Source of the DNA: Aquificota bacterium
Lineage (GTDB): Bacteria > Aquificota > Aquificia > Aquificales > Hydrogenothermaceae
Reading direction: 5' to 3'
Length of the DNA: 64,000 bases
Assembly (NCBI GenBank): GCA_013153635.1
Contig: JAADDZ010000014.1
Location: forward strand, 1-64,000
The position numbers and the translations under genes are program-made. Below the pieces are notes generated by a model. That model was not told the DNA's origin. It worked only from the letters and a program-made list of their open reading frames with translations, and made no database searches. Shown piece by piece: positions 1 through 64,000 of this stretch (the first letter of the stretch is position 1; each line of letters opens with the position of its first letter).

Positions 1-80
1 TCCGAACCCGGCAGTTAAGCTCCCCCGCGCCGATGATACTGGCTGGGAAACCGGTCGGAAAAGTAGGTCGGTGCCGGCTC
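1..80 (+). rRNA. rrf: 5S ribosomal RNA, 3' part (5' end outside window)
   Basis: The first ~80 bases carry the conserved 5S core (CCGAACCCGGCAGUUAAGC) and the downstream loop E/helix IV region, ending in a GC-rich stretch that should pair with the missing 5' end. The sharp change from GC-rich RNA to AT-rich spacer near position 80 marks the 3' end. This is probably the tail of an rRNA operon running into the window from the left. The exact 3' end is uncertain by a few bases. Confidence 0.93.
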
Positions 81-199
81 CTTATTTATACTCCCACACA
101 TTTGACCTCTATATCTTTTTTAGTTTATATCAAGTTTTTATTAGAATATTTGATTTTGTATCTTGAGATAGTGATGTTTTCTTTTGGTTTTTGATAAAA

Positions 200-221
200 A
201 AAGAGCCTATAGAGGCTCTTT
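200..221 (-). terminator. rho-independent terminator downstream of metE
   Basis: AAAGAGCC (200-207) and GGCTCTTT (214-221) form a perfect 8-bp stem with a 6-base loop. Read on the minus strand, the stem is followed by a run of T. It starts 9 bases after the metE stop codon. T-rich sequence on the other side means it may also stop rightward transcription from the 5S operon. Confidence 0.8.
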
Positions 222-229
222 GATGATTT

Positions 230-2563
230 TTATTTTTGTTTGTTTAGTAATGTTCCCCAATCGTAAGTAGCTCCGTATTTTTGACGTAAGATTTGAGCTA
301 CTTTTACCATATTTTTCAGTGCTGGTATTGTTTCTTCCCATTTTCTTGTTTTTAATCCGCAGTCTGGATTTATCCATATTAGGTTTTTGTCTATTACTTG
401 TGCTGTTCTTTCGGCAATTTGGAGCATTTCTTCTACTGATGGAATTCTAGGTGAGTGTATATCATATACTCCTACACCAATTCCGTGGTCATAGTTGAAA
501 TTTTCGAAGGCTTCTATTATTTCTCCTTTTGAGCGTGATGCTTCTATTGATATTACGTCTGCGTCCATAGCGTATATCCATTCTATAATTTCGTTAAATT
601 CGGAGTAACACATGTGGGTGTGTATCTGGGTCTCTTTTTTTACTTGGTCGTTTGTTAGTTTGAATGCGTTTACTGCCCATTTTAGATATTCTTCTTGTTT
701 TTCTTTTTTTAGGGGTAGTCCTTCTCTAAAGGCTGGTTCGTCTATCTGTATTATTTTTATTCCTTCTTTTTCTAGGTCTAGGACTTCTTCTCTTAGGGCT
801 AGTGCTATTTGATATGCTATTTCTTTTTTGGGTATGTCCTTCCTATAGAATGACCAGTTTAGTATTGTTACTGGTCCTGTTAACATTCCTTTTACAGGTT
901 TTTCTGTAAGGGTTTGGGCATAGAGAATTTCTTTTAGTGTCATAGGTCTTGGTCTTGATACGTCTCCATATATTATTGGTGGTCTTACGCATCTTGTTCC
1001 GTATGATTGTACCCAACCGTTTTTTGTAAATGCGAATCCTTCCATTTTTTCTCCAAAGAATTCAACCATGTCTGTTCTTTCAAATTCTCCATGTACAAAA
1101 ATGTCTAATCCAATTTCTTCTTGAATTTTTATGGCTTTTTCTATCTGTTCTTTTATAAAGGTTTCATACTGTTCTTGTGTGATTTCTCCTCTTCTAAATT
1201 TTGCTCTTGTTTGTCTTATCTCTTTTGTCTGTGGAAAGCTTCCTATTGTTGTTGTTGGAAATTTTGGGAGTTTCATCTGTTCTATCTGTGTTATGTATCT
1301 TTCTATAAATGGCTCTTTTCTTCCTATGTTGTTTTCGTCTATTTCTTTTATTGATTTTTTGACTTTTTCGTTTTTGAATTCGTCTCGTAGGGCTTGTAGT
1401 TTTTGTGTTGGTGGTTCTTTTTTATCATTGATTATCTCTTTTAGGGTTTTTAGTTCTTCTAGTCTTTCATCGGCAAAGGATAGAAGTTGTATAAGCCTTT
1501 CATCTAGGTGTCCTTTTTCTGTTGTTAGTGATACTGGTAGGTGAAATAGTGGTGAGGCGTTTGATAGTATGATGTTGTTTTCTTCTACGATTGATGATAG
1601 TTCTTCTATTGTTTTTAGTGTTTCTTTGTAGTCTACTTTCCATGGGTCTCTACCTGATATTATGCCTGCTATTAATTTTTTGTCTTTTGGGAATCCGTAT
1701 TTTTTTATGTTTTGAAGGTTTTCTTTGTTCACTACGAGGTCTAGTCCTATTGCGTGGACTGGTAGTTCGTTTACTACTTTTTCGTAGTGGTCTATGCTTT
1801 CGTAGTATGTATGAAGATGGATTTCTATGTTTTCTAGTCCTAGGGTCATTTCTTTGTAGGCATCTATTAGGGTTTGAATTTGTTGGTCTGTTCTATTTAG
1901 TACTAGTGCTGGTTCGTCTAGTTGTATTGCTTTGACTCCTGCTTCTTCTAGTTCTTTTAGCATTATGTTGTATAGTGATGCTAGCTCTAGTACTAGGTAT
2001 CTGAATTTTTCGCTTTCGTCTGCTTTTACCATGTGCATAAGTAGGGAGTTTGGTTGCTTTTCATATACTTTTCCAAGTGTTATGTATGTAAATGGTCCTA
2101 CTAGTACTGGTTTGGTTTCTATTCCTAGTTTTTCTTTTGCCCATTTGTATGATTGGAGGGGTCTGTTTTTTACTAGTTTGAACCTTCCTGTTAGTTCTGG
2201 AACTATATAGTGATAGTTGGTGTCGAACCATTTGGTCATTTCACAAGCTATGGCGTCTTTTGTTCCTCTTGCCATTGCAAAGTATCTGTCTATTGGGTCT
2301 TCTATTTTTCTAAATCTATCTGGTACTACGTCGAACATGGTTGATATGTCTAATATGAAGTCGTAAAGGGAAAAGTCGTTTGATGGTATATAATCGAGGT
2401 TGGCTTCTTTAAGTTTTTTTAGTCTTTGTAGATTTAGTTCTTCTGTCTTTTTTATCATTTCTTCTTGGGTGATTTCTCCATTCCAGTAGCTTTCTACAGC
2501 TTTTTTTAGTTCTCTGTGTTGTCCTATTTTTGGGTATCCAAAGGCTGTGGTTTTGATTGCCAT
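230..2563 (-). CDS. metE: Cobalamin-independent methionine synthase
   Basis: This cytoplasmic enzyme transfers the methyl group of 5-methyltetrahydropteroyltri-glutamate to homocysteine, the last step of methionine synthesis without B12. The 777 residues match the family's full length, with two beta/alpha barrels. The C-terminal barrel carries the zinc site: H and C in HTHMC and the late Cys in INPDCGLKTR. The N-terminus (KTTAFGYPKIG) is typical. A clear SD, GGAGGTCATTA, sits directly before the ATG. It is transcribed divergently from a Fur-family regulator, and a 7-1-7 palindrome lies midway between the two starts, so metal-responsive control of this zinc enzyme is likely (inference). Confidence 0.97.
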   Translation of the reverse strand: MAIKTTAFGYPKIGQHRELKKAVESYWNGEITQEEMIKKTEELNLQRLKKLKEANLDYIPSNDFSLYDFILDISTMFDVVPDRFRKIEDPIDRYFAMARGTKDAIACEMTKWFDTNYHYIVPELTGRFKLVKNRPLQSYKWAKEKLGIETKPVLVGPFTYITLGKVYEKQPNSLLMHMVKADESEKFRYLVLELASLYNIMLKELEEAGVKAIQLDEPALVLNRTDQQIQTLIDAYKEMTLGLENIEIHLHTYYESIDHYEKVVNELPVHAIGLDLVVNKENLQNIKKYGFPKDKKLIAGIISGRDPWKVDYKETLKTIEELSSIVEENNIILSNASPLFHLPVSLTTEKGHLDERLIQLLSFADERLEELKTLKEIINDKKEPPTQKLQALRDEFKNEKVKKSIKEIDENNIGRKEPFIERYITQIEQMKLPKFPTTTIGSFPQTKEIRQTRAKFRRGEITQEQYETFIKEQIEKAIKIQEEIGLDIFVHGEFERTDMVEFFGEKMEGFAFTKNGWVQSYGTRCVRPPIIYGDVSRPRPMTLKEILYAQTLTEKPVKGMLTGPVTILNWSFYRKDIPKKEIAYQIALALREEVLDLEKEGIKIIQIDEPAFREGLPLKKEKQEEYLKWAVNAFKLTNDQVKKETQIHTHMCYSEFNEIIEWIYAMDADVISIEASRSKGEIIEAFENFNYDHGIGVGVYDIHSPRIPSVEEMLQIAERTAQVIDKNLIWINPDCGLKTRKWEETIPALKNMVKVAQILRQKYGATYDWGTLLNKQK

Positions 2564-2620
2564 TAATGACCTCCAGTTGGGATTTTTGGTATTTAAATTT
2601 TTACATATATTTATTTCAAA

Positions 2621-2635
2621 TGCAAATCATTTGCA
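2621..2635. promoter_or_regulatory. Fur-family-type operator (7-1-7 palindrome) between metE and fur
   Basis: TGCAAAT-C-ATTTGCA is a perfect 15-bp inverted repeat with a one-base centre, the geometry typical of Fur/Zur/PerR boxes. It lies 57-58 bp from both the metE ATG (2563) and the preferred regulator ATG (2693). On the minus strand, TTGCAA (2636-2631) is followed after 17 bases by TAAATA, a possible metE promoter. On the plus strand, TTGCAA is followed after 17 bases by GATTAT. Binding here would block both promoters. The site is seen directly; the binding protein is inferred. Confidence 0.7.
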
Positions 2636-2692
2636 AAAGTGGATTTTGTGTGCGATTATAGTTTTGTTAGGTTTTTTATTTTGGGTTGGGTT

Positions 2693-3097
2693 ATGGGTGA
2701 TAGGCTAAAATTTCCTGAAGGGTATAGATTAACAAAACAGAGGAAGGCTATTTTAGATGTCCTTGAAAATGCAGATATTCCTTTGAATGCGGAGGATATT
2801 TTCTTGTTGCTTAAGAAGAGGGGCTTTGATATTAGTTTGTCTACTATCTATAGGAATCTTGAGATGTTGTGTAAGGAGGGGGTTGTTGTAAAGTCTTATG
2901 TTATGGGTGAGGATAAGGCTAGGTTTGCTTTGCCTGATAAGAAGAATTATCTGATTTGTGAGGGTTGTGGAAGGATTGTTATTATTGATAATTGCCCTTT
3001 TGATAAGTTTAAGGAGGAATTAAGGTCTGTTTATGGTTTTGATATAACAGGACATAGTGTAGAGGTCTATGGTCTATGTCCTGATTGTAAGGCTTAG
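2693..3097 (+). CDS. Fur-family transcriptional regulator
   Basis: A metal- or peroxide-sensing DNA-binding repressor by family. The winged helix is visible ([14 protein letters not shown], then [13 protein letters not shown]). The dimerisation domain has two structural-zinc pairs, CEGC and CPDC. The ORF can be extended to a GTG at 2639, but the ATG at 2693 gives 134 aa, the usual family length, and keeps the palindrome at 2621-2635 upstream of the promoter. The His-rich stretch normally found before the first CxxC is replaced by DKKNYLIC, and only one conserved His (GHSVEVYG) remains, so the metal specificity (Fur, Zur, PerR) cannot be assigned. Its stop overlaps the convergent receptor gene by 4 bp (TTAG). 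Confidence 0.9.
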
Positions 3098-4059
3098 GAT
3101 ATATCTCTCATTTCATCTATTAGATTCATGTTTCCTTCTAGTTCTTTTACTAGCTGGATTATTACTCTTTCTATATTTTCTACATTTTTTGAGATTTTTT
3201 CTGCTAGGTTTCTTACTTCGTCTGCTACTATTGCAAATCCTCTTCCGTATTCTCCGGCTCTTGCGGCTTCTATTGATGCGTTTAGAGCTAGTAGGTTGGT
3301 TTGATTGGCTATGTCTTTTATAAGTCCAAGTATCTCTTTTACTGGTTCTATTTTTGTTCTTAGTTTTTCTGGTGAAGAGCGTTCCATCATTTCTTGTGCA
3401 AATTTATCCCATGTGGCGTCTTTCCATGTTGATAGGTATCCTATTATGTTTCCTTCTTTGTCTATGAGTACTGAACGGTAAGATTGGATTATGTGTTTTC
3501 CTACGGGTATGTCTGCGTTTTTTTCGACTTTTCTCGGTTTTAGTGATTTTAGTATTTCTCTTATTTTGTCTGGGTCTTTGTGGAATTTGTGGATAGAGAT
3601 TCCTATTGGATTTTCCCAATCTATACATAGTCCAAATATGTTGTTTAGGTCTTCTCCTACTTTTTTTAATAATTTTTTTCCTTTTTGGTTTACATATGTA
3701 AGTTCGTTTCCTTCTGTTCCTGATTTGAATTCGGGACTGGCTATGAAAACAGCTTCTTCTTGAAGGTTATCTAAAATTTGCTGGTATTTGAATATTTCGT
3801 TTTGATATTGTTTTTCTTTCTCTTTTAACTGTTCTATCTGTTTTTCTTTTTCTATTAGCTGTTTTTTTAGGTTTTCTAGTTCTTGTTGATACTGGTTTTC
3901 TTTTTGTTTAAATTGATTTTCTTTTTTTTGGAGAATCTCTTCAATGAGGTTTTGGTTTTCTGTGTTGTTTCGATTTTCTAGCTTTTCTTTTAATTTTTTG
4001 TTTTGTTCTTGTAAGAGTAACATCTGGTTTTTGTATCTTTTGCAAAAGATGTTGAGCAT
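3094..4059 (-). CDS. Soluble PAS-containing methyl-accepting-chemotaxis-like protein with minimal signalling tip
   Basis: Domains in order: a long charged coiled coil (about residues 5-95); a PAS-like sensor (about 100-225, with [11 protein letters not shown] and [10 protein letters not shown]); and the conserved chemoreceptor hairpin tip near the C-terminus ([18 protein letters not shown], then [17 protein letters not shown]). No transmembrane segment or signal peptide is visible, so it is cytoplasmic. Only the tip and short flanks of the usual signalling domain are present; the long adaptation arms are missing. It may signal to CheA/CheW or to another partner. The ATG at 4059 is preceded by GGTAGAG. 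The sensed cue is unknown. Confidence 0.85.
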
Positions 4060-4154
4060 CTCTACCCTACCTTTGATTGTTTTTGTTTTATTTTTTATCG
4101 TAAAAAACTGATTACAAATTTAGTGATAATTTAACTAGTTTTAAGTGACATCCT

Positions 4155-4175
4155 CCACCTATTTCTAATAGGTGG
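4155..4175 (-). repeat. Right-end hairpin of the tnpB element (likely within its guide RNA)
   Basis: CCACCTATT (4155-4163) and AATAGGTGG (4167-4175) form a perfect 9-bp stem with a 3-base loop, overlapping the tnpB stop codon (4165-4167). In IS605-type elements the right end is transcribed as the omega/reRNA that TnpB uses as its guide scaffold, and the flanking DNA beyond the element supplies the guide. Overlap of such a hairpin with the 3' end of tnpB fits that model. The RNA itself is inferred. Confidence 0.65.
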
Positions 4176-5463
4176 CTTCCTGCTTCAACGAGGCATAGCT
4201 TATACGAATATAGGGATTACTCCCCAGTATCCGTGCAGTGGCTGTCCTCTCCACAGGCGTTACTTCCCCACAGTCCGTAGGTAGGTTTTTTATAGTGGTT
4301 CTCTCCTCTTTTTGTAGTCCTATCTTTAGTATGTTTATTGCAGAGTTTATGTCTCTATCTATCACTAATCCACAAATATTACATTTATAGGTTCTTTCTG
4401 ATAGCTTTATATCTTCTTTTTTATTCTCACACTGACTACATAATTTTGTTGTTGCTTCATATCTATCCACAGGTATAAGGGTTTCAAGATTTTGTTTTAA
4501 CCTTGAGATTATTCCCCCTATACCTGTATTTTGTATCTGCTTTCCAAATAGTCCACTGTGCCATTGTTTTATTTGCTCATCTTGTATTAATACATACTCG
4601 TATCTCTTTAGTAGTGCTAATATTTTGTTTTTTATATCTTTTCTTCTGTTATATATCTTCTGATGTTCTTTCTGAAATTTCTGTTTCGTTTTTTGATAAT
4701 TTCTACTCCCTTTTTGCTGTCTTGATAACTTTTTTTGTAACTTCTTTATTCTTTTTGTTTCTTCTACAGAGTAGTTTATCTTTATCCCGTTTGATAGTGT
4801 CAATTGGTGCTTTATTCCAAAGTCTATTCCTATCGGTTTATTTATTTTTTCTTGTTTTATTTGGTTTTTGTCTATATAGCAAGTTAGATATATATAGTAT
4901 CCATCTGGCTTTTTTATTAGTTCTGCTTTTGCTATGTCGCAGTTTTCTGGTAGTTGATGTAGTCCGAGTATTCTAATAGGTTTCTTTAATCCTTGTAGTT
5001 TTATCCTGTTTTTCTCTTTTAAAACTTTAAATGTGATATTGTTTTGTTTTAGTGGAATGTTTCTATAATCTGTTTTGAATTTGAGTTTTCCTACTTTTAT
5101 TCCTTTTTGCTTTGCTTTTGATAGGTCTGATAGGTTCTTTTTTATTCTGTCTAGTATTCCTTGTCTCATCTGGGAGGATAAGCATTTTATTTCTCTTGTT
5201 TCTGTTCCGTTTGGTGTTTTTATTTCTACTTGTTTTGTTTTTTCTATTTGTGGGTTTAGTCTGTTTTGTATATCTGCAACTACATAGTTATATAGCCATT
5301 TTGCTTCTAAGAATATCCTTTCAAACCACTGTTTTTGCTCTTTGTTTAGATTGGTGTATGAGGTTTTAAGTTGATAAACTTTTGCTATTTGGTTTTTCCT
5401 TTTTTCTTTGGTCTTTTTTAAACTTTCTTTTATTTTTTGCTTTTTATCTAATGTTGTGGTCAT
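4165..5463 (-). CDS. tnpB: TnpB family RNA-guided nuclease (IS200/IS605 OrfB)
   Basis: At 432 residues it is a full-length TnpB. RuvC-like acidic residues are all visible: D214 in GIDFGIKH, the D295/E296 region in LIQDEQIKQWH, and D371 in DRDINSA. A zinc ribbon (C342/C345 ... C361/C364) sits between the last two motifs. The N-terminus is Lys-rich with the usual helix-turn-helix-like start. Known TnpB proteins are reRNA-guided DNA nucleases that favour retention of their element. No frameshift or stop was found, so it may be functional. It sits between a minus-strand receptor gene and a plus-strand antiporter, with no transposase nearby. Confidence 0.93.
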   Translation of the reverse strand: MTTTLDKKQKIKESLKKTKEKRKNQIAKVYQLKTSYTNLNKEQKQWFERIFLEAKWLYNYVVADIQNRLNPQIEKTKQVEIKTPNGTETREIKCLSSQMRQGILDRIKKNLSDLSKAKQKGIKVGKLKFKTDYRNIPLKQNNITFKVLKEKNRIKLQGLKKPIRILGLHQLPENCDIAKAELIKKPDGYYIYLTCYIDKNQIKQEKINKPIGIDFGIKHQLTLSNGIKINYSVEETKRIKKLQKKLSRQQKGSRNYQKTKQKFQKEHQKIYNRRKDIKNKILALLKRYEYVLIQDEQIKQWHSGLFGKQIQNTGIGGIISRLKQNLETLIPVDRYEATTKLCSQCENKKEDIKLSERTYKCNICGLVIDRDINSAINILKIGLQKEERTTIKNLPTDCGEVTPVERTATARILGSNPYIRISYASLKQEATY

Positions 5464-5512
5464 TTTGAAAACCTCTATAGTATTATAGCATATTAACGAT
5501 TAAAAGATTTTG

Positions 5513-5532
5513 AGAGGTTCTAACGAACCTCT
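5513..5532. repeat. Perfect hairpin upstream of tnpB (left-end structure)
   Basis: AGAGGTTC (5513-5520), TAAC loop, GAACCTCT (5525-5532): an 8-bp perfect stem 50 bp upstream of the tnpB start. IS605-group elements carry imperfect palindromes near their ends that are bound as single-stranded DNA. No T-run follows on either strand, so a terminator is less likely. Confidence 0.6.
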
Positions 5533-5541
5533 GCCATTTAT

Positions 5542-5595
5542 CACCTGTTTATTAATTCTTTGAATTAGGTGAGCCAAAAGCGAACAAAACAGGTG
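5542..5595. repeat. Nested foldback at the probable left end of the tnpB element
   Basis: CACCTGTTT (5542-5550) pairs perfectly with AAACAGGTG (5587-5595). Inside lies a second hairpin, AATTC-TTT-GAATT (5554-5566), followed by AGGTG (5567-5571) that could compete for pairing with CACCT. This alternative folding recalls left-end structures of IS605-type elements. It is the outermost structure before the antiporter promoter region. Confidence 0.55.
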
Positions 5596-5669
5596 CATTC
5601 TGGCATTTTTTTCCGTAAAATTAATTTAATAAAATTTATAAAAAATATAAAAATTATAGGATTGATATT

Positions 5670-7523
5670 ATGATAGAGGCTTTAGCTTTAATTTTTATAA
5701 TAGTTCTTTTATCTAGATTGATTGAGGAAGTTACTACTATCCCTATAATTATCCCGGTTATCGTTTTATCTTTTGTGTTTGGTTATCTGATGCCTGATGT
5801 TTTTCATATTACCCCAGAGATTTTTGATGAAGTTTTAATAATGCTTCTTCCTATTATTCTGTTCCCAGAGGTTATTAACTTTTCGGTAAAAGAGTTCAAG
5901 GAGAATTTTGATTCTATTTTTTATTTGGCTTTTATAGGGGTTGCTTTAGAGATAATTATTGGGGTTGCTATTATATATTTTTTCTTTAATGAGTATAATC
6001 TCTCTATTGGGGCTTTGGCTTGTTTACTTGCTCCTTTGATGGCTACTGATGCGATTACTGTTACTAGTATGGCTAGTAAGTTTAATCTTCCAGAGAGGTT
6101 ACGAATTGTTGCAGAGGGGGAGAGTCTATTTAATGATGCTACTGCTATTATAGCTTTCTTTTTTATAGCTCTACCTTTGTTCACAAAGGGGGATATAGGT
6201 ATTTTAAGTGCATCTATTGTTCTTGTTAAGGTTTTTGTTTTTTCTACGTTGATTGGTATTTCTGTGGCTTTGGTTGGTTATGTTTTGCTTAAGACTCTAA
6301 GAGACCCTATTGAGCAGTTTTCTGCGGCTTATCTTGTGGCTATTTTCTCTTTTTTAATCGCTGATGTTCTGCATTATTCTGGAATTTTGTCTATTCTTGT
6401 TTCTTTGATGTTTTTTAGGGTTCTTATTGACAAGGAAATTCAAAAGGGTGTTTTGTTTCAGCAGGAGTTTCAAAAGGCTTTGGAACAGTCACAGCAAGAA
6501 TGTGAAGATGATGCTAAAAATATACTTCTTCGTATCTTGGAAAAGATTCAGCAGATTTTGCTTAAGATACCTGCTTTGTCTAGTGTGACGTTTAGGACTT
6601 ATAGAAAGGAAGCTATCTATATTGCTGTTTTTGCTAATGCTGTTTTGTTTACATTGATTGCACAGCTTGCGAATTTGGAGCTTTTTAAAAGGTATTGGGT
6701 GGAAATCTTGGTGGTTTTTGTGTTAACTACGGTGATAAGGTTTGCTTTGGTTTATGGTCTTAAGTTTTTGAAAAAATTTCCCCTTCGCTGGATTAATGCT
6801 TTGACTTTTTCTGGAATGAAAGGGGGTCTTGCTCTTATCATGATTCATTCTTTACCTGATGAGTTTATTTATAAAAGTATGTTTGAGACTATTGTCTTGG
6901 GAGTAGTGTTTTTGTCTATTTTTACGTATACTGCCTTTTTGATGGTCTATCTTAATATTCATAAAAAAGAGTTTAGTAAAGATAAGTTGGAAGAGGAGGT
7001 CTGTATCCCAGAGGATATGCTTTTAAAGGATTTGGAAGATATTATTGAGAAAGACCCTGTTACTGGTATCTATAATAGGATTAAGTTTGGAGAGATTTTA
7101 AATTATGAGATTCAAAGGGCTAATAGGTATAAAACTCCTCTTTCTATAATACTTATAGAGTTTGTAAATTACCAAGAGTTAAAGGAAAAAATAGGGGAAG
7201 ATAGGCTAAATAATCTACTTATTCAATTAAGAGATATTGTAAAACAAGATGTTTCTGTATTAGACCCTATTGGGAGACTAAAGGAAAATATAGCCGCTAT
7301 TTTGACTATAAATAAAACAATAGAAGATGACCTTGCTGTAGTGAATAAAATCAAAAATGATTTTGAAAAGTTTGCAAAGGATATGAATTTAGAACTGAAG
7401 ATATGTTTTGCTATAGCTTCTTATGTTGAGGGAGATACTCCGGAGCTTCTAATTGAAAAGGCTGAAGACGCTTTAAATAGAGCTAGAGTGAGAAACTGCT
7501 CTGTTGTTGGAATAGCTATTTAG
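5670..7523 (+). CDS. CPA1-type cation:proton antiporter fused to a degenerate GGDEF domain
   Basis: Residues 1 to about 440 form a polytopic inner-membrane antiporter of the NhaP/CPA1 type, with about a dozen hydrophobic segments and the ion-site motifs MATDAITV and GESLFNDATAI. A cytoplasmic linker leads to a GGDEF-fold domain from residue 462 (DPVTGIYNR, matching the usual D-x-LTGLxNR start) to the C-terminus. The catalytic GG(D/E)EF is replaced by RLKENI (about 536-541), and the metal-binding Asp of the LIDID motif is absent (LIEFV), so cyclic-di-GMP synthesis is unlikely. The domain may be a sensor, a scaffold or a dimerisation module. Likely role: Na+/H+ exchange and pH/sodium homeostasis. 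Confidence 0.88.
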   Translation: MIEALALIFIIVLLSRLIEEVTTIPIIIPVIVLSFVFGYLMPDVFHITPEIFDEVLIMLLPIILFPEVINFSVKEFKENFDSIFYLAFIGVALEIIIGVAIIYFFFNEYNLSIGALACLLAPLMATDAITVTSMASKFNLPERLRIVAEGESLFNDATAIIAFFFIALPLFTKGDIGILSASIVLVKVFVFSTLIGISVALVGYVLLKTLRDPIEQFSAAYLVAIFSFLIADVLHYSGILSILVSLMFFRVLIDKEIQKGVLFQQEFQKALEQSQQECEDDAKNILLRILEKIQQILLKIPALSSVTFRTYRKEAIYIAVFANAVLFTLIAQLANLELFKRYWVEILVVFVLTTVIRFALVYGLKFLKKFPLRWINALTFSGMKGGLALIMIHSLPDEFIYKSMFETIVLGVVFLSIFTYTAFLMVYLNIHKKEFSKDKLEEEVCIPEDMLLKDLEDIIEKDPVTGIYNRIKFGEILNYEIQRANRYKTPLSIILIEFVNYQELKEKIGEDRLNNLLIQLRDIVKQDVSVLDPIGRLKENIAAILTINKTIEDDLAVVNKIKNDFEKFAKDMNLELKICFAIASYVEGDTPELLIEKAEDALNRARVRNCSVVGIAI

Positions 7524-7537
7524 CTATAATTGTATGT

Positions 7538-8263
7538 ATGATTAATTATAAGCTTGTTATAAAGTACATAGGAACTAGATATTATGGGTGGCAGAGGCAA
7601 CCAAAACATATCTCTATACAGCAGGTTATAGAAGATAATCTTGAAAGTTTATTTAAGGAGCGTATAAGGCTTATAGCTTCTGGTAGAACTGATGCTGGTG
7701 TTCATGCTTTAGGACAGGTTGCTAATTTTAAGGTAAAACATCATAGAAAACCAAGAACTGTATTAGATTTTTTGAATGCTAATCTACCTAGGGATATATC
7801 TATTTTAGATGTAGAGGAAGTCCCTCTTTCTTTTAGTGCAAGATTTAGTGCAAAAGGAAAAAGTTATCTTTATAAGATAAATACTTTTCCTGACCCTTTT
7901 TTGTATGGTTTTAGCTGGTATATCTCAAAGGATATAGATATTTTAAAACTTAACCAAGCTTTAGAACTTATAAGGAGTTATAAAAATCTTGTTAGCCTTT
8001 CTAAAAAGGGGGATTATTTAAGGGAAGAGATAGATATTAGAGAGATAAATGTAAGGTACGACGGTACTGTAATAGATATTGAGATTACTGCTTCTCATTT
8101 CTTGAGACATATGGTTAGGAAAATCGTCGCTCACAGTGTTCAGGTTGGTATCGGGGGACTTTCTTTGGAGGAATTGAGAAGTATCATAGAAGCGAAAGAT
8201 TCTACAAAAGGTATCTTTATTGCCCCTCCAAAAGGTCTTTATCTTAAGGAAGTTTACTACTAG
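7538..8263 (+). CDS. truA: tRNA pseudouridine synthase A
   Basis: Converts uridines 38-40 in the anticodon stem-loop of many tRNAs to pseudouridine. At 241 residues it has the family length. The catalytic Asp lies in SGRTDAGVHALGQVANF, and the N-terminal YDGTRYYGWQRQ-like motif is present as YIGTRYYGWQRQP. C-terminal HFLRHMVRKI is typical. The start is 15 bases after the antiporter stop, without a strong SD, so it is probably co-transcribed. Its TAG overlaps the convergent transglutaminase gene through CTAG. Confidence 0.96.
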   Translation: MINYKLVIKYIGTRYYGWQRQPKHISIQQVIEDNLESLFKERIRLIASGRTDAGVHALGQVANFKVKHHRKPRTVLDFLNANLPRDISILDVEEVPLSFSARFSAKGKSYLYKINTFPDPFLYGFSWYISKDIDILKLNQALELIRSYKNLVSLSKKGDYLREEIDIREINVRYDGTVIDIEITASHFLRHMVRKIVAHSVQVGIGGLSLEELRSIIEAKDSTKGIFIAPPKGLYLKEVYY

Positions 8264-10158
8264 ATTTTTGATATGATTTCTTTTAGTGTTCTTTCGTCTT
8301 CTTTTGTTAGGGTTTTGTCTTTGTAATATTTTGATTCGAACTTTATGGCAAATTCTAAGGCAGTGTTTCTAACTTTTCTGTCTTCTATTTTATTTACAAA
8401 GTCTATTAGTCCTTCGTACTCTTTTTTGGTGTATCCGAGTTTTGACAGTTTTTTGTAGAAATGTTTTAGTAATTTTTGGTCTATTGGGGTGGTAAGGTAT
8501 ACATACAGTTTATAAATCAGTAAAATTATTGTTGTTGCTAAAATCAAAGCTATTATAAATAGTATCATTGTTTTCTTTTCTAGATTAAAGTCTGTTTTTG
8601 GATTTTTTAGTTTTGATTTTATGTTTTTAAATAAAAGTAGCTGTTTTTGGAAATCAAAATTTATAACAAAACTCAACCAGTAATATTCAAAAGTGTCTAA
8701 TATTAACTGAATTTTGTCTTTTATTGAATCTTTTTTGGATATAAAAAATTCTATTGGTGCTGGGGTAGGGTCAAATCGAATCCAATGTTTTTTTATGTAA
8801 ACTTCTATCCATACATGGGCGTTTTTTTGGGGTATTATGTAGTATTTTCCAATTTCGTTGTAATGACCTCCTTTGTAACCTGCTATCAGTCTAGTAGGAA
8901 TGTTGTTTAATCTTAATAGTATTGATGCGGTGGAAGCAAAATATTCACAGTTTCCTTTTTTGGTTTTAAATAGAAAATCTAATATAGGATTTTGTGATTT
9001 TGGCAGATTTTCTAAGGAATATTGATAGTTTTGGCTTAAAAAGTTTAAAACTGCATACACAGTTTTTATAGGTGTTTCTTTTTTTAATGTCTTTGCTAAA
9101 TTTTGCAACTCTTTTTTTATGTTTTCTGGTACTTGAAGGTATAGCTCTCTTTGTATATTATCTACTTGTATACTTTCAGAAAGTATAGACACTGCTTTGT
9201 ATTTTATTCTTTTTTTTATCTTCTTAGGAAGATAAAAGGTAAAATCGTCTAATGCTCTTATCTCTTTGTTTTCTATCAAAACAGGTTTATCTAGTGCAAA
9301 TAGGTATCTATTCCCGTAAGGCTCTAGTATTACTTCTTGGTTTATCTTTGTCCCGTGTACTATACCTTCTTTTTCATAGGTTTGTATGTTTTTCCATTCT
9401 TTTCCGTCAAAAAATGATAAGGCTATACCTCTCCAATACAGGAGGTTGTTATTTATCTTTTCCATTTTAACTCGCATGATAACAGAACTGTCTTCCTGAA
9501 TTTCAGAAACTTCCCCTAGTTTTACACTGTCAGAAAATCCGGTCGTTCCTTTTATTCCATGATTTAGGAAGGTAAAGAGGGGATAATCTGTTCGAGGAAG
9601 AATAATAAATAAGAATACAGCAATAGGAATAGCTATTGTAGGTATGGAAACTCCTAATGCAAAAATTTTGAGTAAGATATGTTTATCTATTGTTAGCTGG
9701 GGGTCTTCAAAATAAAAAGCTAAAATAACAACTGCGGTTGTGATAAGAAAAAACAGTAGCATAAAGTACAAAACAAAAATCATATTTATAGAAACAAGGG
9801 CATAACCTGTAAGTAGGAAAACAGAGATTATATAAATCTGAAGATAATCTCTAAATCTTTTTTCTTCTAAGAGTTTTATTCCTAATAGTACGATTAGTGC
9901 CTCTATTATTGGTAATATCGGGTCTTCTAAGGATAAGGTAAAAAATTTGTATATGATAAAGCCGGTAGCTATTATGTTCAGTAGTAATCTTGGTATTGGA
10001 TAGGTTGCTTTATAGTCACTATATATACCTAAACCAAATAGTAGTAAAAATATTACTATATACTCGGGGCTGATATATCTACTTATAGCTAAAAATCCTG
10101 TGAAAGCTATAGCATATGTTATAAATAGTAGAACTGTTTTAATTTTTATCTTTTCCAT
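8260..10158 (-). CDS. Membrane-bound transglutaminase-like protein (TgpA/DUF3488 type)
   Basis: Order of parts: N-terminal membrane domain with about six to seven helices (residues 1-200), a periplasmic transglutaminase-like domain, then one membrane helix and a short C-terminal tail. The triad is visible: Cys in KTKKGNCEYFAS, His in QKNAHVWIEVY, Asp in IRFDPTPAP. Members of this family sit with a MoxR ATPase and a DUF58 protein, as here, and are probably involved in cell-envelope protein processing or maturation; the substrate is unknown. It overlaps the DUF58 gene by 20 bp, so translation is coupled. Confidence 0.9.
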   Translation of the reverse strand: MEKIKIKTVLLFITYAIAFTGFLAISRYISPEYIVIFLLLFGLGIYSDYKATYPIPRLLLNIIATGFIIYKFFTLSLEDPILPIIEALIVLLGIKLLEEKRFRDYLQIYIISVFLLTGYALVSINMIFVLYFMLLFFLITTAVVILAFYFEDPQLTIDKHILLKIFALGVSIPTIAIPIAVFLFIILPRTDYPLFTFLNHGIKGTTGFSDSVKLGEVSEIQEDSSVIMRVKMEKINNNLLYWRGIALSFFDGKEWKNIQTYEKEGIVHGTKINQEVILEPYGNRYLFALDKPVLIENKEIRALDDFTFYLPKKIKKRIKYKAVSILSESIQVDNIQRELYLQVPENIKKELQNLAKTLKKETPIKTVYAVLNFLSQNYQYSLENLPKSQNPILDFLFKTKKGNCEYFASTASILLRLNNIPTRLIAGYKGGHYNEIGKYYIIPQKNAHVWIEVYIKKHWIRFDPTPAPIEFFISKKDSIKDKIQLILDTFEYYWLSFVINFDFQKQLLLFKNIKSKLKNPKTDFNLEKKTMILFIIALILATTIILLIYKLYVYLTTPIDQKLLKHFYKKLSKLGYTKKEYEGLIDFVNKIEDRKVRNTALEFAIKFESKYYKDKTLTKEDERTLKEIISKI

Positions 10159-11044
10159 AAAGGGCTAACTCTTTTAATATTTTTATTTTGTGTTTTGGTG
10201 AAAGAGATGGTTTGATTATTTTGTTTTTTGTTTTTAATCCAAAAGGAATATTTTTTTTGTACAGATTCAAGATTAAAAAAACAGCACACGACAGCTTACG
10301 CTCTATATCTGTGTTGATTTTGTCTAGATTTATGATTATAGGCTCTGAAGTGTTTGTGGACAGCTCCTTAGTTTTTAGCGTATCTACTTTAGCAGATGCT
10401 TTCCAATGTATATATTTTATAGGGTCTGCATAGTTGTAATCTCTTATATATAGAAGCTCTCCTGTATACCCTTTTTTGTTTTGTATATATTTACCTAACC
10501 TTTTCTTTCCAGTGGTGTCTGATATAATTTGGTTACACGCTCTAGGTTTTGGGAATATAAGAACTTTTTTGTTTATCTTGTATGGTTTACATCTTATAAA
10601 GAAATTAAAAGGGAATATAGAGCATACGAATACTTCCTTTATAAGGAAATATCCTCTTTCTTCAAAGCTCAAATTTATGTATACAGTTTTGGAGCTGTTT
10701 TTGTCTAAAAAAATCAAAGAGCCTGTTTTATCTAAAACTCTTACTCGTAAAAGGAAAGAGGGTAAAAACTTTTTTTTGTTTTTTATTGTAACTTTTACAG
10801 GAATCTCTTCTTTTGCGTATATCTCTCTTGGGAGTTTTATATCTATCTCAAGATTCGATAGATTTATCTTTCCTAAAACTCCAGATATTCCCATAAATGA
10901 CAGCATTGCGGCTACTATCATATAGATAAGGTTGTTACCTGTATTTGCCGCCGCTATACCTAAAAATATAGTAAGTAATATGTAAACCCACCCAGCTTTG
11001 GTTATTTTTATTATACTGGGACGGGAATGCTTTCTATTAGGGAT
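10139..11044 (-). CDS. DUF58 domain protein; probable non-ATG (AUC) start
   Basis: A membrane-anchored DUF58 protein, partner of MoxR ATPases. The core motif is RDYNYADPIKYIHWKASAK. The first ATG (10921) would remove a conserved N-terminus: upstream codons in the same frame encode a Thr/Lys-rich start, ITKAGWVYILL, and AANTGNNLIY, which are hallmarks of the family's first membrane helices. Between the in-frame TGA and 10921 there is no ATG, GTG or TTG. An ideal SD (AGGAGG, 11057-11052) lies 7 bases before an ATC codon (11044-11042), which I take as the likely start, giving 301 aa. A base-call error of ATG to ATC is the main alternative. The start overlaps the end of moxR. Confidence 0.8.
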   Translation of the reverse strand: MPNRKHSRPSIIKITKAGWVYILLTIFLGIAAANTGNNLIYMIVAAMLSFMGISGVLGKINLSNLEIDIKLPREIYAKEEIPVKVTIKNKKKFLPSFLLRVRVLDKTGSLIFLDKNSSKTVYINLSFEERGYFLIKEVFVCSIFPFNFFIRCKPYKINKKVLIFPKPRACNQIISDTTGKKRLGKYIQNKKGYTGELLYIRDYNYADPIKYIHWKASAKVDTLKTKELSTNTSEPIIINLDKINTDIERKLSCAVFLILNLYKKNIPFGLKTKNKIIKPSLSPKHKIKILKELALYGKDKN

Positions 11045-11940
11045 TTTATTACCTCCTGCGGTTCAAGATTCTCATACTCTTCTTTTAGGATTATTCTGTG
11101 TGGTATCGTATATTCTGCAAGTTCTTGTATGTCTTCTGGGATTACATAATCCCTTGCATTAATGTATGCGTTTGTTTTTGCTGTTTTTGCTATAGCTAAA
11201 GTTCCCCTTATAGAAAGACCAGCAGAGAAAAATTTTTCTTTTCTGGTAAATTCTGCTATATCTAATATGTAGTCTATAATTTTGTCAGAGATATATACTT
11301 TTTCTATTTCTTGTTGTATAGTCAAAACATCTTCTTTCTTTAGAATAGGTTTTATTTTATACAAGTCTTCTCTTCTACTTCCCCCTTTCAAAATCTCTCT
11401 TTCTGCTTCTCTAGATGGATAGCCTAGGCTTATTTTCATTATAAATCTATCCATTTGAGATTCTGGTAAGGGAAAAGTACCAAACTGCTCTACAGGGTTT
11501 TGGGTTGCGATTATAAAAAAAGGTTTTGGCAGTTTGTAGGTTTCTCCTTCTATTGTTACTTGTTTTTCTCCCATCGCTTCTAATAGCGCACTTTGGGTTT
11601 TTGGAGTAGCTCTATTTATCTCGTCTACTAGAACTACATTGTTGAAAATAGGACCCGGGTGAAACTCAAACTTTCCTAATGCTTTATTGTAGATAGATAA
11701 ACCTGTAATATCTGTGGGTAAAAGGTCACTTGTAGACTGAATTCTTCCAAAATTTAGCCCAAAAATGTTTGCTATACCTATAGCAAGAGTTGTTTTTCCT
11801 AATCCGGGTAAGTCTTCTATAAGGAGATGACCCTTTGAAAAAAAAGCTATCAAAGATAGTTTTATAGCATTTTCTTTTCCTTGTAAAAATTCTGATAATA
11901 TATGAATTATCTCTTTTATCTCTCTATTTTTAATTTCCAT
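11011..11940 (-). CDS. MoxR family AAA+ ATPase
   Basis: A chaperone-like AAA+ ATPase of 309 residues. Walker A (DLPGLGKTTLAIG), Walker B (VVLVDEINRATPKTQSALLEAM) and sensor-1 (FFIIATQNP) are all present, and the C-terminus ends in the family's PVPV pattern, so the gene is complete. It is first in a three-gene operon with DUF58 and a transglutaminase-like membrane protein. Known relatives assist maturation or insertion of partner proteins, often with von Willebrand A or DUF58 proteins. The ATG follows AAAGGAA. Confidence 0.93.
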   Translation of the reverse strand: MEIKNREIKEIIHILSEFLQGKENAIKLSLIAFFSKGHLLIEDLPGLGKTTLAIGIANIFGLNFGRIQSTSDLLPTDITGLSIYNKALGKFEFHPGPIFNNVVLVDEINRATPKTQSALLEAMGEKQVTIEGETYKLPKPFFIIATQNPVEQFGTFPLPESQMDRFIMKISLGYPSREAEREILKGGSRREDLYKIKPILKKEDVLTIQQEIEKVYISDKIIDYILDIAEFTRKEKFFSAGLSIRGTLAIAKTAKTNAYINARDYVIPEDIQELAEYTIPHRIILKEEYENLEPQEVIKSLIESIPVPV

Positions 11941-12029
11941 TTTTTTTCCTTTGATTAGCTTTTTAATAAATATATTCGGTAATTTTCTCTTGGGTATACA
12001 GTTTGTTTGATATATTAAAGAATAAAACT

Positions 12030-13490
12030 CTAATCTATGTTAGGAATCTGTTTATGAAAATCTGTTAACTGCTGGTATCTGTAAGCAAGTCTTAAAATTG
12101 TAGATTCGTCAAAAGGTTTTCCTATTATCTGCATTCCCACAGGAAGACCATCTTTAAATCCACAAGGTATACTTATCCCGGGTAGAGTAGCCAGATTAAT
12201 AGAAACTGTAAATATATCTGAAAGGTACATCTGGATAGGGTTGGAAGATTTCTCTCCAATTTTAAAAGCTGTATCTGGTGTAGTAGGTGTTATTATAGCG
12301 TCTACATCTTTGAAAGCACTCATAAAATCTCTGTATATAAGAGTTCTTACTTTTTGAGCTTTTAGATAGTACGCATCATAATATCCAGAGGATAACGAAT
12401 AAGTCCCTAACATAATCCTTCTTTTTACTTCTGCTCCAAATCCTTCATCTCTAGTTTTAGAGTACATCTCATCTAAGTCTTTGTATTCTTTTGCTCTGTA
12501 TCCATATCTAACCCCATCGTACCGCGCCAAGTTAGAAGAAGCTTCTGATGGAGCTATAATGTAATAAGCTTCTATAGCATAGACCGCATTTGGAAGTGAG
12601 ATTTCTTCTACTGATATTCCCTCTTTTTCTAAGAGTTTAATCCCGTCAAATACTTTTTCTTTTATTGAGCTATCTAAATCTTTTGTAAAGAACTCTTTTG
12701 GTATACCTACTTTTAATCCTTTTATATCTTTTTTTATTTCTTCTAAGAAATCTGGAACTTCTATATTTTCTGAAGTTGAATCCCTTTTATCATATCCGCT
12801 AATGATGTTTAATAGTAACGCACTATCCTCTACATATCTAGTCATAGGTCCTATCTGGTCTAACGAAGAAGCAAAAGCTACAAGACCATATCTAGACACT
12901 CTTCCATAAGTGGGCTTTAGTCCAACTATCCCACAAAGAGCGGCGGGTTGTCTAATAGAGCCTCCTGTGTCAGAACCTAAAGCCGCAGGAACGAGACCCG
13001 CGGCGACTGATGCGGCAGAACCCCCTGACGAACCTCCGGGAACTCTCTCCAAATCCCACGGATTTTTAGTAGTAAAAAATGCTGAATTTTCTGTAGAAGA
13101 ACCCATAGCAAATTCATCTAGATTCGTTTTCCCTATCAAGATATAATCTGCTTGTTTTAGCTTTTCTACTACTGTTGCATCATAAGGAGGAAGATAATTT
13201 TCTAACATCTTAGATGAACATGTAGTTCTTATACCTTTTGTGGAAATATTATCCTTAACTGCTATTGGGATACCAAACAAGTCTGGGATATTTTCTAACT
13301 TTGACAATTTTTCGTCTTTTTCTTTGGCTTCTTCTAGAGCTTGTTCCAAGAGATGTGTAACATATGCTCTTATTTTTGTATCAAATTTTTCTGTTCTTTC
13401 TACAAAAGTCTCTACTACTTGAGAAGGTTTTATCTCTTTATTTTTAATAAGGGTAGATAGCTCTACAAGACTCTTTTCCAATAGGTTCAT
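12030..13490 (-). CDS. gatA: Aspartyl/glutamyl-tRNA(Asn/Gln) amidotransferase subunit A
   Basis: The amidase subunit of GatCAB, which releases ammonia from Gln to convert Glu-tRNA(Gln) and/or Asp-tRNA(Asn). At 486 residues it has the expected length. The Ser-cisSer-Lys triad is visible: Lys in IAVKDNI, and serines in the [14 protein letters not shown] loop and the [12 protein letters not shown] motif. It overlaps the upstream DksA-like gene by ATGA, so the two are translationally coupled. gatB and gatC are not in this window. Confidence 0.97.
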
Positions 13491-13969
13491 TTATCTTCTC
13501 CCTCTTCTTTAACTTCCTCCTCTAGAGGTTCATATTTTGGTATTCCGCTTTTGAGTAAATACTCTTTATATCTATGGTCTATAAAATCTACATTTTTTTC
13601 TTGTTCTTGAGCATGGGTTATACATAGTGTTGTCCATGGCAGTATCTCTAATCTTTTTTCTTCTATTGGATTTCCACAAACTTCACATAGACCATAAGTA
13701 CCCTCTCTCATTCTCTCTAGAGCTTTGTCTATCTCTCTTAAAATCTCTATCTCTATATCTTCTAACTCTGCAAGAATCAACTCGGTATAATCTATTCTTG
13801 CATAGTCATCTAATTCTTCTGGAATAGTCCAACCTTCTTCTGTAAGCTTTTTTATCGTTTCTTCTTGTTTTATAACTCTATCTATGATTCTCTTTTTCTC
13901 CTCTAAAAGAAGCTTTCTAAATTTTTCTAGTTTGTCTCTATCCTCATAATAAGGGCTAATAATGTCCAT
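13487..13969 (-). CDS. DksA/TraR-type zinc-finger protein
   Basis: A DksA-like protein of about 160 aa with an N-terminal coiled coil (long Glu/Lys/Ile helices) and a C-terminal zinc motif CEVCGNPI...LCITHA, i.e. C-x2-C ... C-x2-H rather than four Cys. Relatives act in the secondary channel of RNA polymerase or as related regulators. The ATG at 13969 has GGAGGAA upstream and is preferred over a TTG four codons earlier. It couples by ATGA to gatA, so it may set expression of that tRNA-charging gene, or simply share its promoter. Confidence 0.85.
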
Positions 13970-14007
13970 TATTTCCTCCAAGAATCTAAATTTCTATTAT
14001 TATAAAA

Positions 14008-14427
14008 CTACTTTAAAAAATTAGAAAGATACATAGCGGTAACTGTGTCCATAGTTTGGACATGGTTGACTATCCATGGAACAAACTGGTTTTCTAAGTA
14101 ATCTAAAAGGGTATTTGGATTTTTTTCCTTTTCCCACTCTTTTTTTAACTCTAAAAGCTCCATTAATACCCTATCATGCTCTGCTCTATGCATAGGATAG
14201 GCAAAAAATTGGTATTCTTCCATTAAACCCTGTTCAAATGCAAAATGCTCACGAACATCTTTTAGAAATTCTTCTAAGAGCTTAGAAACATCTTCTTGTG
14301 AAGTTTTTTGTTGTTGGTAATCTTTTAATGCTTCATACAACTGGTTTAAAATATCAATCTCTGTACTGTGAATGTCATTCATCTCATTTAATACTACTTT
14401 TGGAAACTGTTCTTTTTTTACAAGCAT
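14008..14427 (-). CDS. Bacteriohemerythrin-like oxygen-binding protein
   Basis: A four-helix diiron protein of about 139 aa. All metal ligands can be placed: His in HSTEID, His and Glu in HFAFE, two His in HRAEH, and His/Asp in HVQTMD. Such proteins bind O2 reversibly and may deliver or scavenge oxygen in microaerophiles. The longer frame starts at 14484, but ATG 14427 follows AAAGGAGG (12 bases upstream) and gives the family length. It stands alone, diverging from the HerA locus. Confidence 0.9.
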   Translation of the reverse strand: MLVKKEQFPKVVLNEMNDIHSTEIDILNQLYEALKDYQQQKTSQEDVSKLLEEFLKDVREHFAFEQGLMEEYQFFAYPMHRAEHDRVLMELLELKKEWEKEKNPNTLLDYLENQFVPWIVNHVQTMDTVTAMYLSNFLK

Positions 14428-14507
14428 CGCTTTATTAAACCTCCTTTCTTTATAAGATATAATGATAATAACAAAATAAGACAATTTTGTCTTAAAAGTA
14501 ATCTAGA

Positions 14508-14768
14508 TTGAAACAAAATTTTGACAAAAAACCAAAACAGGATATAACTAAAACTAGGTCAAATCAAAATGATAGAAGAAAAAGATTTGCAGATGTAACT
14601 GTTGTAACTAATAAAGTTAAGAAGGTTTTAAGTGACAATGAGAAGATAGATTTTAGGTCTGATTTTAGACAAGAACAGCTTAGAAATTTAAAATATAGAG
14701 GATTTATAAATAGTTATAAAAACATATTTTATTTATCTTATAATTTTAGAGTAAACAAATCAAAGTAG
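14508..14768 (+). CDS. Small basic hypothetical protein upstream of herA
   Basis: An 86-residue frame starting with TTG, rich in Lys, Arg and Asn with a highly basic N-terminal half (RSNQNDRRKRFADV) and an aromatic C-terminus. I recognise no family. The codons resemble those of neighbouring genes, and the stop is 7 bases before the herA ATG, which suggests a leader gene in the same operon. There is no convincing SD before the TTG, so the start, and even the gene, are uncertain. Confidence 0.4.
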   Translation: MKQNFDKKPKQDITKTRSNQNDRRKRFADVTVVTNKVKKVLSDNEKIDFRSDFRQEQLRNLKYRGFINSYKNIFYLSYNFRVNKSK

Positions 14769-14775
14769 GTAAATT

Positions 14776-16374
14776 ATGAAAAAAGTTGGTATATGTGTTG
14801 GAACTACTCGTCCTAATAGGGTAACTTTTGTTTCTGATAAACCTTTAAGATTAGGTCAGTTTGTATGCCTACGGTTCAAAGAAGAAACAGAAGAGAACCT
14901 ATTGTTAGGTATGATTCAAAGTATAGAGAGAGAAAATCCATATTTGCCAGAAAACATCAAAAATCCTGAACATGCAGAAGGTATAAAAAAATTTTCCACA
15001 AATGAAAGCACTGTAAGAGGAGAGATACAAATCTTAGGAAAGATTATAGATACAGGAGAAGAAGTCTTTTTGCAGATTCCAAGAACTCCCCCGTTTCCAG
15101 CATCAGAAATCCTTGAAGTAGACAAAGAGCTTCTAAAAAAGGTTTTTGGAGCAAAAAGTAATAAATTTGTGAGAATCGGTAGATTATTAGCTGAAAAAGA
15201 AGATATTCCTGTATTTATCGATATAGAACAGGTTGTACTTAGACATCTTGCTATCCTTGCTGTCACAGGTGCAGGAAAATCAAACACTGTATCAGTTATC
15301 TTAAAAAACATTATAAATCTTAGTGGAACAGTTCTCGTTTTTGATTTTCACGGGGAGTATCTAAAAAGTAAACTCACTAGAAATGGGAAAAACGCTGTAA
15401 ATGTTATAAAACCTCTTATAAATCCAGCCTCTTTAAAACCAAAAGAGTTTGCATCTTTGATAGGTATCAAACAGACAGCTTACATTCAGTTTAGATACTT
15501 TAGGATAGCTTTAGAATCTCTAATAGAGAATCTCGAAGAAGAGAAAGGGAAGAATTGGCAAAATTTCATATCTACTAATGAGTTCTTACAGAGACTAAAA
15601 GAAGAGTTAGAAAACCTTGGAAGTACTGAAGAAGAAGGAGAAAAAAGGAAAAAGATAAAAGGTAAAATCAGAGAAGACTCTCTCTATGAAGTACTAAACA
15701 AATTAGAAGATTTAGAATTAGAGCTAGGACATATAATAAAACTAGGAATACCCCCTATCATAGAGGAAATAAAACCGGGTTTTGTAAATGTTATAGATTT
15801 TTCTGAACTTGATGAAGATGTAGCTGATGCAATCGCATCTAATATCCTTAGATGGTCTTTAGAAGAGAGGAAAAAAGCGGTTAGAGGAAAAACATCAAAA
15901 ATTCCCTATCCGATTCTCATTGTGATAGAAGAAGCTCACATATTAGCAGGAGAAAAGAGAAATACAGATTCTAAATACTACATAGCAAGAATCGCTAGAG
16001 AAGGAAGAAAATTTGGATTAGGAATAACTATAGTTACCCAACGACCTAAAGGTCTAGATAGAGAGATTCTCTCCCAGATGAACAATATGATAATTCTAAA
16101 ATTAGTAGAACCTGAAGACCAAAAACATGTCCAAAGAGCTAGTGAATCCTTATCTCAAGAGCTTATGAACTATCTTCCCGGACTTAATCCCGGGGAAGCT
16201 ATCATTATTGGAAATATGACAAAAATTCCTTTACTTGTAAAAATAGATAAGGCAAAAGAAAAGATAGAAGGTATAGATATAGATGTGGTAAAACAGTGGA
16301 GTCAAAATTCCCATCAGCTCCAAGAACAAGAACTCTTTTTTGAAAACCCTTTAGATGAACTTGAAAACCTATAA
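14776..16374 (+). CDS. HerA-like hexameric DNA-translocase ATPase (DUF87)
   Basis: The 532-residue protein has an N-terminal HAS-barrel-like region (residues 1-110), a P-loop (AVTGAGKSNTVSVI), a Walker B (LIVIEEAHILAGEKRN), and the C-terminal HerA signature ITIVTQRPKGLD ... GEAIIIG. Archaeal HerA works with the nuclease NurA in DNA end resection; some bacterial HerA proteins belong to defence pairs. No nuclease or Sir2 gene is adjacent: the next genes are a phosphoribosyltransferase and a haem lipoprotein. The partner is therefore unknown. The SD is AGTAGGT. Confidence 0.9.
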   Translation: MKKVGICVGTTRPNRVTFVSDKPLRLGQFVCLRFKEETEENLLLGMIQSIERENPYLPENIKNPEHAEGIKKFSTNESTVRGEIQILGKIIDTGEEVFLQIPRTPPFPASEILEVDKELLKKVFGAKSNKFVRIGRLLAEKEDIPVFIDIEQVVLRHLAILAVTGAGKSNTVSVILKNIINLSGTVLVFDFHGEYLKSKLTRNGKNAVNVIKPLINPASLKPKEFASLIGIKQTAYIQFRYFRIALESLIENLEEEKGKNWQNFISTNEFLQRLKEELENLGSTEEEGEKRKKIKGKIREDSLYEVLNKLEDLELELGHIIKLGIPPIIEEIKPGFVNVIDFSELDEDVADAIASNILRWSLEERKKAVRGKTSKIPYPILIVIEEAHILAGEKRNTDSKYYIARIAREGRKFGLGITIVTQRPKGLDREILSQMNNMIILKLVEPEDQKHVQRASESLSQELMNYLPGLNPGEAIIIGNMTKIPLLVKIDKAKEKIEGIDIDVVKQWSQNSHQLQEQELFFENPLDELENL

Positions 16375-16390
16375 TATAAAAGGTGATGTC

Positions 16391-17077
16391 ATGATTTTTG
16401 AGAACAGAGAAGACGCAGGAAGAAAACTAGCCCAACTTATAAAAAAACTAGATTTAGACCCAGAGGACACAGTCATTTTGGCTATTCCAAGGGGAGGTGT
16501 TCCTGTAGCTTTTGAAGTATCAAGGGAAACAAAAATCCCTTTTTCTTTGGTAGTAGTCAAAAAACTTACCTTACCTCATGCTCCAGAGTCAGCGGTAGGG
16601 GCTATAGCTCCTGATGGAACTTATGTAATAGATAAGCAGTTTTTCCCTATAGTTTCCCAAGGAAATATACTAGAACAGATGATAAGTGAAGCTATGAAAG
16701 AGATAAAAAAGAGATTAGAAAAATACCTTAACAACAAAATACCAGATGTAAAAGATAAAACAGTAATTATTATTGATGACGGTCTAGCTACAGGATACAC
16801 TGCACTTGTAGCTGGTCTATATGCTAGAAATCTCGGAGCTAAAGGATTGATACTTGCAGTACCAGTATGTCCAGCAGACAGTATCCAAAAAGCTAAAAAG
16901 GTTTTCCAAAAAGTAATCTGTGCAGAAGTAGTAAACGATACATTTTTTGCTGTAGGAGCTTATTATAAAGACTTCCATCAACTTTCTGATGAAGAGATGC
17001 TATCATATTTAAAGCTAGCTGAAGAGTTAGGTATCTTGTATAACAAGTACAAGGAGGAAGAGAATGAAAATATATAA
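16391..17077 (+). CDS. Phosphoribosyltransferase-domain protein
   Basis: A PRTase-fold protein of about 228 aa. The PRPP-binding motif is VIIIDDGLATGYTA, and the N-terminal loop is IPRGGVPVAFEV, typical of the stand-alone family often annotated as putative phosphoribosyltransferase. The substrate base is unknown. The ATG at 16391 has AAAGGTGAT upstream and is preferred to the in-frame ATG at 16355, which lies inside herA without an SD. It overlaps the end of the region coding the next gene by 14 bp. Confidence 0.85.
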   Translation: MIFENREDAGRKLAQLIKKLDLDPEDTVILAIPRGGVPVAFEVSRETKIPFSLVVVKKLTLPHAPESAVGAIAPDGTYVIDKQFFPIVSQGNILEQMISEAMKEIKKRLEKYLNNKIPDVKDKTVIIIDDGLATGYTALVAGLYARNLGAKGLILAVPVCPADSIQKAKKVFQKVICAEVVNDTFFAVGAYYKDFHQLSDEEMLSYLKLAEELGILYNKYKEEENENI

Positions 17078-17684
17078 GCTACTATATCTACCTATACTAA
17101 GTGTACTTGTTTTTTCTTGTACCAAAAAAGACGATGTACCAATCTCCCTTATAGAAGAGATGAAGGTAAGAGAGGTTGGAGAAAAATATGCTTTAGAACT
17201 TTTGAGAACCTTAAAACAAAATCTGATGAAAGCCATGAATAATGGAGGTCCCTACAACGCTGTAGAATTTTGCTCTACAAAAGCCCAATATCTGACAAAA
17301 CTAGTGGAGCAGAAAATAGACCACGGGGTCAAGCTAAAAAGAACATCTTTTAAATATAGAAACCCTCTTAACAAACCCGATAAATATGAAGCAGAAGCTT
17401 TAAAAATCTTTGAAAAGTACTACAAAGAATACGGACAGCTTAGACCTTATTATATACAGAAAGTAAGAGAACAAGATGGACAGTACTATTACCGTTACTA
17501 TAAACCTCTCGTAGTAAAACCTCTATGTCTAATCTGTCATGGAGACCCTGAAAAGATGGACCCTCAACTGTATCAGAAGATAAAAGAAAAGTATCCAGAA
17601 GACAAGGCTATTGGATACAAGGAAGGAGACTTTAGAGGGGTAGTTAGAGTCTCCATACCAGTTAAGGTTATAAACAGACTATAG
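17064..17684 (+). CDS. Mono-haem c-type lipoprotein with DUF3365 (Tll0287-like) domain
   Basis: The N-terminus is a lipoprotein signal (LSVLVFSC, lipid Cys at residue 19). The rest is a DUF3365-type domain: it contains the helix around NAVEFCSTKAQ and ends with the haem site CLICHG (C155, C158, H159) followed by a VRVSIPV strand. Such domains are periplasmic haem or redox sensors, or electron carriers. The ATG is preceded by GGAGGAAGAG inside the previous gene. Its stop overlaps the convergent protease gene (CTATAG). The function beyond haem binding is unknown. Confidence 0.82.
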   Translation: MKIYKLLYLPILSVLVFSCTKKDDVPISLIEEMKVREVGEKYALELLRTLKQNLMKAMNNGGPYNAVEFCSTKAQYLTKLVEQKIDHGVKLKRTSFKYRNPLNKPDKYEAEALKIFEKYYKEYGQLRPYYIQKVREQDGQYYYRYYKPLVVKPLCLICHGDPEKMDPQLYQKIKEKYPEDKAIGYKEGDFRGVVRVSIPVKVINRL

Positions 17685-19616
17685 GTTTTCTGATTTTCTT
17701 CTTAAGAAAAAAGCAAATAATGCAACTACAGTTAACAGTAGGGTAAGGTCTGTCTTTTTGGAAAAAGTACAACCTGTAGAACCATCGTCTACATCTCCTA
17801 CTGGCACAGAGATACTCTTTTTTACTACTGAATATCCATCATCTACTACAAATATCAGGTTATATTTTCCTTCTTTGTCATATTTAAAAGAGACAAATCC
17901 TTCTTCTTGACAGTCTTCTATAGTTTTTTCATAGTCTCCGTCTCCATCTATGTCTACTTTACAAGTCAAGGTATCATTGTCAGGATTGTATATCTTCCAA
18001 TAAAGATAAACCACCTCGTTAACATCTGGATTGTCTGGTTCTACATCTATAGCTTTTATCACTGGAAGCTGGTTTATCTCAACTTCTACTGGTAGGTAGT
18101 TATCTCCTACAGAGCTACTTATAAGTATTTCTTCAAATATTGGGTCAGTTACCTTGGAGATATATACTGTGAAAGTACACTCTTCTAGAGAGTCTAAGTT
18201 TGCTCCACTACAGGTATCATTTTTTATCTCGATGTTATTTCCTTGTGGAGTTATACTGTTAATAGAAAGAGGTAGATTTCCTGTACTTCTTATAGTTACT
18301 ATTTGTTCTATATCTGAATTTTCTAGTACCTTAAAGTAGAGTTTTGATGCATCAATACAAATCTTTGAAGCTAGAGTATCATCAAACAGAACATTGTACA
18401 TATCTAATCTGTTACACGTATATGAGTATCCATACAAAGATGAGAGGTTAGTCCCAGATAGAAGTATTTTATTTTTTATCGTTAGATAGGTTGTATTTGG
18501 ATTTAGAAAGGAATACATTCCTACGACAGCAGAGACAAAAGGAACAGCTTGAGATGTCCCATCTATAAGAGCGTAGTTATTGTTTGGATAGGTGCTTACT
18601 ATATTTTCACCCGGGGCAAATATCTTTACTTTTGTTTTTCCATAGTTTGAGAAGACAGCACGCTGGTCATTGATATTAGTAGCTCCTACACATATCTCAT
18701 TTGGAAGGTCGTAATTACAAGGAGAAAAATCTATAGTTTCGTTATCCATTCCCTCATTTCCAGAGGCGGTAACAAACAGGATATTTGAGTTTTTTAGGTC
18801 ATCTATGGCACTTTTTTCTATTGAGGAGTAATATTCTCCTCCATAGCTAGCATTTATCGCAATTATGTTTAGGTTTTTGTCTTGTTTTAAGGAACTTATG
18901 TAGTCCAAACAGTTTATCTCGTCAAATAAAGTACCTTCTCCGTTAGCATCTAACATCTTACATGGTATTATTTTTACATCTGTCTTCCATGTAGCACCAG
19001 CTATTCCCCTAAGATTGTCAGCTATAGCTGATATTATTCCTGCTATATGTGTACCGTGACCATCTTCGTCTAGAGCGTCTCCTTTACCGCTTAGAGCATT
19101 CCAACCGTAGCAGTCATCTATATAGCCGTTGTTGTCATCGTCTATCCCGTTATCACATATCTCATCTGGATTTTTCCATACCTTTCCTACAAGGTCTTCA
19201 TGATCAAAATCTACTCCTGTATCTAAAATAGCTATGTAAACTGTGTTAAACCCTGTAGTATCTATCTGGTCTAGCTTATACCAGCTTTCTGGCGCTCTTA
19301 TCTTATAAAGTCCCCACTGATAAACATATCCAATATCTTGAAAATTACACCCCGGCGGCTTAAAGCAAGGGTCATTTGGTATCAAAACTGAAAGAGTTTG
19401 TACTTTTCGTAGTTTGTAGTTAGGCTCTATCTGTAGGATTTTTGTATCTTTTAGTAAGTTTTGGAGTTTTTTTTGGTCTTTTACTAAGATAACAGAACTT
19501 TTCTGTTTTTTCTGTTGAGTAGAGATTTTATCTGGTTTTATCTTTATTAGATAGCCTTCAAAGTTCTCTTTTGCCAAAGATATGGTTACTATTAATAAAA
19601 CTATTAAAATCTTCAT
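17679..19616 (-). CDS. Subtilisin-like (S8) serine protease with Cys-containing C-terminal anchor tail, last gene of the T2SS operon
   Basis: Signal peptide (residues 1-15), short propeptide, then S8 catalytic domain with D132 (AILDTGVD), H187 (GHGTH) and S355 (GTSQAVP). An Asp-rich insert with two Cys (EICDNGIDDD...DDCYGW) probably binds calcium and forms a disulfide. After it come one Cys-paired ASH-like domain and a PKD-like domain, then a tail of GSTGC, a hydrophobic helix and FFLRRK. That tail resembles the MYXO/GlyGly-CTERM class of sorting signals. The gene starts 6 bp after gspN with SD GAGGTGA, so it is a likely substrate of the secretion system (inference). Confidence 0.9.
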   Translation of the reverse strand: MKILIVLLIVTISLAKENFEGYLIKIKPDKISTQQKKQKSSVILVKDQKKLQNLLKDTKILQIEPNYKLRKVQTLSVLIPNDPCFKPPGCNFQDIGYVYQWGLYKIRAPESWYKLDQIDTTGFNTVYIAILDTGVDFDHEDLVGKVWKNPDEICDNGIDDDNNGYIDDCYGWNALSGKGDALDEDGHGTHIAGIISAIADNLRGIAGATWKTDVKIIPCKMLDANGEGTLFDEINCLDYISSLKQDKNLNIIAINASYGGEYYSSIEKSAIDDLKNSNILFVTASGNEGMDNETIDFSPCNYDLPNEICVGATNINDQRAVFSNYGKTKVKIFAPGENIVSTYPNNNYALIDGTSQAVPFVSAVVGMYSFLNPNTTYLTIKNKILLSGTNLSSLYGYSYTCNRLDMYNVLFDDTLASKICIDASKLYFKVLENSDIEQIVTIRSTGNLPLSINSITPQGNNIEIKNDTCSGANLDSLEECTFTVYISKVTDPIFEEILISSSVGDNYLPVEVEINQLPVIKAIDVEPDNPDVNEVVYLYWKIYNPDNDTLTCKVDIDGDGDYEKTIEDCQEEGFVSFKYDKEGKYNLIFVVDDGYSVVKKSISVPVGDVDDGSTGCTFSKKTDLTLLLTVVALFAFFLRRKSENL

Positions 19617-19622
19617 CTGTAC

Positions 19623-20276
19623 TCACCTCAAATATTTAAAAGGATTTATTGTTATTTGTTGTCTTATAGTATTACCATAGAGTTTTCCTTCAAAAAGTCC
19701 AGTTATTTTTGTGTTATATATATTTTGTGCAGGAATTATCAATTCTCCATTAAACTTTCCGTTTATCGTAGAACCTGTTAGTGTAGAATCTACTTTGGTA
19801 GATTTCTCTTTTTTGGTAAGTTTTGTATCTATGTTTAGATTAGTTAGTCCGTAGGTTTTAAACTCTCTAATGTTTAAAACAAAATTCCCATCTAAGGTGA
19901 TAAATTTTTGGTCTATAAAGACTTTTAGTTGAGTTCTTAATTTTCCATAAAGGATAGGCTCTATCTGGTAATCTTCTAGCTTAATATCTTTGGCATTTAT
20001 TATCACTGTTTTGTTAGGTTTTATTTTCGCTTTTATCTGTCTGTTTATATCTATATTTATCTCTAGTATCCTTGGGGTTATAACGATATTAGAGGCTTTA
20101 AAGTTGCTATAACTAACCTCTTCAATTTTAATCTGTAAAAGATTACCAGATATATTTTTGTAGTTTATATTGTATTTGTTTAGGTAGTGTCCGATTACTA
20201 TATCTACTGGAAATGTATATATAAAAAACCATATAAACAAAACTACAAATAGTATTATGTATAATAATTTTCTCAT
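19623..20276 (-). CDS. GspN-like type II secretion accessory protein
   Basis: 217 residues with one N-terminal membrane helix (LLYIILFVVLFIWFFIY) followed by a periplasmic beta-rich domain with many short repeated strands, as in GspN and AsmA-like proteins. Its position after gspL-gspM in a gsp operon supports the call. It overlaps gspM by ATGA. Sequence identity to known GspN proteins cannot be judged here, so I leave the symbol empty. Confidence 0.65.
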   Translation of the reverse strand: MRKLLYIILFVVLFIWFFIYTFPVDIVIGHYLNKYNINYKNISGNLLQIKIEEVSYSNFKASNIVITPRILEINIDINRQIKAKIKPNKTVIINAKDIKLEDYQIEPILYGKLRTQLKVFIDQKFITLDGNFVLNIREFKTYGLTNLNIDTKLTKKEKSTKVDSTLTGSTINGKFNGELIIPAQNIYNTKITGLFEGKLYGNTIRQQITINPFKYLR

Positions 20277-20761
20277 TGTTCTCCTATCACTATCCTTACT
20301 GTCAGTTTTCCGTCACCTTTTGGGTCATAAATAGATATGAACTTTAGTTTGTATCCAGCTTTTTCAAGCTCTGTAAAGAAGTCTAAGACTTTATTGGCAG
20401 GGGCATCTTTTATCATAACTTCTACACTTTTTTCACCTTCAAATATTATAGGTCTAATCGCTGTTATGTTCTGTTTTATTCCGTGTAATTGGGATAGGTT
20501 CTCTATCTCGGAGAGAGAGATAGTTTTGTGCTGTACCACTGAAGGTTTTATAGATGCATATTCAGAAGCTAATTTTAATAGTTCATTGTAGTTTTGGATT
20601 TCTCTATTTAAGATTTCTTTTAATTTTTTATTTTTTTCGTAAAGGGGTAAGGTTATGAAATATACGCCGATAATAATTACAGTAACAAATATTCCTACAA
20701 GAAGTATGTATCTTTCTCTATTTTCTAGAGTGTTTAAAAATGTGTTTATCCTATCTATCAT
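20273..20761 (-). CDS. gspM: Type II secretion inner-membrane protein GspM
   Basis: 162 residues: a short cytoplasmic start, one membrane helix (YILLVGIFVTVIIIGVYF), a coiled-coil stretch and a periplasmic ferredoxin-like domain. GspM pairs with GspL to form the inner-membrane assembly platform. ATGA overlaps join it to gspL upstream and the GspN-like gene downstream. The call rests on size, topology and gene order rather than on a strict motif. Confidence 0.75.
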   Translation of the reverse strand: MIDRINTFLNTLENRERYILLVGIFVTVIIIGVYFITLPLYEKNKKLKEILNREIQNYNELLKLASEYASIKPSVVQHKTISLSEIENLSQLHGIKQNITAIRPIIFEGEKSVEVMIKDAPANKVLDFFTELEKAGYKLKFISIYDPKGDGKLTVRIVIGEQ

Positions 20762-21894
20762 TTTTCACCTTTTATCTTGAAACGTATTTTACCTTCTGCG
20801 TTTACGACAGTTTCTTCTATTGTTACGATGTAATATTTAGATAGTTCATTTTTAAATTTTTCGATGTCTTTTAGGGAGTTTGCTACTCCTTGTATAGAAA
20901 AACCATTTTTTTCTAGGTTTATTTTATAAATCTCTTCTATCCCTGCTTCCATTTTTGCTTTTGCTATATGTTCAAGAATGTCTAATAAGCTCTCGGTTGA
21001 AGATTTTGAGGTTTTTGCTTTTGCTATGAGACCTTTTGCTTGGGTTATCGGGTCATAAACAGTACCCGATGGACTAAAGTATTTTATATAAATCTCTTTT
21101 TGCTTGTTTTTCACTTCTTCTATCTGTTTTTGTAAAAGTGCATTTGATACTAGTAAAGAAATATCTATAACTGCAAATGCTACTATCAAAGCTAAGATAA
21201 GTTTTGTAAAGATAGAGATAACATTTAGCTGTTCTTTGTGTAGAAAATCAACGCCGTTGGTATAAATCCCTCTCAAAATATTTCCATAAGCTACATTGAA
21301 TTTTGGGTCTATATTGAAGTTCAGTATTTTTTTATGACTTTTGTATTCTTGAGGAACATCTCCAGATAGATATGTGTCTTCGTCTATATACTCTTTGTAG
21401 TTTTCTTTTATTATATGAACATCTTCAGGGAAATTATCATTTATCCTTACAAATACAGTATTTTCTCCGAAAAAATGAATGATTTTTCCATCTTTTTCTC
21501 CTTTAAAGTTAAGCAACCTTATCAAGGAGAATACTTCACTATCGACAATATTCACATTCTCATATTTTTTTAAAACTGCATTTAGAATCTCTTTTTTAGT
21601 GATAACACAAAAAACTCTACCATCGTTGTGTACATAGTAGCTGTAATCTATCTCTTCAAAAGACACAGGAAGGTCAAACTGTAGCTGACCTTTTATCAGA
21701 TTTTTGATTTTCTCTTTATCTTTGATAGGGAATTTGTACACTCTAAATGTGGATAGATATGAAGGTATAGAAACTACCATTTGACTATTTTTTGGTGGTT
21801 TTTCTAATAAAGAAACACTTTTTTTAAATGGGTTTACCTTTGCGTATAGTATAAAATCTTTTTCTTCTCTATAGTCAATACCTATTATGTTCAT
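20758..21894 (-). CDS. gspL: Type II secretion protein GspL (actin-like/PilM fold)
   Basis: 378 residues. The cytoplasmic N-terminal part (about 1-225) has an actin/PilM-like pattern (NIIGIDYREE; VVSIPSYLSTFRVYKFP). It is followed by a membrane helix (ILALIVAFAVIDISLLV), a coiled coil and a periplasmic ferredoxin-like domain ending in KIRFKIKGEK. GspL links the secretion ATPase GspE to the membrane platform. It starts just after the gspK stop and overlaps gspM by ATGA. Confidence 0.82.
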   Translation of the reverse strand: MNIIGIDYREEKDFILYAKVNPFKKSVSLLEKPPKNSQMVVSIPSYLSTFRVYKFPIKDKEKIKNLIKGQLQFDLPVSFEEIDYSYYVHNDGRVFCVITKKEILNAVLKKYENVNIVDSEVFSLIRLLNFKGEKDGKIIHFFGENTVFVRINDNFPEDVHIIKENYKEYIDEDTYLSGDVPQEYKSHKKILNFNIDPKFNVAYGNILRGIYTNGVDFLHKEQLNVISIFTKLILALIVAFAVIDISLLVSNALLQKQIEEVKNKQKEIYIKYFSPSGTVYDPITQAKGLIAKAKTSKSSTESLLDILEHIAKAKMEAGIEEIYKINLEKNGFSIQGVANSLKDIEKFKNELSKYYIVTIEETVVNAEGKIRFKIKGEK

Positions 21895-21895
21895 C

Positions 21896-22792
21896 TTAGT
21901 ATAGTTTTCTCCACATTTCTTTTACTAATCTACCCCTTTTATTTAAATGAGTTGTCAGTTTATATTTCCTTTCGCCTAAATTAATTGTAATATAAACAAT
22001 AAAATTTTCGCTTTTTACATCTATAAATGGTTTTATCCTATATATAATATCAGATGTAATGCCTCCTACCTTAACTAGGTCATTTATATTGGTAAATGGT
22101 TCTTTTTGACGGAATGCTACTATAGCTTCAGCTAAGCCCTCATCTATCTCTTCATCTAGAGCCATCAGCACCCATTTACTTGCGGTGTTTATGTTTACTT
22201 TTCCGTTTGAATATGGGCTTAGTAAATCTTTTAGTCCGGGTGTATAACTTCCTAGCTCCTCTTTTCCGTTAAAAACTTCTTGGGTAACTCCTCTTAGAAG
22301 TTTTAACTCTTCTACTGTATCTATTTTGTCGTTTTTTGCAGGAAAATCTACATAATCTTCTTCTCCTCCTGATGTAGAGGTGTCTGGGTCAATCCAGTCT
22401 ATAATGTTGTAAATTATTACAGGGTCTATCCTTACTACAGCAAACAACCTTTGAAACATCTCAAGGTATTTTTCATCTATTTCTCCGTTTTCTTTTACTA
22501 AGAAGTTTGGGTTTAAATATCTTTCTTGGTCTACCGCCTGAATAACTAAGGACGCTTCATCTAATTGAACAGGCATCTGTTGAGACCATGCTTCGTTTAA
22601 TGCATCGTAACTGTTTTGGTCTTCTTTTAGTATTCTCTTTACAGCCTTAATCCCAGCATCAGAGATATAAAAAATCTGTTCCTGCTCTATTGTAGAGCTG
22701 ACATAGTTATCAAAAAAATAAGATTCATCTGCTAAGTCAGTAACCATAACGGTAAGAATCCCTATAATAGAAAAAACTATAAAAACTATCAT
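21896..22792 (-). CDS. gspK: Type II secretion minor pseudopilin GspK
   Basis: 298 residues. The alpha-helical insert and the helix-hairpin-helix-like motif are visible (SNGKVNINTASKWVLMALDE ... FTNINDLVKVGG), as is the WIDPDTSTSGGEEDYV region typical of GspK. GspK caps the pseudopilus tip with GspI and GspJ. The N-terminus is odd: the ATG lies immediately before the hydrophobic segment, an in-frame TAG sits directly upstream, and the usual charged leader ending in Gly is missing. Confidence 0.87.
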   Translation of the reverse strand: MIVFIVFSIIGILTVMVTDLADESYFFDNYVSSTIEQEQIFYISDAGIKAVKRILKEDQNSYDALNEAWSQQMPVQLDEASLVIQAVDQERYLNPNFLVKENGEIDEKYLEMFQRLFAVVRIDPVIIYNIIDWIDPDTSTSGGEEDYVDFPAKNDKIDTVEELKLLRGVTQEVFNGKEELGSYTPGLKDLLSPYSNGKVNINTASKWVLMALDEEIDEGLAEAIVAFRQKEPFTNINDLVKVGGITSDIIYRIKPFIDVKSENFIVYITINLGERKYKLTTHLNKRGRLVKEMWRKLY

Positions 22793-22799
22793 CTATTTT

Positions 22800-23339
22800 T
22801 TACTGTCTCCTAATAGTTATATAAAACTGCTCACCGTCTAAAGTGAGTTTTATGATTCTAGGGAACAGTTTTCCTCTATAGTTTTCAAACCATGAGTCCC
22901 CTTGTAAAACATCTACAGTTACTTTTTTATATAGACCTATATACTGCCTTTTTAGTCCTTGGATTCCTAGCTTCCCATCTACATATGGAGCTTCTTCATA
23001 TGTGACCTTTATAAGGTCGTTTTCTGTCTCTTCAAATATGTATTCAGCCCTAACTGCCCCTTCGAAAAACAAAGAATAGTAAGTATAAAAAGATATTCTG
23101 TCCCTTTGTATTACTATATTTTGGGGTTTTTTTTCATACTTTGCAAAAAGCTGTTTAGAAAGCTGATTTAAAAATGATAGGTTCTTTATCTCTTTTTGGA
23201 TATTAATCTGAACTTGTGTTATACCTTTTGAGCTGTTTATAAACACAGTGCCTATGATACCAAAAACTATTGATAGTAAAGTGATAACGACGATAAGCTC
23301 AAGTAAAGAAAAGCCTCTTTTACTCTCTTTGGAATTCAT
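22800..23339 (-). CDS. gspJ: Type II secretion minor pseudopilin GspJ
   Basis: About 179 aa. The prepilin leader is clear: KESKRG, cleavage, then FSLLELIVVITLLSIVFG with Glu at mature position 5. The C-terminal domain is compact and beta-rich. Start: ATG at 23339 is preferred; a TTG two codons earlier is also in frame. It overlaps the end of gspI by about 20 bp and is 7 bp from gspK. Assignment as GspJ rather than GspH follows gene order I-J-K and length. Confidence 0.85.
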   Translation of the reverse strand: MNSKESKRGFSLLELIVVITLLSIVFGIIGTVFINSSKGITQVQINIQKEIKNLSFLNQLSKQLFAKYEKKPQNIVIQRDRISFYTYYSLFFEGAVRAEYIFEETENDLIKVTYEEAPYVDGKLGIQGLKRQYIGLYKKVTVDVLQGDSWFENYRGKLFPRIIKLTLDGEQFYITIRRQ

Positions 23340-23643
23340 ACTCAAATAGCTCTAATATAATTTTATCTTTTTTCTTAACCTGATAGATTATTTTAATCAA
23401 GTTATACTCATAAGGGGAACGCTTCTCATCAATGTTATAACTTTTGTCCCTTTCTTTTACAGGGATATTGTATATATGTTCTTTTAGAGGTTTTAAAGCT
23501 CTTATCTTTTCTATATTTTCTGCTGTTCTTACGATATGTTGTGTCTGTATTTTCAGTAAAACTGATATACCTACCGCAAATATAACTATAGCTACTACTA
23601 CTTCTAAAAGGGTAAAACCTTCCTTATTGGACTTCCCATACAC
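23320..23643 (-). CDS. gspI: Type II secretion minor pseudopilin GspI
   Basis: A small protein of 107 aa with a type IV prepilin leader: NKEG, then FTLLEVVVAIVIFAVGISVL, the V-A-I-x-I-F-A pattern typical of GspI. The start is GTG with GAGGA about 8 bases upstream, inside the end of gspG. It interacts with GspJ and GspK at the pseudopilus tip in known systems. No gspH was found in the cluster. Confidence 0.85.
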   Translation of the reverse strand: MYGKSNKEGFTLLEVVVAIVIFAVGISVLLKIQTQHIVRTAENIEKIRALKPLKEHIYNIPVKERDKSYNIDEKRSPYEYNLIKIIYQVKKKDKIILELFEYEFQRE

Positions 23644-24034
23644 TTATATCGTCCTCTGTGCCTAACTCTCCATCAGGTCCTTTTGATTTTAGTTCGTAAG
23701 GTTTATCCTCTGCAGGAGATATATAAACAAAGTCGTTTCCCCAGCCGTCTTTTGGTATTGAGTCTAGGTACTGTCTCCATTTCTTAGGTTCTGGGGGGGT
23801 TGTAGGTTTTTCTACAAGAGCTTTTAGACCTTGCTCGGTGGTTGGATATGTTCCGTTATCTAACTTGTACATCTCCAAGGCTCTTTTTAGCTCTTTTAGT
23901 TGTATTTTTGTAGTTTCTATCTTTGCTTCATCTACTCTACCTGTTAGTTTTGGGACTACTATTGCCGCAAGAAGTGCCAAAATTACAATTACCACTAGAA
24001 GTTCTAAAAGGGTAAAACCTCTATTTTTTCTCAT
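23624..24034 (-). CDS. gspG: Type II secretion major pseudopilin GspG
   Basis: About 136 aa. Leader RKNRG, then FTLLELLVVIVILALLAAIVVP with Glu5. The C-terminal calcium-site loop (GPDGELGTEDDISVW) and the GNDFVY / DGWG region are diagnostic of GspG. ATG 24034 has GGTGGAG 7 bases upstream and is preferred to the TTG two codons earlier. It is the first gene of the operon G-I-J-K-L-M-N-protease. The secretin GspD, ATPase GspE and platform GspF must lie elsewhere. Confidence 0.95.
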   Translation of the reverse strand: MRKNRGFTLLELLVVIVILALLAAIVVPKLTGRVDEAKIETTKIQLKELKRALEMYKLDNGTYPTTEQGLKALVEKPTTPPEPKKWRQYLDSIPKDGWGNDFVYISPAEDKPYELKSKGPDGELGTEDDISVWEVQ

Positions 24035-24076
24035 TTCCAAACTCCACCTTCAGAAGTTGATTAAGTTTTTAGTATA

Positions 24077-24093
24077 ACATAACCAAGTTATGT
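24077..24093. promoter_or_regulatory. 7-3-7 palindrome in front of the T2SS operon
   Basis: ACATAAC-CAA-GTTATGT is a perfect inverted repeat. On the minus strand it ends immediately before TATACT (24076-24071), a good -10 candidate for gspG. It also lies 3 bases after the murC stop. No T-run follows, so an operator or mRNA structure is more likely than a terminator. Confidence 0.5.
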
Positions 24094-24095
24094 AT

Positions 24096-25466
24096 TTATT
24101 CAACCTGCAAACTTTGGTAGTATGAAGAGAGCTTATCTGCTAATTTTGTTATATTCCCTGCTCCTAGTGTTAGTAGAACATCTTGTTTTTTAATCATATC
24201 TGGTAAAATCTCCAGTGCTTCTTCTATATCTTTTACAAATGTTACATTTTTGTTTTTCTTTTTAATGGCTTTGTAGAGTTTATCTCCAGTTACATTATAG
24301 ATGTTTTCTTCTCCTGCTGGGTATATATCTGTTAGTATTATCTGGTCAGCTATAGATAGAGCATCTACAAACTGGTCAAATAGAGAAAAAACTCTAGAGT
24401 ACCTGTGAGGCTGAAAAACTACTACTAGTCTTCTATTTGGAAACATCTCTCTTGATGCGTAGATTGTGGCTTTTATCTCTGTAGGGTGATGAGCGTAATC
24501 ATCAATAATAGCAATATCTCCTAAGAACTTTATATCAAACCTTCTATTTGCATTTTTAAAGTTTTCTAGTGACTCTTTGATTACACAAAACGGAACATTA
24601 AGCTCTAAAGCTATAGATATTGAAGCTAATGCATTGTATATGTTATGTTTACCCGGAATAGAAAGATGAATCTCCCCTAGCTCATTTACCTTAAAAGAGT
24701 ACCTACCGTTTATAAGTTTTATGTCGTGACCTTTGACTTCTGCTTCTTGAGAAAGCCCAAACTTTATCACCTTTTTTTCTATCTTTGGTAAGATGTCTTG
24801 AATGTTTTGGTCATCTATATTTAGAGCCACTGCCCCATAAAAAGGTACTTTGTTAGCAAACTGAACGAAAGCTTCTTTTATATCATCTAAAGATTTGTAA
24901 AATCCGATATGCTCCACATCTATGTTATTTATAGATACAATTGTGGGAGTTAACCTCAAAAACGAGCCGTCACTTTCGTCTGACTCTGTTACAATAAACT
25001 CTCCCCTTCCTAGCTTAGCGTTGCTACCAAAAGCTTCTAATCTTCCTCCTATCACTACAGTAGGGTCGTGTCCTGTTTTTGCTAGAATAGTCCCTAGCAT
25101 AGAGGTAGTTGTAGTTTTCCCATGACTTCCTGCTATGGCTATACCATACTTAAATCTCATAAGTTCAGCTAGCATCTCTCCTCTTGGAATTATAGGGATA
25201 CCCATCTGTTTGGCTTTCTTTATCTCTACATTATCCATAGATACAGCTGAAGAGTACACGATAACATCAGCACCGTTTACATTGTCAGGCTTATGACCTA
25301 TAAATACTTTTGCACCCATCTCTATAAGCTTTTCTATAGTCGGAGTTTTTTTTATGTCAGACCCAGTGATGCTAAAACCTTGATTTAATAAAACTTGGGC
25401 TATTCCATTCATACCAGAACCGCCAATACCTATAAAGTGAATGTGTCTTACCTTTCCTCTAAACAT
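24096..25466 (-). CDS. murC: UDP-N-acetylmuramate--L-alanine ligase
   Basis: This cytoplasmic enzyme adds L-Ala to UDP-MurNAc, the first amino acid of the peptidoglycan stem. Its 456 residues have the three Mur ligase domains: the N-terminal Rossmann motif HFIGIGGSGMNGIAQVL, the ATP-binding loop GSHGKTTTTSMLG, and the central HYAHHPTEI-type motif (IIDDYAHHPTEIKAT). It lies directly upstream of the gsp operon on the same strand, 55 bp apart, and diverges from the inositol phosphate genes. Confidence 0.97.
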   Translation of the reverse strand: MFRGKVRHIHFIGIGGSGMNGIAQVLLNQGFSITGSDIKKTPTIEKLIEMGAKVFIGHKPDNVNGADVIVYSSAVSMDNVEIKKAKQMGIPIIPRGEMLAELMRFKYGIAIAGSHGKTTTTSMLGTILAKTGHDPTVVIGGRLEAFGSNAKLGRGEFIVTESDESDGSFLRLTPTIVSINNIDVEHIGFYKSLDDIKEAFVQFANKVPFYGAVALNIDDQNIQDILPKIEKKVIKFGLSQEAEVKGHDIKLINGRYSFKVNELGEIHLSIPGKHNIYNALASISIALELNVPFCVIKESLENFKNANRRFDIKFLGDIAIIDDYAHHPTEIKATIYASREMFPNRRLVVVFQPHRYSRVFSLFDQFVDALSIADQIILTDIYPAGEENIYNVTGDKLYKAIKKKNKNVTFVKDIEEALEILPDMIKKQDVLLTLGAGNITKLADKLSSYYQSLQVE

Positions 25467-25616
25467 ATCTTATCTCCCTCTATGGTTAAGTTATACTGTA
25501 CTGTTTCAGAAAAATAAACCAACTTTTTACAAAAGAGTGTTGGAAAATTTAATAGATACATAGTATTTTATAATATTTGGAATTTCAGAAACAAAAATAC
25601 AAAAGGAGTCGGGGAA

Positions 25617-26804
25617 ATGAGATTATGGCTTTTTGGTTTATACGGTATAGTAGCAACTACAGCTGTTGCAGGAGAAAGGGCTATCAAAAAAGGGTTGTCT
25701 GACAAAACAGGTCTAGTAACAGAGTTAGAGCAGTTTAAAGGTCTTGAAAAGTACTCTCCTTTAGATTTTGATAGATTTGGAGGACATGAGATAAGAAGTT
25801 TAGACAGTAATCTATATGAAGAATTATTTAAACATTGGGAGGAAAATTTTCATTTTGATTACAGAATACTAAAAGCGTTAAAAGAAGACTTAGAAGAGAT
25901 AAAAGCAAAAAAAGGTACCGCTTTAAACTGTGGAGAAGGTGTTCTCCAAGAGTTAAAACCTATCCAATCATTAGAAAATGACGGACTAACATTAGAGCAG
26001 ATTGTAGAGAAGTTAGAAAAAGACCTGCTAGAGTTCTGTGATGAAGATACAGTAGCCATAGATGTTGCTTCCACTGAACCTGTACTACCGTACGACGATG
26101 AAGTACATGGTAGCTTAGAAGGATTTGAAAAGGCTATAAAAGAAAATAAAAAAGATAAAATATCATCTTCGATGATATATGCCTATGTTTCTCTAAAAAA
26201 CAAGATACCTTTTGGAAATTTTACACCGGGAGTTGGCTCTAGTATCCCTGCTTTAAAAGAGCTAGCACAGAAAACTGGAACTCCCCACGCAGGTAACGAC
26301 GGGAAAACAGGAGAGACCCTTGTAAAAACTACCTTGGCTCCAATGTTTTCTTATAGAAATCTAAAGGTACTAGGTTGGATGGGATACAATATCCTTGGAG
26401 ATTTAGATGGAAAAGTCCTATCCCACGAACAAAATAAAGAAAGTAAGATAGTGTCAAAAGACAAAGTAATAGGAAAAATACTAGGATACTATCCTTATAC
26501 AATAACAGAGATTAACTATTTCCCAAGCCTAAAAGACAATAAAACCGCTTTTAATTTTATCCATTATCAAGGATTTTTAGGAGCAAAGATGAAACTCTAT
26601 TTTATATGGGACGCTATCGACGCTATTGTTGCCGCACCATTAGTACTAGACATAGCTAGATTCTTAAACTTTGCAAAGAAGAAAAACCAAAAAGGAGTTA
26701 TAAAAGAGTTAGCATTCTTCTTCAAATCTCCAATGGAAACAGAGGTTTACAATACTCACGAACAGTTTGAAATGTTAGTCAATTGGTACAACTCTCTTAA
26801 ATAA
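25617..26804 (+). CDS. myo-Inositol-1(3)-phosphate synthase
   Basis: Converts glucose-6-phosphate to inositol phosphate using NAD+. The 395-residue protein has the N-terminal dinucleotide fold (LWLFGLYGIVATTAVAG) and family motifs TPGVGSSIPALKELA, HAGNDGKTGETLVKT and LGWMGYNILGDLDG. The SD AAAAGGAG precedes the ATG. The downstream gene, 2 bp away, encodes the next two enzymatic activities, so this pair makes di-myo-inositol phosphate, a compatible solute of hyperthermophiles. Confidence 0.93.
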   Translation: MRLWLFGLYGIVATTAVAGERAIKKGLSDKTGLVTELEQFKGLEKYSPLDFDRFGGHEIRSLDSNLYEELFKHWEENFHFDYRILKALKEDLEEIKAKKGTALNCGEGVLQELKPIQSLENDGLTLEQIVEKLEKDLLEFCDEDTVAIDVASTEPVLPYDDEVHGSLEGFEKAIKENKKDKISSSMIYAYVSLKNKIPFGNFTPGVGSSIPALKELAQKTGTPHAGNDGKTGETLVKTTLAPMFSYRNLKVLGWMGYNILGDLDGKVLSHEQNKESKIVSKDKVIGKILGYYPYTITEINYFPSLKDNKTAFNFIHYQGFLGAKMKLYFIWDAIDAIVAAPLVLDIARFLNFAKKKNQKGVIKELAFFFKSPMETEVYNTHEQFEMLVNWYNSLK

Positions 26805-26806
26805 TA

Positions 26807-28048
26807 ATGAAAGCGGTTATCCTATCTGCCGGAAAAGGAAGTCGTATGAAAAGTACGACTCCTAAACCTCTTATCAGACTCTTCGGTATACCGCTTATCG
26901 AACATAAAATAAGAAAATTAAAAGGTTGTGACATAGCTGTTGTATACCACGATAAAAAACTGGCTGAATATCTCCAGAAAAAATTTCCAAAGGTTGAGCT
27001 GATTTTTAACCCTTATCCAGAAAAAGAAAACGGCTATAGTCTATACTGTGCAAAAGGTTTTATCAAAGAAGGGGAAACCTTTGTGTTACTAATGGCAGAC
27101 CACTACTATGGAGATGCTTTCTATCAAGAGATAGGCAAAACCAAAAAAGGAAACTACCTTTTTGTTTCTCCATACTGCTATGACCCTTTAGAAGCTACAA
27201 AAGTACAAACTCAAAATCATCACATAATAAAAATAGGAAAAGAGCTAAGAGAATATGACTATTTTGATACAGGATTTTTTATCCTTTCTTGGGAGATATT
27301 TAAGTATATTGAGAAAATTTTGGATATACCCAAGATAACTCTATCTAGAGTTATGCAGTTAGTCGCAGATGACAAAAAACTATACTACAAAGAAATAAAA
27401 GATATATGGATAGACATAGATACAAAAGAAGACCTAAAGCTTGCAGAAAACTTAATAAGAAAATCTCTAATAAAAGAGTCAGACGGTTTTATATCAAAGC
27501 TCATAAACAGAAAAATATCCACAAGGATAACCCCACTTTTAGCTAGGTTTGATGCTGTCACTCCTAACAAAATCACAGTATTTACGACTCTTTTAGGAAT
27601 TATTGCAGGAACCTTATTTTTAAGCAAAAATGTTTTGCTAGCAGGGATTCTTACACAGATAAGCTCAATTCTTGACGGTTGTGACGGAGAATTAGCTAGG
27701 ATAAAAAACCTATCATCAAAATTTGGAGCAGTTTTAGATACTGTGCTAGATAGATATGTAGATACTTTTATTATATTCTCCATTTATCTATCTTTAGACC
27801 GAACTACTATAGTATCAGGGTTATTCTTTTTGTGTATTACAGGTACCATACTTGTCAGCTACATATCTCACCTAACAAAAATAAGACCTTACTTTATAAC
27901 TAGAGATATTCGTTTATTCTTAATAATGCTGTTTTCCATAATCTCCCCTATCTATACAGCATCTTTAGAGGTATTACTGGCAGTCATAGGAACACTCTCT
28001 CACCTAGGAGTAGTATATTCATTACTAAAATACAAAAAACAAACTTGA
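26807..28048 (+). CDS. Bifunctional inositol-1-phosphate cytidylyltransferase / di-myo-inositol phosphate phosphate synthase
   Basis: A fusion of two enzymes. The N-terminal part (about 1-225) is a nucleotidyltransferase (ILSAGKGSRMKS...PKPLIRLFGIPLIEHK) that makes CDP-inositol. The C-terminal part is a membrane CDP-alcohol phosphatidyltransferase with motif DGCDGELAR followed by G-x3-D-x3-D, and about five to six membrane helices; it joins CDP-inositol with inositol phosphate. Known as IPCT/DIPPS in Archaeoglobus, Aquifex and relatives. The phosphatase for the last step was not identified here. It is coupled tightly to the upstream synthase gene. Confidence 0.93.
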   Translation: MKAVILSAGKGSRMKSTTPKPLIRLFGIPLIEHKIRKLKGCDIAVVYHDKKLAEYLQKKFPKVELIFNPYPEKENGYSLYCAKGFIKEGETFVLLMADHYYGDAFYQEIGKTKKGNYLFVSPYCYDPLEATKVQTQNHHIIKIGKELREYDYFDTGFFILSWEIFKYIEKILDIPKITLSRVMQLVADDKKLYYKEIKDIWIDIDTKEDLKLAENLIRKSLIKESDGFISKLINRKISTRITPLLARFDAVTPNKITVFTTLLGIIAGTLFLSKNVLLAGILTQISSILDGCDGELARIKNLSSKFGAVLDTVLDRYVDTFIIFSIYLSLDRTTIVSGLFFLCITGTILVSYISHLTKIRPYFITRDIRLFLIMLFSIISPIYTASLEVLLAVIGTLSHLGVVYSLLKYKKQT

Positions 28049-28081
28049 ACAAATCCTAGTGATGAAATAATATATGAAACT

Positions 28082-28261
28082 ATGAAAAAAGATTTCGAAA
28101 AGATACTTTCTATACTAACCTGTCCAAAATGCAAAGGAGAACTTAGACTTATTGAGACATGGTTCATATGCTACCAGTGCAAACTAAAATACCCTATAAA
28201 AAAAGGAATACCTATATTACTTATCGAAGAAGCCCATAGGTTGCAACCTGATGAAAGATAA
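28082..28261 (+). CDS. Trm112-like zinc-ribbon small protein
   Basis: A 59-residue protein with two Cys pairs, TCPKCKGEL and ICYQCKLKYP, then GIPILLIEEA, the pattern of the Trm112/UPF0434 family. In other organisms Trm112 activates methyltransferases; bacterial small versions are poorly understood. Its stop (28259-28261) overlaps the start of the next gene (28251) by 11 bp. It falls between a solute-synthesis gene and a transport gene, and no methyltransferase is adjacent. Confidence 0.8.
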   Translation: MKKDFEKILSILTCPKCKGELRLIETWFICYQCKLKYPIKKGIPILLIEEAHRLQPDER

Positions 28262-30002
28262 CATATTGACTTTTATAAAAGCATTAACACTGATAACTAT
28301 CCTTTTTCTTCCTATATATCTTATAACCCCCTCATCATCAGAAAAAAACCCAAATGTGATAAAAAAAATAGATATATCTCTTTTAGAACCAGTTATCGGT
28401 AAAGAAGGAGGAACCCTAAGAAAAGCATTAGCCGCAGATGCAAAAACCTTCAACCCAGTAATGGCACAAGAGACAACATCAACAGCGGTTATAGGTGTTT
28501 TGTTCAATGGTCTTACCAAAACCAACCTAAAAACCCTCTTACCAGAACCAGACCTCGCCTATAAATGGGAAAGAAATAAAGAAGGAACAAAATGGAGATT
28601 CTACATAAGAAAAGAAGCAAAATGGTTCGATGGGAAACCAGTAACAGCAGACGACGTTATATTCACATACAACCAAATATACTACAACCCCAAAATCCCC
28701 TCATCTGCAAAAGATATACTTACAATAGATGGAAAACCTTTCATACTAAAAAAAATAGACAGTAAAACGGTAGAATTTATAATCCCTAAACCTTTCGCCC
28801 CTTTTTTACAAGCAGTATCTCAACCTATATTACCTAAACATGTATTAGAAAAATATATAAAAGAAGGGACTTTCACTTCTGCATGGGGTATAAATACTCC
28901 ACCAGAGGAGTTAATAGGAACTGGAACATACAAACTTGTATCCTATACCATAGGACAAGAAGCTGTATATAAAAAAAACCCATACTACTGGGAAAAAGAT
29001 TCAAAAGGACAAAAACTACCATACATAGAAAAAATAAAAGCCCAGATAATATCAGACCCAGATGTAAGATTAATAAAGTTCTTATCAGGGGAGATAGACT
29101 ACTACGGAGTAAGAGCTATAGATTTGCCAGAATTAGTACCAAAAGCCCAAGAGAGAGACTTCACTATATACAACCTAGGAGCTACACCATCTACACTTTT
29201 TGTAGTATTTAACCAAAATCCAAAAGCCCCTATACCAAAATACAAGCTAAACTGGTTCAAAAACCAAAAATTCAGACAAGCTATATCCTACGCTGTAGAT
29301 AGAAAAGGAATAATAAATCTTGCATACAACGGACTAGCATATCCTATATACACAGCAGTAACTCCTGCGAATAAAAGATTATTTGATGAGGACTTTTATC
29401 CAAAATATCCGTTCAATCTAAAAAAAGCTCAAAAACTACTTGAAGAGATAGGATTCACAAAAAGGAAAGATGGCTTCCTTTATGACAAAGAAGGTCACAA
29501 ATTAGAATTCACACTTATAACAAACTCTGGAAATAAAGAAAGAGAAACTATAGGAAACATACTAAAAGAAGACCTAAAAAGAATAGGAATAGATGTGAAC
29601 TTTCAAGCGATAGACTTTAACAACTTAGTAACCCGCCTTATGTCAAACTACGACTTTGAAGCTGTGATTATAGGACTAACAGGGAGCATCGACCCATACT
29701 TTGGACAAAATGTATGGCTTTCTTCAGGACATCTACATATGTGGTATCCAAACCAAGAAAAACCAGCCACAGATTGGGAAGCTAAAATAGACAGCCTCTT
29801 TAAAAAAGCGGCAGTAGAACTAGACCCAAACAAAAGAGACCAACTGTACAAAGAAGCATTCAAAATCATAGGAATACAGCAACCTATGATATTCATCGTT
29901 GCTCCAGAAGAACTCATAGCCATAAAAAACCACTTAAAAAACGTCTTTCCAACCGTTTGGGGTTGGTATAAAGATGAATGGGTTTTTACCGAAAAACAAT
30001 AA
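28251..30002 (+). CDS. ABC transporter substrate-binding protein, family 5 (peptide/nickel type)
   Basis: Exported protein of 583 residues: an N-terminal hydrophobic segment (FIKALTLITILFLPIYLIT) that is a signal or anchor, then the SBP_bac_5 fold with EGGTLRKALAADAKTFNP, WRFYIRKEAKWFDGKPVTADDV and RQAISYAVDRKGI. Relatives bind oligopeptides, nickel or other solutes; the ligand here cannot be told. The permease and ATPase genes are not next to it. It overlaps the Trm112-like gene. Confidence 0.9.
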   Translation: MKDNILTFIKALTLITILFLPIYLITPSSSEKNPNVIKKIDISLLEPVIGKEGGTLRKALAADAKTFNPVMAQETTSTAVIGVLFNGLTKTNLKTLLPEPDLAYKWERNKEGTKWRFYIRKEAKWFDGKPVTADDVIFTYNQIYYNPKIPSSAKDILTIDGKPFILKKIDSKTVEFIIPKPFAPFLQAVSQPILPKHVLEKYIKEGTFTSAWGINTPPEELIGTGTYKLVSYTIGQEAVYKKNPYYWEKDSKGQKLPYIEKIKAQIISDPDVRLIKFLSGEIDYYGVRAIDLPELVPKAQERDFTIYNLGATPSTLFVVFNQNPKAPIPKYKLNWFKNQKFRQAISYAVDRKGIINLAYNGLAYPIYTAVTPANKRLFDEDFYPKYPFNLKKAQKLLEEIGFTKRKDGFLYDKEGHKLEFTLITNSGNKERETIGNILKEDLKRIGIDVNFQAIDFNNLVTRLMSNYDFEAVIIGLTGSIDPYFGQNVWLSSGHLHMWYPNQEKPATDWEAKIDSLFKKAAVELDPNKRDQLYKEAFKIIGIQQPMIFIVAPEELIAIKNHLKNVFPTVWGWYKDEWVFTEKQ

Positions 30003-30020
30003 ATCAAGTTAATAAACACT

Positions 30021-30049
30021 TGCAATCCACCTAAAATTAGAATATAATG
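30021..30049 (+). promoter_or_regulatory. sigma-70-type promoter of the cytochrome c gene
   Basis: TTGCAA (30021-30026), 17-base spacer, TATAAT (30044-30049). The -10 is a perfect consensus, and the site lies 36 bases before the cytochrome ATG at 30085, which has GGAGGAAGG as its SD. This is the clearest promoter in the window. Confidence 0.75.
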
Positions 30050-30084
30050 ATATTAGAATAACCTAAATAAATTGGAGGAAGGCT

Positions 30085-30411
30085 ATGAAAGCGTTAAACA
30101 TCTTGATGTCTGTAGCTGTTCTAGCTAGTCTATCTCTCGCTTCAACAGAAGGAGAAAAATTATTTAAAGAAAAAGGTTGTACCGCATGTCATCACCCTGA
30201 AATAGACACAGTAGCCCCAGCTGTTAAAAAAATAGCAGATGTCTACAAACACAATAAAGAAGCATTAAAAAAATTTTTAAAAGGGAAAGCAGAACCAAAA
30301 GTAGACCCAGCAAGATTCTCTTTGATGAAACCCCAGTTAACAGATACAAAACATATGTCAGATAAAGAATTAGAAAAGCTGATAGAGTTCATACTAAATA
30401 CTAGAAAGTAG
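30085..30411 (+). CDS. Small class I c-type cytochrome
   Basis: A 108-residue periplasmic cytochrome: signal peptide (to about residue 19), haem site CTACH (C32, C35, H36) and a likely axial Met in FSLMKPQL. It is a paralogue of the cytochrome at 43672-43998: both share the GC-x-ACH-x-P, VDPA and MxPQL pattern. It probably carries electrons between respiratory complexes. It has its own strong promoter and stands alone. Confidence 0.9.
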   Translation: MKALNILMSVAVLASLSLASTEGEKLFKEKGCTACHHPEIDTVAPAVKKIADVYKHNKEALKKFLKGKAEPKVDPARFSLMKPQLTDTKHMSDKELEKLIEFILNTRK

Positions 30412-30440
30412 ATTTTTCTGGGACTCTTTTAATACAAACC

Positions 30441-30468
30441 TTGACAATCAAAAAGAACTTTCTATCTT
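30441..30468 (+). promoter_or_regulatory. Possible promoter of ffh operon
   Basis: TTGACA (30441-30446, perfect -35), 16-base spacer, TATCTT (30463-30468). It lies about 50 bases before the ffh ATG. Good -35, moderate -10. Confidence 0.55.
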
Positions 30469-30518
30469 TTTAAACCATACTCTACTATTATTTAAACTAA
30501 CAAAAAGAGGGTCAAGGT

Positions 30519-31838
30519 ATGTTTGAACTACTTACAGAAAAATTTAGTAACGTTATAGAAAAACTAAAAAGAGCAAAAAAATTAGATGAAAAAACTGTAG
30601 ACGAAGCTCTAAAAGATATAAAAAGAGCTTTATTAGAAGCAGATGTAAACATAGAAGTAGTACAAAAATTTATAAATGACCTAAAACAAAAACTAGTAGG
30701 ACAAGAACTTATAAAAGGTCTCACAGCTGGGGAAACTATAGTAAAACTCATATACGATGAAGTTCTTGAGATACTAGGAGAACATGCACCTTTAGAAAAA
30801 GCTGAAAAACCCCCTTCTATAGTTATGTTAGTTGGACTACAAGGAACTGGAAAAACGACTACCGCAGGGAAGTTAGCAAAATACCTAAAATCCAAAGGGT
30901 ACACAGTTGCAGTAGCATCTACAGACGTGAGAAGACCTGCGGCGATGAAACAACTCTGCACTTTAGCCCAGTCCATAGATGCCAAATGCTATGCAGACGA
31001 AGAAGAGAAAGATGCAGTAAAACTAGCAGAAAAATTTGTAAAACAAGCCCAAAATGACGGCATCTCATACCTAATCTTAGATACAGCAGGAAGACTCCAC
31101 ATAGACGAAGAGCTTATGGAAGAACTGGTAAAAATAAAACAAAAAATAAACCCAACAGAAATCCTGTATGTAGCTGATGCTATGCAAGGTCAAGATGCGA
31201 TAAATACCGCTCAAACATACCACGAAAAAATAGGACTAACAGGTGTAGTTCTTACAAAATTAGATGGAGATGCAAAAGGTGGAATAGCCCTATCTGTGAG
31301 AAAAATATTAGGAGTACCTATCAAATTTATAGGTACTGGAGAAAAGATAGAAGATTTTCAACCATTCTATCCAGATAGAATAGCTCAAAGGATTCTAGGG
31401 CTTGGAGATATTCAATCTCTTATAGAGAAGATGCAAAACGCCATCGATGAAGACAAAGCTGAACAGATGGCAAAAAGAGTGATGAACGCAGAGTTTACAT
31501 TGGAAGACTTAAAAGAACAGATAAAGATGATAAGAAACCTAGGTCCTATAGAAAATGTACTAAAAATGATTCCGGGACTTGGAAGCAAAATAAAACACCT
31601 AAAAGTAGACGAAAAAAGGTTTGTAAAGATAGAAGCTGTTATTAACTCGATGACTCCTGAAGAGAGAAAAAATCCACACATAATAAATGGAAGCCGAAAA
31701 AAGAGAATCGCTAGAGGTAGTGGGACTACTATAATGGACGTAAACCAAGTACTAAAACAGTACAAAGAGATGAAAAAAATGATGAAAAAAATGAAAAAAT
31801 CTGGTAAAATGAAACTTCCGTTTAATTTACCTATGTAA
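30519..31838 (+). CDS. ffh: Signal recognition particle protein Ffh
   Basis: The SRP54 GTPase that binds signal sequences of nascent membrane proteins and docks with FtsY. In order: N domain helices, G domain with LVGLQGTGKTTTAGKLA, the DTAGRLHID and LTKLDGDAKGG motifs, and a Met-rich M domain (EMKKMMKKMKKSGKM) that binds 4.5S RNA. The 439 residues are full length. First gene of ffh-rpsP-khpA. The 4.5S RNA gene was not seen in the window. Confidence 0.97.
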   Translation: MFELLTEKFSNVIEKLKRAKKLDEKTVDEALKDIKRALLEADVNIEVVQKFINDLKQKLVGQELIKGLTAGETIVKLIYDEVLEILGEHAPLEKAEKPPSIVMLVGLQGTGKTTTAGKLAKYLKSKGYTVAVASTDVRRPAAMKQLCTLAQSIDAKCYADEEEKDAVKLAEKFVKQAQNDGISYLILDTAGRLHIDEELMEELVKIKQKINPTEILYVADAMQGQDAINTAQTYHEKIGLTGVVLTKLDGDAKGGIALSVRKILGVPIKFIGTGEKIEDFQPFYPDRIAQRILGLGDIQSLIEKMQNAIDEDKAEQMAKRVMNAEFTLEDLKEQIKMIRNLGPIENVLKMIPGLGSKIKHLKVDEKRFVKIEAVINSMTPEERKNPHIINGSRKKRIARGSGTTIMDVNQVLKQYKEMKKMMKKMKKSGKMKLPFNLPM

Positions 31839-31851
31839 AGGAGGTACAAAT

Positions 31852-32106
31852 TTGGCAGTACGAATCAGACTTCAAAGACATGGAAGAAAAAAACACCCAG
31901 TATTTAAGATGGTAGTGGTAGACAGCAGAAAACCTAGAGAAAGTGATTATATTGATTATATAGGTACTTATGACCCTATTTTAAAAACTGGAAATATAAA
32001 TACAGAAAAAGCTAAAGAATGGATATTAAAGGGAGCGCAACCTAGCGATAGAGCTTTAAAAATCCTAAAAGATTTCGGACTAGAAGAAACCGTGGTGAAA
32101 AAATAA
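31852..32106 (+). CDS. rpsP: Small ribosomal subunit protein bS16
   Basis: 84 residues with the S16 signature AVRIRLQRHGRKKHPVFKMVVVD. The start codon is TTG, supported by SD AAAGGAGGT ending 5 bases upstream and by the invariant AVRIRL start. It sits 13 bp after ffh, in the common ffh-rpsP-KH arrangement. Confidence 0.97.
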   Translation: MAVRIRLQRHGRKKHPVFKMVVVDSRKPRESDYIDYIGTYDPILKTGNINTEKAKEWILKGAQPSDRALKILKDFGLEETVVKK

Positions 32107-32125
32107 CAACTGGAGGTGAAGGCAG

Positions 32126-32365
32126 ATGAGCAAAATGCAGGAACTAGTAGAGTTCATAGCAAAATCTCTCGTTGACCACCCTGACAAGGTTGAAGTAAGA
32201 GAGATTGAAGGTGAGAAAACAACAGTGATAGAGCTAAAAGTAGCTCCTGAAGACCTTGGAAAGGTAATAGGAAGACAAGGTAGAACTGCTAGAGCTATAA
32301 GGACATTACTTGCGGCAGTTGCAAGAAAAATGAATAAAAGAGCTGTTTTAGAAATATTAGAGTAA
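32126..32365 (+). CDS. khpA: KH-domain RNA-binding protein KhpA
   Basis: A 79-residue single KH domain with the GxxG loop in [16 protein letters not shown]. It is known as KhpA/YlqC, an RNA chaperone that often works with KhpB/Jag. Located after rpsP as in many bacteria. The SD GGAGGTGAAG precedes the ATG. It is followed directly by a terminator hairpin. Confidence 0.93.
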
Positions 32366-32371
32366 AGTTCG

Positions 32372-32396
32372 CCTCCGACATGTGTCGGAGGTTTTT
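32372..32396 (+). terminator. Terminator hairpin whose 3' arm is the lnt ribosome binding site
   Basis: CCTCCGACA and TGTCGGAGG (32372-32391) form a GC-rich stem followed by TTTTT (32392-32396), a textbook intrinsic terminator for ffh-rpsP-khpA. The last five stem bases, GGAGG (32387-32391), are also the only SD for lnt, whose ATG is 9 bases further at 32401. An in-frame TAA directly precedes that ATG, so the start cannot move upstream. Confidence 0.85.
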
Positions 32397-32400
32397 ATAA

Positions 32401-33927
32401 ATGAATTTTTTCCTTTCTATTATATCTGGTTTTTTAATAGCTTTATCCTTTCCTAACTTTTTTATCCCTTTTTTATTCGTTCTTGGATTCTTAATAATAT
32501 TCTTCCTTATTTCAAAATCTTCTTTTAGATTATCTATAATTTACTCATTTTTAGCAGGACTTTCTTTTTATCTCTTGTCTTTGTACTGGGTAAACAATGC
32601 CATTATATACTATGGAGACATGAACCCTACTGTATCTATACTCCTATATATTCTCCTTTCTTCTGTACTCTCACTTATCCAGTTTGTTATTCCTGTATCT
32701 TTGACAAAGATTCTCTTTATAAGACATTCTTATTTTGCCTTTGTGTCTTTTCCCTTTTTATGGGTATGGATAGAGATTGTAAGAGAATTTTTTCCTTTTA
32801 CTGGCTTTCCTTGGAATCTGGCAGGATATTCTCTTTCTTATATAAACCCTCTAGCTCAAATTACAGAGTTTGTAGGTATATATGGTCTTTCTTTTTTAGC
32901 AGTATCCATACCTGTAGCACTGTTTCTATTTTTTAGTGAAAAATCTATATTTTCTACAGTTTTACTAATAGTGGTTAGTTTTGTTCTGCTCATCTCTACT
33001 ATGTACGGTTATCTTAAGATAAAGAATTTTGTACCTACTGGAGAAAAATACAAAATAGGGGTATTACAAGGGAATATCCCTCAAGATATGAAGCGAGATA
33101 TAAACCAAAAAGAAAAAATAGTCGATATTTACATATCTCTCTTTAAAAAAGTAGCCAAAGAAAATCCAGACCTTGTAGTGCTTCCTGAATCAGCTTTACC
33201 TTTCCCTCCTTTGGCTACAAAAAATCCATTAAAAGAAAAATTCTTTAAAGAGATTAAAGATTTGAAAATTGCTTTTTTAACTGGTTATGATAATTTCTTT
33301 AAACTAAAAGGAAAATTATACCTGTACAACTCGGTATTTTTATACGATGAGAATCACTATTCTATTTATTTTTACAATAAGATAAAGCTAGTTCCTTTTG
33401 GAGAATATGTACCAACTATTTTTAACCCTTTTAAAAAACTATTTCCTTATTTAGAAAATTTTGATTTTCAACCGGGAAAAGAGATAACAACCTTAAATTA
33501 TAAAAAAATGAGAATAATACCCTTAATATGTTTTGAGTCTATTTTCTCTACATTTGTTGGAAACTTTGTGAAAAAGGGTGGAAACATAATAATAAATATA
33601 ACCAACGACGCATGGTTTGGAAAAACATCAGCACCTTTTCAGCATTTTGAAATGGCAAGAGTAAGAGCTATAGAAAACAGGTTGTATCTAGTAAGAGCGG
33701 CTAACACAGGCATCTCGGCAATAGTCAACCCTGTAGGAGAAATTGAAAAAAGTCTAGGGCTTTTTGAAAGAGGTTATCTTGTAGGAGATGTCTTTGTGGA
33801 CATATATAAAAAACCTACCTTCTATCTTAGGTATAGAAAGATTTTAATACTGGTTTTATTTATTTTGACATTGATTGTGATTTTCTTTAAGGAAAAAGAT
33901 TATCTAAATAGAATCAAACGCAGTTAA
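32401..33927 (+). CDS. lnt: Apolipoprotein N-acyltransferase
   Basis: Inner-membrane enzyme that adds the third acyl chain to lipoproteins. About seven N-terminal membrane helices, then a nitrilase-like periplasmic domain with Glu in VVLPESALPFP, the Lys-containing strand, and Cys in IPLICFESIF, and a final membrane helix. Full length at 508 residues. The RBS is embedded in the terminator just upstream, so expression should depend on read-through and hairpin opening. Its 3' end overlaps the convergent tsaE by 14 bp. Several lipoproteins in the window (17064, 49916, 53531) are potential substrates. Confidence 0.95.
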   Translation: MNFFLSIISGFLIALSFPNFFIPFLFVLGFLIIFFLISKSSFRLSIIYSFLAGLSFYLLSLYWVNNAIIYYGDMNPTVSILLYILLSSVLSLIQFVIPVSLTKILFIRHSYFAFVSFPFLWVWIEIVREFFPFTGFPWNLAGYSLSYINPLAQITEFVGIYGLSFLAVSIPVALFLFFSEKSIFSTVLLIVVSFVLLISTMYGYLKIKNFVPTGEKYKIGVLQGNIPQDMKRDINQKEKIVDIYISLFKKVAKENPDLVVLPESALPFPPLATKNPLKEKFFKEIKDLKIAFLTGYDNFFKLKGKLYLYNSVFLYDENHYSIYFYNKIKLVPFGEYVPTIFNPFKKLFPYLENFDFQPGKEITTLNYKKMRIIPLICFESIFSTFVGNFVKKGGNIIINITNDAWFGKTSAPFQHFEMARVRAIENRLYLVRAANTGISAIVNPVGEIEKSLGLFERGYLVGDVFVDIYKKPTFYLRYRKILILVLFILTLIVIFFKEKDYLNRIKRS

Positions 33928-34345
33928 GAATATACTCACTTTTGTATAAAGGTTTTATAGTTATATGCCGATTATTTTCCTCTGATACAGAAAACTCTAG
34001 CTCGATTACTGGGTAGTTGTACAAAGTATAGTCTTCTTTTGGCCATTCTATAAGAATGATGCCTTCTCCTACAATATCAGTAATATCAAAGGAATCTACC
34101 CTATACAAGTCCAAATGAAAAATAACCCCTAGCTTTGATTCATATTCGTTCATAATAGTGAAAGTTGGTGAGGTAACCTCAAACTCATCTCCACCTAAGG
34201 ATTTTACTAAGTACCTTACAAAGGTTGTTTTGCCAGAACCTAAGTTCCCTCTAAGGAGGATAATTTCGTTCCCTTTTAGACAAGAAGCAAATCTAAAAGC
34301 AAATTCTTGAAGCTCTTTTAGAGAGTAGACTGTTATCTCTTTCAA
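33914..34345 (-). CDS. tsaE: tRNA threonylcarbamoyladenosine biosynthesis ATPase TsaE
   Basis: A P-loop protein (LLRGNLGSGKTTFVRYLVKSLG) of 143 aa that supports TsaB/TsaD in making t6A37 in tRNAs. The HLDLYRVDS motif is also conserved. The start is TTG, two bases after the hisG stop. Last gene of the minC-minD-minE-hisG-tsaE run. Confidence 0.93.
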   Translation of the reverse strand: MKEITVYSLKELQEFAFRFASCLKGNEIILLRGNLGSGKTTFVRYLVKSLGGDEFEVTSPTFTIMNEYESKLGVIFHLDLYRVDSFDITDIVGEGIILIEWPKEDYTLYNYPVIELEFSVSEENNRHITIKPLYKSEYILNCV

Positions 34346-34347
34346 TG

Positions 34348-34986
34348 TTACACAGATGTAGCTAGGTAATTTTCTAATTTTTGGAGAGAACTTTTTATCA
34401 AATCTGTTCTAGTTTTATAACTGATACGATTCACAATCAATTTTGCTGTAGATGGACGAATATTATCTATAACCACAAGTCCATTTTCTTTGAGGGTTTT
34501 TCCAGTTTCCACTATGTCAACTATGAACTCTGATAACTCTAATATAGGAGCAAGTTCTACAGAACCGTAGAGTTCTATTATTTGAACCTTTATCCCCTTT
34601 TCTTTAAAAAACTCTTCTGTTATCTTTGGATATTTAGTAGATATTCTTAATAGTGAAGGATTAGAAAAATATTTTTCCTTTGCCTCTGGTTTTCCTGCAA
34701 CTACGATATTACAGTATCCTATCCCAAGGTCTAAAGGTTTATAAACATCTGGAGATTGTTCCAAGAGAACATCATCTCCAGCAACTCCTAAATCTGCTAT
34801 CCCATATTCTACGTACGTAGGAACATCTTTGGCTCTAACCAATAAAAAACGGAAATTTTCATTTTCGATTATGAGTTTTCTTGATTTTGGTGTTATTTTT
34901 TCTTTTAACAGACCTGCTGACAAAAATATATCTATCGTTTGGTCAAATAAACGACCCTTTGGAAGTGCAACAGTTATTTTCTTCAT
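34348..34986 (-). CDS. hisG: ATP phosphoribosyltransferase, short form
   Basis: First enzyme of histidine synthesis: joins ATP and PRPP. The 212 residues match the short HisG form that needs the regulatory partner HisZ (not seen here). Motifs: VALPKGRLFDQTIDIF, YVEYGIADLGVAGDDVLLE, and the PRPP loop IVDIVETGKTLKENGL. It overlaps minE by ATGA, an unusual pairing of cell-division and histidine genes. Confidence 0.95.
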   Translation of the reverse strand: MKKITVALPKGRLFDQTIDIFLSAGLLKEKITPKSRKLIIENENFRFLLVRAKDVPTYVEYGIADLGVAGDDVLLEQSPDVYKPLDLGIGYCNIVVAGKPEAKEKYFSNPSLLRISTKYPKITEEFFKEKGIKVQIIELYGSVELAPILELSEFIVDIVETGKTLKENGLVVIDNIRPSTAKLIVNRISYKTRTDLIKSSLQKLENYLATSV

Positions 34987-35231
34987 CTACTCTCTTTCAC
35001 AAAAGGAATGCTTATCCACAATTCTTCTCTTTCCCCATTCCTCTTTAGCTCTACATCTATCTTTCTTGAATCAAACTGGGGATATTTAGAGAAAAGAGAA
35101 ATCAAATCATCTTTTAGGGCTTGTGTAAAATTTGGAGGAAGATTCTTTCTTTCTATACTTAACACCATCATCAGTCTTTCTTTTGCCGTATTTGCAGAGT
35201 TTTTTCTTTTAAAAATATCTAGAATCGACAT
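34983..35231 (-). CDS. minE: Cell division topological factor MinE
   Basis: 82 residues. The N-terminal amphipathic/anti-MinCD part (FKRKNSANTAKERLMMVLSIER) and the C-terminal topological domain (KDDLISLFSKYP) are visible. It drives MinD off the membrane at mid-cell. It lies 2 bp after minD. Confidence 0.93.
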   Translation of the reverse strand: MSILDIFKRKNSANTAKERLMMVLSIERKNLPPNFTQALKDDLISLFSKYPQFDSRKIDVELKRNGEREELWISIPFVKESR

Positions 35232-35233
35232 TA

Positions 35234-36016
35234 TTACCTCCCAAATAGTCTTGAGAAAAAGCCTTTCTTTTCTTCAAGTTCGTTAAACGGAACATCAAAT
35301 CCCTCCAGTCTTTTTGCTACATTCATAAGCGCTCTTCCCGCTAAAGAGTTCTCTTCTAAAACTATAGGTTCTCCTTTATTTGTGTAATCTACCATCTTCT
35401 CTTCATCTGGGATTATACCTATCTTTGGTATGTGAAGAATCTCTTCTACATCTTCTACAGACAGCATCTCTCCTTTTTTAACTTGGTGTAATCTTATCCT
35501 ATTGATTATAAGTTTTATATTCTCTTTCTCCATTGCTTCCAAAAGACCGATAATTCTATCTGCATCTCTTACAGAAGATACTTCAGGATTAACCACTACT
35601 AGAGCTTCTTTGGCAGGGGTAGCCGCAGTCTTAAACCCGCTTTCTATCCCAGCAGGAGAATCAAGAAGTATATAGTCAAACTCTTGTTCTACTGCATTGA
35701 CAATTTCTTGGAGCTGTTCTGGTTGAACAGCTTCCTTGGTTTTTGTTTGAGCCGCAGGAAGTAGATACAGAGGAAGACCTCTTTTATCTTTGACAAAAGC
35801 TTTTTCTGGTGGCACTGTTCCCTCTACAACATCAACGATGTCGTAAACTATCCTATTTTCCAGTCCCAAAATCATATCAAGGTTTCTAAGTCCTATGTCT
35901 GTGTCGATAGCAAGAACTTTCTTTCCTAACGTAGCAAGGGCAGTACCTATATTTGCTGTAACAGTTGTCTTCCCTACTCCTCCTTTTCCTGAAGTTATTA
36001 CTATTATTCTTGCCAT
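35234..36016 (-). CDS. minD: Septum-site-determining ATPase MinD
   Basis: A 260-residue deviant Walker ATPase: KGGVGKTTVTANIG, then LLDSPAGIESGF. The C-terminal amphipathic membrane-binding helix (KKGFFSRLFGR) is present. With MinC it blocks polar division. The ATG follows GGAAAT; it is in an operon with minC and minE. Confidence 0.97.
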   Translation of the reverse strand: MARIIVITSGKGGVGKTTVTANIGTALATLGKKVLAIDTDIGLRNLDMILGLENRIVYDIVDVVEGTVPPEKAFVKDKRGLPLYLLPAAQTKTKEAVQPEQLQEIVNAVEQEFDYILLDSPAGIESGFKTAATPAKEALVVVNPEVSSVRDADRIIGLLEAMEKENIKLIINRIRLHQVKKGEMLSVEDVEEILHIPKIGIIPDEEKMVDYTNKGEPIVLEENSLAGRALMNVAKRLEGFDVPFNELEEKKGFFSRLFGR

Positions 36017-36034
36017 ATTTCCTTTCTCCAGTAT

Positions 36035-36616
36035 TTATATTTTTTCAATAAAAATCTGCTGGTTTTCTATAAAAGCTTTTTCTGGATATTCTGGCTCTCC
36101 AGAAGGTTCGTCAGGAGACCTTGTTATGTAACTAGCTATTCTAAGTTGCTGGGGTTTTAGTTTAAGAGCCATGATTACGGCAGTTTCATCTCCGTTTGCT
36201 CCTGCATGGACTATTCCTCTTAATGTTCCCATAACTATAATATTTCCTGATGCTATAACATAGGCATCTGGATTAACATCTCCTATGATAAGAACATCTC
36301 CATCGTACTCAACTCTCTGTCCACTTCTTACAGTTTTATTTATTATTTTCAGACTTTTTTTCTCTTTTACAGAATTTGCTTTCGATGACTGTCTGTAAGC
36401 AAGGATTCCTGTGTTATGTTTTTTTAGTAGGTTTTCTATCTTTTCTTTTTCTTCTTTTGAAAGGTTTTCGTCGTGTTCTATAATCGCTAATGAACCTTTG
36501 AAAAAGGCTGAACTTAGTTTGTTTTCTAGCTCTTTAAGAGACTTGTCAAAATCTTTGTTTTTTGGAAGTCTTATAACTAGGGCAGGTACGGTAGCTCCTT
36601 TAATTTCAATACTCAT
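36035..36616 (-). CDS. minC: Septum-site-determining protein MinC
   Basis: 193 residues: an N-terminal FtsZ-inhibiting domain (about 1-95) and a C-terminal beta-helix that binds MinD (RSGQRVEYDGDVLIIGDVNP ... GTLRGIVHAGANGD). It inhibits FtsZ assembly away from mid-cell. First gene of the min operon. Confidence 0.94.
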   Translation of the reverse strand: MSIEIKGATVPALVIRLPKNKDFDKSLKELENKLSSAFFKGSLAIIEHDENLSKEEKEKIENLLKKHNTGILAYRQSSKANSVKEKKSLKIINKTVRSGQRVEYDGDVLIIGDVNPDAYVIASGNIIVMGTLRGIVHAGANGDETAVIMALKLKPQQLRIASYITRSPDEPSGEPEYPEKAFIENQQIFIEKI

Positions 36617-36705
36617 TTTGTTCTCTTTTCTTTGTTAAACCTTTGTTTATTTATTATAATTTAATTTACTTTTATTTTCACTATTTCGGAGGTTTTATCC
36701 TTAAA

Positions 36706-37971
36706 ATGAAACATATCTTAAACAGATATTTTACATATAAAAACAAAGAACTGTTTTGTGAGAATGTAAACCTAAAATCTTTGGCACAGAAATATAAAAC
36801 TCCTGTATATGTTTACTCTAAACAGGCAATCACAGATAAAATAAACCAGTACAAAAGAGCTTTTTCTTCATATGAAACATTGATATGTTATGCGGTAAAA
36901 GCAAACCCAAATCTATCAATATTAAAGATAATGGCGGAAAATGATATTGGTTGTGATATTGTCTCTGGAGGAGAACTGTACAAAGCTAAAAAAGCTGGAA
37001 TCCCTTCTAACAGGATAGTGTATGCAGGAGTAGGAAAAACTGACTTTGAGATAGAGTATGCTATAAGAGAAAACATACTATCTTTTAATATAGAAAGTGA
37101 AATGGAACTAAATGTTATAGACCAGATAGCATCAAAATTAAGAAAAAAAGCTCGGGTCTCTATAAGAGTTAACCCTGATGTAGACCCTAAAACTCACCCA
37201 TACATATCCACAGGAATGAAAAAAAGTAAGTTTGGTATAGATATAGACCAAGCTATAGATGTATTTATAAAAGCTTCCAAACTAAAAAATATAGAAATTT
37301 TAGGGATTCACTGTCATATAGGCTCTCAAATAATGGAGATAGAACCTTACATAGAAGCAGTAGAAAAAACTGTAAAGTTAATCGATACTTTGAAGAAAAA
37401 AGGGATAAACCTAACGTTCTTTGATATAGGAGGTGGATTAGGAATCAAATACAAGCCTGAAGACAGTCCCCCTAGTCCTGAAGATTTTGCAAACGCTATC
37501 TTACCTATAGTAAAACATACCAAATTAAAACTCATCGTAGAACCGGGAAGGTCTATGATTGGAGAAGCAGGGGTTTTATTAACCCAAGTTATCTTCTTAA
37601 AGGACAAGAAAGAAAAACATTTTATCATAGTGGATACTGGCATGAATGACTTAGTAAGACCAGCAATGTACAATGCATACCACCACATCGTATCTGTTGA
37701 AGAAAAAGATGAAAAAATAGTAGCAGATATAGTTGGACCTATATGTGAAACAGGAGATTTTTTAGCCTTAGATAGAGAGATAGAGAATGTTCAAAGAGGA
37801 GAGTATTTAGCAGTGATGAGTGTAGGAGCTTACGGCTCTTCTATGTCGTCTAACTACAATGTAAGACCAAGAGCTTTAGAACTGTTAGTTGACAATGATA
37901 AAGTAAAAGTGATTAGAGAAAGAGAAACATATGATTATCTAGCCATGCCAGAACTTATAGAAAATAAATAA
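36706..37971 (+). CDS. lysA: Diaminopimelate decarboxylase
   Basis: PLP enzyme for the last step of lysine synthesis. PLP Lys in CYAVKANPNLSILK; the GIHCHIGSQI and GGGLGIKY motifs; the C-terminal PICETGDFLA and GAYGSSMSSNYN motifs. The ORF can be extended to 36643, but the ATG at 36706 (SD CGGAGG, about 13 bases upstream) starts at the normal N-terminus, giving 421 aa. It is followed 18 bp later by purD on the same strand. Confidence 0.96.
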   Translation: MKHILNRYFTYKNKELFCENVNLKSLAQKYKTPVYVYSKQAITDKINQYKRAFSSYETLICYAVKANPNLSILKIMAENDIGCDIVSGGELYKAKKAGIPSNRIVYAGVGKTDFEIEYAIRENILSFNIESEMELNVIDQIASKLRKKARVSIRVNPDVDPKTHPYISTGMKKSKFGIDIDQAIDVFIKASKLKNIEILGIHCHIGSQIMEIEPYIEAVEKTVKLIDTLKKKGINLTFFDIGGGLGIKYKPEDSPPSPEDFANAILPIVKHTKLKLIVEPGRSMIGEAGVLLTQVIFLKDKKEKHFIIVDTGMNDLVRPAMYNAYHHIVSVEEKDEKIVADIVGPICETGDFLALDREIENVQRGEYLAVMSVGAYGSSMSSNYNVRPRALELLVDNDKVKVIRERETYDYLAMPELIENK

Positions 37972-37989
37972 AGTAAGGAGTATACATAA

Positions 37990-40949
<2,960 letters not shown>

Positions 40950-40986
40950 GTAGTACCTCTACCTTTTATTTATGTTATATATTTTA

Positions 40987-41406
40987 TCACTCTTCTATCC
41001 ACTTATATAAAGAGCTTTTCCCGTTTTTTATATTTTGGGGTCTTTTTGAATTTAACTTTAAAAATTCTCTAACGATTTCTTTTTTTCTCTGGGCTTCGAA
41101 TTTTCTTGTAAATCTAGTTTCATACAGTTTGAGTACTATCTGGGCTTCTTTTTTTTTGGCTACTAATAAGTCTTTTATATCTTCTAGCAGATTTTTAGCT
41201 TTATTATGGGTTAAGGTTAATGAACATACCTTTTTCCCCTCTCTTAGATTGCCTCCATACGTATTTTTAACTATATTTAGAACTTCTTTATCAGAGCTTC
41301 TAAGTATTACTTTTATGTATACTGAATTTGGTGAGTTTTTGACTTTTACTATAGATATTTTTCCACAGGAATCTAAAAGTCCAGCTATGTAATGTTTTTG
41401 ATGCAT
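40987..41406 (-). CDS. Free-standing LAGLIDADG-fold protein lacking the catalytic acid
   Basis: 139 residues. The start HYIAGLLDSCGKISIVKV matches the LAGLIDADG helix plus first strand of homing endonucleases, followed by the family's pattern RSSDKEVLNIVKNTYGG and LLVAKKKEAQIVLKL. The acidic residue at motif position 8 (the metal-binding Asp/Glu) is Cys14, so cleavage is doubtful. Only one motif is present, so it would act as a dimer. No intron or intein is in sight. The ATG directly abuts the ispG stop, and carB begins 37 bp downstream: it behaves as a resident gene and may be a DNA- or RNA-binding protein. Confidence 0.8.
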   Translation of the reverse strand: MHQKHYIAGLLDSCGKISIVKVKNSPNSVYIKVILRSSDKEVLNIVKNTYGGNLREGKKVCSLTLTHNKAKNLLEDIKDLLVAKKKEAQIVLKLYETRFTRKFEAQRKKEIVREFLKLNSKRPQNIKNGKSSLYKWIEE

Positions 41407-42465
41407 CTATAGAGTGTTTATCTCCTTTAAAAGTTCTTCTACCATCTCTTGTTCTGTTACTCTTTTTATAGGTTGTCCTTTTTTAAATAAAATCGCTGAT
41501 TTGTTCCCACAGGCTAAACCTATGTCTGCTTCTTTAGCCTCTCCTATAGCATTTACTACACAACCCATTATCGCTACTTTTATCGGTTTATCTATCCCTT
41601 TTAGAGAGTCTTCCACCTTTTTTACTACCTGTGGGAGATTTACTTCTATTCTTCCACACGTGGGGCATGATATTATCTCTACTCCTTTTCTTCTAAGACC
41701 TAGAGACTGTAATATCTTATAGGCGGTATCTATTTCTTCTTCTGGGTCTGCGGTTAGAGATACTCTAACTGTATCTCCTATTCCCATATACAGTAGTATC
41801 CCAATACCTACAGCTGACTTTATAGAACCTTGTTTTAAAGAGCCTGCCTCTGTTATCCCTATGTGAAGAGGAATATCTGTTTTTTGGGCAAATATCTTAT
41901 TTGCTTCTATATTCTGTAAAACATCTGAACCTTTTATAGATACTTTAAAGTTCTTAAATCCTATACTTTCAAAGAACTCTGACCAGTACAAAGCACTTTG
42001 CGCTAGAGCTTCAGCTGAAGGATACCCATATTTTTCCAAGAGTCTTTCTTCTAGAGAACCAGAGTTTACCCCTAATCTAACCGCTATATTTCTCTTTTGG
42101 CACTCTAGAAGAATATCTCTTATCTGTTCTTTGTCGTTTATATTCCCCGGATTTAAACGGATACCGTGAATCCCACTTTCCAACGCTTTAAATGCTATTC
42201 TAGGGCTGAAGTGTATATCAGCTATAACTGGTATTGGAGAGTTTTTAACTATCTGTGGCAAAGCTTGAACATCTTTTTCTGTAGGAACTGCAACCCTTAT
42301 AAGTTCACAACCAGCTTGATATAGTCTGTTAATCTGATTTAATGTATTTTCTATCTCATAGGTTTTCGTATCTGTCATAGATTGAACAACTATGGGAGCA
42401 TCATCTCCTATCTTTACGTTACCTATATAAACTGGTCTTGTTTTTCTTCTTTTTATCATTTCCAT
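41407..42465 (-). CDS. ispG: 4-Hydroxy-3-methylbut-2-enyl diphosphate synthase (flavodoxin/ferredoxin)
   Basis: An Fe-S enzyme of the MEP isoprenoid pathway. At 352 aa it starts with RRKTRPVYIGNVKIG and VVQSMTDTKT. The cluster Cys lie in ISCPTCGR and MGCVVNAIGE, and the Glu/Asp-rich IGLACGNKSA follows. It is the first gene of ispG-LAGLIDADG-carB and diverges from the DsrE-like gene. Confidence 0.97.
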   Translation of the reverse strand: MEMIKRRKTRPVYIGNVKIGDDAPIVVQSMTDTKTYEIENTLNQINRLYQAGCELIRVAVPTEKDVQALPQIVKNSPIPVIADIHFSPRIAFKALESGIHGIRLNPGNINDKEQIRDILLECQKRNIAVRLGVNSGSLEERLLEKYGYPSAEALAQSALYWSEFFESIGFKNFKVSIKGSDVLQNIEANKIFAQKTDIPLHIGITEAGSLKQGSIKSAVGIGILLYMGIGDTVRVSLTADPEEEIDTAYKILQSLGLRRKGVEIISCPTCGRIEVNLPQVVKKVEDSLKGIDKPIKVAIMGCVVNAIGEAKEADIGLACGNKSAILFKKGQPIKRVTEQEMVEELLKEINTL

Positions 42466-42551
42466 AGTTTTATTATAACTACATATTGCTTATTTTGATA
42501 AATTAATCTACTTTTAAGTTCGTGCTATAGTCTAGATAGGAGGTATTTATC

Positions 42552-43019
42552 ATGTATAAGGTGAGAGTCTTTTGGGTATTATTTTTCTTATCTTTTTTAG
42601 TATCCTATGCAGAGGAAAGAAAGGTAGCTGTAGACCTAACAACTGGTAGTTTAGAGAGATTTGAGTACTATCTCCTTAGTGGACTCGCAGAAAACATAAA
42701 CTACTATAAAAATAAGCTTATAGATATTGATGTAGTAGTGATAATCCATGGAGATGCTTACAAATTTTTTATAAAAGATTTATCGAAATCACCGTATAAA
42801 AATGAAAAAGAGTTGATAAAAAAGCAGTACGAGCTTTATCAAAGGTTAAAAACACTTCACGACTTGTACAATGTGAAGTTTCAAATCTGTGAAGCTGGTT
42901 TAAAAAGTAGAAATATACCTATAGAAAATGTTTATTCTTTTGTAAAACCAGTACATACTGTTTTTATTGCTTTAGTAGATTTGCAGAATAAAGGATATGC
43001 TTATTTTCCAATAAGGTAA
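42552..43019 (+). CDS. Exported DsrE-like protein
   Basis: 155 residues with a signal peptide (VFWVLFFLSFLVSYAEE). The mature part resembles the DsrE/DsrF/TusD fold: DIDVVVIIHGDAYKFFI and VKFQICEAGLKSRNI, where the Cys matches the sulfur-carrying position of the family. Location outside the cytoplasm is unusual for sulfur-relay proteins and points to a periplasmic sulfur or cell-surface role (inference). SD GGAGGTATTTATC. The next gene follows after about 30 bp. Confidence 0.7.
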   Translation: MYKVRVFWVLFFLSFLVSYAEERKVAVDLTTGSLERFEYYLLSGLAENINYYKNKLIDIDVVVIIHGDAYKFFIKDLSKSPYKNEKELIKKQYELYQRLKTLHDLYNVKFQICEAGLKSRNIPIENVYSFVKPVHTVFIALVDLQNKGYAYFPIR

Positions 43020-43050
43020 TATAATAGATACAAAAATGTTAGGTGAAAAT

Positions 43051-43257
43051 ATGAATGGATTTCTTGTAGAGGCTGAAAACCCCTTTAAAGAAGCACCCCA
43101 GCAGTGTGACCCTTATTCTAGCTTTGGACTTTTTTGTAATGTAGGCTCTTTATGGGAAGGAGTCTTTGTAATTATAGCGGTAGCTGTTTTAGTGGCATTG
43201 TCTATCTGGTTTGTGAAAAATAATGAAAAGCAAAATCAAGAAAAAAGAAGTAATTAA
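43051..43257 (+). CDS. Small single-helix membrane protein, function unknown
   Basis: About 68 aa: a short exposed N-terminus with two Cys (CDPYSSFGLFC), one membrane helix (LWEGVFVIIAVAVLVALSIWF) and a charged tail. ATG 43051 follows AGGTGA and is preferred to the in-frame ATG at 43036, which encodes the SD itself. It comes just after the DsrE-like gene and before a convergent cytochrome c gene, with which it shares TTAA at the stops. I do not recognise a family. Confidence 0.65.
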   Translation: MNGFLVEAENPFKEAPQQCDPYSSFGLFCNVGSLWEGVFVIIAVAVLVALSIWFVKNNEKQNQEKRSN

Positions 43258-43643
43258 TGCATCTGAAGTTCTAAGTCTAGATATTCATCTACAGGTGGTT
43301 TATTTTTCTCTTTTTGTCTTACTTCTTTGGGAGCTTCAATAAGAACATATCTAGCTAAGGCTTTTGCTTCTTCTAGAGGTATCTTGAAAGGAGGCATATA
43401 TGCGTATCCTACCCAGTTTGACGGTTCTGGATTTATTATCAGTTTGGCGACTTTTTCTACAGCTTTCTCACTAGTACCATACCTTTTTGAAATATCTATC
43501 AAAGAGGGACCTACTAACCTTCTATCAATATCATGACAAGAACCACAGCTGTATTTAACAAAAAGTTGCTTTCCTAATGATTCTCCGCTAAAGCAAAAAT
43601 CGACACAAAGTAAAAACAGCAAAAAGGTACTAAAGTACTTCAT
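43254..43643 (-). CDS. Class I c-type cytochrome
   Basis: 129 residues: signal peptide with FLLFLLCVDFCFSG, haem site CGSCH (C33, C36, H37), VGPSLIDISKRYG, and an axial Met candidate in YMPPFKIPLEEAKALARYVL. Probably periplasmic or anchored, and acts in electron transfer. The start codon lies 10 bases after the stem of a terminator, next to its T-run, with an in-frame TAG just before it and no SD. It shares TTAA with the convergent gene. Confidence 0.88.
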   Translation of the reverse strand: MKYFSTFLLFLLCVDFCFSGESLGKQLFVKYSCGSCHDIDRRLVGPSLIDISKRYGTSEKAVEKVAKLIINPEPSNWVGYAYMPPFKIPLEEAKALARYVLIEAPKEVRQKEKNKPPVDEYLDLELQMH

Positions 43644-43645
43644 CT

Positions 43646-43664
43646 AAAAAGGGGCAAAAGCCCC
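43646..43664 (-). terminator. Terminator between two cytochrome genes
   Basis: GGGGC-AAAA-GCCCC (43651-43664). On the minus strand the stem is followed by TTTTT. It ends transcription of the cytochrome at 43672-43998, seven bases after its stop, and lies immediately upstream of the next cytochrome ATG (43643). Confidence 0.85.
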
Positions 43665-43671
43665 AGAACAT

Positions 43672-43998
43672 TTATTTTACACTTAGAATATATTCTGCTA
43701 GAGCTTTGATTTCTTCTTCTGAAAGGCTCTTTAACTGGTTTAGTTGAGGTTGCATAATTGGATATTTTGCAGGGTCAACTATAGCTTTACCGTGTCCTTT
43801 TAGAAACTCGATAAGCTCTTTTTCTTTTCCAGCATAAGCTTTTGCTATCTTTTTGAGAGATGGTCCTACAGTATCAACTGTTGGGTTGTGACATGCGGCA
43901 CAGCCTTTTGATTGGAATATAGCTTTTCCATCAGCCGCAAAAGCTCCACCTACAGAAATTACTGCACTGACAACTACAGCCATCATTACTTTTCTCAT
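43672..43998 (-). CDS. Class I c-type cytochrome (c551/c552-like)
   Basis: 108 residues: signal peptide ending GGAFA-A, haem site CAACH (C33, C36, H37), and Met in IMQPQLNQL. It shares the VDTVGPSLKKIAKAY and VDPAKYPIM blocks with the cytochrome at 30085, a clear paralogue. SD GGAGGGTAAAA. A terminator sits directly after it, so it is largely monocistronic and can be expressed strongly. Confidence 0.92.
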   Translation of the reverse strand: MRKVMMAVVVSAVISVGGAFAADGKAIFQSKGCAACHNPTVDTVGPSLKKIAKAYAGKEKELIEFLKGHGKAIVDPAKYPIMQPQLNQLKSLSEEEIKALAEYILSVK

Positions 43999-44124
43999 TT
44001 TTACCCTCCTATATTAAAAATTTAGAACATACTAATAACTTAATATAACTTTAAAGAAAAATCAAATTACCTGTCGAAACAAAACTCTGTGCATTTATCA
44101 CAACTATACTGTTAAAATAGTTTT

Positions 44125-44814
44125 ATGGTGAAGAATCTAGCTATATTAATACTTTTACTTTTATGTGGAAGTTATAGTTTTTCTACACAGATATACTCTG
44201 ATGTAGAGTTTGACAAAAGGATTCTCTATGTAGGTGTTCCTGCTTTGCTTGTCTCTTTTGCTATTGACGATGAGGTAAACAAAATCGTTCAAAGCAATAA
44301 ATCTCAATTTCAAGACTATATATGGGAGAATATAACTCATCTTGGTTCTCCTTTTGTAGTAGCTGGAGGAGCGTTAGGTTATGTGTACGGATATTTTACA
44401 AAAAATGAAAAATTAGCAAAAAGCTCCATTTTGGCGGTGCAGTCAGCGACTATCGCTTCTTTGATTGTGCTTCCTATAAAGTACATAACCCAAAGGGAAA
44501 GACCTTCAAAAGAAGACAAACTGTCTTTTCCCTCTGCCCACTCTGCTATAGCCTTTTCTTTTTGGGGCAGTTACGCTGAAGAATACAATAAAGGTTTATC
44601 AAAATACCTGTTTTATACGATACCTGTCTTGGTAGGATACAGTCGTTTATATCTGGAAAAACATTGGCTTTCTGATGTAGTGGCAGGTGCTTTGATAGGA
44701 CTAACATCTATCTACATAGCAAAAAGATTCACTAATTTTTTGTCAGTGAGATATAACCTGAATATCTTTATCGATATATCATCTTATCGTGGTGGTATAT
44801 CTTACTATTTTTAG
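44125..44814 (+). CDS. PAP2-family membrane phosphatase
   Basis: 229 residues with a signal or first helix, then the three acid-phosphatase motifs: KYITQRERPSKED, FPSAHSAIAF and SRLYLEKHWLSDVVAG. Family members dephosphorylate lipid phosphates such as undecaprenyl pyrophosphate or phosphatidylglycerol phosphate, on the outer face of the inner membrane. Substrate unknown. It starts close to a weak AT-rich promoter region; the rhomboid gene follows 12 bp later. Confidence 0.88.
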   Translation: MVKNLAILILLLLCGSYSFSTQIYSDVEFDKRILYVGVPALLVSFAIDDEVNKIVQSNKSQFQDYIWENITHLGSPFVVAGGALGYVYGYFTKNEKLAKSSILAVQSATIASLIVLPIKYITQRERPSKEDKLSFPSAHSAIAFSFWGSYAEEYNKGLSKYLFYTIPVLVGYSRLYLEKHWLSDVVAGALIGLTSIYIAKRFTNFLSVRYNLNIFIDISSYRGGISYYF

Positions 44815-44826
44815 AGGAGGAAAGTT

Positions 44827-45507
44827 ATGATACCTATAAAAGATGATATTCCTACAAGAACTTTCCCTTTAGTAACCGTAGCGTTTATTTTTATAAATAC
44901 TATCGTTTTTCTGTATGAGATGACTCTATCTCCACAAGAGCTTGAAATCTTCGTAAGAAGATACGGTCTTCTCCCAATGGATATTTTTCAGCTTAGATTT
45001 GACAAGGTAATAACTTCTATGTTTGTTCACGGTGGTCTTGCTCACCTTATAGGTAATATGCTTTTTCTATGGATATTTGGTAATAATGTAGAAGATGCTT
45101 TAGGGAAGATACGGTATATTATTTTTTATGTGATTTCTGGCTTTGGAGCCGCACTACTTCAGTCTATAGTATCTATAGCAGAGGGGAATCTCCATATTCC
45201 AATGGTTGGAGCTTCTGGCGCTATAAGTGGTATACTTGCGGCTTATATGAAACTATATCCTCATGCTAGAGTTGCGGCTATTATACCTCCTTTTTTCTTT
45301 ATGGTTTTTGTATTTCCAGCATGGTTTTTTATCGGTTACTGGTTTGTCCTACAGGTTTTATACGCAATGATTATACCTTCATCTCTAGGAGGTGTGGCGT
45401 GGTATGCCCACATTGGAGGTTTTATTACTGGTTGGATTCTTATAAACTACCTCCTACCAAAGAAAAAGCCAAAACTTGTTTTTTATTCTTACGATACAAG
45501 GATTTAG
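44827..45507 (+). CDS. Rhomboid-family intramembrane serine protease
   Basis: 226 residues, about six helices. The HGGLAHLIGNMLFLWIFG motif, catalytic Ser in VGASGAISGILAAY and catalytic His in WYAHIGGFITGW. Rhomboids cut membrane-spanning segments. Two proteases in the window carry Cys/Gly plus membrane-helix tails that a rhomboid-like enzyme could process, but this is a general-type rhomboid, so the link is only a possibility. SD GAGGAGGAAA. Confidence 0.92.
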   Translation: MIPIKDDIPTRTFPLVTVAFIFINTIVFLYEMTLSPQELEIFVRRYGLLPMDIFQLRFDKVITSMFVHGGLAHLIGNMLFLWIFGNNVEDALGKIRYIIFYVISGFGAALLQSIVSIAEGNLHIPMVGASGAISGILAAYMKLYPHARVAAIIPPFFFMVFVFPAWFFIGYWFVLQVLYAMIIPSSLGGVAWYAHIGGFITGWILINYLLPKKKPKLVFYSYDTRI

Positions 45508-45511
45508 TATC

Positions 45512-45862
45512 TTGAACTCTAAAGAGAAAGGAAACTTTGGAGAGTTTTTAGCACAGAAGTATCTTGAAAAGAAAGGTTATAAAATTATTGATAAAAATTT
45601 TTCAACTAGATTTGGAGAAGTTGACCTTATAGCTATAGATGGTAACTACATAGTATTTATCGAAGTTAGAATGAGAAGCAGAAGCGCTTATGAACCAGAA
45701 GAAAGTATATCTATACATAAAGTAAAAAAAATCATCAAAACTGCACAGATTTTCTTATACAAGAAAAAGATAAACTCTCTAAATGTGAGATTTGATGTTA
45801 TTTCTATAATGGACAATAAAATCAAACATATACAGAATGCTTTTGATATGGATTTTTTATAA
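45512..45862 (+). CDS. YraN/UPF0102 endonuclease-like protein
   Basis: About 116 aa: NFGEFLAQKYLEKKGYKIIDKNF, then RFGEVDLIAIDGNYIVFIEVRMRS, i.e. the D-(x)-E-V-K-like PD-(D/E)XK core with an Arg in the E-V-R position, and FDVISI near the end. The longer frame begins at TTG 45476; TTG 45512 has AAGGA 9 bases upstream and fits the family length. Cellular role poorly known, possibly Holliday-junction or DNA-repair-related. Confidence 0.82.
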   Translation: MNSKEKGNFGEFLAQKYLEKKGYKIIDKNFSTRFGEVDLIAIDGNYIVFIEVRMRSRSAYEPEESISIHKVKKIIKTAQIFLYKKKINSLNVRFDVISIMDNKIKHIQNAFDMDFL

Positions 45863-45901
45863 AAAGCATTACCCGGAGACGGGGGTTATCTCCGAGTAAT
45901 G
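45861..45901 (-). terminator. Minus-strand terminator-like hairpin in an intergenic region
   Basis: CATTAC-c-CGGAGA (45867-45879) pairs with TCTCCG-a-GTAATG (45889-45901) around a 9-base loop. On the minus strand it is followed by CTTTTTAT. No minus-strand gene lies to its right (the next gene is on the plus strand), so it may end a small RNA or an antisense transcript. Confidence 0.5.
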
Positions 45902-46014
45902 AGTAGAAGTAGGACGTACAGCACAAATTTTAGATAGCATGATAATATATTCCTGAACAAATTTTATGCCATATTTTTTGTTAAATTTTTGTTATTTTCA
46001 CAAGAGGTTTAGGT

Positions 46015-47604
46015 ATGTTTAGTATAGAAAAACTGTTGAATATGATTCTCCAAAGACAGCACACAAAAAAAGAAGAAAGAGAAGATATACAGATAGAAGG
46101 AAAATTTGTGCATGGTCTTATATTTTATAATTCTTATTTTGATGTTATAGCTAAAGCTTTTCCAAAACAAACATTAGTGTTTATCGTAGGAGGGTGGATA
46201 AGAGACAGACTCATAAACAGACCTTTAGGAAACAAGATAGATGTTGATTTTATCGTTACACAAGACCCTATAGAGATAGTAAAGAATATTAGAAAAATAC
46301 TAGGAAGAGGGGAATATTTTTCTTTTGAAAAAGAAAAAACTATAGCAACTATAGTATTCCAAGAAGGAGACCTTAGATACAGGTTTGATTTTTCTTTTCT
46401 TGATATAAGTGATGTACTAAATTCGAATCTTGATTTTTATAAAAAAGAAGAAAAGATATTAGAAAAATTAGAGCAAGACCTACTTTCTAGAGATTTTACT
46501 ATAAACGCTATGGCTGTAAATTTTGATGATGTTTTAGGACTTAGCGCCTCTCAAACGATACTTTTTGACCCTTCTGGGGGATTAGAAGATTTAAACGAAG
46601 GTATTGTTAGACCTATATCTATTGAAAATATACAAAAAGACCCAGTTCGGATAATAAGGGGTTTTAGGATAGCCCAAGAGTTAGATTTTGTAGTGGAAAA
46701 GCAATTTCAGCAGTGGGTTTCTCAAAACAAAAACCTTCTAAAAGGTTCTCCAATTGAGAGAATAAGAGATGAGATACTCAAGATTTTTGATAACGAAAAC
46801 TCTTTTAGGACTGTGGATATACTTATCCAAAAAAAACTTTTTCAAGAAATCATTCCCCAAATCTACCAGATGGAGAAGATAAAAAAACAAGAGAAATATC
46901 ACAAGTACCCCCTTATAAAACATTCCTTAAAAGCTCTAGAATATGTTGAAAGTTTGATAAAAAAGAAAGAAAAGTTTTTTATAGATGATAGATTTTTAAC
47001 GGTATTTGGTTCTAAAAGATTTTTAGCTGAATTCAATGACATTACCATGCTGAAATTAGCAACCTTCTTCCATGACATAGGTAAAGCTTTTGTAGAAAAA
47101 AAAGAAGGTATCTTTCACAAACATGACGAAGAAGGTTATAAAATTTTTGACAAAATAGCAAAGAGATTAGCTTTAGGAAATAAAGCATCTTCCTTTTGTA
47201 AAAAGCTTATAAAAAACCATCTAGCTATCCCTAGGTTGTTTTTCCTAAAACAACTTGAAGATATTTCAAAAGAACAGATAAATTTTTTCTGGTACGAAAA
47301 TAAAGATATTTTTCCCCATTTAGTTTTGCTAACATTGGCAGACAGTCTTGCAACTAGTGAAGATAAGGGGTTTTTTGAAGAAATATTGACCTTTATTAAG
47401 TATCTTCAGAATTACTATATAGAAGTTTATCAAAAGGAAATTGTAGAAGAGCCTCTATTAGATGGAAAAGAAATAATGGAAATCCTAAACATAAAACCTT
47501 CAAAAAAGGTAGGAGAGATAAAACAGTTACTTTTAAAAGAACAGATAGCAGGAAGAATAAAGACAAAAAAAGAAGCTGTAGAGTTTATCTACAGCCTAAA
47601 ATAA
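46015..47604 (+). CDS. tRNA nucleotidyltransferase / poly(A) polymerase family with HD domain
   Basis: 529 residues. Class II nucleotidyltransferase head (VFIVGGWIRDRLI ... KIDVDFIV with two Asp), a neck region DLLSRDFTINAMAVNF and VRIIRGFRIAQEL, then an HD phosphohydrolase domain (LKLATFFHDIGKAFVEKKEGIFHKHDEEG). It builds or repairs the CCA end of tRNAs. In Aquifex the job is split between a CC-adding and an A-adding enzyme; I cannot tell which one this is. A non-standard N-terminal ~40 residues precedes the head. Confidence 0.88.
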   Translation: MFSIEKLLNMILQRQHTKKEEREDIQIEGKFVHGLIFYNSYFDVIAKAFPKQTLVFIVGGWIRDRLINRPLGNKIDVDFIVTQDPIEIVKNIRKILGRGEYFSFEKEKTIATIVFQEGDLRYRFDFSFLDISDVLNSNLDFYKKEEKILEKLEQDLLSRDFTINAMAVNFDDVLGLSASQTILFDPSGGLEDLNEGIVRPISIENIQKDPVRIIRGFRIAQELDFVVEKQFQQWVSQNKNLLKGSPIERIRDEILKIFDNENSFRTVDILIQKKLFQEIIPQIYQMEKIKKQEKYHKYPLIKHSLKALEYVESLIKKKEKFFIDDRFLTVFGSKRFLAEFNDITMLKLATFFHDIGKAFVEKKEGIFHKHDEEGYKIFDKIAKRLALGNKASSFCKKLIKNHLAIPRLFFLKQLEDISKEQINFFWYENKDIFPHLVLLTLADSLATSEDKGFFEEILTFIKYLQNYYIEVYQKEIVEEPLLDGKEIMEILNIKPSKKVGEIKQLLLKEQIAGRIKTKKEAVEFIYSLK

Positions 47605-47605
47605 A

Positions 47606-47619
47606 GAGGCAAACGCCTC
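47606..47619 (-). terminator. Terminator between convergent CCA-enzyme and ccsB genes
   Basis: GAGGC-AAAC-GCCTC with a 5-bp stem. On the minus strand the stem runs into TTTATTTT. It lies in the 22-bp gap between the two stop codons; it is short, but in the expected place. Confidence 0.5.
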
Positions 47620-47626
47620 AATATAT

Positions 47627-48751
47627 CTATTCAGTGGCGTAACTATGTAATCCCGGGAAGTAAAGGTTTACACCAAAGTAACATATTAAGAGCATAATAA
47701 AACCTGATACAACTATCCATGCGGCTGTTTTACCTTGCCATTTACCGATAGTCCTTCCGTGTATATATGCGGCAAAGAAAAGCCATACAATCAAAGCCCA
47801 GTTTTCTTTAGGGTCCCAGCTCCAATAGCTTCCCCAAGCTTCGTTAGCCCAAGCTCCTCCAAGTATTATAGCCGCTGTCCATATAGGGAAGGATATAGCC
47901 ACCGCTTTTAGAGTTACATCAGACAGAAGATTCTTAGATGGGAGATATTTTGCCACAAATTTTAGGGTATAGGTTGCAAAATAGATAAACAACAGTAACA
48001 CTCCTAAGAATATTGCTCCTAAGAGCATCGTTTTCAGGTCTTTTGCACCATTTAAAACGATGTAACCAAGAGGAATTAAAACAGCTAAAGATATAAAAAA
48101 TCCTAGTATATGAAACGGAGATACTTTTACTTTTTCGTTTTCTTTTATTAGATATGCAAAAGCGGCACCAAAAGCTACTGTAAAACCTGCATAACCGATA
48201 AATGAAGTTAAAACATGGAGGTAGAGCCAATAGCTTCTAAGTGCTGGAACAAGAGGACTTATGTCTGTGTTAAACTTGTGTCCCCATATTATTAAAAATG
48301 CGATAATTGGTATTACAAATGTCCCTATAACTTTTGTTCTAAACTCTTTTTCTATAAACATGTACACAGCTACAGCTAACCATGGGAAAAACATAAGAGA
48401 TTCATAAAGGTTAGACCAAGGGGGGTGAAATATACCAAGCTGATACGATTCTATACCTCTTATGAACAATCCTGCAGTCTGTATAACCCACGCTGTAAAA
48501 GTAGTAAGGGTGGCTAACTTTCCAATTTTTTCATTTTTTAGAAGAGTATGAACTATGTATAAAGCCGCCGCCAAAACATATATAGCACCACTTATCTGAA
48601 ATACTATAACATTTCCAAACTTCTGGGTTAAGATAGCTGTTGCTGTTATACCAGCAATCACTGTAAGAACTAAGAGGGATACTATAACTCCTTCTATAAA
48701 AGAGGTTTTGGCTTTTATAGAAATCGTTGTTACTTGCGTTTGAGATTGCAT
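47627..48751 (-). CDS. ccsB: Cytochrome c biogenesis protein CcsA/CcsB type
   Basis: A polytopic haem-handling protein of 374 aa with about eight to ten helices. The tryptophan-rich WWD-like motif GSYWSWDPKENWALIVWL is clear, flanked by conserved His in the helices. It is part of System II (Ccs/ResBC) cytochrome c maturation, which would serve the cytochromes in this window. It stands alone; the partner Ccs1/ResB gene is not nearby. Gene naming of this family (ccsA or ccsB) differs between groups. Confidence 0.87.
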   Translation of the reverse strand: MQSQTQVTTISIKAKTSFIEGVIVSLLVLTVIAGITATAILTQKFGNVIVFQISGAIYVLAAALYIVHTLLKNEKIGKLATLTTFTAWVIQTAGLFIRGIESYQLGIFHPPWSNLYESLMFFPWLAVAVYMFIEKEFRTKVIGTFVIPIIAFLIIWGHKFNTDISPLVPALRSYWLYLHVLTSFIGYAGFTVAFGAAFAYLIKENEKVKVSPFHILGFFISLAVLIPLGYIVLNGAKDLKTMLLGAIFLGVLLLFIYFATYTLKFVAKYLPSKNLLSDVTLKAVAISFPIWTAAIILGGAWANEAWGSYWSWDPKENWALIVWLFFAAYIHGRTIGKWQGKTAAWIVVSGFIMLLICYFGVNLYFPGLHSYATE

Positions 48752-48799
48752 AAAAGTCCTCCCAAATTTTATTTAAAGAATATTTTAAATTTATACTAA

Positions 48800-49411
48800 C
48801 TATGTGTAGTTAGCAAGATGAAAATCCTCATTTATGTATTTTATATATGTCTTTTGATTTTTTACTTCTAGTAGAGATAATCCTGTATTTGTATGCATCA
48901 TTCCCCATAGATGTTCCATACCTAATCCTGATGCTGTACAGATGATACCTTGTATCGAACCTCCATGACCTACTATAAGTATATTTTTTTCCTGTAGTGA
49001 GTTAACGTACTCCCAAAAGGATTTAATTCTCTTTTCAAACTCTTTTATATCTTCTTGAGAAGGTAAGGGACATGCTACTGGATTTTTGAGCCATTTTTGC
49101 CAATGGTCTAAGTTGTAAGTATATATCTGTTCATATGCTTTTCCTTCCCAGTTACCAAAATGCATCTCTCGTATTCTTTTGTCTATTTCTACATCTAAAC
49201 CTAGAATGTCTCCTATAATAGTGGCTGTTTTGTAGGCTCTTTTTAGGTCAGAGCTGAATATCTTTTCTATATTTTCCGTTTTTAGACGCTCTCCTATGAG
49301 TCTAGCTTGAACGATACCTTGAGGGGTTAGGTCTGTATCTATATGTCCTTGGATTATCTTTTTTGCGTTATATTCACTTTGTCCATGTCTACACAGAAAT
49401 ATTTTTTTCAT
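48800..49411 (-). CDS. Histidine phosphatase (PGM-like); candidate phosphoserine phosphatase
   Basis: Cytoplasmic phosphatase of 203 aa with the RHG motif FLCRHGQSEYN, IFSSDLKRAYKTATI, and catalytic loop LIVGHGGSIQGII. In Hydrogenobacter, cofactor-dependent PGM-like proteins serve as phosphoserine phosphatases, so this is a possible role (family inference). ATG 49411 has GGAG five bases before it and overlaps the GNAT gene by ATGA; a longer frame to 49444 is unlikely. Last gene of the long minus-strand operon. Confidence 0.85.
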   Translation of the reverse strand: MKKIFLCRHGQSEYNAKKIIQGHIDTDLTPQGIVQARLIGERLKTENIEKIFSSDLKRAYKTATIIGDILGLDVEIDKRIREMHFGNWEGKAYEQIYTYNLDHWQKWLKNPVACPLPSQEDIKEFEKRIKSFWEYVNSLQEKNILIVGHGGSIQGIICTASGLGMEHLWGMMHTNTGLSLLEVKNQKTYIKYINEDFHLANYT

Positions 49412-49860
49412 AATGTCTCCAATGATACAGGTACTTCTTTGCATTCATTAAATTTTACACAATGGACACATTCCGCCCATACTTTCTGTGGGAATTGAGA
49501 TTTGTCTGATATGCTAAACCCGAACTTTTCAAAGAATTGGGGAACATATGTAAGAGCAAATACCTTTTTTATCCCGAGTTCTTTGGCTTCGTTTATACAT
49601 TCTTTTACAAGGGTTGTTCCTATTCCTTTTCCTTTATGCTCTGGTAGTACCGCTAGAGATTTTATCTCTGCAAGATTTTCCCAGTATATATGGAGGGAAC
49701 ATATCCCTATTATCTCTCCATTTTCTTCATAAACAAAAAAATCTCTTAAGTTTTCGTATATGCTATGGAGACCTCTAGGAAGTAAGATACCTTGCAGAGC
49801 ATACTGCTGTAGTATTTGGAATATATGTGGAACATCTTTTACTTTTGCTTTTCTAACCAA
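49408..49860 (-). CDS. GNAT acetyltransferase, N-acetylglutamate synthase-like
   Basis: 150 residues with the GNAT acetyl-CoA loop (LAVLPEHKGKGIGTTLVKECI) and the KVFALTYVPQFFEKFGF pattern typical of short, stand-alone N-acetylglutamate synthases. A C-terminal Cys cluster (WAECVHCVKFNEC) is also common in this group and may bind a metal. TTG start with GGAAAAA upstream. Probably the first step of arginine synthesis. Confidence 0.75.
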   Translation of the reverse strand: MVRKAKVKDVPHIFQILQQYALQGILLPRGLHSIYENLRDFFVYEENGEIIGICSLHIYWENLAEIKSLAVLPEHKGKGIGTTLVKECINEAKELGIKKVFALTYVPQFFEKFGFSISDKSQFPQKVWAECVHCVKFNECKEVPVSLETL

Positions 49861-49915
49861 CTATTTTTCCTTTTTGTATTCGTAGTGAACTAGAATAAGA
49901 ATTATAATCTATAAT

Positions 49916-51727
49916 TTATTGAATATAAATTTTGAATGTAGAGAATATGTCTCGTTTTAAATTCTTAGGATTGGTCTCTTCTTTGAAACATATGTTAATT
50001 CCGCAGATGTATGCAGTAGTATCTTTAGGAGGCTTATATCCTAGTTTTTCTAGGGTTTTTCTATCTTTTTTATCTATAAATTGGCTAAAGCTCCAAAGAG
50101 GAAAGGCTGTAAAAGCGTATCTTAGGAAGGGGTCTTTATCTTTTTGATTTCCAATAATATGAGTAGCTAAAGGAGAGTAATGAAATAGATAGTAAGATAC
50201 AGCTGTATATAAGTGAAAACTTCTAGGTAGTACAGCGATGATACTGTCTGCTTTTTCTTTGTAAGAAAGGTCTCCTTCTAATAGAGATATACCATACATT
50301 ACTCTACAGAGTCTTGCATTTAGAGAGATTATATCGTCAATAAACGATATTTTTTTTGTATTGAGTCCTATATCTTTTTGGTCTGTATATATTCTGATTT
50401 TTTTAGAAAAATAGTTTTTATCTAGTATAGATATAAGTTTTTTTATTAATTTTAGGTATTTTGGTTGAGACGTTATCTGGTAAGCTACTAGTAGGGTCTC
50501 TAATGTATAAACTTGGGAGTTTAGATAGTAGCTATCAATGGTTGGAGAGTACTTTATCCCTTTTGAGGTGAATCCTTCTTTGATTATCTTCTCTAGAGTT
50601 TTAATACCTATGTGAAGGTGGTTTCTATTTTGGTTGTACATGTATGAATATAGAAATGCCCTTGAGGCTAAGGCATTCATTGGAAAGTATATAGATTTAT
50701 CTATCTTGGGGCTGTACCCTAGATTTTTTATAATCTTTTCTCTTTCTTCTTTTGGCTTTGGGAAGAATTCTTCTCCTGTAAAGAGAAGAGTCCCTTTTTC
50801 GTTCACTATATCTGCTCCTTGAGAGTTATAAAAATAACCTGTTTTTGGGTCATACAACTTTTTTTCCATAAAGAAAACTAGTAGATTTGCGTACTTCTTT
50901 AAGTTCTCTTTTCCTAAAAAACTAAAAGCATTAAAGAACATCACAGATATGTCTGCTTGGTCTTTTAAAAGCTTCTCATAGTGAGGCTCTGTCCAATCTG
51001 TAAGAGTTCCATATCTGTATATACCTCCCTCTTCTTTGTCTATCAATAATGAATAACCATGCAGGGTTTTTTCTAAAAACTCTTTTGCTGGTTGGTTAAA
51101 CAGTGAATACAGTATTAAAAAATATACAAGCTCTTCTTGTGGGAATTTTGGAGACCCTTTAAATCCTCCATGTTCTTGGTCGAACTTCTTTTCGAGAATT
51201 TTGTACACAAAATCTAGGTAACTCTTTTTTATGTACTTTTTTTGGGTAACTCTTTCGAATTTTTTTTGGTGTAGTTCTTGTAGCATCTGATTTCTGTCTA
51301 TATATTCTTGTATTTCCTGTTTTGACATTTTGGCAAATTGCTGTAACAGTTTAATCATATCTTCTGGAGGTACATATATAGTACCGTAAACGATTTTGGC
51401 TTCGGGGGTGAGTATAACCGTAGAAGGTAGTCCTCCTTGATTATACTTTTTGTTTAGGTCTGGTCGTTGGTCTGCATCTACTCTGATAGGTATGTAATGC
51501 TCTTTTATCAGCTTGATTACTACTTTGTTACGGTAAGTGGTATTTTCCATAACGTTACACCAATGGCACCACTTTGCGTATATATCTAGTAAAATTAATT
51601 TATCTTGTTTTTTTGCTTGGGTGATGCCTTCTTCAAAGGTGTACCACTGAATATCCTGCTTTTCTGATTTACAAGATATTATTAGGCTCAAAGTTACAAC
51701 TATTATATGGCTAATTACGGTTTTCAT
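49916..51727 (-). CDS. Lipoprotein with thioredoxin-like domain and DUF255 alpha/alpha barrel
   Basis: 603 aa. Lipoprotein signal with lipid Cys at residue 19, then a thioredoxin-like domain with WCHWC (C54, C57) and the cis-Pro GGLPSTVILT, followed by a six-hairpin-glycosidase-like helical barrel (GGFKGSPKFPQEE, AFLYSYMYN). Full-length DUF255 (YyaL-like) proteins are usually cytosolic, so export as a lipoprotein is notable. Role unknown; may be a thiol-based envelope factor. Confidence 0.82.
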   Translation of the reverse strand: MKTVISHIIVVTLSLIISCKSEKQDIQWYTFEEGITQAKKQDKLILLDIYAKWCHWCNVMENTTYRNKVVIKLIKEHYIPIRVDADQRPDLNKKYNQGGLPSTVILTPEAKIVYGTIYVPPEDMIKLLQQFAKMSKQEIQEYIDRNQMLQELHQKKFERVTQKKYIKKSYLDFVYKILEKKFDQEHGGFKGSPKFPQEELVYFLILYSLFNQPAKEFLEKTLHGYSLLIDKEEGGIYRYGTLTDWTEPHYEKLLKDQADISVMFFNAFSFLGKENLKKYANLLVFFMEKKLYDPKTGYFYNSQGADIVNEKGTLLFTGEEFFPKPKEEREKIIKNLGYSPKIDKSIYFPMNALASRAFLYSYMYNQNRNHLHIGIKTLEKIIKEGFTSKGIKYSPTIDSYYLNSQVYTLETLLVAYQITSQPKYLKLIKKLISILDKNYFSKKIRIYTDQKDIGLNTKKISFIDDIISLNARLCRVMYGISLLEGDLSYKEKADSIIAVLPRSFHLYTAVSYYLFHYSPLATHIIGNQKDKDPFLRYAFTAFPLWSFSQFIDKKDRKTLEKLGYKPPKDTTAYICGINICFKEETNPKNLKRDIFSTFKIYIQ

Positions 51728-51738
51728 AGCTTGTGATG

Positions 51739-53541
51739 TTACTCTACTTTTAGGATACTTAAAAAGGCTTCTTGAGGGAGTTCTACTTTTCCAAACTGTT
51801 TCATTCTTTTTTTACCCTTTTTCTGTTTTTCGAGAAGTTTCTTTTTACGGGTTATGTCTCCTCCGTAACATTTTGCTAGGACATCTCTCCTAAGGGGTGG
51901 TATCTTTGCTGATGCTACTATCTTAGAACCTATTGATGCCTGAATTCTAACTTCAAATAGCTGTCTTGGGATTACCTGTCTAAGTTTATCTACAAAATTT
52001 CTCCCAACTTTGTACGCTTTGTCTTTGTGTACTATGAATGAGAGAGCATCTACAGGTTCTCCATTTATGAGGATATTCATCTTTATTAGCTCTCCTTCCT
52101 TGTATCCAATAAATTCGTAATCAAAAGATGCATATCCTTTTGTTGCTGTCTTTAGTTTGTCATGGAAGTCAAAGAGAACTTCTGCCATTGGTATCTCATA
52201 AGTGAGAAGGACTGTTTTTTTGTCTATGTATTCAAATCTTTTTTGGTAACCTCTCCTTTCTTGGACTAGTTGCATAATAGTCCCTACATATTCAGAAGGG
52301 GAGATGATACTTGCTTCTATATAAGGCTCTAAAACTTTTTCTATTTTCGTGGCGTCTGGGAACTGGGCAGGATTTCTTATCTCTATCTCATCTCCTGTTT
52401 TCAGAACTACTTTGTATATAACATTGGGAGCTGTAGTTATTATCTCTACTTGATATTCCCTTTCTAGCCTCTCTTGAACTATCTCCATATGGAGCAGACC
52501 TAAAAATCCACATCTAAAGCCCATTCCTAAAGCGGGAGAAGATTCTACTTCAAATGTTAATGCCGCATCGTTTATTGAGTATTTCTCTAGGGCATCTCTT
52601 AACTCTTCAAAGGTTGTATCCCCTGTGGGATATACCCCTGCATACACCATCGGTTTGGCAGGTCTAAATCCTGCTACTGGTTCTTTGGTAGGGTTTTGGG
52701 CATCGGTTATTGTATCTCCAACTCTTATATCTTTTACATCTTTTATTGCGGCGGCTATATAACCAACATCTCCAGCTTTTAGTGACTGTAAGGGTGTCAT
52801 TTTTGGTGTTTGGGCTCCTACTTCTGTTACCTCAAACTTTTTCCCTGTAGACATCAGTAAAATTTGAGTACCTTTTTTAACTTCTCCGTCTATAACTCTT
52901 ACATAGGCTACAGCTCCTAAGTACGGGTCGTAGTAAGAGTCAAATATGAGAGCTTTTAGTGGTTTTTCTTCATCTCCCTTTGGTGGTGGTATTTTTTGAA
53001 CTATCGCTTCTAGAATTTCTTGAATACCTATACCAGCTTTTCCTGATGCAAGTATAGCCTCTTCTGGGTCTAAGCCTAGTATGTCTTCTATCTGTTCTTT
53101 TATACGGTCTACATCAGCAGAAGGTAAATCTATCTTATTTATCACTGGGATTATTTCTAGATTCAAGTCTACTGCCTGCCAGAAGGTCGCTATCGTTTGA
53201 GCTTCTATCCCTTGGGTTGCATCTATTAGTAACAAGGCTCCTTCACATGCGGCTAAGGAACGGGAAACTTCATATCCAAAATCTACGTGTCCCGGTGTAT
53301 CTATGAGGTGAAGAGTATAAGTGTTTCCATCAGTAGCTTTATAGTTTAGTCTTACAGCTTGAAGTTTTATTGTTATGCCTCTTTCTCTTTCTATGTCCAA
53401 GGTATCAAGAAGTTGGTCTTTCATCTCTCTTTTTTCTAAAGCTCCAGTGAATTCTATAAGTCTGTCTGCAAGAGTAGATTTTCCGTGGTCTACATGGGCT
53501 ATTATTGAAAAGTTTCTAATAAGGTCTTGTCTATTTTTCAT
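51739..53541 (-). CDS. lepA: Elongation factor 4 (LepA GTPase)
   Basis: Ribosome-associated GTPase, back-translocase or 30S biogenesis factor. G motifs [17 protein letters not shown] and NKIDLP are clear, and the C-terminal LepA domain ends in [22 protein letters not shown] 53541 (after AAAGGAGAAAA) gives 600 aa; the ORF reading to 53562 is longer. It overlaps the end of the TlpA-like gene. Confidence 0.96.
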
Positions 53542-54022
53542 TTTTCTCCTTTTGTTTTTCATATTTTTGTAAAGCTTCTGTTAGTACTTTTCTTAACTGC
53601 TCTTCTGGCATAGCACCATAGATTACTGCATATTTTTTTCCTGTGTAATCTATAATATATGTGGTTGGTGTACCGGGTACAGGAAATCTAACAAAGTTTT
53701 TCCTATTGTTTGCATATTTGGGAAATAATGGGTCAGAAAGGTCATCTTTGTCTGAATCTATAGCGATACCGATAATAACAAATTTATCTTTGAATTTTGG
53801 GTCTTGGGTTATCACTTTTTTTAGCACAGGCATCTCTTTCATACAGGTTGTACAGCTATATGCAAAAAAGTTAACTACTATAAGCTTATCTTTGGGAAGT
53901 GGGATAGGTCTATCATCTTTTGTAAGCAAAACAGCTTTGGCTGTTTGTTTATCAATGTTTACTTGTTCTTTACAAGCTGTAATTAAAGAGAAAATCACTA
54001 AAAAGGCTATAATTTTTTTCAT
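53531..54022 (-). CDS. TlpA/ResA-like thiol-disulfide lipoprotein
   Basis: 163 residues: lipobox with lipid Cys17, thioredoxin fold with CTTC (C57, C60) and the cis-Pro [11 protein letters not shown]. Likely an envelope disulfide reductase, for example in cytochrome c maturation (apocytochrome CxxCH reduction). Its ATG overlaps the previous gene's TAA as TAATG; lepA begins inside its 3' end. Confidence 0.87.
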
Positions 54023-54429
54023 TATATTTTCTCCTGTACCCTAAGTACCTTTCCAAAGAAGTTTAGTTTTTCTAGTACATCTTTGTCTACTTTGGTTTTT
54101 CTTTGTTCTTTTCCATCTTGTAAGATAACTTTCTCTTTTTCTTCTCCTAAATATCTAAAAAGACCCCACTTTCCTTTTTCTTGAAAGAGGACTATATCAT
54201 TTGGCTCTATTTTTAGTGGGGGTATTTTGCCTATTAAAACCCATAGGTTCTTTATCTTTACCCAGAATACATTTTCTTTGAAAGAAGTTATATGCTCTAC
54301 TAACAATAGAGGTGTTTCTATCTCTTCATAGAAATGTAGCTGTTCTGTTTCCTCTTCTATATAAAAGCCTTTTAGAAATATGGTAGGTATATTAGCTTCT
54401 TTGGGTTTTCTTTGCTGGGATTGTTGCAT
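54022..54429 (-). CDS. Hypothetical protein, beta-rich, weakly S24-like
   Basis: 135 residues. I do not recognise a clear family. The middle and C-terminal strands (IEPNDIVLFQEKGKWGLFRYL ... FFGKVLRVQ) resemble the pattern of S24/LexA-like peptidase domains, but the catalytic Ser/Lys residues cannot be located, so this may be only a fold similarity. It overlaps the upstream 84-aa gene by 38 bp and passes to the TlpA-like gene by TAATG. Confidence 0.5.
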   Translation of the reverse strand: MQQSQQRKPKEANIPTIFLKGFYIEEETEQLHFYEEIETPLLLVEHITSFKENVFWVKIKNLWVLIGKIPPLKIEPNDIVLFQEKGKWGLFRYLGEEKEKVILQDGKEQRKTKVDKDVLEKLNFFGKVLRVQEKI

Positions 54430-54646
54430 TTCTCGCCTGCTCTTTTAGTATATTTATAGATTGGGCTACCATAAAAAATGCATGCTCCAAGTTTATAAGA
54501 GATGCTTCCAAATCTATATCTTTAGTTTTAAAGCGAAGTTCCCTAACCTCTCTATGTATATCATCTACTTTTGTTCCTAACTCAAATGCCAAAGTAAAAA
54601 CTTTAGCGATAAGGTCGTCTAGTTGTTTTTTCTCTTCTGGTGTCAT
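54392..54646 (-). CDS. Small helical hypothetical protein
   Basis: 84 residues, almost wholly helical with a heptad-like pattern (KQLDDLIAKVFTLAFELGTK ... EVRELRF), and a basic Gln/Lys tail. ATG 54646 has GGAGG five bases before it; the longer frame starts with the TTG of that SD. No family recognised. It sits between the GT9 gene and another hypothetical in the long operon. Confidence 0.6.
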   Translation of the reverse strand: MTPEEKKQLDDLIAKVFTLAFELGTKVDDIHREVRELRFKTKDIDLEASLINLEHAFFMVAQSINILKEQARNATIPAKKTQRS

Positions 54647-54709
54647 TAATACCTCCAATTTTTTACTGAAAGATAATTTTAAGATAAGCTTAAAGGCAAT
54701 TTCAACAAA

Positions 54710-55687
54710 CTAGCCCTTTATCATATCTACAGCTTTTTCTACAATTTCGTTGGGAGTTATCAGCGTTAGACAAGCTCTATCTCCCCTTTTACATTCACCT
54801 TTCCCGTGCAAATCACAAGGTTGGCAGTTTAGACCTTTGAATATATAAGCTCCCTCTTCTTCTAAAGGGGCAAATCCAAGATATGGGTGGGTAGCCCCAT
54901 ATACAACTAAAACAGGTACTCCTACAGCCCTTGACATATGGGCTATGGCAGAATCATTACTTATGGTGAGTTTTGCCAAGGATATTACTGCCAAACTCTG
55001 TCTTAAGGATAGTTTACCTCTAAGGTCTATAACTTGAGGTGGGTAAGTATCTTTATATGTTTCTTTATCTTCTTTAGAACCTATTAGTACAACGTTAAGG
55101 TTTTTCTGTAGTAGTAATTGTGCTACTTGTGGATAAAAGGGATAGATTTTGTTTTTGTATCTAGCTCCTGTTCCAATTACTACAAACTCTTTTGGTACTA
55201 ATGGTTTTACTTCTTTTATCTCTTCATCTTTCAAAATCAAACGAGGTCTGTATCTGTCTAAATTTTTTATATCAAATTTCTTTAATGTTTCTAAATAGGC
55301 TTTAACTACATTGAACTGGGGATTTAGGATACCTAATCTCCTTTTTATCCCTTCTTTTTTGTATCTTACTGTTTTTATTCTAGAAAATCTTGAAATAAGA
55401 AAAGAGCGTAAGTTTGAATGTAGGTCTAAAATATAATCGTAGTTTTCCTTTTTTAGTTCTGTAGCAAACTTATATATCTGTTTTATAGATTTTAACTGGG
55501 TTTTTTCTAAAGCTAAGATTTTGTTTATTCTATAATCGTATCTGTAAAGCTCATCGAAAGGTTTGAATGTTAAAAAATCTACTTTAAATCCTTTTTCATA
55601 TAGAGGGTCTAACACGGTAGAGGCTAAGATAACATCTCCAAGGGAGGAAAATCTTATAATAAGTATCTTTAGAGCATCATTTTTAAT
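54710..55687 (-). CDS. Glycosyltransferase family 9 (heptosyltransferase-like); non-canonical start or frameshift
   Basis: A GT9-type enzyme of about 320 aa that probably adds heptose or a related sugar to lipid A-core. C-terminal donor site: ISNDSAIAHMSRAVGVPVLVVYGAT and FKGLNCQPCDLHGKGECKRG. The conserved N-terminus KILIIRFSSLGDVIL is encoded, but the frame from the in-frame TAG to there contains no ATG, GTG or TTG. An ATT (55687-55685) with AGGAG 8 bases upstream, or a CTA (55672-55670) at the usual Met position, are candidate starts. Alternatively, ribosomes slip -1 from the TPR frame. Confidence 0.82.
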   Translation of the reverse strand: MKNDALKILIIRFSSLGDVILASTVLDPLYEKGFKVDFLTFKPFDELYRYDYRINKILALEKTQLKSIKQIYKFATELKKENYDYILDLHSNLRSFLISRFSRIKTVRYKKEGIKRRLGILNPQFNVVKAYLETLKKFDIKNLDRYRPRLILKDEEIKEVKPLVPKEFVVIGTGARYKNKIYPFYPQVAQLLLQKNLNVVLIGSKEDKETYKDTYPPQVIDLRGKLSLRQSLAVISLAKLTISNDSAIAHMSRAVGVPVLVVYGATHPYLGFAPLEEEGAYIFKGLNCQPCDLHGKGECKRGDRACLTLITPNEIVEKAVDMIKG

Positions 55688-55989
55688 TGGTCTATCTCCT
55701 GCCTAAATTCTTGTGCCATTGTAGAGTGGTTGTACTTTAGAGCTTGCTGTATACCTTTTTCGTAAGTTTGTATCGCTTTTTCTATCTCTCCTAGATTTAT
55801 GTAAGATTGGGCTAGAACTCTATATGCAGAGCCTTCATCTTCGTGTAAGGTTAGATATTTTTCTAATGTTTCTATCGCTTCTTTATACATTCCTTCTTTG
55901 AAGTATTCATTAGCAAGCCCAAAAAGTCCTAGCTTGTTAGTAGGGTCTTTTTCAAGAGCTTTTTTTAAGGTTTTTATTCTATCAGTCAT
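55669..55989 (-). CDS. Small TPR-repeat protein
   Basis: 106 residues with about three tetratricopeptide repeats (NKLGLFGLANEYFKEGMYKEA, EGSAYRVLAQSYINLGEIEKA, KYNHSTMAQEF). Likely a scaffold for protein interaction. ATG after GGAGATTTAGA. Its last codons overlap the GT9 coding region in a -1 frame, so the pair could be one protein after slippage. Confidence 0.85.
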   Translation of the reverse strand: MTDRIKTLKKALEKDPTNKLGLFGLANEYFKEGMYKEAIETLEKYLTLHEDEGSAYRVLAQSYINLGEIEKAIQTYEKGIQQALKYNHSTMAQEFRQEIDQLKMML

Positions 55990-56007
55990 TCTAAATCTCC
56001 TTTTCGT

Positions 56008-56745
56008 TTATATTATCTGTAATTTCATGATTTCTTTTACTTTCTCCATTGTGGCTCTAACCGCTTCTTCTAATATGAGCTTCCCATCTTTTTCGTTGGC
56101 TAACCATGGAGCAGAACCTACCCTTCCATCTGGATAAATTTTCTTAAATTCTTCTCTAGACAAAGGTTGGTATGCTTTTGTTTTGGTTACTGTTTTTTCA
56201 ACTGTCGGTTTTGTTTTAAAAGCTTTTGGATTTAGATACTTTGTTATAGAAATCTCTGATGGTGTTGCATGGTATCCATTTGCATCTGCGTATAAGAGTT
56301 TTTCTATCTCTTGTACTTCTGGCAGGAGATACCAAGATATTATCTGGAGTATACCTGTATAATTTTCATATTTTATCTGGTCAAATGCTGTTTTTATTGG
56401 GTTTATATTTCCTCCGTGACCGTTTATAAAGATTATTCTTTTAAAACCATGCTCCAAAAATGAAATACTTATCTCTTTTATTAAAGAAATGTATGTTTTT
56501 GGACTTAGGGTTACTGTACCTGCAAAACTCATATGATGCTGGGACATTCCGTAGGTAATTGTTGGAGCTACAACTAAATCTAATCTTTTTCCTACTTCTT
56601 GTGCTACCGCTTGAGCAGTTATAAAATCTGTCCCTAACAGTCCATATGGACTGTGCTGTTCTGTTGAGCCTGTTGGGATTAGTATCGTATCTTTTTCCTG
56701 TAGGTAATATTCTACTTCTAAATATGAAAGTTCGGATAATAACAT
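56008..56745 (-). CDS. Creatininase/formamide-hydrolase family protein
   Basis: 245 residues with the family motifs IPTGSTEQHSPYGLLGTD, PTITYGMSQHHMSFAGTVTLS and FINGHGGN and the C-terminal YHATPSEIS. These metal amidohydrolases act on creatinine, formylated pyrimidine or mycofactocin-type substrates; the one here is unknown. It lies between an Lpt-like permease gene and a TPR gene, 11 bp from the former. Confidence 0.85.
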   Translation of the reverse strand: MLLSELSYLEVEYYLQEKDTILIPTGSTEQHSPYGLLGTDFITAQAVAQEVGKRLDLVVAPTITYGMSQHHMSFAGTVTLSPKTYISLIKEISISFLEHGFKRIIFINGHGGNINPIKTAFDQIKYENYTGILQIISWYLLPEVQEIEKLLYADANGYHATPSEISITKYLNPKAFKTKPTVEKTVTKTKAYQPLSREEFKKIYPDGRVGSAPWLANEKDGKLILEEAVRATMEKVKEIMKLQII

Positions 56746-56756
56746 CTTTTTCTCCT

Positions 56757-57773
56757 TTATGGTTTTCTATAAAAATACCACGTTAGGAAACCTAGGAAGA
56801 CTACTGTAAATATAGGATAAAACGCTGGATTTATAGAACCTTTTTCTATAAGTTTTGCAAAATAAAAACCAATGGCGGTATACACCACAAGTATCACCAC
56901 TCCTATAGCGATTAGCATGTCTCTATCCTTATAGAAAGCAATACCCATTGCAAATCCTAAAAACCCCAAAAACAAAAATGCTAATCCGTAATTAAACCTG
57001 TCTACTAGTATAGAAAGGGCTTTAAATGCATTTTGAGAGCCTGATTTAAATATTTTTATAAGTTCACTGTTTTTGTAGTAGTTTATAGAGTAACGTTTTA
57101 CGTACTTTATATCGAAAAACAGCTGATACTCTCCAAACTTCAATGCATTAAAGCTCTTTTCTTGGGGTATCTGTATAAAACCATTTTTTAGTATGATTCC
57201 GTTCCCTTTTATTATTCCTTCTTTTGCTGAAACTATCTGCCCTTTGTCTTTATTGTAAATAAATATCCGGTTAAACTGATATTTTTCTTTGTTGTGTACA
57301 TAAATCACCATATTTTTGTCTAAGGTGAAAAAATTTTTTTCTTGTATTTCTTCGATTAGGTGTTCGCGGACACTAATCGTATAGATTTTGCTTCTTTCTC
57401 TGTTTGCCCAAGGTACTAAGAAAAAACTACTTATGTACGCAAATATAGTGATAAATACAGTTACTAGCCCAATAGGGACAAAAAGGGCTTTTTTACTTAT
57501 CCCTGTAGAATATATAGCATATATCTCTCTTGTCTCTCTAAAAGAGTATCCTGTAAGAATTGAAGCTATAAGATATGACGATATAAGCTGTATTTTAAAA
57601 AAAGATAGATTTAAGAAAAGTAAGACCTGTAAAAAATAAAAAATATTAGTTCTGTACACAGACGAAGGTAAATTCAAGAGTTGTGATGAAATAATAACCA
57701 AAGAAAAAATCCCTATGATAACAAGGAAGTTTCTAAGAAATCTCGTAAGGGTATACTTATATAGCCTTTTCAT
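56757..57773 (-). CDS. LptF/LptG family permease
   Basis: 338 residues, with helices at 5-30, about 50-75 and 90-125, a periplasmic beta-jellyroll-like middle (IIKGNGIILKNGFIQIP), and three C-terminal helices. The motif YSFRETREIYAIYSTGIS resembles the ATPase-coupling loop of LptF/LptG. Part of the LPS export ABC transporter. It starts the minus-strand operon; a terminator for the giant protease lies just upstream (57803-57824). Confidence 0.85.
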   Translation of the reverse strand: MKRLYKYTLTRFLRNFLVIIGIFSLVIISSQLLNLPSSVYRTNIFYFLQVLLFLNLSFFKIQLISSYLIASILTGYSFRETREIYAIYSTGISKKALFVPIGLVTVFITIFAYISSFFLVPWANRERSKIYTISVREHLIEEIQEKNFFTLDKNMVIYVHNKEKYQFNRIFIYNKDKGQIVSAKEGIIKGNGIILKNGFIQIPQEKSFNALKFGEYQLFFDIKYVKRYSINYYKNSELIKIFKSGSQNAFKALSILVDRFNYGLAFLFLGFLGFAMGIAFYKDRDMLIAIGVVILVVYTAIGFYFAKLIEKGSINPAFYPIFTVVFLGFLTWYFYRKP

Positions 57774-57802
57774 AAAATCATTTTATCATTTATTTGTAGA
57801 GA

Positions 57803-57824
57803 AAAAAGGGGGGAGTTCCCCCTT
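57803..57824 (-). terminator. Terminator after the giant protease gene
   Basis: On the minus strand: AAGGGGG, short loop, CCCCCTTTTTT. A 7-bp GC-rich stem with T-run, starting four bases after the stop at 57828. Clear intrinsic terminator. Confidence 0.88.
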
Positions 57825-57827
57825 AGA

Positions 57828-60800
57828 TTAGAAATTTTGTTTTAATCTTCTAAAGAAAGGAATTATAAGAATTAAAAGCCAGATAGGAACAGTGGTAGCT
57901 CCATAAGAACAGCCACCACCTCCTAGTCTTGTTTTATTTCTTATGTCTGTATCTGCATATATAGGAATCTTAGCTAAGGAAAAGAGAGGGTCGTTAGATT
58001 CTACGTATATACCACTTTTAGAGTCATTTGAATCTAACGGCTCATATAGTACTCCTATGGTACACTCTTGTCCAGCATCTAAGGAGAATGATTTTGAGCC
58101 ACAAGGATTACTTCCATAATCATAATTTATCATTACATTACCTATACTATCTGGATAAATATCTGTGATATTTAAGGTAGTGTTTCCGATATTTTTGATA
58201 GTTATTGTGTAAGGACTAGAAAGTGTTTTTGGATATGTGAGTCCAGTATATATCTGTCTAGGTTTTATTACGATATGTGGTTGAGGGTCTGTTATAGACC
58301 TTCCGTATATTTTACTTATCAAAATACTGTCATCGCTTAAAGTTACTTTTAGTGTAGCGTTTTTGATACCTTGAGAGGTTGGTTTGAATCTTATTCCAAT
58401 TGTACAGCTTTGGTTTGATTCTATCTGAAGATTTTCACTGCAAGGGTTATCTCCTGCATTTTGTACTAGTTCAAATTCACCGGTTGTATCTATAAGCTCT
58501 ATATCTGAAAGTTTTATACTTGTCTCTCTTATATTAACTACTTTTAGGGTTTTAATGTCTGATTGAGTATTTGGTGGCACATTTTCAAATTCATCAAATA
58601 TTTCTGGGTCTATGTATACATAGTTCTGCTTTGGCAATATGGCGGCTGTAGAGATTCTATATTCTGATACAGCCCCGTTACTTTCTTTTACGAAAAGAAA
58701 GACTTCTTTGTGTCCTTCTTTTTTTGGAGTTAGATATATCAGAACATCACACTTTTCTCCGGGTAGTAGGCTGACCTGTCTTCCATTGCACAGTTGAGAT
58801 TTATCTATATATAATCCTTGATTTTCTCTTTTATCAAATTCTAGACTGAACTCTTCATTATCAGAAAGATACATATCTTCTATGTTAACAGCTTGTTGGG
58901 ATATATTAGATACCTGTATTACATATGGGAAAGAGACTTCTCCTACATATGTGAATATTTCCATTGGGTATTTTTTGTTTCTAGATAGAGCTATATGATT
59001 TGTTTGGTCATCTTTTTCTTCTGGATTATAAAAATGTATTTTTACATCTATAGTTACCTCTTCTTCTAACGGGTCGTTTGTTCGTATTTTTATTTTTTCT
59101 TTTATCGTTTTTGATTTATCTGCCTCTTTTATAGCTTCACAGGTAGCCGTGGACAACCATATAGTAAGAGGACACGTTTCTCCGGGATTTATCTCTATAC
59201 ATTCCAAGAATGCATATATCGTTTTTGAAGGAGTATTTTCTACCTTGAGTATACCTTCTCCAGTATTTTTGATAAGTACTGTGGATATTATTTCACAAGC
59301 ATTTTTTGTAGGAATGTATGTGTCAATCTCTCTTGTACTAAGATAGATTGCTGGAACTGCGGTAGGTCTTCCGTATCCTAATATTTTTAGTTTTATTTTT
59401 TTTCTATCTGGTGCGTTTGATTTTATCTCTAAAGAAGATTCATACTCTTTTGTATCTAGTGGGGTAAATCTTATCTTGATAGTACAGTAATCTCGTGGGG
59501 AGATTTCGATGTCGTTTAGAGTTCCACAAGGTCTGTCTCCTCCATTGGCATCTACTTCAAATACATTGTCCTTTAGTTTAGGTTTTATCTCGTAAACAGT
59601 TAATAGGCTATTACCTAAGTTTTTGATTATTAATGTTTTTTCTGCTGTTTGAGGTAGAGGTACTTTACCTAAATCTATGATGTTATCTGGTGATACTAAT
59701 ATATACGGTGCTGTATACAGACCTGTTCCATAGAGATAGATTTTGAATTTATCGTTTATTGGGTCATTAGATTTTATCTCTATGGTAGCTTTTTCTCTCT
59801 TTTCTTTCTGGGGTTGGAAAGCAACGGTAAAGGTACATACTTCTTCTGGTTCTAACTCTATTGGAGCAGTACCACATGGGTTAAAACCACCGTTAAGGTT
59901 TATTTTAAAGTTTTCATTTTTAAGTTTTATCTCAAATATCTGTAACTGTAGTTCTCCTGTGTTTTTCACTATAAACTCTTTTTCTTCTGTGTTTCCTATA
60001 AATACTCCACCAAAATCATACTCTCTTGGAGTTACTGAAATAATAGGGCTTTCATACCTTCCTTCTGCGTACAGATTGATTTTCAATTTTTTATTTTGAT
60101 AGTCGTTAGACTTTATCTCTATAGAGGATTTGTATTTTTTGTCTTTTTGAGGAGAGAATACTACTCCAAAGGTACACTTTTGATTTGGTTGTATAGAGAC
60201 AGGAGTGCTACCACACGGATTTGCCCCCTTGTTTAAGTCGAGGGAGAAATCTTTTCCTATCTTTATCTCTTCTACAACTAACTCTGAAAAACCTTGATTT
60301 TCTATACTAAAGGTCTCTTCTACAGTTTGGTTCACGATAACTGTACCAAAATCGTACTCTTTTGGCTCTACTACAATCAAAGGATATATAGGCTCAATAG
60401 CTTCTCCACTAAGGGATATACTTTTTGTATCTTCTCCTGAATAAAGGAGAACTTTTTCTTTTTTCTTTCCTACAGTTTTAGGTTCAAACTTTACAGATAA
60501 AGTACAGTAGTCATCTTCTAATATAGAGAAAGGAACTTTTCCACAGGGTCTATCTCCTTCAAATAAATCTATACTAAATTCTGCGTTTTGGTTCTCTTTG
60601 AATGTAATATCTGTAATCAATAAAGGAGCTTCCTGTGAGGAGTTTATCACTTTTATAATCTCTTCTTTTTCTTTACCTATCATCAGCTTTTCAAAATTTA
60701 TGCTAGAAGGCTCTAGTTTTATCTTTGGTTTTTCTAGTATACCTAGTACATATAGTATTTTGTTTGGTTCTAGTTTGTCGTTTGATTTAATCCTTATAAT

Positions 60801-63029
60801 CATAGAATAATTCTCTTTTGTGTTATCACCGATAAACACAACTTTAAAGGTACACTCTTGGTAAGGAGGTAGGACTTTCATATAATCACAAGGATTTGTT
60901 CCAGATAGGACATCTATGTACATTCCTACAGTGGAGAATAGCACTTCTATATCCAAAATGTTCAAGTTATAAGGACTATTGTTTATTACCTTTATCTCTT
61001 TTTCTAATTTTTGGGTGTTTTTGGATTTTACTAGTTTTATAATCTGGGAATCTGGCTCTGTAGTTATCTCTGGAGTAGCCTCTGTACTTCCCTTTAGATT
61101 TACATTTACAAACCCTATCTCCCTTTCTTCGTTATCTTTTTTAGGGTCTTCTCCTACGATAGAGAGCATAGCATAATGATAGCCAGCAGATTGAGGGTTG
61201 TAAACGATTTCTACAAAACAGTAATCATCTTTTGGTAGAGTATCAAGAGATAAGCAAGGTCTTTCATCTGTATCTTCTTTTATATAGAAGTACTGTCCTT
61301 TTACAAGGTTTAATCTTAGCTTTATATCTTTATTTGAGGTGTTTTTTATTTTTAATAGACTGGATTTTTGACCATTTACAGATACGTTCTTAAAGTATAT
61401 CTCCTTTTTTGAAACTTCTATAACACTGTTTTGGATAGCATTGATAGAAAAGTCTCCTTTTAAGGTAAAAGTATAATCTCCTTCAGAAGTGTTTATATAC
61501 AAATTACTTGTTATATCACTAAAATCAGGCGTGCTAACAGAAAAAGGAGGTGTAAACGCTATCTTTATTTTACATTCTTCTAAGAATTCTAACGACTTGC
61601 CACTACATTCATCTTCTAATATGTGGAAGTACTGATTATCTGTGAGATAGATATTGTTAATATCTAAATATCCTTTTCCTACATTTCTAATGATTCCTGT
61701 TTTAACGTCGATTTTTGTATCTGTTGATATAAATATGTACTCATCAGAAGTTGAAAGGTTCATACAAAATTTTGGATTAGAAGTATCAGTGAGCATATTA
61801 AAAATATCCAATTTACCACAAGTTAAAGCTTGTCCATACAAGTTAGATACCAATCTAGATGTAGATAAAATCCTTTCCTTTATTTGAGACACAGATAAGT
61901 TAGGCTCATGTGATTTTAAAAGGGCTACCGCTCCAGCCACAAAAGGAGCTGAAAGAGAAGTTCCTGATAATACATCGTAACCATAAGTATTAAGTTCACT
62001 GTTAAAAACGCTCATAGGAACTGTAGTAAGTATGTCTTCTCCCGGGGCGAATATATCCACTGTATTGTAACCGTAGTTTGAATATACTGCTCTATCCTCT
62101 GTAGGAGTTAAAGCTCCTACACATATGATATTGTCTGAATTATAAGCACATGGATATATAGGATTGTTATCTGTATTGGTTATATCGTTTCCAGCAGCAG
62201 ATACTAGAATGATTCCAAAAGTATCTAATATGTTTATCAGCTTTTCTGCGGCTTTAGAAAACTCTTCCTCTCCAAAACTCGCATTTATAGCAACAATGTT
62301 AACCCCTTTGAAGAATTTTTGTTTTAAGATGTACGAAAAACATTGGGCTATATCTTCAGAAAAAAGGGAATAGTTACCAGCAGTACAAGACATAACTTTC
62401 ACATTCCAACCTACACCTGCTATACCTATACCGTTATTTCCTACTGCCGCAATAACCCCTGCCACAGCAGTTCCATGGTTGCTACTAGTATAATCTCCAC
62501 TTCCTATACCTTCCAAAGCATTCCACCCGTAACAATCATCTATATAACCGTTTTGGTCATCATCTCTTCCGTTATCACATATCTCATCAGGATTTTTCCA
62601 AAGGTTATCTTTTAGGTCTACATGAGTATAATCAACCCCACTATCCACTATAGCCACAACTACATCACTTGAGCCTGTTTCTATATCCCAAGCCTTAAAG
62701 GCATTGATAGAACTTAAACCCCACTGATTTAGTATAAATTCATCATTAGGTATAGTATCCAAGAGCTTGTATTTGTAGTTAGGTTCAGCAAATTCTATGT
62801 AAGGCTTTTCCTTGAGTTCTTTTATGAACTCTTCAACGGTCTTTCCTTGAGGAACCCACACACTATAAATAGTATCAAGCAGATGACTTTTTATTTGGTA
62901 CTCTGAAGCTAAAGCTTTTTCATCTTTCACCGATACTATTACTGTACTGTCATCATATTCAGCTGAATAGGAAAAATAAAAGGTAAGTACAGATATTAAA
63001 GATACAACCAAAATGTTTAGTAGCTTCAT
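57828..63029 (-). CDS. Giant S8 protease with ~11 Cys-paired repeat domains and a GGGCS-type C-terminal tail
   Basis: 1733 aa. Signal peptide (about 1-23), propeptide, S8 domain with D129 (AIVDSGVD), H185 (HGTAVAG) and S358 (GTSLSAP); the same EICDN...DDCYGW insert as in the protease at 17679. From about residue 420 to 1690 there are roughly eleven ~105-aa ASH/choice-of-anchor-D-like repeats, most with a pair of Cys (NPCG...QKCTFGVVFSP type) about 10-20 residues apart. The end is GGGCSYG, a hydrophobic helix and FFRRLK. The tail and paralogy suggest surface display via the type II system (inference). SD GGGAGGCG. Confidence 0.92.
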   Translation of the reverse strand: MKLLNILVVSLISVLTFYFSYSAEYDDSTVIVSVKDEKALASEYQIKSHLLDTIYSVWVPQGKTVEEFIKELKEKPYIEFAEPNYKYKLLDTIPNDEFILNQWGLSSINAFKAWDIETGSSDVVVAIVDSGVDYTHVDLKDNLWKNPDEICDNGRDDDQNGYIDDCYGWNALEGIGSGDYTSSNHGTAVAGVIAAVGNNGIGIAGVGWNVKVMSCTAGNYSLFSEDIAQCFSYILKQKFFKGVNIVAINASFGEEEFSKAAEKLINILDTFGIILVSAAGNDITNTDNNPIYPCAYNSDNIICVGALTPTEDRAVYSNYGYNTVDIFAPGEDILTTVPMSVFNSELNTYGYDVLSGTSLSAPFVAGAVALLKSHEPNLSVSQIKERILSTSRLVSNLYGQALTCGKLDIFNMLTDTSNPKFCMNLSTSDEYIFISTDTKIDVKTGIIRNVGKGYLDINNIYLTDNQYFHILEDECSGKSLEFLEECKIKIAFTPPFSVSTPDFSDITSNLYINTSEGDYTFTLKGDFSINAIQNSVIEVSKKEIYFKNVSVNGQKSSLLKIKNTSNKDIKLRLNLVKGQYFYIKEDTDERPCLSLDTLPKDDYCFVEIVYNPQSAGYHYAMLSIVGEDPKKDNEEREIGFVNVNLKGSTEATPEITTEPDSQIIKLVKSKNTQKLEKEIKVINNSPYNLNILDIEVLFSTVGMYIDVLSGTNPCDYMKVLPPYQECTFKVVFIGDNTKENYSMIIRIKSNDKLEPNKILYVLGILEKPKIKLEPSSINFEKLMIGKEKEEIIKVINSSQEAPLLITDITFKENQNAEFSIDLFEGDRPCGKVPFSILEDDYCTLSVKFEPKTVGKKKEKVLLYSGEDTKSISLSGEAIEPIYPLIVVEPKEYDFGTVIVNQTVEETFSIENQGFSELVVEEIKIGKDFSLDLNKGANPCGSTPVSIQPNQKCTFGVVFSPQKDKKYKSSIEIKSNDYQNKKLKINLYAEGRYESPIISVTPREYDFGGVFIGNTEEKEFIVKNTGELQLQIFEIKLKNENFKINLNGGFNPCGTAPIELEPEEVCTFTVAFQPQKEKREKATIEIKSNDPINDKFKIYLYGTGLYTAPYILVSPDNIIDLGKVPLPQTAEKTLIIKNLGNSLLTVYEIKPKLKDNVFEVDANGGDRPCGTLNDIEISPRDYCTIKIRFTPLDTKEYESSLEIKSNAPDRKKIKLKILGYGRPTAVPAIYLSTREIDTYIPTKNACEIISTVLIKNTGEGILKVENTPSKTIYAFLECIEINPGETCPLTIWLSTATCEAIKEADKSKTIKEKIKIRTNDPLEEEVTIDVKIHFYNPEEKDDQTNHIALSRNKKYPMEIFTYVGEVSFPYVIQVSNISQQAVNIEDMYLSDNEEFSLEFDKRENQGLYIDKSQLCNGRQVSLLPGEKCDVLIYLTPKKEGHKEVFLFVKESNGAVSEYRISTAAILPKQNYVYIDPEIFDEFENVPPNTQSDIKTLKVVNIRETSIKLSDIELIDTTGEFELVQNAGDNPCSENLQIESNQSCTIGIRFKPTSQGIKNATLKVTLSDDSILISKIYGRSITDPQPHIVIKPRQIYTGLTYPKTLSSPYTITIKNIGNTTLNITDIYPDSIGNVMINYDYGSNPCGSKSFSLDAGQECTIGVLYEPLDSNDSKSGIYVESNDPLFSLAKIPIYADTDIRNKTRLGGGGCSYGATTVPIWLLILIIPFFRRLKQNF

Positions 63030-63157
63030 ATCCGCCTCCCAAAATGTATGGTTAATAATTACTTATTTTCCTAGCACTTAGAGATATTTATAAGAAAAAT
63101 ATACTAGATTATAAAATTTGGCAATTTTATTCTGCTTTATATAGTCTATATATCACT

Positions 63158-64000
63158 TTATTTTTTATCTTTTTTTATCTTATTTATATTTTTGATATGT
63201 TCTCTGTAAGTCTTTGAAAAAAGATGTTTTTTTCCATCAAATACATAATAGAGAAAAGCTGTTTTTCTAAAAAAGATAGAAGCTTCTAAGGAAGTTATAG
63301 AAAAATTTCCTATGGGAGTAGGAGGTAAACCATAATTTAGGTATGTGTTGTACGGAGATTTTATTTTCATATCTTGTCGGTTTAAATGTCCAGACCATTT
63401 CTTTTCTAATTTTAGAGCATATATCACTGTAGGGTCTATCTGTAGATGCATTCTTTTTTTTAATCTATTATTAATCACTCCTGCTATAATCGGCTTCTCT
63501 TCATCTATAAAAGTTTCTTTTTCTACTAATGAAGCTATTTTCATTAATTTATAAAAATCGATTCCTTTTTTTTCTGCTATAGATATGTACGAGCTATATT
63601 TTCTCTTGAACTCTTGTAAAAACGTTTTTACAATATTCTCTACAGTTTCTCCTTTCCTAAAGAAGTATGTTTCTGGAGGGAAATAACCCTCAAAACTTTC
63701 TCCTTTTAGTCCAAATTTTTGTACATTCTTTTGATTAAATACATATTTTAAGAAAGTCTCTTTCTTTATAAGTCCTGCGTTTTGTAACTTTTGAGCTATA
63801 TCTATAAGGTCGTTTCCTGCGGTAATCGTTACAGATATTAATTTTTCTTTACCTGTGTACAAGGTCTGCCATACCTTAAAGATAGAAGGGTTTCCACTAA
63901 ACTCATAAAATCCATACCTTAGCGTCTCTCCTTTTAATAAAGAGTATATATAGAATATACGCCAATCTTTGATTATCCCTGTTTTTTGTAGTTTTTTGGA
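63158..64000 (-). CDS. mltG: Endolytic murein transglycosylase MltG, 5' part outside window
   Basis: The C-terminal YceG domain is complete (FEGYFPPETYFFRKGE, ASLVEKE, VINNRLKKRMHLQIDPTVIYAL, SPYNTYLNYGLPPTPIGN), with catalytic Glu in SLVEKET. The frame stays open from the first M-like codon (TTG 63862) to the window edge and encodes the family's earlier LysM-like part (GIIKDWRIF...LRYGFYEFS), so the gene continues to the right. MltG cuts nascent glycan strands at the inner membrane. Confidence 0.93.
   Translation of the reverse strand, partial: SKKLQKTGIIKDWRIFYIYSLLKGETLRYGFYEFSGNPSIFKVWQTLYTGKEKLISVTITAGNDLIDIAQKLQNAGLIKKETFLKYVFNQKNVQKFGLKGESFEGYFPPETYFFRKGETVENIVKTFLQEFKRKYSSYISIAEKKGIDFYKLMKIASLVEKETFIDEEKPIIAGVINNRLKKRMHLQIDPTVIYALKLEKKWSGHLNRQDMKIKSPYNTYLNYGLPPTPIGNFSITSLEASIFFRKTAFLYYVFDGKKHLFSKTYREHIKNINKIKKDKK

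Follow-up and report, generated by a model that had tools for sequence, protein, structure and literature searches.

A probably non-cleaving LAGLIDADG protein encoded directly after ispG in Hydrogenothermaceae, probably recruited as a nucleic-acid-binding protein

The gene that follows the isoprenoid gene ispG in the 64,000-nucleotide stretch of Aquificota DNA analyzed here (the window) encodes a true LAGLIDADG relative that has lost the catalytic acid of this superfamily. The protein occurs in one family of hot-spring bacteria, Hydrogenothermaceae, and was probably co-opted to bind DNA or RNA. We lean toward a reading in which it is a domesticated, non-cleaving protein, likely a basic homodimer that recognizes a particular site in DNA or RNA and acts as a local regulator. 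The open reading frame (139 aa, 41406..40987, minus strand) is intact, with its ATG at 41406, and the stop codon of ispG ends at 41407, immediately before it. The upstream gene is ispG (41407..42465, minus strand; Pfam GcpE, E=5.6e-143), and the downstream gene is the N-terminal half of carB (39267..40949, minus strand; CPSase_L domains). The first-pass annotation had described an intact frame between ispG and carB with a start abutting the ispG stop; both the frame, to the base, and the placement held, and the strand, which it had left unstated, is minus. The nonapeptide that it had reported reads IAGLLDSCG (residues 7–15, 41362..41388, minus strand), with Cys14 (codon TGT, 41365..41367, minus strand) replacing the catalytic acid at motif position 8.

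The single protein gave a weak, below-cut-off match to Pfam LAGLIDADG_1 (E=0.006) and none in a scan of genome contigs, where a profile version returned six MAG loci. A profile of 17 members retrieved I-CreI among PDB sequences, at E ~2e-4 for the wild type and down to 5e-9 for engineered forms, and 16 of the 17 orthologues matched the profile of PHROG 5046 (best 1.4e-10; source-genome protein E=5e-10). An AlphaFold model built with six aligned sequences (pLDDT 84.9, pTM 0.78) found its best Foldseek matches in the PDB in I-CreI, I-MsoI, I-CvuI and I-Vdi141I (TM ~0.7), and the I-TnaI structure (5gkk) was among the fold matches. The alpha-beta-beta-alpha-beta-beta-alpha fold, including the motif helix, is thus recovered by profile, AlphaFold and Foldseek, and these profile, PHROG and structure matches show the LAGLIDADG relationship suggested in the first-pass annotation to be genuine rather than a chance nonapeptide. 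No Pfam or NCBIfam model covers the orthologue family as a whole, and Pfam matches to S17e, DUF1571 and others in single members were rejected as chance-level.

Loss of the acid extends across the family. Motif position 8 is Cys in eight of the 17 orthologues, Ser in four, Gly in four and Thr in one, so that the cysteine whose persistence had been in question is not itself kept, whereas the absence of an acid is universal. The first-pass annotation had named orthologues with Asp or Glu at this position as evidence that would speak against a non-cleaving protein; there are none among the 17. The same position is Glu in 15/15 phage relatives from PHROG 5046 and in 4/4 rRNA-intron relatives from the sister family. 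The 17 orthologues form one clade (support 100/100), which makes a single ancestral loss the simplest account. In I-CreI, Lys98 is the catalytic lysine; its equivalent is Lys or Arg in most orthologues and Ser or His in others. Motif position 6 is acidic (Asp or Glu) in all 17, which might suggest that DNA is still cut or nicked through a different residue. We regard this reading as extremely improbable: relatives with Glu at position 8 have an acid at position 6 as well, which therefore does not compensate for the loss, although it may allow residual metal binding. Signs of homing are likewise missing, with one fixed locus, a tree compatible with that of ispG and vertical inheritance, and no group I introns found in the family. 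Since the residue that defines LAGLIDADG homing endonucleases as enzymes is gone and no mobility was seen, the ispG-linked protein is probably not a functional homing endonuclease.

A profile scan of 136 Aquificota genomes, many of them MAGs, identified 18 orthologues, all in Hydrogenothermaceae and none in the remaining Aquificota; outside this phylum, the distribution was sampled by short-pattern scans only. Two ispG-LAGLIDADG loci of one sample series (L003 in G001 and L004 in G023) are identical in genomes assigned to different genera, which leaves 17 distinct orthologues; G023 is probably contaminated. In 18/18 carriers the gene lies directly after ispG, overlapping or abutting its stop codon or starting 1 to ~20 bases from it. 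At least three downstream contexts occur: an uncharacterized gene of ~105 aa (often with argB), carB (in the source genus only) and bioB (in another genus). In the source genus the ~105-aa gene sits elsewhere in the genome; the link between the LAGLIDADG gene and ispG has therefore outlived a rearrangement. The ~105-aa protein itself, which carries the motif HEDGQYWVD and has no Pfam match, is found between ispG and argB across Hydrogenothermaceae (L053, L054; L073 at G000:C28:357-668).

The expectation that the gene always accompanies ispG stands for every carrier and fails as a family-wide rule, since it is absent from 13 relatives whose ispG region was examined, 11 of which have the ~105-aa gene directly after ispG. 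Mapped onto the ispG tree, presence and absence require at least four changes, and the earliest-branching lineage of the family has the gene; this pattern fits an early gain followed by several losses, a history that is compatible with the tree but unproven. Missing from these 13 relatives and C-terminally truncated in G014 (113 aa), the gene is dispensable.

Substitution patterns in the coding sequence indicate purifying selection. Pairwise dN/dS (NG86) ranged from 0.06 to 0.30, with many dS values saturated; the unsaturated pair L010/L012 (dS 0.64) gave 0.19, and L005/L006 (dS 1.08) gave 0.22. Four pairs showed an excess of changes at third codon positions (p=3e-4 to 3e-11). The dN/dS comparison proposed in the first-pass annotation thus came out on the side of constraint, and the widespread decay that it had named as contrary evidence was not seen: all 17 distinct orthologues have intact frames, so that decay, as in the truncated G014 copy, occurs but is not the rule. 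The intact frames and dN/dS argue against a pseudogene. At the amino-acid level the gene has evolved several times faster than ispG. The ispG topology remained acceptable for the LAGLIDADG alignment (p-AU 0.067), although this value is near rejection and some horizontal transfer may have occurred; the permuted trees shown were rejected, the best of 50 random ones lying ~370 log units below the ispG topology.

The clade has also acquired constraints of its own. S28, H67, K69 and F99 are invariant, and E104 and R107 are close to it; the phage relatives conserve none of the six. The two central ones belong to H67-N68-K69 (41200..41208, minus strand); E104 and R107 lie in a basic C-terminal helix (residues 101–118, 41053..41106, minus strand), just before which stands F99. 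Conversely, the Trp found at the position of residue 63 in all 15 phage proteins is Leu or Ile in the clade. The protein of the window has a net charge of +17, and all 17 orthologues fall between +11 and +19. Of all the signs that the protein has taken on a new function instead of idling, these invariants, gained after catalysis was lost, are the strongest. They weigh, together with the 17 intact frames across the family, the purifying selection and the survival of the gene through the divergence of seven genera, against the proposal that it is an inert relic, an inactivated homing endonuclease gene decaying in place. That proposal draws on the patchy presence of the gene, its fast evolution, the truncated copy and the homing life cycle, which predicts decay once an element is fixed (PMC13405050), and we judge it quite unlikely.

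Among the phage-type single-motif LAGLIDADG proteins, the orthologue family is best described as a new, domesticated branch. Members of PHROG 5046, such as gene 25 of Streptomyces phage Braelyn, which lies beside thyX, share with it the single motif, a similar length and similar segments (YAGLFDGEG, FGG and the helix pattern). The phage proteins differ in three ways: position 8 is Glu and the residue-63 position Trp; H67, K69, F99 and E104 are missing; and their genes lie next to or within thyX, methylase or terminase genes. PHROGs and several RefSeq records give PHROG 5046 the name HNH endonuclease; the members that we examined (L075, L090 and L094) are LAGLIDADG proteins. The homodimeric intron endonucleases I-CreI and I-MsoI share the fold (TM ~0.7, E ~1e-6) and the profile match; however, identity is ~20%, and the ispG-linked protein is without the catalytic acid, lies outside any intron and shows no mobility.

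In the history that we propose, an early member of Hydrogenothermaceae would have received a phage-type free-standing LAGLIDADG homing endonuclease gene between ispG and its downstream neighbor, and the catalytic acid would have been lost, and the protein domesticated, ahead of the diversification of the family. From then on, inheritance would have been mainly vertical, with translation together with ispG or directly behind it, and several lineages would have lost the gene. The present protein would most likely form a strongly basic homodimer, a state suggested by analogy with I-CreI, that occupies a specific site without cutting it and acts as a local regulator. We consider DNA a likelier ligand than RNA because the fold is of the I-CreI type and because a search of 41 Hydrogenothermaceae genomes under strict filters turned up no group I intron.

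RNA binding is nevertheless a serious rival, since the LAGLIDADG protein of the 23S rRNA intron in Thermotoga neapolitana has maturase-like activity and stabilizes its own intron at high temperature (PMC3984707). According to this alternative, the protein would not bind DNA but would assist RNA as a maturase or chaperone, with rRNA or the operon mRNA as examples of its substrate. Its very basic character and the presence of I-TnaI among the fold matches are in keeping with such a role, which we rate as unlikely given that no cognate intron is in sight in those 41 genomes; the narrower idea of a maturase for a resident intron was rejected on the same ground. In the sister family, five genomes (G056, G045, G055, G039 and G054; L042–L046) have 23S rRNA genes with insertions that encode LAGLIDADG proteins with an intact catalytic Glu, and two of these insertions are group I introns by Rfam. 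These proteins come from the same bacterial order and superfamily as the ispG-linked protein but are rRNA-borne, keep Glu at position 8 and occupy a far branch of the tree. An origin from them was rejected on this distant placement, which must be read with caution because long branches meet there.

The phage affinity also invites an account in which the dead enzyme occupies the site that an active relative from a phage or intron would cut, and so shields the host or outcompetes the invader. The nearest relatives are indeed phage enzymes that look active, with Glu at position 8; the patchy presence of the gene would suit such a role. Searches of viral contigs and plasmids, however, returned no relative of the window protein and those of phages only weak ones, with none found infecting Hydrogenothermaceae, and the permanent linkage to ispG would be left unexplained; we hold this account to be very unlikely.

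For the local regulator that we favor, a more specific form can be put forward tentatively: a dead single-motif homodimer that would use its former homing surface, without an added HTH, to regulate the ispG operon, and that would represent a second independent domestication in bacteria besides WhiA, of phage-type origin. A candidate cis element, the 13-mer TAGATTAATTTAT (42498..42510, minus strand), lies upstream of ispG, does not vary among the three source-genus genomes and has a quasi-palindromic core. It occurs once or twice in each of these genomes, where by our own estimate about one copy of such an A/T-rich 13-mer would presumably be expected by chance, and it may simply be promoter sequence. 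A target site inside ispG was also considered and rejected: the 3' end of ispG in carriers shows no excess synonymous conservation that would mark a special site.

WhiA (DUF199) provides the precedent for domestication of a bacterial LAGLIDADG fold with loss of the catalytic residues. Its LAGLIDADG domain has lost metal binding and catalysis, and the HTH performs DNA binding (PMC3781837), so that the role of the LAGLIDADG part itself is obscured. WhiA combines a larger N-terminal LAGLIDADG domain with a C-terminal HTH; the ispG-linked protein, in contrast, stops at residue 139 and gave no HTH or WhiA family match. Its single motif and lack of an HTH exclude it from the WhiA family. Bare, presumably dead and under selection, the ispG-linked family can therefore show directly what the fold does after cutting ends. 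In the literature searched, no paper named LAGLIDADG with ispG, Hydrogenothermaceae, Aquificales or Sulfurihydrogenibium.

Two further features of the window were recorded. A 5S rRNA occupies positions 1–79, cut by the contig start, and no 23S rRNA was found in the source assembly. At positions 57828–63029 the window encodes a 1733-aa subtilase-family protein with many ASH/HYDIN-type Ig-like repeats.
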